Shown here piece after piece: positions 1 to 34,856 of a DNA stretch of 34,856 nt (the first letter of the stretch is position 1; every line of letters begins with the position of its first letter). The notes beneath the pieces are model-generated. The model did no database searches. It was given only the letters and a program-made list of their open reading frames with translations, and was not told the DNA's origin. Source of the stretch: Bacteroidota bacterium (lineage in GTDB: Bacteria; Bacteroidota; Bacteroidia; Bacteroidales; B18-G4); assembly GCA_018831055.1 (NCBI GenBank), contig JAHJRE010000204.1, forward strand, positions 1 to 34,856. The letters run 5' to 3'. Both the position numbers and the translations under genes were made by a program.

Positions 1-30
1 ATGCCTTGATTAGTGTGATTAGCGCGGGAG

Positions 31-54
31 CCCCTTCTCCTTCAGGAGAAGGGG
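31..54. repeat. Perfect hairpin of a dispersed-repeat type
   Basis: A 10-bp perfect stem (CCCCTTCTCC at 31-40 with GGAGAAGGGG at 45-54) closes a TTCA loop and is followed by TTGGGAAGAAGG. There is no T-tract on either side, so it does not look like an intrinsic terminator. The rest of 1-259 holds no gene I can support, only an AT-rich leader in front of the DUF3078 gene. The shape resembles short dispersed palindromes found between genes in many bacteria. Function unknown. Confidence 0.6.
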
Positions 55-259
55 TTGGGAAGAAGGTGGAGTGATAGTATAAAAATGATCCGGTTATAAA
101 ATTCTGTTGCTCCCGAAACAAAAAAATGCCTAAATTGTTAGCAGAGTATTAATAGAAAAAAACCTTAATTATGAAATGTTCAGATTTGCATTTCAATTGT
201 GAACGGTAAAAATGAATTTTGGACATTCCATGTGACCTTAAATCAAAAAATTATTACGC

Positions 260-1129
260 ATGAAAAAGACTTTACTTTCCATGTTGGTACTGATTTTCAG
301 TGCTTCACTTCTGGCTCAGGATGCAGCCGATACTACTAAACCCTGGACGGTTAGTGGTGATTTTTCACTTACTTTTTCACAGGTCAGTCTGACAAACTGG
401 GCTGCCGGTGGAGAGAGTTCCTATTCGGGTAACGGGTTGTTAAACCTCAATGCAAATTACAAGAAAGGAAAATCATTGTGGGAAAACGGGCTGATCATGG
501 GTTATGGATTCATAAAGCAGGAAGAAGATAAATGGAAAAAGACCGACGACAGGCTTGAATTCAATTCCAAGTATGGTTATCAGGCGAAAAACAAGTGGTA
601 TTATGCTGCTTTGCTCAACTTCAAATCGCAGTTTACACCGGGTTATAAAGACAATCATCCCGACAGTGCTAAAATATCCGATTTCTTTGCTCCGGCATAC
701 TTAACAGTCGGTATTGGTATGGATTACAACCCTAATGAGCATCTTTCCCTTTACATTTCTCCGGCAACAGACAGGATGACTTTTGTAATGATTGATCGCC
801 TGGCTACAAGATACGGTCTGGATCCCGGGGAGAATTTCCGGAACCAGATCGGGGGATTGTTCCGCGGTACATTCAAGCATCCTATTGTTAAAAATGTAGA
901 CCTTCAAACCACATTGGAATTATTTACCGATTACCTGAATGATCCGCAAAATATTGATGTATTATGGGATGTATTGATCAACATGAAGATCAACGAGTTC
1001 CTTTCGGCCAATCTGACTACATCGCTTATTTACGATCATGATGTGGTTCTGGATAAGAAGGATGGCAAAACAGGCCCTGGTACCCAGTTCAAGGAAGTTT
1101 TCGGAGTTGGATTGTCGGTTAAGTTCTAA
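260..1129 (+). CDS. DUF3078 domain-containing outer-membrane-type protein
   Basis: A 289-residue exported protein. Residues 1-19 form a signal peptide ending in LLAQ. The mature part alternates short aromatic-rich strands (for example SLTNWAAGGESS, LLNLNANYKKGKSLWENGL, DRLEFNSKYGYQ) and ends in GVGLSVKF, a C-terminal strand with terminal Phe as in outer-membrane beta-barrels. The NWAAGG motif followed by a W-E-N strand is typical of the DUF3078 family, a Bacteroidota family without an assigned reaction. I infer a small outer-membrane barrel of unknown substrate. The TAA stop overlaps the stop of the converging rlmN gene. No clear promoter box is visible in the leader. Confidence 0.85.
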   Translation: MKKTLLSMLVLIFSASLLAQDAADTTKPWTVSGDFSLTFSQVSLTNWAAGGESSYSGNGLLNLNANYKKGKSLWENGLIMGYGFIKQEEDKWKKTDDRLEFNSKYGYQAKNKWYYAALLNFKSQFTPGYKDNHPDSAKISDFFAPAYLTVGIGMDYNPNEHLSLYISPATDRMTFVMIDRLATRYGLDPGENFRNQIGGLFRGTFKHPIVKNVDLQTTLELFTDYLNDPQNIDVLWDVLINMKINEFLSANLTTSLIYDHDVVLDKKDGKTGPGTQFKEVFGVGLSVKF

Positions 1130-2163
1130 AAATCTTCCTCTCCTTTTTTCATTAGCTCTTTTGTCGATAGCAATCCGCATGCTGCGTAAATATCCTGTCC
1201 CCGTGAGGCTCTCAGGGTGGTTTGTATACCTTTTGCTGTGAGCCTGTTTCTGAAATCCAGGATGGTTTGTTCATCGGAGGATTCCAGGGGAGTTCCCGGG
1301 ATGGGATGAAAGCGGATCAGATTGATCCTGCAGCGAAGACCATGTAATAAGCGCACCAGTTCGTTGATATGACGGGGAGTATCGTTCAGTCCGCGGAACA
1401 TTATATATTCGAATGATATTCTTCTTTGCCGACCAAGATCAAACGACTTCAGGGTTTCTATGACCTTTTTCAGGGGATAGACATTTTCAATGGGCATCAG
1501 CTTTTTTCTTTCCTCCTCAAATGGTGTATGAAGACTAACCGCAAGATGAACTGTAGATTCTTCCAGGAAGCGCTTCATCGCAGGAATAATACCGATAGTA
1601 GAGACAGTTATCCTGCGGGAGCCCATCGCAAAACCCCAATCGGAAGTCAGTATTTTTAAGCTTTTCAATACTTCATCAAGGTTATCGAGCGGTTCCCCCA
1701 TCCCCATATAAACAATATTGGTCAGGTTATCTTTTTCCGGTAAACTGCGTATTTGGTTTACTATTTCTCCTGCACTCAGATTTCCCTGAAACCCCTGACG
1801 TGCGGTCATGCAGAACAAACATCCCATTTTACAGCCTACCTGGGAGGAAACGCAAAGTGTATTCCTGGTCTTTTCAGGAATATAGGCCGCTTCGATAAAC
1901 CTTCCCTGAAGCGAACGATAGAGATACTTCTTTGTGCCATCGGATGATACCTGTACTTTTTCAGGGTCGGTCAGCCCTAGTGAAAAATTATTTTCCAGGA
2001 TCTCCCGGGTCTTCTTCGACAGGTTGCTCATTTCATCGATGGAACGGATATTCTTGTGATAAAGCCAATCGCTGAGCTGACGGGCAGTGAATTTTGGCAA
2101 TCCCAAATCTAAACAAACAGATTCGAGTTCTCCTGGGGTTTTACCGAAAAGTGATGGCTTCAT
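1126..2163 (-). CDS. rlmN: 23S rRNA (adenine(2503)-C2)-methyltransferase RlmN
   Basis: A cytoplasmic radical SAM enzyme that methylates C2 of A2503 in 23S rRNA, and of A37 in some tRNAs. At 345 residues it has normal family length. The radical SAM cluster motif CX3CX2C is at C111, C115 and C118. Upstream C104 (TLCVSSQVGC) and C329 (DIYAACG) match the two catalytic cysteines of Escherichia coli RlmN, which separates it from Cfr-like and inactive relatives. The GMGEPL motif is also present. The start is ATG. The stop codon (1126-1128) overlaps that of the converging DUF3078 gene. A heptad repeat array lies just upstream of the start, and I see no clear promoter. Confidence 0.97.
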   Translation of the reverse strand: MKPSLFGKTPGELESVCLDLGLPKFTARQLSDWLYHKNIRSIDEMSNLSKKTREILENNFSLGLTDPEKVQVSSDGTKKYLYRSLQGRFIEAAYIPEKTRNTLCVSSQVGCKMGCLFCMTARQGFQGNLSAGEIVNQIRSLPEKDNLTNIVYMGMGEPLDNLDEVLKSLKILTSDWGFAMGSRRITVSTIGIIPAMKRFLEESTVHLAVSLHTPFEEERKKLMPIENVYPLKKVIETLKSFDLGRQRRISFEYIMFRGLNDTPRHINELVRLLHGLRCRINLIRFHPIPGTPLESSDEQTILDFRNRLTAKGIQTTLRASRGQDIYAACGLLSTKELMKKGEEDF

Positions 2164-2203
2164 CCGTAAGTATTTTTTAAATTAAGGTCGGATAGCTTGT
2201 CCG

Positions 2204-2266
2204 CAACCTGAAACCTGCAACCTGTAGCTTGTAGCTTGTAGCTTGTAACTTGTAACTTGTAACTTT
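2204..2266. repeat. Tandem array of nine 7-bp units (YARCYTG type)
   Basis: Nine contiguous heptamers with exact phase: CAACCTG, AAACCTG, CAACCTG, then TAGCTTG three times, TAACTTG twice and a final TAACTTT. Units differ mainly by transitions (C/T, A/G) around a consensus YARCYTG. The array fills the gap between the starts/ends of two minus-strand genes (rlmN and the ferredoxin reductase). Related arrays lie at 10371-10446, 22390-22468 and 31971-31998. No spacers are present, so it is not a CRISPR array. Confidence 0.9.
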
Positions 2267-2293
2267 ATATTTATCATCCACAATATCTCTATA

Positions 2294-2971
2294 CTAAAAA
2301 TAGATTTCCGCCAGAATGTTTGACCAGGGAATGCCCTTGTTTAGTAGTATCTCCCTGACATCAACCACCATCTCAGCCAGGCCGCAAAGGTAATACTTTC
2401 TGTCGCTGGGAAATGAATCCTGCTCATGCAGAAATGAGGTAAGCCTTCCCGGATAAATACCTTCCCCCCTTTCCCGGGAACAACATCTTATATAATCTTT
2501 GTCCAGTGTGTCAATCCATTCATCAGCAAAATAAAATCCTTCCAAAGTGCGGTTGCCATGGATCAGTACCTTTCCTATCCCCAATCCCGACCGTAACATA
2601 CTGATGAAAGGCGCAATTCCGGTTCCTGAAGCAATCCAATAAGCTTTTTCTTCAGCGCAGGTAAAAGATCCAAAAGGTTGTGACATGTAAACTGGACTTC
2701 CGGGTTTCAACCTGCACAGTTGCGGAGTTAGTTCACCATCAGGTTTAACATTATAAAGTAATTGTATTTCTTCCTGAAATAGGCCGCTGGCAATACTATA
2801 TACTCTTTGGGGACCATCCGGTTTCAGGGCGATTGAAACAACCTGGCCGGGTATAAAATCAAATTTCCTGGATAAAGAAACAACAAAAACACCTGGAGAA
2901 ATTTCCTCATGCCTGATAATTTTTACATCAAGCAATTTGTTTGAATTACGAGGAAATGATTGTGCGACCAT
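2294..2971 (-). CDS. Ferredoxin-NADP reductase family flavoprotein
   Basis: A 225-residue flavoprotein predicted to move electrons between NAD(P)H and a ferredoxin or flavodoxin through FAD. The FAD-binding beta-barrel covers about residues 12-105 with the RVYS motif at 56-59. The pyridine-nucleotide domain follows, with GTGIAPF at 116-122 and YYLCG near residue 195. The protein ends in AEIYF, an aromatic C-terminus as in bacterial Fpr-type reductases. I chose the ATG at 2971 over an in-frame TTG at 2977. It lies 30 bp downstream of the small membrane protein gene on the same strand, so the two probably share a transcript. Partner unknown. It could also be the reductase subunit of an unidentified oxygenase, but no oxygenase is nearby. 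Confidence 0.85.
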   Translation of the reverse strand: MVAQSFPRNSNKLLDVKIIRHEEISPGVFVVSLSRKFDFIPGQVVSIALKPDGPQRVYSIASGLFQEEIQLLYNVKPDGELTPQLCRLKPGSPVYMSQPFGSFTCAEEKAYWIASGTGIAPFISMLRSGLGIGKVLIHGNRTLEGFYFADEWIDTLDKDYIRCCSRERGEGIYPGRLTSFLHEQDSFPSDRKYYLCGLAEMVVDVREILLNKGIPWSNILAEIYF

Positions 2972-3001
2972 GCACAAAGGTAATTAAAAGGACAATGAAT
3001 G

Positions 3002-3424
3002 TCATAGAATGGAAAGCCCGACCTGTCCTATAAAAGTTAGCACAACACTCCATACAACTACACCTGTGAGAACCCATGCAAGTAGTTTGGTATGGTTTTT
3101 TACAACTGCCAGTCCAAGTGCCATAGTCAATCCCGGCCCCATAACAAGTGTTGAAAACAGGCCTAAACCAGGAATCCCATATCGCTCCACAAATCCTGAA
3201 ACACGGGATTCGCGTTTGTTAAGATTCTTATTACTCATCCATTTGTTAAGAAATATCCTTATTTTGCTTCCGATGAAATAAACCGCAATAACCCCGGCCG
3301 ACCCTCCAATGATTGTCATAAGACAAACCAGGTAAGGGTTAACATCCAGCAGAAATCCTACGGGAACTGATTTCCAGATACCGAGGACAGCAAGAAACAC
3401 AAGTAATATCAAACTTCCAAACAT
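3002..3424 (-). CDS. Small multi-pass membrane protein, Sm_multidrug_ex-like
   Basis: A 140-residue integral membrane protein with about four hydrophobic segments, near residues 2-20, 32-52, 86-107 and 114-138. Between the second and third lies a basic cytoplasmic-type stretch rich in Lys and Arg followed by VERYGIPGLGLFSTLVMGPGLTMALGLAVV. The RYG-x-GL pattern and a Gly/Pro-rich re-entrant-like segment resemble the small multidrug export family (Pfam Sm_multidrug_ex, COG2426), a DedA-like group. Substrate and drug export role are not established for that family. It is probably cotranscribed with the downstream ferredoxin reductase-like gene. The family assignment is by eye and only moderately sure. 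Confidence 0.6.
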   Translation of the reverse strand: MFGSLILLVFLAVLGIWKSVPVGFLLDVNPYLVCLMTIIGGSAGVIAVYFIGSKIRIFLNKWMSNKNLNKRESRVSGFVERYGIPGLGLFSTLVMGPGLTMALGLAVVKNHTKLLAWVLTGVVVWSVVLTFIGQVGLSIL

Positions 3425-3575
3425 ATTGGAGATATAAATAATTCAATTTTCTGTAAAAGCCTGGTAAAAAAGGCCAATGTCACAATTCGGGTCATAAACA
3501 AAAAGTTCCTGGGAAAAGTTTTTACGGCTTTTTAACTTTCTTCTTTTGGGTGGATGAACGTGACAACAATATTAA

Positions 3576-3583
3576 TATTTTTG
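3576..3583 (+). promoter_or_regulatory. Candidate Bacteroidota -7 box for the porin gene
   Basis: TATTTTTG matches the Bacteroidota consensus TAnnTTTG. A TTTTG at 3544-3548 is 27 bp upstream, longer than the usual 19-21 bp, so the -33 part is weak. A start here would give a leader of about 80 nt before the porin ATG at 3670. The rest of 3425-3669 shows nothing else I can name. Confidence 0.3.
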
Positions 3584-3669
3584 ATAAGCGGATCAAAATT
3601 TTAAGCGTCCGTAATGATACGTAAATAGTATTGTGAATATCCGAAACTCAAATCAGAAAAACCAACATT

Positions 3670-4866
3670 ATGAGCAAATCCATTATTAGCCTCACAATGA
3701 CCATGATTATGATGGTCTCCCTCCCGGCGATTCACGCTCAGGATACACTGGAAGTTATTAATACAACACCTTCACACAATATTCAGGACCCTGGGCACCC
3801 GATCATCGTTCTTCGAAGTGCCGGCCAGAAATACCAAATCGGTATCGGTGGATTTGCCCGTCTGGTAGGTATATACGACTTAAATGGCCTGCAGGATGTA
3901 GATGATTTTATTACTTACCAGATACCCGTTGGAGAAAAAAACAAAAAGGACCGTATGTATCTGAGTGCAAGCCAATCAAGATTGTTCACAGAATTTATGG
4001 GCAATACCAAAAACGGACCGATCCGTGTTTATATTGAAGCTGATTTCGACGGTAATGGCAATGCATTCCGGCTTCGGCATGCTTACGGGGAATATTGGGG
4101 ATTTTTGTTTGGTCAGACATGGACTACTTTTATGGACATAGACGCTTCACCAAATACCATCGATTTTGAAGGTCCTAACAGTCAGGTATCACTCAGGAAT
4201 CCGATGATCCGGTACGGAAAGAAAATTGGAAAACATTTTTCATTTGCTGTGTCTGCTGAAACGCCCATGGCGTCCATTACTGTGGCTCCTGGTATTGAAA
4301 GTGTACCTCAGTATTTTCCTGATCTGGCCGGAAAAATAAGGATTGATGGAGAATGGGGACATCTTCAGTTTGCCGCCATCCTGAGACATATTGCCTATGA
4401 GGATTCGTTGAGTGGAAAGACAAGGCGCACACGGAGCTGGGGAAGATCCATTACCGGACTTATCAATGTAACCCAAAATGACATAATAATGTTCCAGGTT
4501 GTTTATGGAGAAGGAATCGCTCGTTATATCCAGGATATTTCCGGTTGTGGAATGGATCTGGTTCCGGCAAAAGGTGATTCTACGCTGAAACCCCTTCCCG
4601 TTTGGGGATTTTATGGATCAGTTCAACACAATTGGACTCCCACTATAAATTCATCTATTATCTATGGTTATACCCAGGCGGCAAAATTCGGCATTCAACC
4701 AGATGACTACTATAAGATCGGACAATACATTGCAGCGAATTTTTTCTGGGATATATTACCCGTATTTACCGTGGGTATTGAATACCTTTGGGGGCAACGT
4801 ATTAATCAGAACGGAGCTAAAGGAACAGCCAACCGAATCGACTTTATGGCTCAATTCACTTTTTAA
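3670..4866 (+). CDS. DcaP-like outer-membrane porin
   Basis: A 398-residue exported beta-barrel protein. A signal peptide covers about residues 1-23 (ends AIHAQ). After a short linker, IGIGGFARLVGIYD starts the barrel. The stretch with SRLFTEFMGNTKNGPIRVYIEADF, LRHAYGEYWGFLFGQTWTTFMD and PNTIDFEGPNSQVSLRNPMIRY is characteristic of DcaP-like trimeric porins, which take up dicarboxylates or other small anions in Acinetobacter. The last residues (NRIDFMAQFTF) form a C-terminal strand ending in Phe, as needed for BAM-dependent insertion. It stands alone on its strand, with a candidate -7 box about 85 bp upstream. Its TAA stop overlaps the stop of the converging radical SAM gene. Family fairly sure; substrate unknown. 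Confidence 0.85.
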   Translation: MSKSIISLTMTMIMMVSLPAIHAQDTLEVINTTPSHNIQDPGHPIIVLRSAGQKYQIGIGGFARLVGIYDLNGLQDVDDFITYQIPVGEKNKKDRMYLSASQSRLFTEFMGNTKNGPIRVYIEADFDGNGNAFRLRHAYGEYWGFLFGQTWTTFMDIDASPNTIDFEGPNSQVSLRNPMIRYGKKIGKHFSFAVSAETPMASITVAPGIESVPQYFPDLAGKIRIDGEWGHLQFAAILRHIAYEDSLSGKTRRTRSWGRSITGLINVTQNDIIMFQVVYGEGIARYIQDISGCGMDLVPAKGDSTLKPLPVWGFYGSVQHNWTPTINSSIIYGYTQAAKFGIQPDDYYKIGQYIAANFFWDILPVFTVGIEYLWGQRINQNGAKGTANRIDFMAQFTF

Positions 4867-6329
4867 AAATAGTCGCCAAGGCCTTCTTTCAGATGCTCAT
4901 ATTCCAGGATATAATACCACGGTTCGTTCTTGAGTTGGCGCGGATGAAGACTGTTGAGGTATGATATTCTTTCCTGAAGTCGATTGGTGAGTTGGCTTTC
5001 TCCATTTTTAAGAAACAATTCTTTGAAATAACCCCATTGAAGGCTATCCATTTTCAGTGCCTCAGTCATTACACTTCTTTCGATGAATACTGATTTTGAA
5101 GGATTCAAAAGGATTTCACGGCTAGGGAATCGATGAGTATTTTCCTGACGTATGGCTGAAGCAAAATATCTCACGCTGATTTCAACATTTTCAGTGTCTA
5201 TTAAATGGGCAATGTCGGCATTGAAATACAATGCATTTTTCATAGCATCCATTTTCCAGGAAGATAATCCTAATTCAGCGGTTGTAAGCGTATTTGCGAG
5301 GCTGCTGATATACTCCGGGCTTCCTGTTACAGATAACTGACGAATAAAACCTGCTCCGGTTATGGTTTCATAACCCTCACAAACATATGCAGCATGCCTC
5401 CGGCGAGCCGCAAAACGCTGGTATCTGTCCTTGTATACAAATGAGCAATAATTCACCGGTATGTTCGTGGCATTTTCCCTGGCAAATCTGATCAGTTTCA
5501 AAGCAGTCATTTCCGATTCAAGAACTGTAGCCCTTTTACCGTGTATGAACGTATAATCTCTTTTAAGCAGATTACGGATGTTATGTGGTGTGGCCCTGAG
5601 TTGATGCAGATTAAGATATTTCACACCTATTTCCTGCATATTCCAAATTATTGTTTTCATTCGAGTGAAATCTTCAGGAATAGCCGGTATTTCAACAGTA
5701 ACAACCGGAATGATTTTTACAGCCATCTCAACCTTACTAAGATCATAGTCTATAGCTCCTATATCGAAACGGATCTCTTCCAGACCGGCATCGCGAAGTG
5801 AGCGCAAGATCTCAGGATTAACCAGTTTGCCATTTGTGTAAAGCCATGTGTGGATGTTCGTTCCGGAGCTACTTTTAACCGCTTCAATATAATTCATAGC
5901 AGCTTTGGGCGACAATAGCGGTTCACCACCGCTTATGCTAATACCGCGAAAACCAAAGATTCTAATATAATCGGAATAATCTTTTTCTGATGAAAACCGA
6001 ACTGTATTGGTTGTGGGAATGCCTATGTCATCCTGGGGTGTTGGGCAGTAAAAACAATGTGAATTGCATATCCCATTGATAAAAAGGCACGACCAGGTGC
6101 CTTCGCCACATATCCTGCATCCTGGGGAAAGACTCTCAGTATCTAGTTTGGTGCCGGAATATCCTGTTAAGGCACCTGAAGATTCCAGTTCCTTCAGCAG
6201 GAAATGCCTTTCTTTTAGACTATTATCTGCTTCGTCAGGCCCCAGCCATCGCATTGATGAATAATTTTCTCTGAACTCATTGCGATTGAGTTCTACCAGG
6301 TTTTGATGTTCGTATTCGTATCGGTTCAT
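4863..6329 (-). CDS. Radical SAM protein, COG2108-like, with extra cysteines
   Basis: A 488-residue cytoplasmic radical SAM protein. Counting from the ATG at 6329, the cluster motif CX3CX2C is at C88, C92 and C95 (CNSHCFYC), followed by ISGGEPLL, the SAM-binding GGE motif. Three more cysteines precede it: C71, C74 (CRIC) and C81 (WSC). The pattern CRICGEGTWSCLFI fits the uncharacterised COG2108 group related to pyruvate-formate-lyase activases. Two further cysteines occur later (NYCSF and YVCEGYE), which could ligate an auxiliary cluster. The last 150 residues match nothing I recognise. An in-frame TTG at 6347 is an alternative start. The helical-repeat gene lies 29 bp upstream on the same strand, suggesting an operon. 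Reaction and substrate unknown. Confidence 0.85.
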   Translation of the reverse strand: MNRYEYEHQNLVELNRNEFRENYSSMRWLGPDEADNSLKERHFLLKELESSGALTGYSGTKLDTESLSPGCRICGEGTWSCLFINGICNSHCFYCPTPQDDIGIPTTNTVRFSSEKDYSDYIRIFGFRGISISGGEPLLSPKAAMNYIEAVKSSSGTNIHTWLYTNGKLVNPEILRSLRDAGLEEIRFDIGAIDYDLSKVEMAVKIIPVVTVEIPAIPEDFTRMKTIIWNMQEIGVKYLNLHQLRATPHNIRNLLKRDYTFIHGKRATVLESEMTALKLIRFARENATNIPVNYCSFVYKDRYQRFAARRRHAAYVCEGYETITGAGFIRQLSVTGSPEYISSLANTLTTAELGLSSWKMDAMKNALYFNADIAHLIDTENVEISVRYFASAIRQENTHRFPSREILLNPSKSVFIERSVMTEALKMDSLQWGYFKELFLKNGESQLTNRLQERISYLNSLHPRQLKNEPWYYILEYEHLKEGLGDYF

Positions 6330-6358
6330 ATAATCAGGAAAGAGCAAACTTAGTGATT

Positions 6359-6919
6359 CTAAGTATCCGTATTTCTTCCGGTCTTATAATCATTGTTGGC
6401 AGTATCTATTCTTTTAAGTATTTCAATTCCTCTGGCCTGGTATCCTGCGCTGCCACTATCGAAATACAATAATATCGACTCTCTCAGTTCATCCGTAAGT
6501 TCAGGAACTAAAAGTGTGATCTCATAAAGCAAAGTCATGGCATAGGCCCTGACAGCAACAGGTTCACCAATATCATGAAGCCTTCCGAAACAATAATCCA
6601 CCAGCAATCCCAGTAAATCTTCCTCATAGTCGACAGGATAATTGAGGAGGGTTTTAAGAAAATTTCTTTTTACGGATTCGTCTGTTAATCCGGGCAGCCT
6701 TCGAATTATGTCGTGTAAATAGGATTTAACCCTATCAGGATCTCTCACGCTGCAAATTTCAATCACTCTCGAAGCCCTCATGGGAATCTTTCCCTTTGAC
6801 GAATAGCAAGCGTTATAAATTTCTTCAAAAAAAACCGGGTTATCCAGCACCAAACCAGCGACACTTTCAGCCGTCGCGCGTCCTGAATCCGGCAATAATA
6901 CTGATAAATCCATGCTCAT
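6359..6919 (-). CDS. Conserved hypothetical, HEAT-like helical repeat protein
   Basis: A 186-residue soluble protein with no signal peptide or membrane segment. Nearly all of it is predicted helical, in pairs of amphipathic helices: VAGLVLDNPVFFEEIYNACY, RASRVIEICSVRDPDRVKSYL, VKRNFLKTLLNYP, VAVRAYAMTLLYEITLLVPEL and GYQARGIEILKRI. This resembles HEAT or ARM repeats, and the VAVRAYAMTLLYEI unit is the clearest. Such proteins usually act as protein-binding scaffolds. I do not recognise a named family. It precedes the radical SAM gene by 29 bp, so it may be a partner or substrate-presenting protein for that enzyme; this is inference only. ATG codons at 6919 and 6913 are both possible starts. 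Confidence 0.7.
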   Translation of the reverse strand: MSMDLSVLLPDSGRATAESVAGLVLDNPVFFEEIYNACYSSKGKIPMRASRVIEICSVRDPDRVKSYLHDIIRRLPGLTDESVKRNFLKTLLNYPVDYEEDLLGLLVDYCFGRLHDIGEPVAVRAYAMTLLYEITLLVPELTDELRESILLYFDSGSAGYQARGIEILKRIDTANNDYKTGRNTDT

Positions 6920-7064
6920 TTACTACGGCTTATATTGCATACCCGGAGCATCATCCGGGCGTTTTTATCCTGGTTTATTGAAAGAAAATGAAATCATAGT
7001 TCTGCAAATTTATTAAAAACTCTCTTCGGCCTGGCTGCGCTTGCCTTGCCTTGCCTCCCCTCCC

Positions 7065-7139
7065 CTCGACTTCGCTCCCCTCGGCTTCGCTCCCCTCGAC
7101 TTCGCTCCCCTCGGCTTCGCTCCCCTCGACTTCGCTCGG
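7065..7139. repeat. Five tandem 15-bp units (CTCGRCTTCGCTCCC)
   Basis: Units start at 7065, 7080, 7095, 7110 and 7125 and alternate CTCGACTTCGCTCCC with CTCGGCTTCGCTCCC, giving a 30-bp higher-order period. The last unit ends in CTCGG and runs into GGCAGGC. An irregular C/T-rich lead-in (GCCTTGCCTTGCCTCCCCTCCC) precedes it. Because 15 is divisible by 3, several frames stay open through the array and create false N-terminal extensions for the downstream gene. The array sits in the 283-bp gap 6920-7202, with a heptad array directly after it. Confidence 0.9.
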
Positions 7140-7150
7140 GGCAGGCTTTC

Positions 7151-7192
7151 TTCATTATTCATTGTTCATTATTCATTGTTCATTATTCATTA
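7151..7192. repeat. Six tandem 7-bp units (TTCATTR)
   Basis: Six exact heptamers, TTCATTA and TTCATTG alternating for five units and then TTCATTA again, end 10 bp before the ATG of the dihydrouridine synthase gene. The sequence is unrelated to the YARCYTG arrays elsewhere in the window but shares the 7-bp period. It would form most of the 5' leader of dus if transcription starts upstream of it. Confidence 0.9.
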
Positions 7193-7202
7193 CTTTCGCT
7201 CC

Positions 7203-8147
7203 ATGCTTTTTCTTGCCCCCATACAAGGTTTTACAGAACACAGGTTCAGGAATGCTTTTCACCGGCATTTCGGTGGTATAGACCTGGCCATTGCACCTTT
7301 TGTTACATTGGTCAAAGGGAAACGTGTTCACCCCAATCATTTCCGGGATCTTTTACCGGAGAATAACATAGGGATGAACGTGATCCCACAGGTAATAGGA
7401 AATGATCCTGAACTTTTCATTATGATGGCAAGGGATCTTTCTGACCTGGGCTATAAAAGTATCAACTGGAACCTTGGCTGTCCGAAAGAGCAGGTTGCCC
7501 GTAAACAAAGGGGATCAGGACTTCTCCCCCATCCTGAAAAGATCGATGCCATCCTGGAAAAGATTATTCCTGCAATTCCCGTGACTCTGTCGGTAAAAAC
7601 ACGCCTCGGTTATTCAAATCCGGATGAAATTGACAGATTGATCCCGGTTTTTAACAGGTATCCTCTTGATTATGTTGTAATTCATCCCCGAACAGGCATA
7701 CAAATGTACGAAGGCGACCTGCATCTGCACAAAATGGGATCATGTTTGCAATCAATACGTCATCCGTTAATTTACAGCGGAGATATTTACTCAAAAGTTG
7801 ATTATTTACATCGTAAAAAGGAGTATAGGGAAATCTCCGATTGGATGCTGGGCCGGGGATTGCTTGCCAATTTATTCCTGGCTGAAGAAATAGCTGGAAT
7901 ACCAACAGGAACGGAGACGGAAAAGAAAGGTCGTTTTAAACGTTTTCATGATGATTTATTTCGATCGATGGAAAGCAGCGGGGCTAGAGAAAGGCATTTT
8001 ACCAATAAAATAAAGGAATACTGGAAGTTTTTCAGCAGGATGTTTGAAAATCCGTCTGACATGTTTGACCGTCTGAAAGTTATGCAAACAAAAAAAAACC
8101 TCTATCAGCAAATCTCCCTGCTGATAGAGGAATGCATCATGAAATGA
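7203..8147 (+). CDS. dus: tRNA-dihydrouridine synthase family protein
   Basis: A 314-residue FMN enzyme that reduces uridines in the tRNA D-loop with NADPH. The TIM barrel starts at the typical LAPIQGFTEHRFR motif (residues 4-16). NLGCPKEQVARKQRGSGLL (90-108) contains the catalytic Cys93. KTRLGY and VIHPRTGIQMYEG match the RNA- and FMN-binding segments of the family (COG0042). I chose the ATG at 7203 because the barrel begins right there and upstream in-frame codons come only from the 15-bp and 7-bp repeats. The last 19 codons overlap a strong intrinsic terminator for the opposing gene. I cannot decide between DusA, DusB and DusC types by eye. Confidence 0.92.
   Translation: MLFLAPIQGFTEHRFRNAFHRHFGGIDLAIAPFVTLVKGKRVHPNHFRDLLPENNIGMNVIPQVIGNDPELFIMMARDLSDLGYKSINWNLGCPKEQVARKQRGSGLLPHPEKIDAILEKIIPAIPVTLSVKTRLGYSNPDEIDRLIPVFNRYPLDYVVIHPRTGIQMYEGDLHLHKMGSCLQSIRHPLIYSGDIYSKVDYLHRKKEYREISDWMLGRGLLANLFLAEEIAGIPTGTETEKKGRFKRFHDDLFRSMESSGARERHFTNKIKEYWKFFSRMFENPSDMFDRLKVMQTKKNLYQQISLLIEECIMK
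8090..8130 (-). terminator. Intrinsic terminator of the minus-strand gene, inside dus
   Basis: A perfect 12-bp stem (8099-8110 with 8119-8130) encloses an 8-nt loop. Read on the minus strand, it is followed at once by nine U residues (plus-strand A-tract 8090-8098). It lies 29 bp past the stop of the YfaP-like gene and within the last codons of dus. There is no T-tract on the plus-strand side, so it should act on minus-strand transcripts only. Confidence 0.88.
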
Positions 8148-8159
8148 TTAGAATTCCAT

Positions 8160-8933
8160 TTAATTATTGTTGAAGGAAATCTCGTCGACCGGGACAATCT
8201 GTCCTTTAACGATCCTGAATACCATCCATGTGTTTCCTTCTTCCTTGGGGGTAATCTGATAAGTATTAAGCAATTGCCCGTCACCGAAAATCCTGACCCT
8301 TGCCTTGGATTTGGAAAGGTTTTTGGATCCTGATTTATCCTGGTTGGTATAATCAAACACCCAGAAAATATACTCGTTCTGATCATCGAGGTTTTCGACG
8401 GTAATCGTTTCGGGACCAAAGCCATCGCGATCGTCGCGGTCGAGCCTGACTTTGCCATCGTTAGCAGAAAGCATGCGGCGATAGCTGATATGGTAATCAC
8501 CGGGTTTTTCCAGATGGGCATCCAGATCGTCGGGCTTTTTATCCCATTCCAGGATAAAACGATAGGTGCCCAGATCAATCATAGGTGATTGCGTAAAACG
8601 ATAATAGAAAATCGTACCTCCGATGATCTCAAAAACATCATTGGTGGTGATAAATCCTTCCTTACTGAATTGAAAGGGAAATCTCCCATCTTTCCCGGGA
8701 TTGGGAAACCGCACTTTGCCTTCCATGTCGGTCTTAAATTCGCCCATATCCTGGATCAAAATATCGGCATCCACTATAGGTTCGCCATCCAGAGCATTAT
8801 AAAACCTTAGGGTTAGGATGCCTTCCTGCTCGGCTTCAACGTCATCCAGTTGTTCCCTCATTCTTTCGATCTGACTGTTGGCTGTATAGGCCAATGCCAG
8901 TAAAACAAATAACAGGCAAGATAATCTTTTCAT
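8160..8933 (-). CDS. Secreted YfaP-like / DUF2135-like beta-sandwich protein
   Basis: A 257-residue exported protein with a signal peptide of about 20 residues (ends YTANSQ). Residues about 38-120 look like a carboxypeptidase-regulatory or prealbumin-like domain (LTLRFYNALDGEPIVDADILI, then TDMEGKVRFPNPGKDGRFPF). Residues about 125-235 resemble the YfaP/DUF2135 group: FILEWDKKPDDLDAHLEKPG, an Asp-rich stretch LDRDDRDGFGPETITV that could bind calcium, and YIFWVFDYTN. No enzymatic motif is visible. It is probably periplasmic or surface-exposed, of unknown role. Transcription should end at the perfect terminator embedded in the converging dus gene. Family assignment by eye, moderately sure. Confidence 0.7.
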   Translation of the reverse strand: MKRLSCLLFVLLALAYTANSQIERMREQLDDVEAEQEGILTLRFYNALDGEPIVDADILIQDMGEFKTDMEGKVRFPNPGKDGRFPFQFSKEGFITTNDVFEIIGGTIFYYRFTQSPMIDLGTYRFILEWDKKPDDLDAHLEKPGDYHISYRRMLSANDGKVRLDRDDRDGFGPETITVENLDDQNEYIFWVFDYTNQDKSGSKNLSKSKARVRIFGDGQLLNTYQITPKEEGNTWMVFRIVKGQIVPVDEISFNNN

Positions 8934-9076
8934 GGTATTGGTTTTTGTGGGATTAATACTATATCATTATAAATCAATTCTAAACGCTGTCAAAGGGTTT
9001 AAATTTTTCCTGCATAAATATAAGAAAATAAATTGCAGAATTGTAATTTGTATTTTCGATATTTGGCAAACAAAGC

Positions 9077-9084
9077 TATTTTTG
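9077..9084 (+). promoter_or_regulatory. Candidate Bacteroidota -7 box for the lipoprotein gene
   Basis: TATTTTTG matches TAnnTTTG and ends 17 bp before the ATG at 9102. The nearest TTTG upstream (9047-9050) is 26 bp away, longer than the usual 19-21 bp. Position relative to the gene is good; the -33 element is uncertain. Confidence 0.4.
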
Positions 9085-9101
9085 TACCAAAACCCTGAAT
9101 C

Positions 9102-9719
9102 ATGAAAAATGCCCTCATTTCTTCAGTTCTGATCATTTTATTATTTTCGTGCGGACCTTCAACAAAAATAACCGGTTCGTGGAATTATGAGTCAGAGCCT
9201 GTCCATTTCAAACAAATAGCCATCATTGGAATAGGTAAGAATCCGGACGTAAGGAAAACGGTGGAAGAGACTTTTGAGGACATGCTCACAGCCAAAGGCT
9301 TTAATGCTATCGGGGGACTTGAATTCCTGCCTCCGAATGCATCTACAGAGACTCTCACCAAGGAAGTTCTGATTGAATTTCTGAAATTAAATAAAATTGA
9401 TGGGGTTATCTCAATTAGTTTATTGAAAAAGGAAGACGACCGCAGATATGTTCAGGGTGTATATTATTATGTCCCTCAATATGATGTTCCTTTGACCGAC
9501 TATTACGGCCAGATGTCGAATTATGTATATGCTCCAGGATATTATGCGGGATCCGAACATTATTTCCTCGAATGCAGTTTATTTAATTTCCCGGAAGGAA
9601 AAATGCTTTGGTCGGCCCAAACTCTCACCAGTCCGTTCGGTTCGCTTCAGACAACTATTGACGAATATGCAAAGGTAGTGGTGAACGATCTGATAAAGAG
9701 CGGTATACTGCTAAAATAG
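9102..9719 (+). CDS. Putative lipoprotein, DUF4136-like
   Basis: A 205-residue exported lipoprotein. Residues 1-17 form a lipoprotein signal with LLFSC and Cys17 as the lipidation site. The mature domain starts with TGSWNYE and alternates strands and helices: KQIAIIGIGKNPDVRKTVEETFEDMLTAKG, then IDGVISISLL, a Tyr-rich segment at about 125-155 (YYYVPQYD to YAPGYYAG) and LFNFPEGKMLWSAQTLT. This resembles DUF4136-like lipoproteins of Bacteroidota, where a helix pairs with a central sheet. The Tyr-rich loop is unusual. No function is known to me. It seems monocistronic: 186 bp separate it from the next gene, with only a weak hairpin just after the stop. Confidence 0.7.
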   Translation: MKNALISSVLIILLFSCGPSTKITGSWNYESEPVHFKQIAIIGIGKNPDVRKTVEETFEDMLTAKGFNAIGGLEFLPPNASTETLTKEVLIEFLKLNKIDGVISISLLKKEDDRRYVQGVYYYVPQYDVPLTDYYGQMSNYVYAPGYYAGSEHYFLECSLFNFPEGKMLWSAQTLTSPFGSLQTTIDEYAKVVVNDLIKSGILLK

Positions 9720-9905
9720 GCCGGTTCAGCAGAAATCTGCTTTAATTTAATGCTCTCAACGGAATATTTCCTGAATTAAAAAACATTATTTGGGATAGAT
9801 TGTTTGAATATAGATAGTTATGGTTTTATTCTTTCCCAGCGTAGATAATAAACCGATTGGCTTAAAAGACTATTTACCAAACATTGATCATAATATCCAA
9901 AAATC

Positions 9906-10340
9906 ATGAAAAAATGGCAAAAAATAATCCTGGTACTATTCCTGGCCGGAGTGCTGGGCGGGTTATACGGGTACTTTTTCGTTTATAACAAACCTCACCC
10001 TGATTATGCAGATCTGAAGGCCGAACATATTTTACCGGCTGCCGAGCTCTTCGATGCTTACAGAACCGATAAGTCTTCCGCAGATGCATTGTATACCGGA
10101 AAAATGGTGGAGATCAACGGAACGTTGAACCGATTGGAACAAATTGATTCCTTAAGGATTGTTGTATTTGTTTTCGACCAGGGAATGTTCGGAGAAGAAG
10201 GAATACGATGTACCCTGCTTCCGGAGTATGTCTCCGATGCAAACAGTTTGGCCCCCGGTGATTTAACTACCATAAAGGGCCTTTGCACCGGTTATAATGA
10301 AACCGATGTAATCCTTGAAAAAAGTGTGGTAGTAAAATAG
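9906..10340 (+). CDS. Membrane-anchored OB-fold protein (tRNA_anti-like)
   Basis: A 144-residue protein with one N-terminal hydrophobic segment (about residues 7-27), probably an uncleaved anchor with the rest in the periplasm. Residues about 60-143 look like a compact OB fold: ALYTGKMVEINGTLNRLEQIDSLRIVVFVFD, then IRCTLLPEYV and APGDLTTIKGLCTGYNETDVILEKSVVVK. The GK-V-V-G plus final V-L-x-x-S pattern is typical of the tRNA_anti-like family (Pfam PF12869), despite the name not shown to bind tRNA. It lies between the lipoprotein and YceI genes, and a heptad repeat array follows its stop. Role unknown. Confidence 0.75.
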   Translation: MKKWQKIILVLFLAGVLGGLYGYFFVYNKPHPDYADLKAEHILPAAELFDAYRTDKSSADALYTGKMVEINGTLNRLEQIDSLRIVVFVFDQGMFGEEGIRCTLLPEYVSDANSLAPGDLTTIKGLCTGYNETDVILEKSVVVK

Positions 10341-10370
10341 TAATGACTTGAAAAAGAAATGGCTGATAAG

Positions 10371-10446
10371 AGGTTACAAGCTGCAGGTTACAGGTTCCAG
10401 GTTGCAGGCAGCAACTTGAAACTTGAAACTTGTATCCTGAAACCTG
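10371..10446. repeat. Inverted heptad repeat array (ARGYTRC / YARCYTG type)
   Basis: The left half has five 7-bp units (AGGTTAC, AAGCTGC, AGGTTAC, AGGTTCC, AGGTTGC) in one orientation. After a short AGGCAG junction, the right half has five units (CAACTTG, AAACTTG, AAACTTG, TATCCTG, AAACCTG) in the opposite orientation. The halves are near-complementary, so the element can fold into a long imperfect hairpin. It occupies most of the gap between the OB-fold gene and the YceI gene. Confidence 0.85.
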
Positions 10447-10491
10447 AAATTGTTTTTTTCCACTACTCATAAATTTAAAACATTAACAACC

Positions 10492-11049
10492 ATGAAAAAC
10501 ACAGCAATCATATTAATACTAATGGCAATATTTTCTGCCGGTAGTTTACAGGCACAGAAATATATTACAAAGAACAGCAAAATCAGTTTTTTTTCTGATG
10601 CCCCTATGGAGAAGATAGAAGCACACAACAACCAGGTCAATGCCGCTTTGGATATTGCGACCGGCGACCTTGTATTTAAGGTGCTCATGAAGTCTTTTGA
10701 GTTTGAAAAAGCCCTGATGCAGGAGCATTTCAACGAAAACTATGTAGAATCAGATAAATTTCCAAATGCAACCTTTGCAGGTAAGATCATAAACATTGCT
10801 GATCTTTCCCTGCCTGAAGACGGCACTTATGAGGCCATCATCCATGGGAAACTTACTATACATGGTGTTACAAAAGACATCCAGGAATCGGGTGAGTTAA
10901 AAGTATCCGGAGGAAAGATATCCGGAAAAACAAAATTCAGCATACTTCTGGCTGATTATGATGTCAGGATACCGAACACAGTGGTTAATAATATTTCTGA
11001 GACGATTGAGATCATGGTTGATATTGATTTGGAAGAGTTGAAGAAGTAA
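10492..11049 (+). CDS. YceI family periplasmic protein
   Basis: A 185-residue exported lipocalin-like protein. The signal peptide covers residues 1-22 (ends GSLQAQ). The mature part shows the YceI pattern: KNSKISFFSDAPMEKIEAHN, a paired-strand segment GDLVFKVLMKSFEF, NENYVESDKFPNATFAGKI, the central HGKLTIHGVTKDI and a closing NTVVNNISETIEIMVDIDLEEL. Family members bind amphiphilic or isoprenoid ligands in a hydrophobic tunnel; the ligand here is unknown. I chose the ATG at 10492 because the signal peptide begins there; an in-frame ATG at 10450 would add 14 residues encoded next to the repeat array. A strong terminator follows 21 bp after the stop. Confidence 0.93.
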   Translation: MKNTAIILILMAIFSAGSLQAQKYITKNSKISFFSDAPMEKIEAHNNQVNAALDIATGDLVFKVLMKSFEFEKALMQEHFNENYVESDKFPNATFAGKIINIADLSLPEDGTYEAIIHGKLTIHGVTKDIQESGELKVSGGKISGKTKFSILLADYDVRIPNTVVNNISETIEIMVDIDLEELKK

Positions 11050-11070
11050 AAAAATGAAAATCCTTCATGC

Positions 11071-11104
11071 GGGACTCCATCCTACGGGATGGAGTCCCTT
11101 TTTT
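11071..11104 (+). terminator. Intrinsic terminator after the YceI gene
   Basis: A 12-bp perfect stem, GGGACTCCATCC (11071-11082) with GGATGGAGTCCC (11087-11098), closes a TACG tetraloop of the stable UNCG class. Six T residues follow (11099-11104). It separates the YceI gene from the secretion operon. Confidence 0.95.
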
Positions 11105-11169
11105 ATTTAAACCAAATCTAAATTTCACCCGCTCCGTAACCTTTTCTTTTTACCTATGTACAATTGCGC

Positions 11170-11187
11170 ATATGATGTATATCATAT
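11170..11187. promoter_or_regulatory. Inverted repeat upstream of the surface-assembly operon
   Basis: ATATGAT and ATCATAT form a perfect 7-bp inverted repeat around GTAT, 36 bp before the first gene of the operon. It has the size and place of an operator for a dimeric regulator. A weak -7-like TACCTATG lies at 11151-11158. AT-richness makes chance occurrence possible. Confidence 0.3.
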
Positions 11188-11222
11188 AAAATTACCAAAT
11201 TACTAACTTAAACATTTCTTAA

Positions 11223-11819
11223 ATGAAAAGAAAAGCCATCATTCTGATGACCGCCGTTTCTCTATTGGCGGGAAGTTCAACGTGGGCGCAACTTGGCGAC
11301 TACGATGACGAAAATTATTTCTCTCACACAATCAACATTGGTGTTGAGGAAGTTGCACTTCTCGACATCGAACCGGAATTATCCGCAACCCTGACTTTGG
11401 GACCTGAGGCTCCGGAAGAGGCGGGTCTCCCGGTTGTGTTCAACTCCACAGCTACCGACAACAGCCTCTGGCTGAACTACTCCTCCATTATTGGTTCTAC
11501 AACCGAACCCACCCGTAAGGTAACCGTTGCCATTACTACCGGAACCGTGCCTGACGGAATGCTCCTGAAAGTTGCTGCTGCAGCTGATGCCGGTCAAGGT
11601 GACGGCACTGTCGGCACTCCCCAGGGAACGCTTACCTTAAGTTCAACCGCCCAGGATCTGGTCACAGGTATTGGTAGTTGTTACACCGGATCACCGCAAA
11701 ACAACGGCCATAACCTCACTTACACACTGGAGCTAAACTCAGCTTTAGGAAGTTATGCCGAACTGGATTTCGATGCCCAGGTAGCAGTGGAAATAACCTA
11801 CACACTGACGGATAACTAA
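11223..11819 (+). CDS. Secreted beta-rich subunit A of chaperone/usher-like operon
   Basis: A 198-residue exported protein with a signal peptide of about 22 residues (ends STWAQ). No lipobox, T9SS domain or LPXTG is present. It is a clear paralogue of the protein at 15477-16061: both share an ALLDIEP-like start, EAGLPV, LWLNYSS, a V-x-ITTGTVP-like strand, GIGxCxTG, an identical QNNGHNLTY and a C-terminal strand ending ITYTLTDN. The mature protein has a single Cys (SCYTG), so no internal disulfide. Size, beta content and first place in the operon suggest a major surface or fibre subunit handled by the downstream chaperone-like and usher-like proteins. It is not a family I can name. A 130-bp gap with an imperfect hairpin follows, which could allow higher expression than the distal genes. 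Confidence 0.7.
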   Translation: MKRKAIILMTAVSLLAGSSTWAQLGDYDDENYFSHTINIGVEEVALLDIEPELSATLTLGPEAPEEAGLPVVFNSTATDNSLWLNYSSIIGSTTEPTRKVTVAITTGTVPDGMLLKVAAAADAGQGDGTVGTPQGTLTLSSTAQDLVTGIGSCYTGSPQNNGHNLTYTLELNSALGSYAELDFDAQVAVEITYTLTDN

Positions 11820-11862
11820 GATCAGGCCCATAAGTCGAATCCCATAATTGCTTTGTTGCCAA

Positions 11863-11917
11863 GGGTTCTCCTTTCCGCATGTTTGTTTAACGCCTTTCAT
11901 TGCCGGATGAGGAACCC
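11863..11917 (+). other. Imperfect intercistronic hairpin
   Basis: GGGTTC at 11863-11868 can pair with GAACCC at 11912-11917, with further CCG/CGG pairing inside. No T-tract follows. It sits in the only sizeable gap of the operon, between subunit A and the chaperone-like gene, where RNA stem-loops often stabilise the upstream message or lower read-through. Prediction by eye only. Confidence 0.3.
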
Positions 11918-11949
11918 GGAAGCAGGTTGAAAACTTAATATCGATCACC

Positions 11950-12771
11950 ATGAATAATAATACAATGAGTAGTATCGGTCAAAGAATTATCGTTATTCTT
12001 TCACTGATCATGGTTTTTTCAGGAAACTCGTTCGCCAATATTATTGTTTTAAACGGATTAACTCAGGAATTCAACGGTTTACCCGGCGAAACCTACAAAG
12101 GGATAATCGAAGTGAAAAACTTATCGGAGAGCGAGCACGCTGTTAGAATCTACCAGAAAGATTATTTCTATTCTTTTGATGGCATCACCAGTTATAATGA
12201 ACCCGGCCAGCAAGACCGTTCTAATGCATCCTGGATAGTATGCAATCCGGTTTATTTGACCGTTCCGGGAGGTGAGGTGGCCATGATAGAATATGAAGTC
12301 ACCATTCCGGAAGTTGATACCCTTGACGGTTCATACTGGAGCGTGGTAATGGTAGAAGGCATCAAACCTATTGATACATCAAATTACTCCAGGGGTGTGA
12401 ACATTCAAACCCTGATACGGTATGCTGTGCAGGTTGTGACAAATATCGGGGAAACCGGTATCCGCGATCTGCAATTCATCGGTTTTGAAACCAAAGTAGA
12501 CAGTGTAAACAACTACCTCTCGGTAGATATTATTAACACCGGAGAAAGATTGCTCAGACCTGAAATCGGTATTGAGTTATACGATGCGACGGGAGAGATT
12601 AAAGGAATCCTCAAATCGGAAAAGCGCAAAATTTATCCGGGAACCTCTGTACGTGTCATGCTACCTTTGCCCGAGCTTGAAAAAGAAAGCTATTCGGGAA
12701 TTTTGATAGCTGACTGCGGAGGCGACTATGCTTTTGGAACCAATCTGGAATTAAACCTTAATGATCAGTAA
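11950..12771 (+). CDS. Periplasmic two-domain Ig-like chaperone-like protein
   Basis: A 273-residue exported protein with a signal peptide of about 29 residues (ends NSFAN). Domain 1 (about 30-140) has the layout of pilus chaperones and of DUF916/WxL-interacting proteins: FNGLPGETYKGIIEVKNLSE, YQKDYFYSFDG, NASWIVCNPVYLTVPGGE and DGSYWSVVMVEG, that is a conserved Pro-bearing strand, a hydrophobic edge strand and a final strand before the linker. Domain 2 (about 150-270) is another beta-sandwich (YLSVDIINTGERLLRPEIGIELYD). No membrane anchor or barrel is seen, so it should be periplasmic. Its stop overlaps the start of the usher-like gene by 11 bp, suggesting translational coupling. The chaperone role is inferred from fold-like pattern plus context. 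An alternative start is the ATG five codons downstream. Confidence 0.65.
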   Translation: MNNNTMSSIGQRIIVILSLIMVFSGNSFANIIVLNGLTQEFNGLPGETYKGIIEVKNLSESEHAVRIYQKDYFYSFDGITSYNEPGQQDRSNASWIVCNPVYLTVPGGEVAMIEYEVTIPEVDTLDGSYWSVVMVEGIKPIDTSNYSRGVNIQTLIRYAVQVVTNIGETGIRDLQFIGFETKVDSVNNYLSVDIINTGERLLRPEIGIELYDATGEIKGILKSEKRKIYPGTSVRVMLPLPELEKESYSGILIADCGGDYAFGTNLELNLNDQ

Positions 12772-15475
12772 ATGGCATACGGTTATTTTCCTGATAATTT
12801 TTTCAAATGCATTGTTTGCGCAAAACGAACCGGTCAGAATTGAGCTGACCACAGTAAATCATTCTTTGAAACCCGGGGCCATTCAAACACTGGTATTCAA
12901 GGTATTTAACAATACCAACGATACCATTGAAGCCAGGCCCCGGGTTTTATTACCGGATGGATGGAGAATGGTGCTCGGTAATCAACCGCTGACAATCGCA
13001 GGAAAAGGGATCAGGGTGCATCTGATAAATTTCCAGGTGCCGGTGCAGGCACCTGCCGAAATCTATCCTTTTTCCTTTATCCTTTCCGATATCTTCTCCG
13101 GTAATGATATTGCCTCTTTCACCTGCAATTTCGAAATCATGGAATCCATACAATTTGAATTTCAACTCGCCGAATCCCCGGCATATATAATTGCGGGAGA
13201 AGATATTCATACCTCCATGATGCTAAGAAATACGGGTAATAAAATCCAAACCATCTCCTTGTCTCCCTCCAACTGTTTTGTTAAAGGCAGTAACAACATC
13301 ACCCTTGCACCGGGAGAATCATCCATAGTCAGGGTAGAAACCCCAACCAATGCCGATCAGGCTTTTGAATCCAGGGTTAGTTTCAGTGTCAGAGCTTTTA
13401 TCCCGGGATCATTTGAAAAACATTTGTTTCATTATGTAAAACTTATTCCCTCCCGCCAGGCAAAAACGGATATCTACGAACGCTTTCCTGTTAAGTTTGC
13501 CAGCCGGTACATGGGGCGTGGACAAAATGGTGAATATACCTATGGTTACCAGGCTGAGGTTTTTGGCAAGGGCTTTATTGACCATAACGACAAGCACCAG
13601 CTGGAGTTTCTGGCCAGGGGTCCTAATCAATACGGGGCAACAGCCATGGGAATGTATGATGAATATTTTATCGCATACAGCAATCCTCATGCCTACGTTT
13701 TCGTGGGCGATAAAGGTTTCGGACTTACACAACTCACCGAATTTGCCCGTTATGGCCGTGGTGTAGAAGCAAGTGCTACCTACGGCAACTTTAAAATAGG
13801 CACCTACCAGATGAAACCACGCTATTTCGGAGAGATTAAACATGAGATGGCAGCTTATGGGAAATATCGATTTCTTGAGAAAAACGAAACGGGCATACAT
13901 TATGTCATGAAAACTGTTCCCGAAAGCAAGGAAAAAGTTCACCTTGCCAGTATCACCACCAATCTTCAAATAGTAAAAAATACCCTCTTAGAAGCAGAAA
14001 TTGCCACAGGAAATCATGGAAACAAAAAAGGAATGGGATACAGGGTCTTTATGCAATCATCCATAAACCGGCTGAATATCTCAGCATTTTTTCTGTACAG
14101 TAACAAAAATTTCCCAGGATTTTACCAAAATGCACGTTTTTATAATGGTACCATAAATTACAATTTTTCAAGGAGGTTGTCGGCCGGCGTGAGTTTCCGC
14201 CAGGATTTCAAAAATGCTCAATTGGATACACTCTTTGGTACAGCGCCGTTTACACAGAGTTATCAGGCCAGGACAAGCATAATGCTCGCAAAAAAGATGT
14301 TTTTGCGTCTGGCAGCAGGTAGAACAACCAAGGAAGACAGAATGCCGCTTCATAAATTCCATTATACCCACGATTTCCTGAAAATCAATTATTCGCATAA
14401 CCTGGAAAAACTGGGATATACACTGTCATGGGAGTACGGTAAGGTCGACAATCTTTTGGAAAAGTCGGGAATAACCGAAAAAAACACCATGAAGGGCTCC
14501 GGGAAATTCAGTTACCAGCCCTCCCCTATGCAAAGCTTCGATGTCTTTGCTTCCTGGTCGAACATGGAATCGTTTTTGTTCGGACAGCGTCAGGATTGGA
14601 CATTCGGTCTTTCCGCCAGGAAACAGTTTACAAAAAACCTGACTACCAGTATACAATACCAAAATAACTTTTCACAGGAAGAATATTACAGGAATCGTAA
14701 TCTGTTTGAAGTAAACGTTAATTATCGTTTTTTCAGAGATCACAATATTACCGCGATCTGCTCCTATACATTGCAGGAAAAGAAACTGAGCAACCCGGAT
14801 TATTCCTTCTCTCTGTCCTATTCCTGTAATATTAACGTACCCATCAGGAAAACCGGTGACATAGGATCTTTACGCGGAAATATTGCAAATCTGGGAGTAA
14901 AGACCACAGAGGGTATTATCCTCTATCTGAATGGTCAGGCAACTTCCACCGATGAATATGGTAACTTCACCTTTAACAATGTTCCCAAAGGAGAGTATTT
15001 TTTATTGCTGGACAAGTCTTCCATTGAAATGAGGGATATACCCAATGTGAATTTTCCTTTACCGGTTGAGATTCTTGCGGACCAGGAGACAGTGCTTGCT
15101 TTTGGTATTACCCGCGCTGTTGTAGTAAAAGGAAGGCTTAATCTTGAAATCCAGGAAAGCAAGGTTAAACTTCTGGAAGAAAAAGAAACCAAGCCTGTAC
15201 AGTTGATTCTGGAAATCCGTAATGGTGAAGAAAGTATAAAGATACTCAATGAAACAGACGGATCTTTTACATTTCCATTTCTGCGCCCCGGTGATTGGAC
15301 GTTAAAGATTTACCGTAATGGACTGGGACCTGAGTACATCATTGAAAAAACGGAGTTCAGCCTTGATCTGCAACCGGGCGATAACCGGCAGATTGAAATC
15401 AATATCAGGAAGAAAGAGAGAAAACTGATAATGAAAAACAATAACATACAGATCTCTACAAAAAAGAAGAACTGA
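12761..15475 (+). CDS. Usher-like outer-membrane beta-barrel protein
   Basis: A 904-residue exported protein; signal peptide about 21 residues (ends NALFAQ). Residues about 22-235 are two Ig-like domains (VFKVFNNTNDTIEARPRVLLPDGWR and MMLRNTGNKIQTISLSPSN, NEW3-like). Residues about 243-695 show alternating aromatic strands of a large barrel (KFASRYMGRGQ, YGYQAEVFGKGF, LNISAFFLYSNKNF, SLSYSCNIN). Residues 701-785 (RGNIANLGVKTTEGIILYLNG, TDEYGNFTFNNVPKGEYFLLLD) and 786-885 are periplasmic plug- or CTD-type beta domains like those at the end of ushers. Length and order match FimD/PapC (N-domain, barrel, two C-domains), but I see no FimD signature, so homology is unproven. It ends in a Lys/Asn-rich tail. 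The next gene starts 1 bp after its stop. Alternative: a surface-protein exporter of another type. Confidence 0.65.
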   Translation: MISKWHTVIFLIIFSNALFAQNEPVRIELTTVNHSLKPGAIQTLVFKVFNNTNDTIEARPRVLLPDGWRMVLGNQPLTIAGKGIRVHLINFQVPVQAPAEIYPFSFILSDIFSGNDIASFTCNFEIMESIQFEFQLAESPAYIIAGEDIHTSMMLRNTGNKIQTISLSPSNCFVKGSNNITLAPGESSIVRVETPTNADQAFESRVSFSVRAFIPGSFEKHLFHYVKLIPSRQAKTDIYERFPVKFASRYMGRGQNGEYTYGYQAEVFGKGFIDHNDKHQLEFLARGPNQYGATAMGMYDEYFIAYSNPHAYVFVGDKGFGLTQLTEFARYGRGVEASATYGNFKIGTYQMKPRYFGEIKHEMAAYGKYRFLEKNETGIHYVMKTVPESKEKVHLASITTNLQIVKNTLLEAEIATGNHGNKKGMGYRVFMQSSINRLNISAFFLYSNKNFPGFYQNARFYNGTINYNFSRRLSAGVSFRQDFKNAQLDTLFGTAPFTQSYQARTSIMLAKKMFLRLAAGRTTKEDRMPLHKFHYTHDFLKINYSHNLEKLGYTLSWEYGKVDNLLEKSGITEKNTMKGSGKFSYQPSPMQSFDVFASWSNMESFLFGQRQDWTFGLSARKQFTKNLTTSIQYQNNFSQEEYYRNRNLFEVNVNYRFFRDHNITAICSYTLQEKKLSNPDYSFSLSYSCNINVPIRKTGDIGSLRGNIANLGVKTTEGIILYLNGQATSTDEYGNFTFNNVPKGEYFLLLDKSSIEMRDIPNVNFPLPVEILADQETVLAFGITRAVVVKGRLNLEIQESKVKLLEEKETKPVQLILEIRNGEESIKILNETDGSFTFPFLRPGDWTLKIYRNGLGPEYIIEKTEFSLDLQPGDNRQIEINIRKKERKLIMKNNNIQISTKKKN

Positions 15476-15476
15476 C

Positions 15477-16061
15477 ATGATTAAATTCAGAGCTACAATA
15501 CTATTCATTCCTGGTTTGATGATGACCCTGTTTACCCTGGCATTATGCTTTCCTGCATCCATTATGGCACAGCAACAGGGTTATGGGGATATTTCGTTTG
15601 GGATACCTTCAATTGCCATGCTGGATCTTGAACCAACAGCTTTATCGAATATTGTTCTTGTAGTAATGGCACCAACGGAAGCCGGCTTGCCCGTGTCCAC
15701 GCAATCGGCTTCAAATAGTCAGCTCTGGTTGAACTACAGCTCTTCGTTGCCTACAGGAGGGCTTTCCAGGTCAATCATGGTACAGATTACGGCAGGAACA
15801 CTTCCGCAAGGTCTTGAACTCAACCTTAATACCGCTCCTTTTGCAGGCAGTGGATCCGGTACCTTCGGTTCAACCTCCGGGGAAATAGCCGTCAACTATT
15901 CACCGCAGCGCATTATTTCAGGAATAGGTAGATGTTTCACAGGCAACGGACAAAACAACGGCCATAATCTAACGTATTCACTGTCAGTTATTGATTTCAG
16001 TAAACTTGATCTGGAGTCTTCTACTGCAATACAAATCACCTATACCATTACCGATGATTAG
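15477..16061 (+). CDS. Secreted beta-rich subunit B, paralogue of subunit A
   Basis: A 194-residue exported protein with a long signal peptide (about 31 residues, ends ASIMAQ). Its mature part aligns along its whole length with subunit A (11223-11819): SIAMLDLEPTA, TEAGLPV, QLWLNYSS, MVQITAGTLPQGL, GSGTFGSTSGEI, GIGRCFTG, QNNGHNLTY and the final IQITYTITDD. A single Cys is conserved in the mature chain. I infer a minor or alternative structural subunit. The ATG follows the usher stop after 1 bp and the gene overlaps the next by 8 bp, so it is surely in the same transcript. No named family recognised. Confidence 0.7.
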   Translation: MIKFRATILFIPGLMMTLFTLALCFPASIMAQQQGYGDISFGIPSIAMLDLEPTALSNIVLVVMAPTEAGLPVSTQSASNSQLWLNYSSSLPTGGLSRSIMVQITAGTLPQGLELNLNTAPFAGSGSGTFGSTSGEIAVNYSPQRIISGIGRCFTGNGQNNGHNLTYSLSVIDFSKLDLESSTAIQITYTITDD

Positions 16062-16560
16062 TTCAAAAAAAATAAAAGTCACTCTTTTATGGGCACTGAC
16101 CATCGTTACCTTATCCGTTCAAGGGCAAGGTTTGGTAATCAGCGTAAACGGGATTCCAGCGTTTCCTCCTATAACCATTACCGAGGCAGGGGAAGATTTT
16201 AACGGAACCTATAACAGTGTGAGCGGCAACCAGATCACTGTGGCAACCCATTCCTTTATGCATAATCTGATAGGTAATTTTATGTGGAAAGTTACCGTAC
16301 ATAAATCCGATAACAATTGGGATTCCTCCCTGGGACTGGAAACCATCCGTACGGGTACCGGTACCAGAGGATCCATCTTTTTTAACAGCATTACGGGCGG
16401 CACCAATTATCAGACTATAACCAATTTACCTGCCGATTTTTTCTGGGGAACGGGAAGGTGGTACGATATCCCGGTTGCCTACAGGTTGAATGGGGTTTCC
16501 GTTCTGCTTCCGGCTGATCAATACGAAACCACAGTTATTTTTACCATTACCGACATGTAA
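16054..16560 (+). CDS. Small secreted protein C, terminal gene of usher-like operon
   Basis: A 168-residue exported protein. The ATG at 16054 lies inside the end of subunit B (ATGATTAG overlap) and opens a signal peptide of about 24 residues (KKIKVTLLWALTIVTLSVQGQ). An in-frame ATG at 15991 is rejected because it would place the signal peptide internally. The mature protein is beta-rich (LVISVNGIPAFPPITI, FMWKVTVHKSDNNWDSSLGLE, RWYDIPVAYRLNGVSVLLP) and ends in TVIFTITDM, like the ends of subunits A and B. The rest does not align with them by eye. It could be a tip adhesin, an adaptor or a distant subunit. It has no cysteine. A strong terminator follows. Confidence 0.65.
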   Translation: MISSKKIKVTLLWALTIVTLSVQGQGLVISVNGIPAFPPITITEAGEDFNGTYNSVSGNQITVATHSFMHNLIGNFMWKVTVHKSDNNWDSSLGLETIRTGTGTRGSIFFNSITGGTNYQTITNLPADFFWGTGRWYDIPVAYRLNGVSVLLPADQYETTVIFTITDM

Positions 16561-16586
16561 AGTATTTCTGCGTTCCAATAATTGCC

Positions 16587-16623
16587 GGGCCCCGCCTTTT
16601 AGCGTTTTGGTGGGGCCCTTTTT
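16587..16623 (+). terminator. Intrinsic terminator ending the usher-like operon
   Basis: A 10-bp GC-rich stem (GGGCCCCGCC at 16587-16596 with GGTGGGGCCC at 16609-16618, one G-U pair) has a 12-nt loop and is followed by five T residues (16619-16623). It isolates the operon from the glycoside hydrolase gene. Confidence 0.95.
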
Positions 16624-16691
16624 CTTTGCTTTCAGACGGTGAAATCAGGAATATCCCAGATCAGACCTTTCCCTGTCTTGGGTTAAATCCT

Positions 16692-16699
16692 TAGATTTG
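16692..16699 (+). promoter_or_regulatory. Candidate -7 box for the glycoside hydrolase gene
   Basis: TAGATTTG is an exact TAnnTTTG match 18 bp before the ATG at 16718. It overlaps the first codon of a longer reading frame starting at 16697, which supports the later start. No good -33 TTG is seen at 19-21 bp. Confidence 0.4.
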
Positions 16700-16717
16700 T
16701 CTGAAATATTTGGGATA

Positions 16718-19700
16718 ATGGTTATAAAAAAAGTTATTGCAGCATTATGGCTGGTTTTAATCCTTTTCAGGATGCAAGGGCAGGATGAAAAAACCCTTGT
16801 TGGTTTTCTCTTCCTGAACCCTTCAGGAACTCAAAAAATGGAAGAAATGGCTGCTATGGCCGCATTATCGCGTGGTGAGATTTCTTACAATACACTTAGC
16901 CTGGCTACGATAAGCAAGGATCCATCTATTCTTAACAATATTAAGGTATTATGGGTACACCGGCCCGATTCCATGCCCTTCACAGCTAAGGAAAAAGCAA
17001 AGGACTTCCTGGATATACTCACGAATTACATCAACTCCGGAGGTAGATGCCTCCTGACCCTGGATGCGGTCAAATACCTGAATATCCTGAATTTTGAATC
17101 CATGCCTCTTGAATCCTGGAGCAAAGAAGCATCCGACAACGGTTACGGGCGTATGCTGGGAATCCACGGTTATGGAGAACATCCGGTGTTTCTTGGCCTG
17201 AACGGGGGTTCCTATATAAATAAACCAAAAGAAAACATCCGTGTAAGGGTGAATGGTTTCAGAGGTGATGTGCTACCTGCCGGTGGTAAGGTGATCGGGG
17301 TAGACTGGGATTACATTTTTGTAAGAGAGGATAAAAAGATTCTGCTGGAATACGATTCAGGACAGGGAAAAGTAATAGCCTGCGGGGCTTACATGATATT
17401 TTCCCAGGATAATGTTAATCAACTTCACCTCGGTCTTTTCCTGAAGAATATCCTGGAATACCTTGCCGGCAATGATAATCCTGAAGGCAATGCTTACTGG
17501 AGTTATGAAAAACAGAGGATAGAGAAAATGGAATTAACTCCCTTTGCCCGTCCGGTAAATATGAACCCACCGGCAGTCTGGCCTCCATTCCGGGAGAAAC
17601 TGGTAATGAAAAACCCGGCAGGTGGAGATCATTTCTGGGATGTGGCCGGCCGGCGCATGTTTTTAATGGGCAGGGAAAAGTCAGGAATCGAGGAAGTCTG
17701 GGCCCACCCAATGATGGCACTGCGAGACTATGAAGCAGGGATAGTCCGGAAGGGAGAAACCGAAATTACATGGCTGGGGAGCTTGATCCCAGCGGTTCAG
17801 GTAAGGCCGGAATGCTTCACAAGAATATATGAGACTGATGGCATCATAATTAAGGAATTCGTCGCAGTGACTCCTGACAAACCGGAAGCATTAATACACT
17901 ATGAGTTCAGCGGAGACCAGCCTGTTCAACTTGTTTACCGTTTCCATTCAAATTTCCGGCTTATGTGGCCATACTCTGAAAAGGTGATACCTGCAATACA
18001 ATATGCCTACGATACTTTGCTGAATGCATTCCTGCTTACCGATCCATATCGGGAGTATTCCGTTATGCTTGGCAGTAACCTGCCTTCATCTCACCGGGAA
18101 GCCGGTCCTTACACCCCTCTAAACTCCTCTCCTGCCGACACTTTCCTCTTTTCAGCCGAGGCAGTAGTGCCCTTAGATGGCCATCAGGCTCTTGACCTTA
18201 TCCTGGTAGCAGGGAAACTCAGTCCTGACGCTGCCCGCTTAGCATACAGCGAAGCTGTGATCTATCCGCAACGTATTATAAATATGGCCAGGATACGCAG
18301 CGATGTCATTGCCAATAACTTCCTTACCCTTGTATCTCCCGATACTGTTTTCAATCAGGGGTTTGCCTGGGCAGTATCGGCGACCGACAAGCTGTTTGTG
18401 GAAACGCCAGGGCTCGGCTTATCGCTGGTTGCCGGGTATTCAACAACGGCAAGAGGCTGGGACGGTGGCCATAAAGTCAATGGTCGTCCGGGTTACGCCT
18501 GGTATTTTGGCCGCGACGGAGCCTGGAGCGCATTTGCTGCTCTGGACTATGGCGATTTTGAAGGCGTAAGAAATATTCTGATACTTTTCCAGGATTTCCA
18601 GGATCTGAACGGGAAGATATTCCATGAACTGAGTACCTCGGGATTCGTGCATTACGATGCTGCAGATGCCACACCTCTCTATGTTATCCTGGCAGGTAAA
18701 TATTTCCGGCATACAGGTGATTATAAGTTCATTCGCGATTCCTGGGAAAATATACAAAAAGCCATAGACTACTGTTATTCAACCGATACCGATGGTGACC
18801 TGCTTATTGAAAACACCAATGTAGGACATGGTTGGGTGGAAGGAGGGCATCTGTTTGGCTCCCACTCTTCCTTGTACCTCACAGCCTGCTGGGCGGAAGC
18901 TCTGGATAACGCCGCCGGTATGGCTGCCTTTACCGGAAAGAAAGACCTTGCCCGTAAATACCGTGATGATGCACGAATTGTAAAGGATAAACTGAATACC
19001 CTTCTGTGGAACGAAAACGAAAACTTTTACTACCAGGGGATCATGCAGGACGGCAGTTTCCATACAGCCCTTTCCATAATGCCGGGTATTCCTTTGCTTT
19101 TTGGACAAGCTGACACAGGCAGGGCCCTGCCCATCCTGGAAAAATTTGCTGCCGACGATTACAGCAGCGACTGGGGTGTTCGGATAACCGGGAAAAGTAG
19201 CCCGCATTTCAATCCCGGCGGCTATCACAGCGGTAGCGTCTGGCCTTTATACACGGGTTGGGTTGCCCTGGCTGAATATCGCTATGCAAGGCCCCTGCAA
19301 GCTTTCACACATGTAATGAACAACCTGAAAGTTTATCGCGACTGGTCGCTGGGTTATATCGAGGAAGTTTTGCATGGAAGCCAATATAAGCCCTTCGGGG
19401 TTTGTCCCCACCAGGCCTGGTCGGAAACCATGGTGATACAGCCCGTGGTGGAAGGAATGCTGGGATTCCGTTGTGATGTGATGAAAAACAAATGTTCGTT
19501 GCAACCCAAGCTGCCTCCCGGCTGGAATCATTTAAAAGTCAGAAACCTGCGTATGGGATCTCGCCGGATACATATGGAGTTTGAACGGACCGATGATGAA
19601 TACCGGTATATCCTGACCAACACATCCGACAAACCCGTACGAATGGATTTTTCTCCTTTTCTTTTACCGGGCACTTTTGTGGGAGACGTGAAAATCAACG

Positions 19701-20086
19701 GAGTTACCGTGCCCTGGACATATGAAGACAGCGATCAGGGGATGGCCCTGAAAATACCTTTTTTCTTAAGTGATACAGATACCGTATCCATTGCCGGCTA
19801 TGGAGGTATCTCAGTTTTGCCGCAGGAATATGATCCGATGCCGGGAGACAGCTCATCCGGTGTGCGAGTCCTGAATTCCGCTGTTGTTGACGGGAAGTAT
19901 CGTATCCAATTGGAAGGCCCTGCAGGAAAACAAGGAAAAATAAGGCTGATTCTGCTTGATTATAAAGTAGAGACAATCACGGGAGGAACCCTTGAGAACA
20001 TCAAAGATGGCATTCACACTGTTTCTGTCTTGTTCCCGGAAGGTGAGGGATATTGCGGGAAAGAGGTGGTTGTTTGGTATAGATAA
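16718..20086 (+). CDS. Exported GDE-like glycoside hydrolase with N-terminal GATase-like domain
   Basis: A large exported enzyme of 1122 residues; signal peptide about residues 1-22 (ends RMQGQ). The first 250 residues look like a glutamine-amidotransferase-like or ThuA-like alpha/beta fold (VGFLFLNPSGTQKMEE, VLWVHRPDS, YINSGGRCLLTLDA, GQGKVIACGAYMIF). A beta-sandwich follows. An (alpha/alpha)6 catalytic region then resembles amylo-alpha-1,6-glucosidase/GH15-type enzymes (COG3408): GHGWVEGGHLFGSHSSLYL, LWNENENFYYQG, YHSGSVWPLYTGWVALAEY and CPHQAWSETMVIQPVVEGMLG. A C-terminal beta domain of about 150 residues closes it. It should hydrolyse an alpha-glucan or related glycoside outside the cytoplasm; substrate and catalytic acids are not assigned. 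I chose the ATG at 16718 over the one at 16697 because the signal peptide starts there. The permease gene follows after 14 bp. Confidence 0.8.
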   Translation: MVIKKVIAALWLVLILFRMQGQDEKTLVGFLFLNPSGTQKMEEMAAMAALSRGEISYNTLSLATISKDPSILNNIKVLWVHRPDSMPFTAKEKAKDFLDILTNYINSGGRCLLTLDAVKYLNILNFESMPLESWSKEASDNGYGRMLGIHGYGEHPVFLGLNGGSYINKPKENIRVRVNGFRGDVLPAGGKVIGVDWDYIFVREDKKILLEYDSGQGKVIACGAYMIFSQDNVNQLHLGLFLKNILEYLAGNDNPEGNAYWSYEKQRIEKMELTPFARPVNMNPPAVWPPFREKLVMKNPAGGDHFWDVAGRRMFLMGREKSGIEEVWAHPMMALRDYEAGIVRKGETEITWLGSLIPAVQVRPECFTRIYETDGIIIKEFVAVTPDKPEALIHYEFSGDQPVQLVYRFHSNFRLMWPYSEKVIPAIQYAYDTLLNAFLLTDPYREYSVMLGSNLPSSHREAGPYTPLNSSPADTFLFSAEAVVPLDGHQALDLILVAGKLSPDAARLAYSEAVIYPQRIINMARIRSDVIANNFLTLVSPDTVFNQGFAWAVSATDKLFVETPGLGLSLVAGYSTTARGWDGGHKVNGRPGYAWYFGRDGAWSAFAALDYGDFEGVRNILILFQDFQDLNGKIFHELSTSGFVHYDAADATPLYVILAGKYFRHTGDYKFIRDSWENIQKAIDYCYSTDTDGDLLIENTNVGHGWVEGGHLFGSHSSLYLTACWAEALDNAAGMAAFTGKKDLARKYRDDARIVKDKLNTLLWNENENFYYQGIMQDGSFHTALSIMPGIPLLFGQADTGRALPILEKFAADDYSSDWGVRITGKSSPHFNPGGYHSGSVWPLYTGWVALAEYRYARPLQAFTHVMNNLKVYRDWSLGYIEEVLHGSQYKPFGVCPHQAWSETMVIQPVVEGMLGFRCDVMKNKCSLQPKLPPGWNHLKVRNLRMGSRRIHMEFERTDDEYRYILTNTSDKPVRMDFSPFLLPGTFVGDVKINGVTVPWTYEDSDQGMALKIPFFLSDTDTVSIAGYGGISVLPQEYDPMPGDSSSGVRVLNSAVVDGKYRIQLEGPAGKQGKIRLILLDYKVETITGGTLENIKDGIHTVSVLFPEGEGYCGKEVVVWYR

Positions 20087-20100
20087 ATTAAGGGGGTATT

Positions 20101-20874
20101 ATGGAAATCCTTATCATTTGCATTGCAGCTTTTCTCACAGCCATTATGACTTTCTTTTCAGGATTCGGGCTGGGAACCATTCTCACTCCGATATTCATGC
20201 TATTTTTTCCGGTAGATCTGGCTATTGCGCTGACAGGGGTTGTACATTTCCTGAACAATATTTTCAAGGTCATCCTGGTAGGAAGGAACGCAAACAAACA
20301 GGTACTGTTGCGTTTTGGTATTCCAGCCGTAGCGGCATCCTTTCTAGGAGCCTGGGTTTTATTGCATATTCCGGATGCCAGGCCGCTATTCGATTATGAT
20401 TTTGCAGGAAGGCATTTTGAAGTCTACCCGGTGAAATTCATCATTTCCGTGTTACTGCTCATTTTTGCCCTTATGGATCTTCTCCCTTTCCTGAAAAAAC
20501 TCAGCTTTGGGAGGGAGAAATTACCACTTGGCGGAGCCTTGAGCGGTTTTTTCGGAGGACTTTCAGGAAATCAGGGTGCATTGCGAAGCGCCTTCCTGAT
20601 CAAGGCAGACCTTTCTAAAGAAGCTTTTATCGGCACTGCTGTGGTAGTCTCCACTTTTGTCGACCTCACCCGCCTCAGCGTTTATGCCTCTCGTTTTCTG
20701 GCATCAGGACTTACTGATAACCTTTACATTGTCATACCTGCTGTTATCTCTGCTATTTCAGGAGCATATCTCGGGAACAAACTACTGAAAAAAGTGACTA
20801 TACAATCTATACAACTAATAGTGGCACTGATGCTGATCGCTCTTTCCCTGGCGCTGGGAATGGGAATAGTGTGA
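20101..20874 (+). CDS. TSUP family (TauE/SafE) membrane permease
   Basis: A 257-residue integral membrane protein with about seven to eight hydrophobic segments. The TauE/SafE half-repeat signature is seen twice: SGFGLGTILTPIFMLFFPVDLAIALTGVVHFLNNIFK (about 20-56) and GALSGFFGGLSGNQGALRSAFLIK (about 143-166). Family members move sulfite, sulfoacetate, thiosulfate or other small anions; no sulfur genes flank it, so the substrate is open. A G-rich AGGGGG sits 7 bp before the ATG, one of the few Shine-Dalgarno-like sites here. The 14-bp gap suggests cotranscription with the glycoside hydrolase. The stop codon touches a heptad repeat array. Confidence 0.9.
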   Translation: MEILIICIAAFLTAIMTFFSGFGLGTILTPIFMLFFPVDLAIALTGVVHFLNNIFKVILVGRNANKQVLLRFGIPAVAASFLGAWVLLHIPDARPLFDYDFAGRHFEVYPVKFIISVLLLIFALMDLLPFLKKLSFGREKLPLGGALSGFFGGLSGNQGALRSAFLIKADLSKEAFIGTAVVVSTFVDLTRLSVYASRFLASGLTDNLYIVIPAVISAISGAYLGNKLLKKVTIQSIQLIVALMLIALSLALGMGIV

Positions 20875-20941
20875 GATCGCAGATCGCAGATCGAAGAGTA
20901 TATCTAAGATCTGACATCTGCGATCTGACATCTTCGATCAT
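20874..20941. repeat. Heptad array with inverted halves between convergent stops
   Basis: Units AGATCGC, AGATCGC, AGATCGA, then after a short break AGATCTG, ACATCTG, CGATCTG, ACATCTT, CGATCAT, all 7 bp in phase. GATCGAAGA (20889-20897) is a perfect inverted match to TCTTCGATC (20931-20939). The array fills the whole space between the stops of the permease and the converging radical SAM gene. No T-tract is present, but the hairpin might act on transcripts from both sides. Confidence 0.85.
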
Positions 20942-21874
20942 TCATCTTTTCTTATAAAACACTCCTCTCTCCCCTGTTTCACGCCGTATCTTCCCTTCCT
21001 CTTCCAGCACTCCCAGATATTTATTCACTTCATTGACATGGGTACCCAGGATCTGGGCAATATCATCTGCGGTGCAGGGCCGGCGGGCGATGGTTTCCAG
21101 GATGGCGCTTTCCATGTCGCTGCGGTATGACAGGAGCTCTTTGCGTTTGGGAGGGGAAGCGATGATCTCCACATTGTCGAGCCCCCAGTAATCGGCAATA
21201 GCCTGTAGTTCAACCATCTTTGCCGGACTGAGGCCTTTTTTCGTTCCCGGGCGGTCGAGGGTGTTCAACTGGATGCGGTCGGGACGGATCCTTTCAAAAG
21301 CAAGTTTAAGGGCGTAAAGGTTTTCTTCATCGTCGTTGTAGCCGGGCAGGATAAATACTTCCAGCCAGATCTGCCCGTGATATTCCTGTCTGAATTGTTC
21401 AAGCCCCGAGATAATTTCCTTCAGGATGATCTCATTTACCGGACGGTCAATCTTCCTGAAAGAACGCTCCAGTGCGCTGTCGAGAGAGGGAAGTATGATA
21501 TCGGCATGCAGCAGTTCCCGTCGGACCTGCTCGTTGAAAAAAAGGCTGCCATTGGTCAGCACCGCAACGGGTACCTCCGGCCAATGGGTTTTAATAAATT
21601 CCAATACTTCCCCGAAACGAATATTGAGGGTAGGTTCACCTGCCCCGGAAAACGTTATGTAATCCGGCCGGGGGTTCTTTTCCATGAAATCGCGCAGTTC
21701 GCGCATTACTTCATCTACCGGGACATACTCGCGGCGCGTTGCCGTGTGATCGGTGGTTGCCCCGCATTCGCAATAAACGCAATTGTATGTACAGACCTTA
21801 TGCGGGATAAGATCAACACCCAGCGACATACCGAGGCGCCGGGATGGAACAGGTCCAAACAAATATTTATACAT
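20942..21874 (-). CDS. COG0731 radical SAM protein with C-terminal winged helix
   Basis: A 310-residue cytoplasmic protein. FGPVPSRRLGMSLGVD near the N-terminus is the hallmark of COG0731, and CTYNCVYC (CX3CX2C) follows at about residues 28-35, with the SAM-binding ITFSGAGEPTLN and LTNGSL motifs. COG0731 proteins are related to TYW1-type wybutosine enzymes, but most bacterial members have no known substrate. Residues about 253-308 form a winged-helix domain (ILETIARRPCTADDIAQILG, VNKYLGVLEEEGKIRRET, then GVFYKK), so it may bind nucleic acid or act as a sensor. It starts 7 bp after the CGGC gene stop, so the two are cotranscribed. Confidence 0.9.
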   Translation of the reverse strand: MYKYLFGPVPSRRLGMSLGVDLIPHKVCTYNCVYCECGATTDHTATRREYVPVDEVMRELRDFMEKNPRPDYITFSGAGEPTLNIRFGEVLEFIKTHWPEVPVAVLTNGSLFFNEQVRRELLHADIILPSLDSALERSFRKIDRPVNEIILKEIISGLEQFRQEYHGQIWLEVFILPGYNDDEENLYALKLAFERIRPDRIQLNTLDRPGTKKGLSPAKMVELQAIADYWGLDNVEIIASPPKRKELLSYRSDMESAILETIARRPCTADDIAQILGTHVNEVNKYLGVLEEEGKIRRETGERGVFYKKR

Positions 21875-21881
21875 CGTTGTC

Positions 21882-22331
21882 CTAATTGTAAGCCAGACGG
21901 GTTTCCTCGTCAGTCATCGTCAGAGCGGTCATTTTTTTCCATTCTTCTGAATTCCAGGTACCCATGTTTTCGTGAGTGATCCTGTATTTTTCAGGAATAG
22001 GATGTGTACCCAGGATGACGCGAACCTCATACTTTTCCTGGATAAAATCCCGGAAATGCTGAATATACGGGCAAGGAGGATAACCGACCAGGAACCCTGT
22101 GGCCAAATGTATGTATTCTGCACCGTTTTTGATCATCTCCTGTGGAGTGTATTCAATATTTCCACCCGGACACCCCCTGCAGGTCGTGTAACCTACCAGT
22201 TCAAGTTCGTCGTCCTTGCTGTAAATGCTGAAGGCACCTTCCCGGTTTTTCATGGAACGGAAGCATTTGCCACCGGCACAATCCCGGTAACGGTCACAGA
22301 TAATAATTCCGATTTTGATGTTTTTTGACAT
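21882..22331 (-). CDS. CGGC domain-containing metal-binding protein
   Basis: A 149-residue cytoplasmic protein. Cysteines cluster as CDRYRDCAGGKCFRS (about residues 12-26) and TTCRGCPGGN (about 52-61), with later YPPCPYI and GTHPIP. This is the CGGC domain (Pfam PF08821), found in anaerobes and thought to bind metal or an iron-sulfur centre; no reaction is known. I chose the ATG at 22331: an in-frame ATG at 22412 would add 27 residues partly encoded by the heptad repeat region and not like the family. It lies in a run of redox and metal proteins on the same strand and directly precedes the COG0731 radical SAM gene. Confidence 0.88.
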   Translation of the reverse strand: MSKNIKIGIIICDRYRDCAGGKCFRSMKNREGAFSIYSKDDELELVGYTTCRGCPGGNIEYTPQEMIKNGAEYIHLATGFLVGYPPCPYIQHFRDFIQEKYEVRVILGTHPIPEKYRITHENMGTWNSEEWKKMTALTMTDEETRLAYN

Positions 22332-22389
22332 TTTGATAACAAATAACAATGGTTGATAATAACATATGAGATGGTGAATATAATGCTGT

Positions 22390-22468
22390 AAGCTGCAAGC
22401 TGCAAGCTGCAAGTTACAAGTTTCAAGTTGCAGGTTGCAGCCTGTAACCTGTAACTTGCAACCTGCGG
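22390..22468. repeat. Inverted heptad repeat array (AAGYTRC / CYTGYAA type)
   Basis: Seven units in one orientation (AAGCTGC three times, AAGTTAC, AAGTTTC, AAGTTGC, AGGTTGC), a 2-bp AG junction, then four in the other (CCTGTAA twice, CTTGCAA, CCTGCGG). Phase is exact in each half and the halves can pair as an imperfect hairpin. It lies in the 202-bp gap 22332-22533 between the CGGC and flavoprotein genes; the remainder of that gap shows nothing else. Confidence 0.88.
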
Positions 22469-22533
22469 CTATTTATTGTTCGTTCGCAATAATCCAATCG
22501 TTTATTTTCACGCGTAACATTTCTTCCCGGTTA

Positions 22534-23898
22534 TCACACCGGGACAGCGAACACGATTTTCGAGCATGCGTTTTCTGCTGCTTTTATCAACGGGTATCCT
22601 GCAGGGGATGCCGTCAGAAGCGGGTGTGTGCCGATCTGTGCCGTTAGCAGTGAATTGATGGTCATACGGTTCTCAATTATGATCCCCAGGGTATTGATAA
22701 GTTCTCCAACGGAAAGTCCACCCGACACTTCCCCACCGAGAATAACACCGGATTCCCTCGCAACTACCAGCTTAACAAATTGCTTATGGGTATCTGCAAA
22801 TGCACCGGGATGCCGGTCAATACCTTCGAAAACACCGGTAACAATGTCAAATCCTTCTTTTCGTGCAATGGTTTCGGTGAGGCCGGCTACACCGAATCCT
22901 GTATTGCCCAAAGCAGTAGAGAAGATAGATATGGTACCGCTAAAGGTTTTTATTGCAGAAAGTTTAAAGAGGTTCATACCGGCGATCCTGGCTTCGGCAC
23001 AGGCAGTGGAGGCCAGCATGATCGGACAGGGTTTGCGGGTAACAAAATCACGCTTTTCGGCACAATCTCCTACCGCAAAGATATCCGGATCTGAGGTACG
23101 CATGTATTCATCCACTTTAATGAAGCCCATGTCGCTAATAGGGAGACCTGCTTGTTTAGCCAGTGTGGAGTTTGGCTTATAGCCAAGTGAAAGGATTATT
23201 GCATCTGCTTCCATTTTATCGCCATTTTCAAGGACGATTCCCTCCGCCTTCGTATTTCCGTAAATCTCCTTTACAGTTAGTCCGGTAAGCACCTTAACGC
23301 CTCTATCCTTCAGGATGGCTTCTGCTTTAATGGATATATCTTCGTCGAAGGCTAGTCCAAGGACATTTGGCAGCTTTTCCACAAGAGTAACATCTTTACC
23401 AACTTTATTCAGTTCATCGGATATTTCCACCCCGATAAAGCCTGCCCCGATGGTGATGATTTTTTTGCAATCTTTTAATTTATTTTGCATTTCATCGAGA
23501 TACACCTTGTTTTTAGGAACGGTAAAGACATAATCCAGGTCGGCACCCTTAAGCCATGCCGGTTGGCAAGGCAATGAGCCGGTACCGATCACCAGTTTCT
23601 CAAAACGTATCGTCTCCCCTTTCCTGAGGCTGGCAGTTTTCTTTTCCCGGTTGATCTCTGTGACTTCATCGAAAATAGTTTTGATACCCATTGCCTCAAA
23701 TGATTTTTCTGCAGGCATTATATCCTTTTCAGAAGAACCGACGGTCCCAAAGATATAAGGAATACCACAGGGCACCAGGGTAGTGGGCATAAGAGTCACC
23801 ACTACAAATTCCTTGTCGGGATAAACCCGTTTACCGGTAGTAGCCGCCACAAGCCCCGCGGCGCTGCTGCCTATAACCAAAACGTCTGTTTTCATCAT
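22534..23898 (-). CDS. FAD-dependent CoA-disulfide reductase / NADH oxidase-like protein
   Basis: A 454-residue pyridine nucleotide-disulfide oxidoreductase. The N-terminal FAD motif is VIGSSAAG (8-15). The single active-site cysteine is Cys44 in LVPCGIPY, the position used by CoA-disulfide reductases, NADH oxidases and NAD(P)H polysulfide reductases, unlike the CxxxxC pair of glutathione or lipoamide reductases. A second Rossmann motif, ITIGAGFIGVEISDEL, binds NAD(P)H, and DPDIFAVGDCAE binds FAD. The C-terminal dimerisation domain is complete. It reduces CoA disulfide, polysulfide, persulfide or oxygen; I cannot choose. It starts 11 bp downstream of the zinc-ribbon gene and ends the DUF134-led unit. 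Confidence 0.9.
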   Translation of the reverse strand: MMKTDVLVIGSSAAGLVAATTGKRVYPDKEFVVVTLMPTTLVPCGIPYIFGTVGSSEKDIMPAEKSFEAMGIKTIFDEVTEINREKKTASLRKGETIRFEKLVIGTGSLPCQPAWLKGADLDYVFTVPKNKVYLDEMQNKLKDCKKIITIGAGFIGVEISDELNKVGKDVTLVEKLPNVLGLAFDEDISIKAEAILKDRGVKVLTGLTVKEIYGNTKAEGIVLENGDKMEADAIILSLGYKPNSTLAKQAGLPISDMGFIKVDEYMRTSDPDIFAVGDCAEKRDFVTRKPCPIMLASTACAEARIAGMNLFKLSAIKTFSGTISIFSTALGNTGFGVAGLTETIARKEGFDIVTGVFEGIDRHPGAFADTHKQFVKLVVARESGVILGGEVSGGLSVGELINTLGIIIENRMTINSLLTAQIGTHPLLTASPAGYPLIKAAENACSKIVFAVPV

Positions 23899-23909
23899 AA
23901 AATTGAATT

Positions 23910-24182
23910 TTATTGATTTGTTTTTCCTGACTTTTTAGCCAGCAATTCCTCTCTGATCATGGTATGTCCGCATTTGGGGCACTTCAGGGTTGTACATTTC
24001 ACTCCCTGTGTGTGGGGTACTTTTTCTCCGCATTTTGCGCAAACACAGAAACCACCGGGGCCAAAGCTCCCGCCTTTATTCCTGCCTTTTCCCCCTCCTT
24101 GTCCTAAACCTTTTCCTGGATACATGTCGTAATTTTTAATTTTTAATTCAAAATTGTTACCACAATAGTCACAATAGGGCAC
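23910..24182 (-). CDS. Small zinc-ribbon protein
   Basis: A 90-residue cysteine-rich protein. The core is CVCAKCGEKVPHTQG followed by CTTLKCPKCGHTMIRE: a zinc ribbon with CxxC pairs at 48/51 and 68/71 plus C46 and C63. A Gly/Lys-rich linker (about 22-45) precedes it. With a GTG start at 24182, the N-terminus adds PYCDYCG, a further CxxC, and leaves 7 bp to the upstream gene. With the ATG at 24125 the protein has 71 residues and the extra stretch is non-coding, which is possible because that stretch is repetitive. Similar small ribbons occur beside DUF134, DUF5320 and NifX-like genes in anaerobes. Likely a metal-binding accessory; function unknown. Confidence 0.7.
   Translation of the reverse strand: MPYCDYCGNNFELKIKNYDMYPGKGLGQGGGKGRNKGGSFGPGGFCVCAKCGEKVPHTQGVKCTTLKCPKCGHTMIREELLAKKSGKTNQ
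24130..24157. repeat. Short AT-rich heptad run (TAATTTT)
   Basis: TAATTTT twice, TAATTCA, then AAATTGT follow one another with a 7-bp period. Next to it, CACAATAGT, CACAATAGGG and CACAATAGAG (24161-24189) form an irregular direct repeat. Both lie over the questionable N-terminal extension of the zinc-ribbon gene. Short and AT-rich, so chance is possible. Confidence 0.5.
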
Positions 24183-24189
24183 AATAGAG

Positions 24190-24477
24190 TTAAATACCTT
24201 TATCTTTATCCTTCAGCTGTTTCTCAAGTTCCGCAAGGTAATCTTTCAGCATCCTGATTTCATTTTCCAGGAAAGATTTTTCATCACCATACCAATTGGT
24301 ATAGCGTCCAAAGCCGCGGCCCCTTCCAAATCCATACCCCTGAAAGCCTCTTCCTCGTCCCCATGCAAAAGGCGGGGCGGCAAAGCCCTTGTTTTCATTG
24401 TTACCGGCGCAGTATCCCCTGCGTCTTCCGGTCATTGGGCCATTCCCCGATGGTCCTGTACGGTCAAATCCCGGCAT
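24190..24477 (-). CDS. DUF5320 family protein
   Basis: A 95-residue protein starting MPGFDRTGPSGNGPMTGRRRGYC, the family hallmark of DUF5320. A Gly/Arg/Phe-rich middle (about 38-62, GRGRGFQGYGFGRGRGFGRY) is followed by a predicted coiled coil (about 67-92, EKSFLENEIRMLKDYLAELEKQLKDK). I chose the ATG at 24477 because a strong AAGGAGG lies 5-6 bp upstream and the family signature begins there; an ATG at 24540 is possible but overlaps the DUF134 gene more. The gene overlaps the DUF134 end by 14 bp. Family members sit near NifX-like and Mrp/NBP35 ATPase genes in anaerobes. Function unknown. Confidence 0.85.
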   Translation of the reverse strand: MPGFDRTGPSGNGPMTGRRRGYCAGNNENKGFAAPPFAWGRGRGFQGYGFGRGRGFGRYTNWYGDEKSFLENEIRMLKDYLAELEKQLKDKDKGI

Positions 24478-24934
24478 AATTACCTCCTTTTTTACGGTTT
24501 CTGAAATTGCAGCAAGCCCCGTGACCAAATCCCCCGGCAAAACTCACCAGGTTGCTGGAGTGGCATTGCGGACACTCCGTCAATTGCTTTTCCATATTTG
24601 TTTTGAACATATAACCACAATTCTGGCAACGAATGATGTTGTTCCTGAAATGCACGTTACCACCGTCGATGCTCAGTAAACGCCCGTAAATCAGGAATTC
24701 TGCTACCTTTTTACGGGCATCTTCAATCAAGCGGGTGAAAGTAGAACGGGATATTTCCATCTCATCAGCTGCCTCGGCATGAGATAAACCCATAAAATCT
24801 GCCAGCCGGAATGCCTCAAATTCATCAAGAGAAAGTTGAATTCTTTCTAAGTCAACTCCTTTGATGCCGGTTGGCTTGAACTCCGAAAAAACAGGTGGCT
24901 CATGGACAATTCTATCGCTTTTTGGTCGGGGCAT
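24464..24934 (-). CDS. DUF134 (UPF0251) predicted DNA-binding protein with zinc ribbon
   Basis: A 156-residue predicted regulator. MPRPKSDRIV and the stretch IQLSLDEFEAFRLADFMGLSHAEAADEMEISRSTFTRLIEDARKKVAE (about 32-79) are typical of DUF134, with a sigma-region-4-like helix-turn-helix at about 50-75. The C-terminal part adds a zinc ribbon, C103xxC106 and C121xxC124, and ends in a Cys/Gly-rich tail (GHGACCNF) that might sense metal or redox state. It is the first gene of a unit with the DUF5320, zinc-ribbon and flavoprotein genes. A promoter with an internal near-palindrome lies just upstream, so self-regulation is likely. Targets elsewhere are unknown. Confidence 0.9.
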   Translation of the reverse strand: MPRPKSDRIVHEPPVFSEFKPTGIKGVDLERIQLSLDEFEAFRLADFMGLSHAEAADEMEISRSTFTRLIEDARKKVAEFLIYGRLLSIDGGNVHFRNNIIRCQNCGYMFKTNMEKQLTECPQCHSSNLVSFAGGFGHGACCNFRNRKKGGNYAGI

Positions 24935-24948
24935 ATATTAGTTTTTCG

Positions 24949-24979
24949 CAAAAATAATGAACATATGCTCAAAATGCAA
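24949..24979 (-). promoter_or_regulatory. Promoter and operator candidate of the DUF134 operon
   Basis: On the minus strand a -33 TTG (24979-24977) and an exact -7 TATTTTTG (24956-24949) are 20 bp apart, as expected for Bacteroidota promoters. The spacer contains TGAGCATATGTTCA (24971-24958), a 14-bp near-perfect palindrome around CATATG with one mismatched pair. The start codon lies 15 bp after the -7 box. The place of the palindrome suits a repressor that blocks polymerase, most simply DUF134 itself. Confidence 0.6.
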
Positions 24980-25077
24980 GTTTTTTTTAGTATCGTAAAT
25001 CAGTTTATAAGTAAAGCGTATTTCATAATAATTAAACAGGATTTGCGTATATTACGAAACCAATCCATAACAACCTC

Positions 25078-27093
25078 ATGAAGAAAGCAATCCTTTTAAC
25101 CCCATTTATTCTGATGTTCCTGTTTGCCGCATCTCAAGTTCCGGTTGACCATAATCAGCACTTCATGGAAATCAGGAAAGCATTGCAGGTTGAAGGGAGC
25201 AGGTTGCAGGTTAAAGGGAGCGACCTGCACATTCCCAGTTCCCCAGTTCCCAGCACCCCAATTCCCAGCTCCCAGCCCCCCAGCCCCCAGCCCCCCAGTT
25301 CCCTCTCCCCTTATTTTTCCCTCCAGAAAACCCTTTTATCCATCCCGGAAGTTGCTTCACCGGGCAGAAATCGTTCCGGGGATACCTTGTACATTGGGAT
25401 CACATCAGGAGAAGTATATCAAATCACCGGAACATGGTTTTTTCCCGGAACAATAGTGTTATTGAATAATGGTATATTACGGTTTCGCCATGCCGAGGCC
25501 ACAATCCTGGGGAACATCATCGCTTTTGGAAGTGGTCGTATGGAAGCGGATTCTTCGGTATTGCATTTTCCCCAGGAATTCTTTTATCAGCGTTCATTGT
25601 TTTTCCTGGAAAACTCGGCTGCCACTATTTGCAACACTACCCTCGATTTTGGCGGGCTTGTGCATAATATAGCCGTTGCCCAGAGTGCTTCGATGCTGTT
25701 CGAAAACGTCACCAAACCTGATTTTTCCACGGTTGGCTTATACAAGGGAGGTGAAATTGTAATAGATGGTATTGACCTTGCCGGGGAATTCATTATGCAG
25801 GACAATGGCCGTCTTAGCATCAGTAATGCAGAAACAGTATTGGTTTGGCACCAGTTTGATGATCATGCAGAAATTGACTTTAGTTTTCCGGATGGAATGC
25901 AGGTAGGCGCCTATGTTTTTGATACACTTCAGAGCGGAGTTCAGGGAGTGGATTATCAAGTCCTGCTCAGCAACTGTGCTGATGTTATGTGGGGGCTGAT
26001 GCCTTCTAAGGGATCGGATGTGACCATAAGCCAATCAGACTTGCGTACAATAGGCCTTTGGTTTGTTGATGATGACGAGAATGAGGTTTCGGGTTTTGTA
26101 AACAATTCCTTTTATCAGGATTTTACAGCACCATTATCAGACAGGAACCTGCACCTGCAGGATTGCAATGTGCAAACATGGAGTATTTATGCCTTTGACC
26201 GGGCTGTTCTGGATATCACCGGTTGTATGCTTGGCGAAGTCGGTACCATGGGTAGTTCTTCGGTAAATGGCCAGACTTTTACCGTTGATGGGACGGGTGG
26301 TTATGTGTTTGTAAGCGACACGAGCCTGTTTATTTCAGTCTTTGCACCATTTATTTCATCTCTCAGAACGAGTGGGAATGCCGTAGCGCTTTACGCATAC
26401 TCCAGCCTTGTTAACGGAACCATAACCGCGCTGAATAATTCGATACTGATTCTGGTGCAATCGTCATTCCCCGGGGTACCGGAACCAAGAGACCACGCAG
26501 TGATCTGGAACACGGCCATCACCGGACCGGGCAAAGCAATTATCAATAGTACGGTTGATATTACCGGTTCTGTATGGATTGATAAAGGAATTGGTTCCCT
26601 GTTGATGGATTTCAGCCATTATGATGTGTATTACAATACCGCCACTGATACTTCCTGGAAACTTATTTCAGGTTACAACACCAATGAAATCAGGAATGGC
26701 ATTTTAGCAAGCTGGAATACATCCGGAATGGAAACGGGGTCTTATCAGATAAAAACCGATCTGTTTGATGACCAGGGGTTTTATGTCAGTTGCACTGCAC
26801 CTGTTGTCTTATTACCTGAATACATGGGTACCGGAGAGATCAGTGAAGATGACCTTATCCTTTTTCCCAATCCGGTAAATGACAGGCTTAGTATTCATTT
26901 CAGAAAGCCGGTTGATGATGGAGCTATGATATATATAACGGATGCCGGAGGTAAGATGGTGAAGTACGTAGGAAAATATGACAGGCAAACTACTATCATT
27001 ATTGAATGTGGTGATTTATCGAAGGGCATTTATTATGTTTTGATCGATCTCGGGCATAAAAAGATAATCAGAAAGTTTATTTTTGCCGGGTAA
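25078..27093 (+). CDS. T9SS-exported protein with beta-helix-like body
   Basis: A 671-residue exported protein. Signal peptide about residues 1-19 (ends LFAASQ). A low-complexity Pro/Ser linker (about 37-80) is encoded by a repeat insertion. Residues about 95-580 carry repeated short strands with turns (ILRFRHAEATILGNIIAFGSGRMEA, AATICNTTLDFGG, SALFENV-type rungs, NSILILVQSSF), suggesting a right-handed beta-helix like pectate-lyase-fold proteins. The last 75 residues (LFPNPVNDRLSIHF, then IYITDAGGKMV and GIYYVLIDLGHKKIIRKFIFAG) are a type A T9SS sorting domain, so the protein is secreted or anchored to the surface. No catalytic residues identified. The MFS gene follows 9 bp downstream. Confidence 0.85.
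   Translation: MKKAILLTPFILMFLFAASQVPVDHNQHFMEIRKALQVEGSRLQVKGSDLHIPSSPVPSTPIPSSQPPSPQPPSSLSPYFSLQKTLLSIPEVASPGRNRSGDTLYIGITSGEVYQITGTWFFPGTIVLLNNGILRFRHAEATILGNIIAFGSGRMEADSSVLHFPQEFFYQRSLFFLENSAATICNTTLDFGGLVHNIAVAQSASMLFENVTKPDFSTVGLYKGGEIVIDGIDLAGEFIMQDNGRLSISNAETVLVWHQFDDHAEIDFSFPDGMQVGAYVFDTLQSGVQGVDYQVLLSNCADVMWGLMPSKGSDVTISQSDLRTIGLWFVDDDENEVSGFVNNSFYQDFTAPLSDRNLHLQDCNVQTWSIYAFDRAVLDITGCMLGEVGTMGSSSVNGQTFTVDGTGGYVFVSDTSLFISVFAPFISSLRTSGNAVALYAYSSLVNGTITALNNSILILVQSSFPGVPEPRDHAVIWNTAITGPGKAIINSTVDITGSVWIDKGIGSLLMDFSHYDVYYNTATDTSWKLISGYNTNEIRNGILASWNTSGMETGSYQIKTDLFDDQGFYVSCTAPVVLLPEYMGTGEISEDDLILFPNPVNDRLSIHFRKPVDDGAMIYITDAGGKMVKYVGKYDRQTTIIIECGDLSKGIYYVLIDLGHKKIIRKFIFAG
25186..25313. 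repeat. In-frame repeat insertion within the T9SS gene
   Basis: Six 7-bp units at 25186-25227 (CAGGTTG, AAGGGAG, CAGGTTG, CAGGTTA, AAGGGAG, CGACCTG) are exactly 42 bp, hence 14 codons. They are followed by a C-rich array of CCAGTTC / CCAGCCC units with occasional 1-bp gains up to about 25313. The first part is the same CAGGTTR sequence as the intergenic arrays. Translation gives a Pro/Ser-rich linker between the signal peptide and the folded domain, where an insertion is tolerable. Confidence 0.85.
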
Positions 27094-27102
27094 TTCCCAA
27101 TC

Positions 27103-28266
27103 ATGCCAGAACAAAACAAATTCAGAATAGGTCCTGTTATTACCATTTCAATCGGGCATTTTCTGCATGATGTTTATTCTTCGTTCCTTGCTCCTATTCT
27201 GCCTCTGCTGATTGACAAACTGGGAATGACCTATTCCATGGTTGGAGTTCTTTCAACGCTTCAGCGTATTCCATCCTTACTAAACCCATTTATTGGGGTA
27301 CTTGCCGACAGGGTTGCCATGCGCTATCTGGTAATTTTAGCGCCGGCAGTAACTGCGACGGCCATGAGCCTGATCGGGGTAGCGCCATCCATTACGGTAC
27401 TGGCCATCCTCCTTTTTGTGATGGGGATCAGTTCAGCGTTGTTTCACGTCCCGGCACCTGTGATGATAAGAAAAGTATCCGGCAATAAGATCGGGCGGGG
27501 CATGGGCTGGTTTATGTTCGGAGGTGAGATGGCCAGAACTGCGGGACCGGTTGTTATACTTGGAGCGGTTTCCCTTTGGGGACTGGAAGGAACATATAAA
27601 CTAATACCCTTCGGGCTGGGGGCCACCCTAATCCTCTATTTTGCATTCCGGAACATACACATACGGGAAGATATGCAAAAAAGAGAAAACCACAGGGGTA
27701 TATGGAATACTCTCAGGCATCACAAGAAACTATTTATTGCCATTACTGGCTTCACATTTTTCATGTCCATCATGAAATCCAGCATGGTTACTTTCCTACC
27801 TACATACCTGAATCTCAGGGGAGAATCACTATGGATGAGCGGTATTTCATTGTCGGTGCTGGAGATTGCCGGAGCAGCAGGAGCTCTTTTTGCAGGAAGG
27901 CTTTCCGACCGCATTGGACGTAGTATTTCCCTGATGATCATTGCCATCGCTACCCCGTTTTTTATGCTGTTATTTCTTTTCGCAGCTAAAGCATGGTCGT
28001 TCCTGTTATTGATTTGCATCGGCCTTACCATGTTCAGTTCCACCCCCATACTGATGGCATTGATCCAGGAACATGCCAGTGAGAGGCCTGCATTTATGAA
28101 CAGTGTTTATATGACCATAAGCTTCTTCATAAGCGCATTCAATGTGATCACGATTGGCTTTATGAGCGACATCCTGGGAATGAACACAACCTTTATCTTT
28201 GCTGGATTACTGGCTTTCCTGGCCATACCCTTTACTTTCTTTATCCGTGGTCCACGAGCACGATAG
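27103..28266 (+). CDS. MFS transporter, fosmidomycin-resistance (Fsr) type
   Basis: A 387-residue membrane protein with about 12 hydrophobic segments. The opening ISIGHFLHDVYSSFLAPILPLLIDKLGMTYSMVGVLST is characteristic of the Fsr-like MFS group, with GHFxxDxYxxFLxPLLP. Further matches are GVLADR (loop 2-3, about 65-70), FHVPAPVMIRKVSG, GMGWFMFGGEMARTAGP and GRLSDRIGRS in the second half. Fsr proteins export fosmidomycin or related compounds, but most members have unknown substrates. It starts 9 bp after the T9SS gene. The stop codon overlaps the first of two -7-like boxes for the next unit. Confidence 0.9.
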   Translation: MPEQNKFRIGPVITISIGHFLHDVYSSFLAPILPLLIDKLGMTYSMVGVLSTLQRIPSLLNPFIGVLADRVAMRYLVILAPAVTATAMSLIGVAPSITVLAILLFVMGISSALFHVPAPVMIRKVSGNKIGRGMGWFMFGGEMARTAGPVVILGAVSLWGLEGTYKLIPFGLGATLILYFAFRNIHIREDMQKRENHRGIWNTLRHHKKLFIAITGFTFFMSIMKSSMVTFLPTYLNLRGESLWMSGISLSVLEIAGAAGALFAGRLSDRIGRSISLMIIAIATPFFMLLFLFAAKAWSFLLLICIGLTMFSSTPILMALIQEHASERPAFMNSVYMTISFFISAFNVITIGFMSDILGMNTTFIFAGLLAFLAIPFTFFIRGPRAR

Positions 28267-28279
28267 TTTTGTATATTTG
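28264..28279 (+). promoter_or_regulatory. Two adjacent -7 boxes before the unknown/rarA unit
   Basis: TAGTTTTG (28264-28271) and TATATTTG (28272-28279) both match TAnnTTTG and lie back to back, 16 bp before the ATG at 28296. No clear TTG is found 19-21 bp upstream of either. It suggests a separate promoter for the 484-residue protein and rarA although the MFS gene is close. Confidence 0.4.
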
Positions 28280-28295
28280 ACATGGAAAACGGCCT

Positions 28296-29750
28296 ATGTC
28301 AGACGAACAATTCATATTAACCACAAACCGTAAAGCTCTGCAGATTAATCTGAATCCGACTATTTTTGGCACTTTTGCCGAGATTGGCGGCGGACAGGAA
28401 GTAGCCAGGAATTTTTTCCAGGCAGGAGGAGCATCAGGAACAATAGCGAAGACCATATCGGCTTACGATAAGATCTTCAGCGATTGGATGTACAACCAGA
28501 ACAAACCTGGCAGGTATGTATCCGAAGGACGGCTCCTTAAAATGCTCAACACGGAATACACGGAGTTGATAAACCTTTTGGCTGATAAAAAAGATCCGGG
28601 TACCCGTTTTTTTTCTTTTGCCAATACTGTTACAACTCTGAATTACCATAAAGACAACGAGTGTCATGGTTGGTTGGGAGTACATTTTCAGCTTAAACCG
28701 GGAACTCTCCCCAATGAAATCATACTCCACGTTAATCTTTTAGAGAGGGACACTCTCTTACAGCAACAAACCCTTGGTGTTCTTGGTGTCAACCTGCTTT
28801 GGGCCTGTTATCATAAATACGATCGCCCTAATGATTTCATACAATCCCTTCTCGATGACTTATCAACCGACAGGATTGAGGTTACTATGCTCAGGATGAA
28901 AGGTCCCGATCTGGATTATGTCGACAACCGTCTGCTCAGCGTACAGCTTGTGAAGAATGGTATGACAAGAGCAATCATGTTTGACCGTAAGGGACAGGTT
29001 CAGCAACCTACCGACATGCTGTACCACAAGAATGTGCTGGCTTTCCGTGGCAGTTTCCGCCCTATCACCTATGTGGGTTTCGACATGCTTCGCAGCAGCT
29101 ACCGGATGTTTAAGCGGGATGAAGACTACGATCGTGACAATACTGTTGCCCTTTGTGAAATGACACTCAACAACCTGCTGGAAGAAGGATCACTGGATGA
29201 AAGAGATTTTCTGGCACGTGTTGACCTGCTCAATGGTATGGGGCAAAACGTTATGGTCTCTGATTTCAGGGAGTATTATAAGCTTGTCTCCTATTTCAGC
29301 CAGTTCAGGATACGGAACCTCCGTATTGTCATTGGTATGCCTACCTTTCTGAAAGTTCTGGAACAAAAATATTATATGCAGCTCAGAGGAGGTATATTTG
29401 AAGCATTCGGAAAGCTGTTTCCTGAGAACATGAAATTGTATGTGTATCCAACTATTTCCTGGGTTTCAACAGATAAAAACAACATTGGCGGCGATCTGAT
29501 AACTTCACGAAATGTGCCTTTACCAGGCGGATTAGAATACCTTTACCGATATCTTATTGAAAACCGGAAGATCATTGACCTGACCGAAGTAAAGAAAGAA
29601 TGGTTATTCATTAACTCTGCCTACGTACTGGAATTGATCAAAGAAGGGAAGCCGGGTTGGGAAAAGATGGTTCCGAGATATATCGAAAAGGAAATCAAAT
29701 CCAGAGGATTGTTTGGTTATCGGGCAGAAAAAGAATCAGGAAAATCATGA
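28296..29750 (+). CDS. Conserved hypothetical cytoplasmic protein coupled to rarA
   Basis: A 484-residue soluble protein with no signal peptide, membrane segment or barrel pattern. The N-terminus holds ALQINLNPTIFGTFAEIGGGQEVARNFFQAGGASGTIAKTISAYD, a Gly-rich stretch that may bind a nucleotide or cofactor. Later there are ECHGWLGVHFQ, ILHVNLLERDTLLQQQTLGVLGVNLLWACYH and DRIEVTMLRMKGPDLDYVDNRLLSVQLVKNGMTRAIMFD. I recall similar proteins in Bacteroidota and cyanobacteria with unreliable names such as TonB-dependent receptor, which does not fit a cytoplasmic sequence. I do not assign a function. Its TGA overlaps the ATG of rarA (ATGA), so the two are translationally coupled, hinting at a DNA- or nucleotide-related job. 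Confidence 0.75.
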   Translation: MSDEQFILTTNRKALQINLNPTIFGTFAEIGGGQEVARNFFQAGGASGTIAKTISAYDKIFSDWMYNQNKPGRYVSEGRLLKMLNTEYTELINLLADKKDPGTRFFSFANTVTTLNYHKDNECHGWLGVHFQLKPGTLPNEIILHVNLLERDTLLQQQTLGVLGVNLLWACYHKYDRPNDFIQSLLDDLSTDRIEVTMLRMKGPDLDYVDNRLLSVQLVKNGMTRAIMFDRKGQVQQPTDMLYHKNVLAFRGSFRPITYVGFDMLRSSYRMFKRDEDYDRDNTVALCEMTLNNLLEEGSLDERDFLARVDLLNGMGQNVMVSDFREYYKLVSYFSQFRIRNLRIVIGMPTFLKVLEQKYYMQLRGGIFEAFGKLFPENMKLYVYPTISWVSTDKNNIGGDLITSRNVPLPGGLEYLYRYLIENRKIIDLTEVKKEWLFINSAYVLELIKEGKPGWEKMVPRYIEKEIKSRGLFGYRAEKESGKS

Positions 29751-31018
29751 TCAGGATGGCTCCATTGGCAGAAAGGCTAAGGCCAGAGACCCTGGATGAA
29801 TATCTGGGGCAGGATCATCTGGTAGGACCGGGAGCTATTCTGCGGAAATCAATTGAGGCCGGAAGCATTCCATCCATGATACTCTGGGGGCCTCCAGGAA
29901 CGGGAAAAACTACGCTTGCCTACATCATCTCAAAACAATTAAATAAAGAGTTTTATACTTTGAGCGCCATTTCCTCGGGTGTGAAGGATGTCAGAGATGT
30001 TATAGGTAAGGCCAAATATTCATTTTCACAGGCCATTTTGTTCATTGATGAGATACATCGTTTCAGCAAAGCGCAGCAGGATTCCCTGTTGGGTGCTGTT
30101 GAAAAAGGGACGGTTACCCTTATCGGGGCAACTACAGAAAACCCTTCTTTTGAAGTGATCGCACCACTTTTATCCCGCTGCCAGGTATATATCCTGAAAT
30201 CGTTTGGCGAGGAAGATCTGAAAAAGCTACTGGAACGAGCCGTTGCATTCCTTTCTAAAGACAGTGGCCGGAAAATCGAAATCCTGGAAAACGATGCTCT
30301 TTTCAGAGTTTCAGGCGGTGATGCACGCAAGCTGCTAAATGCCCTGGAACTGGTTGTGAATTCGGATGGACCCGGAAATGATATCAGGATCACGAATGAA
30401 AAGACATTAAAAGTAATACAGCAAAATCTTGCCCTTTACGACAAGGGTGGAGAGATGCATTACGATATTATTTCTGCATTTATTAAATCCATGCGGGGCA
30501 GTGACCCTAATGCCACTGTTTATTGGCTTGCCCGGATGATAGAAGCCGGTGAGGACCCGAAATTCATAGCTCGCAGGATGCTTATCCTGGCATCGGAAGA
30601 CATCGGAAATGCCAACCCCAATGCACTCCTGCTGGCTGAAGCCTGTTTCAATGCTGTGATGCAGACAGGATACCCCGAATGCAGGATAATACTTGCACAA
30701 ACAGCTATCTATCTTGCTACATCGGTAAAAAGCAACGCAAGCTATATGGCTATAGAAAAAGCACTTGCCGAAGTGCGGAGTTCGGGAGATCAGCCTGTCC
30801 CCCTGCCCATCCGGAATGCCCCTACACGGCTGATGAAAAACATAGGTTATGGAAAAGGGTATAAATATGCCCATCATTATGAAAATAATTTTACTCATTT
30901 GGATTTCCTTCCTGAAAAATTAAAAGGAATGAAATTCTATGATCCCGGAAAAAACCACAGGGAAGAAGATATCAGAGAATATTTAAGAAAGTTGTGGGGA
31001 GGGACATATGATTATTAA
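29747..31018 (+). CDS. rarA: Replication-associated recombination protein A (AAA+ ATPase)
   Basis: A 423-residue AAA+ ATPase of the RarA/MgsA/WRNIP1 family, acting at stalled replication forks with SSB and recombination proteins. PLAERLRPETLDEYLGQDHLVG at the N-terminus is the family signature. Walker A is GPPGTGKTT (48-56), Walker B ILFIDEIHRF (97-106), sensor 1 IGATTENPSFE, and the arginine-finger region PLLSRCQVY follows. The C-terminal half has the tetramerisation region (MRGSDPNATVYWLARMIEAGEDPKFIARRM) and the end motif KFYDPG with the conserved R/K-rich tail. I chose the ATG at 29747, overlapping the stop of the preceding gene. An ATG at 29756 is possible. Nothing clear ends the unit in 31019-31144. 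Confidence 0.96.
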   Translation: MIRMAPLAERLRPETLDEYLGQDHLVGPGAILRKSIEAGSIPSMILWGPPGTGKTTLAYIISKQLNKEFYTLSAISSGVKDVRDVIGKAKYSFSQAILFIDEIHRFSKAQQDSLLGAVEKGTVTLIGATTENPSFEVIAPLLSRCQVYILKSFGEEDLKKLLERAVAFLSKDSGRKIEILENDALFRVSGGDARKLLNALELVVNSDGPGNDIRITNEKTLKVIQQNLALYDKGGEMHYDIISAFIKSMRGSDPNATVYWLARMIEAGEDPKFIARRMLILASEDIGNANPNALLLAEACFNAVMQTGYPECRIILAQTAIYLATSVKSNASYMAIEKALAEVRSSGDQPVPLPIRNAPTRLMKNIGYGKGYKYAHHYENNFTHLDFLPEKLKGMKFYDPGKNHREEDIREYLRKLWGGTYDY

Positions 31019-31144
31019 CTAATATTTTTAAAATCAAACATTAGCTATAGTATAGTTCTTTACAAAACTTGTCTATTTAACCCAACTAATGCATAAATTG
31101 GGTTTTAGAATTACATTTAACAACCGGACAGAAAAACAAAAGAT

Positions 31145-31966
31145 ATGAACGAAATTATCACGAGCATTCCAGGGATAAAACACACGGACAGCGGGAATTT
31201 TTTTCTTATTGCCGGTCCCTGTGTTGTTGAAAGCGATGAGATCACTGTAGAGATAGCCGAGACCGTTAACCGATTATGCAATGATTACAAAATACCATAT
31301 ATTTTTAAGGCATCGTATAAGAAGGCAAACCGCTCCAGCCTGGAGTCCTTCACCGGCATCGGGGATGTGCTTGCATTGGAAATAATTCAACGGATAGGGA
31401 AAATATTGAATATCCCTACCCTTACCGACATTCATACGGAGCCTGAAGCGGTTGTAGCTTCAGAATATGCCGATGTTCTTCAGATTCCTGCCTTTTTATG
31501 CCGTCAGACAGATCTGCTGGTTGCTGCTGCATACACAGGAAAACACATAAACATTAAAAAGGGGCAATTTGTATCGGGAGAATCGATGAAATTCGCTATT
31601 GATAAAGTCAGAAAATCGGGTAACGACCTTGTTATGGTTACGGAAAGGGGATCCATGTTTGGATATCAGGATATGGTTGTTGATTTTCGAAATATTCCTA
31701 TCATGAAAGAACTTCATGTCCCTGTAATCCTGGATGTTACTCATTCCCTTCAAAAGCCCAACCAGTCGAAAGGAGTATCCGGGGGAATGCCGGAAATGAT
31801 AGAAACCATAGCCAAAGCAGGGATTGCGGCAGGCGCCGACGGAATTTTCCTGGAAACCCATCCCAATCCGACCAAAGCCTTATCCGACGGGGAAAATATG
31901 CTGAAGCTTGATAAGTTGGAGGGGTTGTTGGAAAAACTGGTGAGGTTGAGAATGGCAATAAAATAG
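31145..31966 (+). CDS. kdsA: 3-deoxy-8-phosphooctulonate synthase, metal-dependent type
   Basis: A 273-residue cytoplasmic enzyme that condenses phosphoenolpyruvate with arabinose 5-phosphate to KDO 8-phosphate for lipopolysaccharide. Family motifs are IAGPC (22-26), FKASYKKANRSS, TDIHTEP, QIPAFLCRQTDL, KKGQF and ERGSMFGYQDMVVDFR. The metal ligands of the Aquifex-type enzyme are all present: Cys26, His200 (DVTHS), Glu237 (ETHPNP) and Asp248 (SDGEN). Metal-independent enzymes have Asn in place of this Cys. It stands alone; no other KDO gene is in the window. A short heptad remnant separates it from the converging DUF4831 gene. Confidence 0.97.
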   Translation: MNEIITSIPGIKHTDSGNFFLIAGPCVVESDEITVEIAETVNRLCNDYKIPYIFKASYKKANRSSLESFTGIGDVLALEIIQRIGKILNIPTLTDIHTEPEAVVASEYADVLQIPAFLCRQTDLLVAAAYTGKHINIKKGQFVSGESMKFAIDKVRKSGNDLVMVTERGSMFGYQDMVVDFRNIPIMKELHVPVILDVTHSLQKPNQSKGVSGGMPEMIETIAKAGIAAGADGIFLETHPNPTKALSDGENMLKLDKLEGLLEKLVRLRMAIK

Positions 31967-31970
31967 AATG

Positions 31971-31998
31971 TTACAAGTATCAGGTTACAGGTTACACC
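31971..31998. repeat. Short heptad remnant (TTACAGG type)
   Basis: TTACAAG, TATCAGG, TTACAGG and TTACACC follow with a 7-bp period between the kdsA stop and the converging DUF4831 stop. The units are the reverse-complement form of the CYTGTAA units in other arrays. Confidence 0.7.
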
Positions 31999-33173
31999 TA
32001 AAACTTCACCCTTACTCTTTCCAGTCCGCCTGTTTCCGGGAAAAGGGATACATGGCGGAAAGAAGCCGGAATACTAACAATGACGCCATATTGCGGCATG
32101 AGTAATTGGGTAATATTTCGAATATCGTTTCCATATCTCAGGGAGATGTTTGCCATTTGTGGAAAACGGGTAAAGAATCCACGGCTTTCCTTCACATCAG
32201 TGGTGGCAATATCCTGCATGACAGAAGAGAGTTTGTCCGTATCTCCCGAAAGAGTGATTTTCATAAATACGGCAGGATCGCTGCCCGATTCAGGCAGCTG
32301 GAATCCTGATAACGGGGAAAAGCGGAACAAAGGGATCCAGCTATCCGCATCTTCCTGTTTGGGAATATAGGAATGTTGATAAACAAGCTCTTCCCGTATG
32401 TATTTCCCTCTGAATAAATCTAAATACTCGTTTTCCAGCTTTCTAAGCTGCCCCAGCATGAACCGAAGAGTTCCTTCACTGTACGGAACTTCCTGGTATC
32501 CAATAAGCAGATTATGCTGATTGGTGCGGAGGGTTTCTATGAACTCAGCAGCTTCGGCTGCCTTTTGCTCCGGACTCATGCTGGCCACCGAATGTTTGAA
32601 GGAAATGTCTTCAATGGTGAGCGTGTCAAGAGTAATTTTCCGGATGATGGTGTCAGTCTTTGTATATAAATTATCCCCGGCCCTCAGACGGAAGAGTCGT
32701 TCCAGGCTGTCTCTGTCGGGAAGATATTCATTCATTTGAACTCCCGCAGCGGGTTTCTTTTCTGTCGTAGAAGTTATTCCTGAAAGACAGCCATAGCGGG
32801 AAAACAGTATCTCTACTTCCTGATTGTCCTTAGCCTGTTTCTCATCGTATTCGACGAAAAATAAATGCCCCGGATCTGCAACTGTGAAAGTTGTCATTTG
32901 GATATCACCCAGGGTATAAATCACCTGGTCGGATGTGATAACGTTGTCAAGACCAAGGTATTTGCTTGCATAATCAGCATATGGACCACGCACCTTTACA
33001 GTTTTCAGAACATGGACATCAAATTGGAAGCCGGTCTGAGGCAACATATAAAAGACTCCTCTTTTATCAACCGGGTTGAAGTCAGTCCCCACTTCCCTTA
33101 CCATAATCTGCGACAGCAGTGAAGAAGGAAGAAGGAGAACAATGAGATATAGGCATAAAAAACGCATGAGCAT
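31998..33173 (-). CDS. DUF4831 family exported protein
   Basis: A 391-residue exported protein with a signal peptide of about 22 residues (ends SSLLSQ). The mature part begins with VDKRGVFYMLPQTGFQFDVHVLKTVKVRGPYADYASKYLGLDNVI, the typical start of DUF4831, a Bacteroidota family. Later features are LDTLTIEDISFKHSVASMSPEQKAAEAAEFIETLRTNQHNLLIGYQEVPY and GLFTRFPQ/ISLRYG-like end segments. The helix MSPEQKAAEAAEFIETLR looks like a helical hairpin between beta domains. No enzymatic motif is visible and the family function is unknown to me. An ATG two codons later is an equal start candidate. The 135-bp gap 33174-33308 behind it shows nothing I can name. Confidence 0.88.
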   Translation of the reverse strand: MLMRFLCLYLIVLLLPSSLLSQIMVREVGTDFNPVDKRGVFYMLPQTGFQFDVHVLKTVKVRGPYADYASKYLGLDNVITSDQVIYTLGDIQMTTFTVADPGHLFFVEYDEKQAKDNQEVEILFSRYGCLSGITSTTEKKPAAGVQMNEYLPDRDSLERLFRLRAGDNLYTKTDTIIRKITLDTLTIEDISFKHSVASMSPEQKAAEAAEFIETLRTNQHNLLIGYQEVPYSEGTLRFMLGQLRKLENEYLDLFRGKYIREELVYQHSYIPKQEDADSWIPLFRFSPLSGFQLPESGSDPAVFMKITLSGDTDKLSSVMQDIATTDVKESRGFFTRFPQMANISLRYGNDIRNITQLLMPQYGVIVSIPASFRHVSLFPETGGLERVRVKF

Positions 33174-33308
33174 TCAACTTATGTAACGTTGTTTACAATT
33201 TACACGTTCGGAATTTTACTTTCTGAAGCAGTAAAGTTACGCATAACGGTGTGGTTTTCCAATCAATTGCTTTTACTACCAATACCGGTTCAGGGTTACG
33301 CGGGATTT

Positions 33309-34856
33309 TCAACGTATGAAAAGAAGTTCGCGATATTTTGGTAAGGGCCAGAATTCATCGTCGACCAAGAGCTCCAGCTTATCGGCATGATAACGGATCT
33401 CCTCAAAATACGGTGCTACCTTGCTCATATATGCATTTGCCCTATCAACCGCAGATTCGATGAGGTTTGCCTTCTTTCTCTCCTCGATCATGCTGTCTAC
33501 ATTATCTTTGATCTCTGAAATATGTTCACTTATTTCCTTGATCGTTTGGATCTGGTTTCTGGAGACTTTGACATAGGTTTTACTATCGAGTACCTCTTTC
33601 AGCCCCCGGGTGTTTTCAACCAGTAGGTTCTGATAGCGTATAGCAGTAGGGATGATGTGGTTCTTGGCAAGGTCGCCCATTACGCGGGCTTCGATCTGGA
33701 TCTTCTTGATATAGTTTTCCAGCTTTGTTTCATAACGGGCTTCGATCTCCCTGCCGGTTAAAATCCGGAGTTCTTTAAAGATATCAATATTATTAGGATT
33801 GATCATACATGCCAAGGCCTCCGGTGTGGTTTTAAGGTTTGGCAATCCCCGGTGGGCAGCTTCTTCCTCCCATTCATGGCTATAGCTGTTGCCTTCGAAA
33901 CGGATGGGCCTGGACTCTTTGATATATTCACGGATCACCTGGATGATGGCATCATTTTTCTTCATGCCTGAATTCATCCGGTCATCTACTTCCTTTTTAA
34001 ATTGCACCAGTTGGTTTGCGATTATGGTATTCAGTGTCGACATTGCACTGGAACACGTGTCTGACGACCCTACAGCTCTGAATTCGAACTTATTGCCCGT
34101 AAAAGCAAAAGGAGAAGTACGGTTACGATCGGTGTTATCAAGCAGTATTTCCGGGACTTTAGGGATATTCAGATCAAACCCTTCCCTGATCTCTGCTTTG
34201 AATTTACCACCATTTGGTTGTTTTTCGATATCGTCAAGCAGTCTGGACAGGTAAGATCCGATGAAAACTGAAATAATTGCGGGTGGAGCCTCATGTGCAC
34301 CCAGGCGAAGATCGTTCCCGGCCGAGGCAATGCTGGCTCTGACCAGGTCGGCATGTTTGTATACGGCCATTAATACATTTACCAGGAAAGTCAGAAATCT
34401 GAGATTTGTTGCTGCAGTCTTTCCGGGAGTTAAAAGGTTTTCTCCGGTGTTGGTAGCCAGTGACCAATTATTATGTTTACCGGAACCATTTACCTTGGCA
34501 TAAGGTTTTTCATGCAAAAGCACAGTCAGGTCGTGGTGACGCGCTACCTTTTGCATCAAGTGCATAAGCAATTGATTATGATCGACGGCGAGGTTAACCT
34601 CCTCGTATACCGGGGCACATTCAAACTGATTGGGTGCCACTTCGTTATGCCTGGTCTTCAAAGGAATACCCAATCGATGAGCTTCTATCTCAAAATCTTT
34701 CATAAACTGTATCACCCTTTCGGCGATACTCCCGAAATAATGGTCAGAGAGTTGCTGATCTTTGGCCGAAGCATGTCCAAAGACCGTCCTTCCGGTAAGC
34801 ACGAGGTCGGGGCGGGCAAAATACAGGGATGAATCAACCAGGAAGTATTCCTGCTC
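33309..34856 (-). CDS. Glutamine synthetase type III, 3' part, cut by window edge
   Basis: The frame is open to the end of the window, where it reads EQEYFLVDSSLYFARPDLVLTGRTVFG, so the gene continues outside. About 515 residues of a protein that is usually about 700-730 long are visible. The enzyme forms glutamine from glutamate, ammonia and ATP in the cytoplasm. Type III features are PLKTRHNEVAPNQFECAPVYEE, NHNQLLMH-like DHNQLLMHLMQKVA, VNGSGKHNNWSLATNTGENLL, GNDLRLGAHEAPPAIIS, NRTSPFAFTGNKFEFRAVGSS and the long helical C-terminus ending WPLPKYRELLF. Type III enzymes (GlnN) are usual in Bacteroidota. An in-frame GTG at 34802 is inside the conserved core and is not a start. Confidence 0.97.
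   Translation of the reverse strand, partial: EQEYFLVDSSLYFARPDLVLTGRTVFGHASAKDQQLSDHYFGSIAERVIQFMKDFEIEAHRLGIPLKTRHNEVAPNQFECAPVYEEVNLAVDHNQLLMHLMQKVARHHDLTVLLHEKPYAKVNGSGKHNNWSLATNTGENLLTPGKTAATNLRFLTFLVNVLMAVYKHADLVRASIASAGNDLRLGAHEAPPAIISVFIGSYLSRLLDDIEKQPNGGKFKAEIREGFDLNIPKVPEILLDNTDRNRTSPFAFTGNKFEFRAVGSSDTCSSAMSTLNTIIANQLVQFKKEVDDRMNSGMKKNDAIIQVIREYIKESRPIRFEGNSYSHEWEEEAAHRGLPNLKTTPEALACMINPNNIDIFKELRILTGREIEARYETKLENYIKKIQIEARVMGDLAKNHIIPTAIRYQNLLVENTRGLKEVLDSKTYVKVSRNQIQTIKEISEHISEIKDNVDSMIEERKKANLIESAVDRANAYMSKVAPYFEEIRYHADKLELLVDDEFWPLPKYRELLFIR

Follow-up and report, generated by a model that had tools for sequence, protein, structure and literature searches.

Results

A compact operon of five exported proteins

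The sequence analysed here, which we call the window, is a 34,856-nucleotide contig (JAHJRE010000204.1) of a bacterium of the phylum Bacteroidota, from an assembly of 4.19 Mb. It contains five open reading frames on one strand, each opening, by reading of the sequence, with a signal-peptide-like stretch (Table 1). The chaperone-like and 904-residue genes overlap by 11 bp (12761-12771) and the genes for subunit B and protein C by 8 bp (16054-16061), while a single base pair (15476) separates the 904-residue gene from that of subunit B. These coordinates confirm a preliminary description of the locus as five exported one-strand proteins with such overlaps and gap. That description also had the operon bounded by two strong terminators. 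Both hairpins are present, and the one at the 3' end, with 9 of 10 pairs, a 12-nt loop and a T5 run, is the weaker of the two.

In the interval from the upstream terminator to the gene for subunit A lies the palindrome ATATGATGTATATCATAT, which has no other close match within the window and is a possible operator. The start of protein C is most plausibly the ATG at 16054, giving 168 residues, rather than the upstream TTG at 15991. The genes around the operon are ordinary, with YceI-like and tRNA_anti-like genes upstream and a glycoside hydrolase (16697-20086) and a TauE-type permease downstream (Pfam), and none of these four neighbors is repeated in sister loci. Elsewhere in the window, positions 25078-27093 encode a 671-residue protein that carries a sorting domain for type IX secretion (Por_Secre_tail).

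No family in Pfam or NCBIfam covers A, B, C or the 273-residue protein, in agreement with the initial statement that no described system with these protein families was known to the reader. No description of the operon was found in the literature searched, whose coverage excluded most subscription papers and preprints.

Table 1. Features of the operon and its flanks (positions in the window)
Feature	Coordinates	Strand	Remarks
Terminator-like hairpin upstream of operon	11071..11104	+	perfect 12-bp stem (11071-11098), then T6
Palindrome ATATGATGTATATCATAT	11170..11187		7-bp arms; possible operator
Subunit A, 198 aa, exported	11223..11819	+	41-member subunit family; 40% identical to B
Candidate donor strand, N-terminal segment of mature A (...SHTINIGVEEVALLDIEP)	11292..11375	+	alternating hydrophobic residues; putative role
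Chaperone-like protein, 273 aa, exported	11950..12771	+	two Ig-like domains by WxLIP homology
Candidate donor (G1) strand LIRYAVQVVTNI	12412..12447	+	putative; placed by alignment with FimC/PapD
Usher-like outer-membrane protein, 904 aa	12761..15475	+	family across phylum; without FimD similarity
Two N-terminal Ig-like domains, residues 23-231	12827..13453	+	model block pLDDT mostly 64-86
Predicted beta-barrel region, residues 235-700	13463..14860	+	~28 amphipathic strand candidates (rough count), no plug recognized
Two C-terminal transthyretin/CarboxypepD_reg-like domains, residues 701-890	14861..15430	+	Pfam; NOMO2 match
Subunit B, 194 aa, exported	15477..16061	+	paralogue of A
Candidate donor strand, N-terminal segment of mature B (...GDISFGIPSIAMLDLEP)	15573..15638	+	alternating hydrophobic residues
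Protein C, 168 aa, exported	16054..16560	+	divergent subunit relative
Terminator-like hairpin, operon end	16587..16623	+	9/10 pairs, 12-nt loop (16587-16618), then T5

Occurrence and operon types

The preliminary description proposed a search for the same gene order in other Bacteroidota, and the order proved to be kept across the phylum. The arrangement subunit-chaperone-barrel-subunit-(C) is repeated in over 20 genomes, more than chance would give, with protein identities that lie mostly at 20-45%; these genomes belong to Bacteroidales, to other orders of the class and to other classes of the phylum. Its distribution is wide but patchy. A barrel protein of full or nearly full length occurs in 14 of 393 genomes of the order. 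A sample of 395 genomes from the phylum gave 37 with a match (E up to 1e-6). Apart from the window, about 13 of them are matched over approximately half of the profile or more, and many of the remaining matches comprise only the C-terminal domains. The chaperone is absent from all eight genomes of the same genus or family that were searched. No relatives were found in scans of viral contigs, in plasmids searched with the window barrel protein, or in phages searched with a Flavobacteria-side homologue.

Two operon types can be distinguished. Type I has the order subunit-chaperone-barrel-subunit-C and is found in the window, at loci L018, L067 (with a second upstream subunit), L069, L070 and L071, and in other orders of the class (L117, L118, L119 and L121). 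Type II (L019, L020, L062, L063, which is a truncated contig, L064, L065, L066 and L068) consists of one to four subunits, the chaperone, the barrel protein, a short subunit and a paralogue of GldM of about 535 residues. At the loci of other classes (L120, L122-L126), the chaperone mostly lies directly before the barrel protein, with subunit-like genes nearby; at L122 the ORF screen picked up no chaperone. In a tree of barrel proteins, the type II sequences fall together in a clade (100/100) that lies within type I, and those from other classes form a clade of their own (100/100); the deeper branching is uncertain owing to several long branches. Two further features of type II loci were observed: a LuxR-type response-regulator-like gene lies directly upstream of the operon at L064, L065, L066, L068 and L020, and the usher-like gene at L068:8017-10742 (G239) is split over two frames, by frameshift or assembly error.

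GldM is the motor shaft of type IX secretion. All eight type II operons are closed by a dedicated GldM paralogue (seven by motif screen, L020 by direct reading). In one operon only, at L066 (3022-5513, G359), the paralogue is followed by a GldL-like gene (PF22827). A search of 12 genomes with the GldM N-terminal domain found two GldMs in each of six type II genomes, one in the operon and one elsewhere, and one in each of the five other type I genomes. In the window genome the single GldM lies on a different contig (G000:C218:21773-22363) and is broken into two parts, which may reflect a frameshift or a misassembly. The GldMs encoded by the operons group as a single clade (100/99). Such a dedicated gene, set apart from a second GldM of the same genome, speaks for a reading of the operon as a specialized accessory of type IX secretion or gliding, in which the barrel protein would work with GldL/GldM to secrete or move surface proteins. 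We consider this explanation improbable: neither the window nor any other type I locus has an operon GldM, and none of the five proteins matches type IX sorting-domain or core-component families. The nesting of the type II usher genes, as one clade, among type I also speaks against it and makes the motor part look like a later addition.

The chaperone-like protein is related to WxLIP and, probably and more remotely, to PapD

On its own, the 273-residue protein of the window has no Pfam match, including PapD_N. A profile of 27 homologues, however, detected EfmWxLIP1 of E. faecium over both domains (hmmsearch, E 8e-7). Compared with seven WxLIPs, the chaperone family gave 98.5% over 228 columns (hhalign), and profile-profile comparison with eight E. 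coli PapD-type chaperones gave 83.6%. The 13 core chaperones alone reached WxLIP at 96.3% (reversed, 2.1%) but the E. coli chaperones at only 4.2%, whereas the more distant cousin chaperones reached WxLIP at 98.1% and the E. coli PapD-type set at 92.0% (reversed control, 0.5%). Reversed-sequence controls were below 4% in all of the chaperone comparisons. Since the core misses the E. coli set and the cousins reach both, the link to PapD is probably real but runs via intermediates.

On these profile comparisons, the chaperone is a homologue of WxLIP (DUF916-DUF3324) along its length and probably remoter kin of PapD, and its likeness to known chaperones is one of divergent homology, not convergence. 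The first reading of the locus had recognized a two-domain Ig-like protein, which is borne out by the WxLIP homology over both Ig domains, and its hint at DUF916 was a good one. The comparison with PapD that it suggested gave high scores with the family profile and the cousins and a low one with the core alone. It had left open whether the system is divergent from chaperone/usher pathways or convergent with them; on the chaperone side, the former stands and the latter does not.

Arg157 and the motif RY[AG][IV] are kept without exception in the 22 core homologues compared. The motif should open the G1 strand of the chaperone, judging from the alignment: Arg157 falls at a place like that of PapD Lys112, the basic residue opening the PapD G1 strand, and P120, D123, Y129 and W130 parallel the classical LPxDRESLFW stretch before G1. 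A strand of WxLIP is predicted to complete the WxL sandwich (PMC10599100), and the title of a structure entry released in 2026 (9i25) is that of WxLIP bound to long WxL. The 273-residue protein ends after domain 2, without the transmembrane helix found at the C-terminus of WxLIP.

At the cousin loci, the chaperone gene is nearly always followed by one for an exported protein of about 360-400 residues (L021, L022, L025, L026, L027, L028, L029, L031 and L073), often near a usher cousin of about 1000 residues and one or two small exported proteins.

The 904-residue protein has an usher-like layout and no detectable usher homology

The protein was initially described as a barrel with N- and C-terminal domains and without FimD/PapC signatures; the usher-like layout and the lack of usher-family similarity are borne out. 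Within the two N-terminal Ig-like domains (residues 23-231), residues 23-127 resemble NEW3-type Ig domains (Z 12). The two domains are followed by a predicted barrel region of about 470 residues of amphipathic strands, whose rough count of about 28 strand candidates compares with 28-32 for FimD counted likewise, plug included. The two C-terminal beta domains give the only Pfam/NCBIfam matches, which are to transthyretin-like domains, and residues 704-854 match NOMO2 (E 3e-8). An AlphaFold2 model from a 3-row alignment has an overall pLDDT of 42, and its barrel is not reliable.

The usher family was not detected by any comparison. The 904-residue protein has no PF00577 match in Pfam and no recognized plug domain, PF00577 scores above cut-off in none of 60 relatives, and profile-profile comparison of the family with five E. 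coli ushers, including the FimD comparison proposed at the outset, gave 0.5%. The stretch GDxxYxLTxLTExxRxGRGV resembles the FimD stretch GDxYTxGDIFDSxxFRG by eye, but profile comparison does not bear this equivalence out. A TonB-dependent receptor was also rejected, there being no TonB barrel or plug Pfam match at E up to 1. The proteins of about 1000 residues at cousin loci are homologous to the family (99.8% over 817 columns), which makes the family a large one. The 904-residue protein, usher-like in both layout and length, appears to be an outer-membrane-type component.

Carboxypeptidase-regulatory-like domains also occur in transporters. Together with a barrel that lacks an usher signature and the glycoside hydrolase gene downstream (16697-20086), they could indicate a porin operon for export or uptake (e.g., of polysaccharide), with the small beta-proteins as periplasmic or surface accessories. 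The downstream neighbors are not kept in sister loci, TonB receptor domains are missing, and a chaperone of the WxLIP/PapD kind with paralogous subunits is atypical of porins; we regard this as the least probable of the explanations considered, and very improbable in itself.

Subunits A, B and C

The identity of 40% between A and B upholds the earlier view of B as a paralogue of A. Protein C, noted before simply as a small protein of the set, is indeed present, and hhalign with the A/B subunits (94.8% over 151 columns, part of the alignment being signal peptide) refines it to a third, divergent subunit relative. On these comparisons, all three subunits are related to one another. They have no convincing match to any Pfam family, and profile comparison detected no relation of the subunits to classical pilins.

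Three candidate identities were considered and rejected. The subunits resemble WxL in their C-terminal ending, but profile comparison with WxL gave 1.4%. A 79% match to DUF4402 spans just 24 columns, all signal peptide. Type V pilins do not fit, as A, B and C lack a lipobox cysteine near the start and a FimA/Mfa Pfam match.

The N-terminal segments of many mature A and B subunits carry a pattern of alternating hydrophobic residues. With a hydrophobic residue followed by Pro as the anchor, 25 of 49 subunits fitted; position 0 is hydrophobic by construction, with positions -2 and -4 free. In these 25, positions -4/-2 are hydrophobic in 96-100% and positions -3/-1 in 4-8%. The usher-adjacent subunit of type II operons is short by about 18 N-terminal residues in 8 of 8 cases (33-35 vs 44-68 residues). 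The alternating N-termini and the shortened terminal subunit fit what would be expected of donor strands and of a strand-less tip subunit. The segment could also be the ordinary first strand of the subunit itself. An AlphaFold2 model of subunit B (6-row alignment, pLDDT 67) shows a beta-sandwich that starts at about residue 50; the pLDDT is about 40-60 in the N-terminal segment vs about 70-90 over most of residues 81-194. Structure matches of this model, obtained with Foldseek and VIA, are weak and mixed; they include two pilins, EcpA (Z 6.3) and DaaE (Z 4.8), which score level with sandwich proteins of no relation to them; the absence of a family from these matches is no proof.

The closest relative of the chaperone, WxLIP, is a permanent partner of WxL (PMC10599100), and the N-terminal domains of the 904-residue protein are also WxLIP-like in fold (Z 11.6, tied with others). 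The operon might serve a display complex in the style of WxL/WxLIP, with the 273-residue protein as a permanent partner of the subunits and the 904-residue barrel as surface anchor, forming no polymer and exchanging no strands. This appears rather unlikely to us. The 273-residue protein lacks the transmembrane helix of WxLIP, sister loci have one chaperone gene for up to four upstream and one downstream subunit genes, and the conserved N-terminal segments vary by subunit position.

Discussion

A putative assembly pathway for surface fibers

The interpretation that we favor, as the probable one though with considerable reservation, is a chaperone/usher-like assembly pathway for a surface fiber or coat. 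The preliminary description had likewise read the locus as a chaperone/usher-like surface assembly operon. This is sustained by the gene set, the homology of the chaperone, the paralogy of the subunits and the layout of the large protein; a relation to the usher family is not. Since the usher-family test failed, we do not file the operon as a member of the classical pathways.

Secretion, chaperone action, strand exchange and polymerization are inferred here. In the proposed pathway, A, B and C would be exported by Sec and bound in the periplasm by the 273-residue chaperone with its two Ig domains. The G1-like strand of this chaperone (LIRYAVQVVT), which contains Arg157, would pair with the C-terminal strand of the subunit, an arrangement like that of the WxLIP-WxL and PapD-pilin complexes. 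The 904-residue protein would take up the chaperone-subunit complex by its N-terminal Ig domains, hand it on to its own C-terminal domains and pass it through the barrel. In a donor-strand exchange, the next subunit would then displace the chaperone strand with its alternating hydrophobic N-terminus, yielding a polymer. A, encoded by the first gene, may be the major subunit, with B and C as minor, tip or base subunits.

A wider and more tentative proposal, which we think possible but doubtful, is that these operons represent a separate strand-donating branch across Bacteroidota. It would have a chaperone linking WxLIP and PapD, an usher outside the known family and one lineage that couples assembly to a proton-driven motor via its own GldM (once GldL), unlike any known chaperone/usher system.

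Fimbrial assembly in Bacteroidota is described as poorly known (PMC5789003). A working counterpart of chaperone/usher pathways across Bacteroidota would, if true, add a surface-fiber route to the phylum. The chaperone bridges WxLIP and PapD, families that have been studied apart, and this opens the origin of strand-donating chaperones to test. The GldM-bearing sister lineage poses the question of whether an usher-like system can run on a proton-powered motor.

Comparison with known systems

Classical and archaic chaperone-usher systems have the same gene set and sizes: subunits, a two-domain Ig chaperone of about 240-270 residues and an outer-membrane protein of about 850-900 residues with N- and C-terminal periplasmic domains. 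In those systems the subunits are Ig folds short of their last strand, which a donor strand supplies, and the usher is a 24-strand barrel with a plug. The operon shares with classical systems a basic residue starting a G1-like strand, alternating subunit N-termini and, probably, remote chaperone homology. It differs in that its usher has no detectable relation to PF00577 and no recognized plug, and in that its subunits are unrelated by sequence. Chaperone/usher pathways have been reported in Proteobacteria, Cyanobacteria and Deinococcus-Thermus, a range that Bacteroidota lie outside (PMC4654587).

With the WxLIP/WxL system of Gram-positive bacteria, the operon shares a chaperone homologous over both Ig domains. 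Unlike that system, it occurs in Gram-negative bacteria and has a barrel protein, its chaperone has no transmembrane helix and its subunits show no profile relation to WxL (1.4%).

Bacteroidota also contain DUF4402 loci, of which L095 and L096 (G005, G013) have a PapD-like chaperone and an usher-like protein. Their chaperones are related to those studied here (cousins, 96.9%; core, 57.7%), and the C-terminal domains of their large proteins align with the 904-residue family (79.8%), but the barrel regions do not. Their subunits are DUF4402 proteins, with which A and B align in the signal peptide only. The DUF4402 loci look like a second, different chaperone/usher-like system in Bacteroidota, of which one copy occurs in a genome of the family to which the window belongs. 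DUF4402 proteins were seen beside a PapD-like chaperone or an usher-like protein (up to 997 residues, with a plug-like stretch by eye) at L095, L096 and L019:1824-5040.

Type V (FimA/Mfa1) pili are surface fibers of Bacteroidota assembled by strand exchange. Their precursors are lipoproteins of other Pfam families, whereas the operon described here has substrates with signal peptides, a chaperone and a barrel protein.
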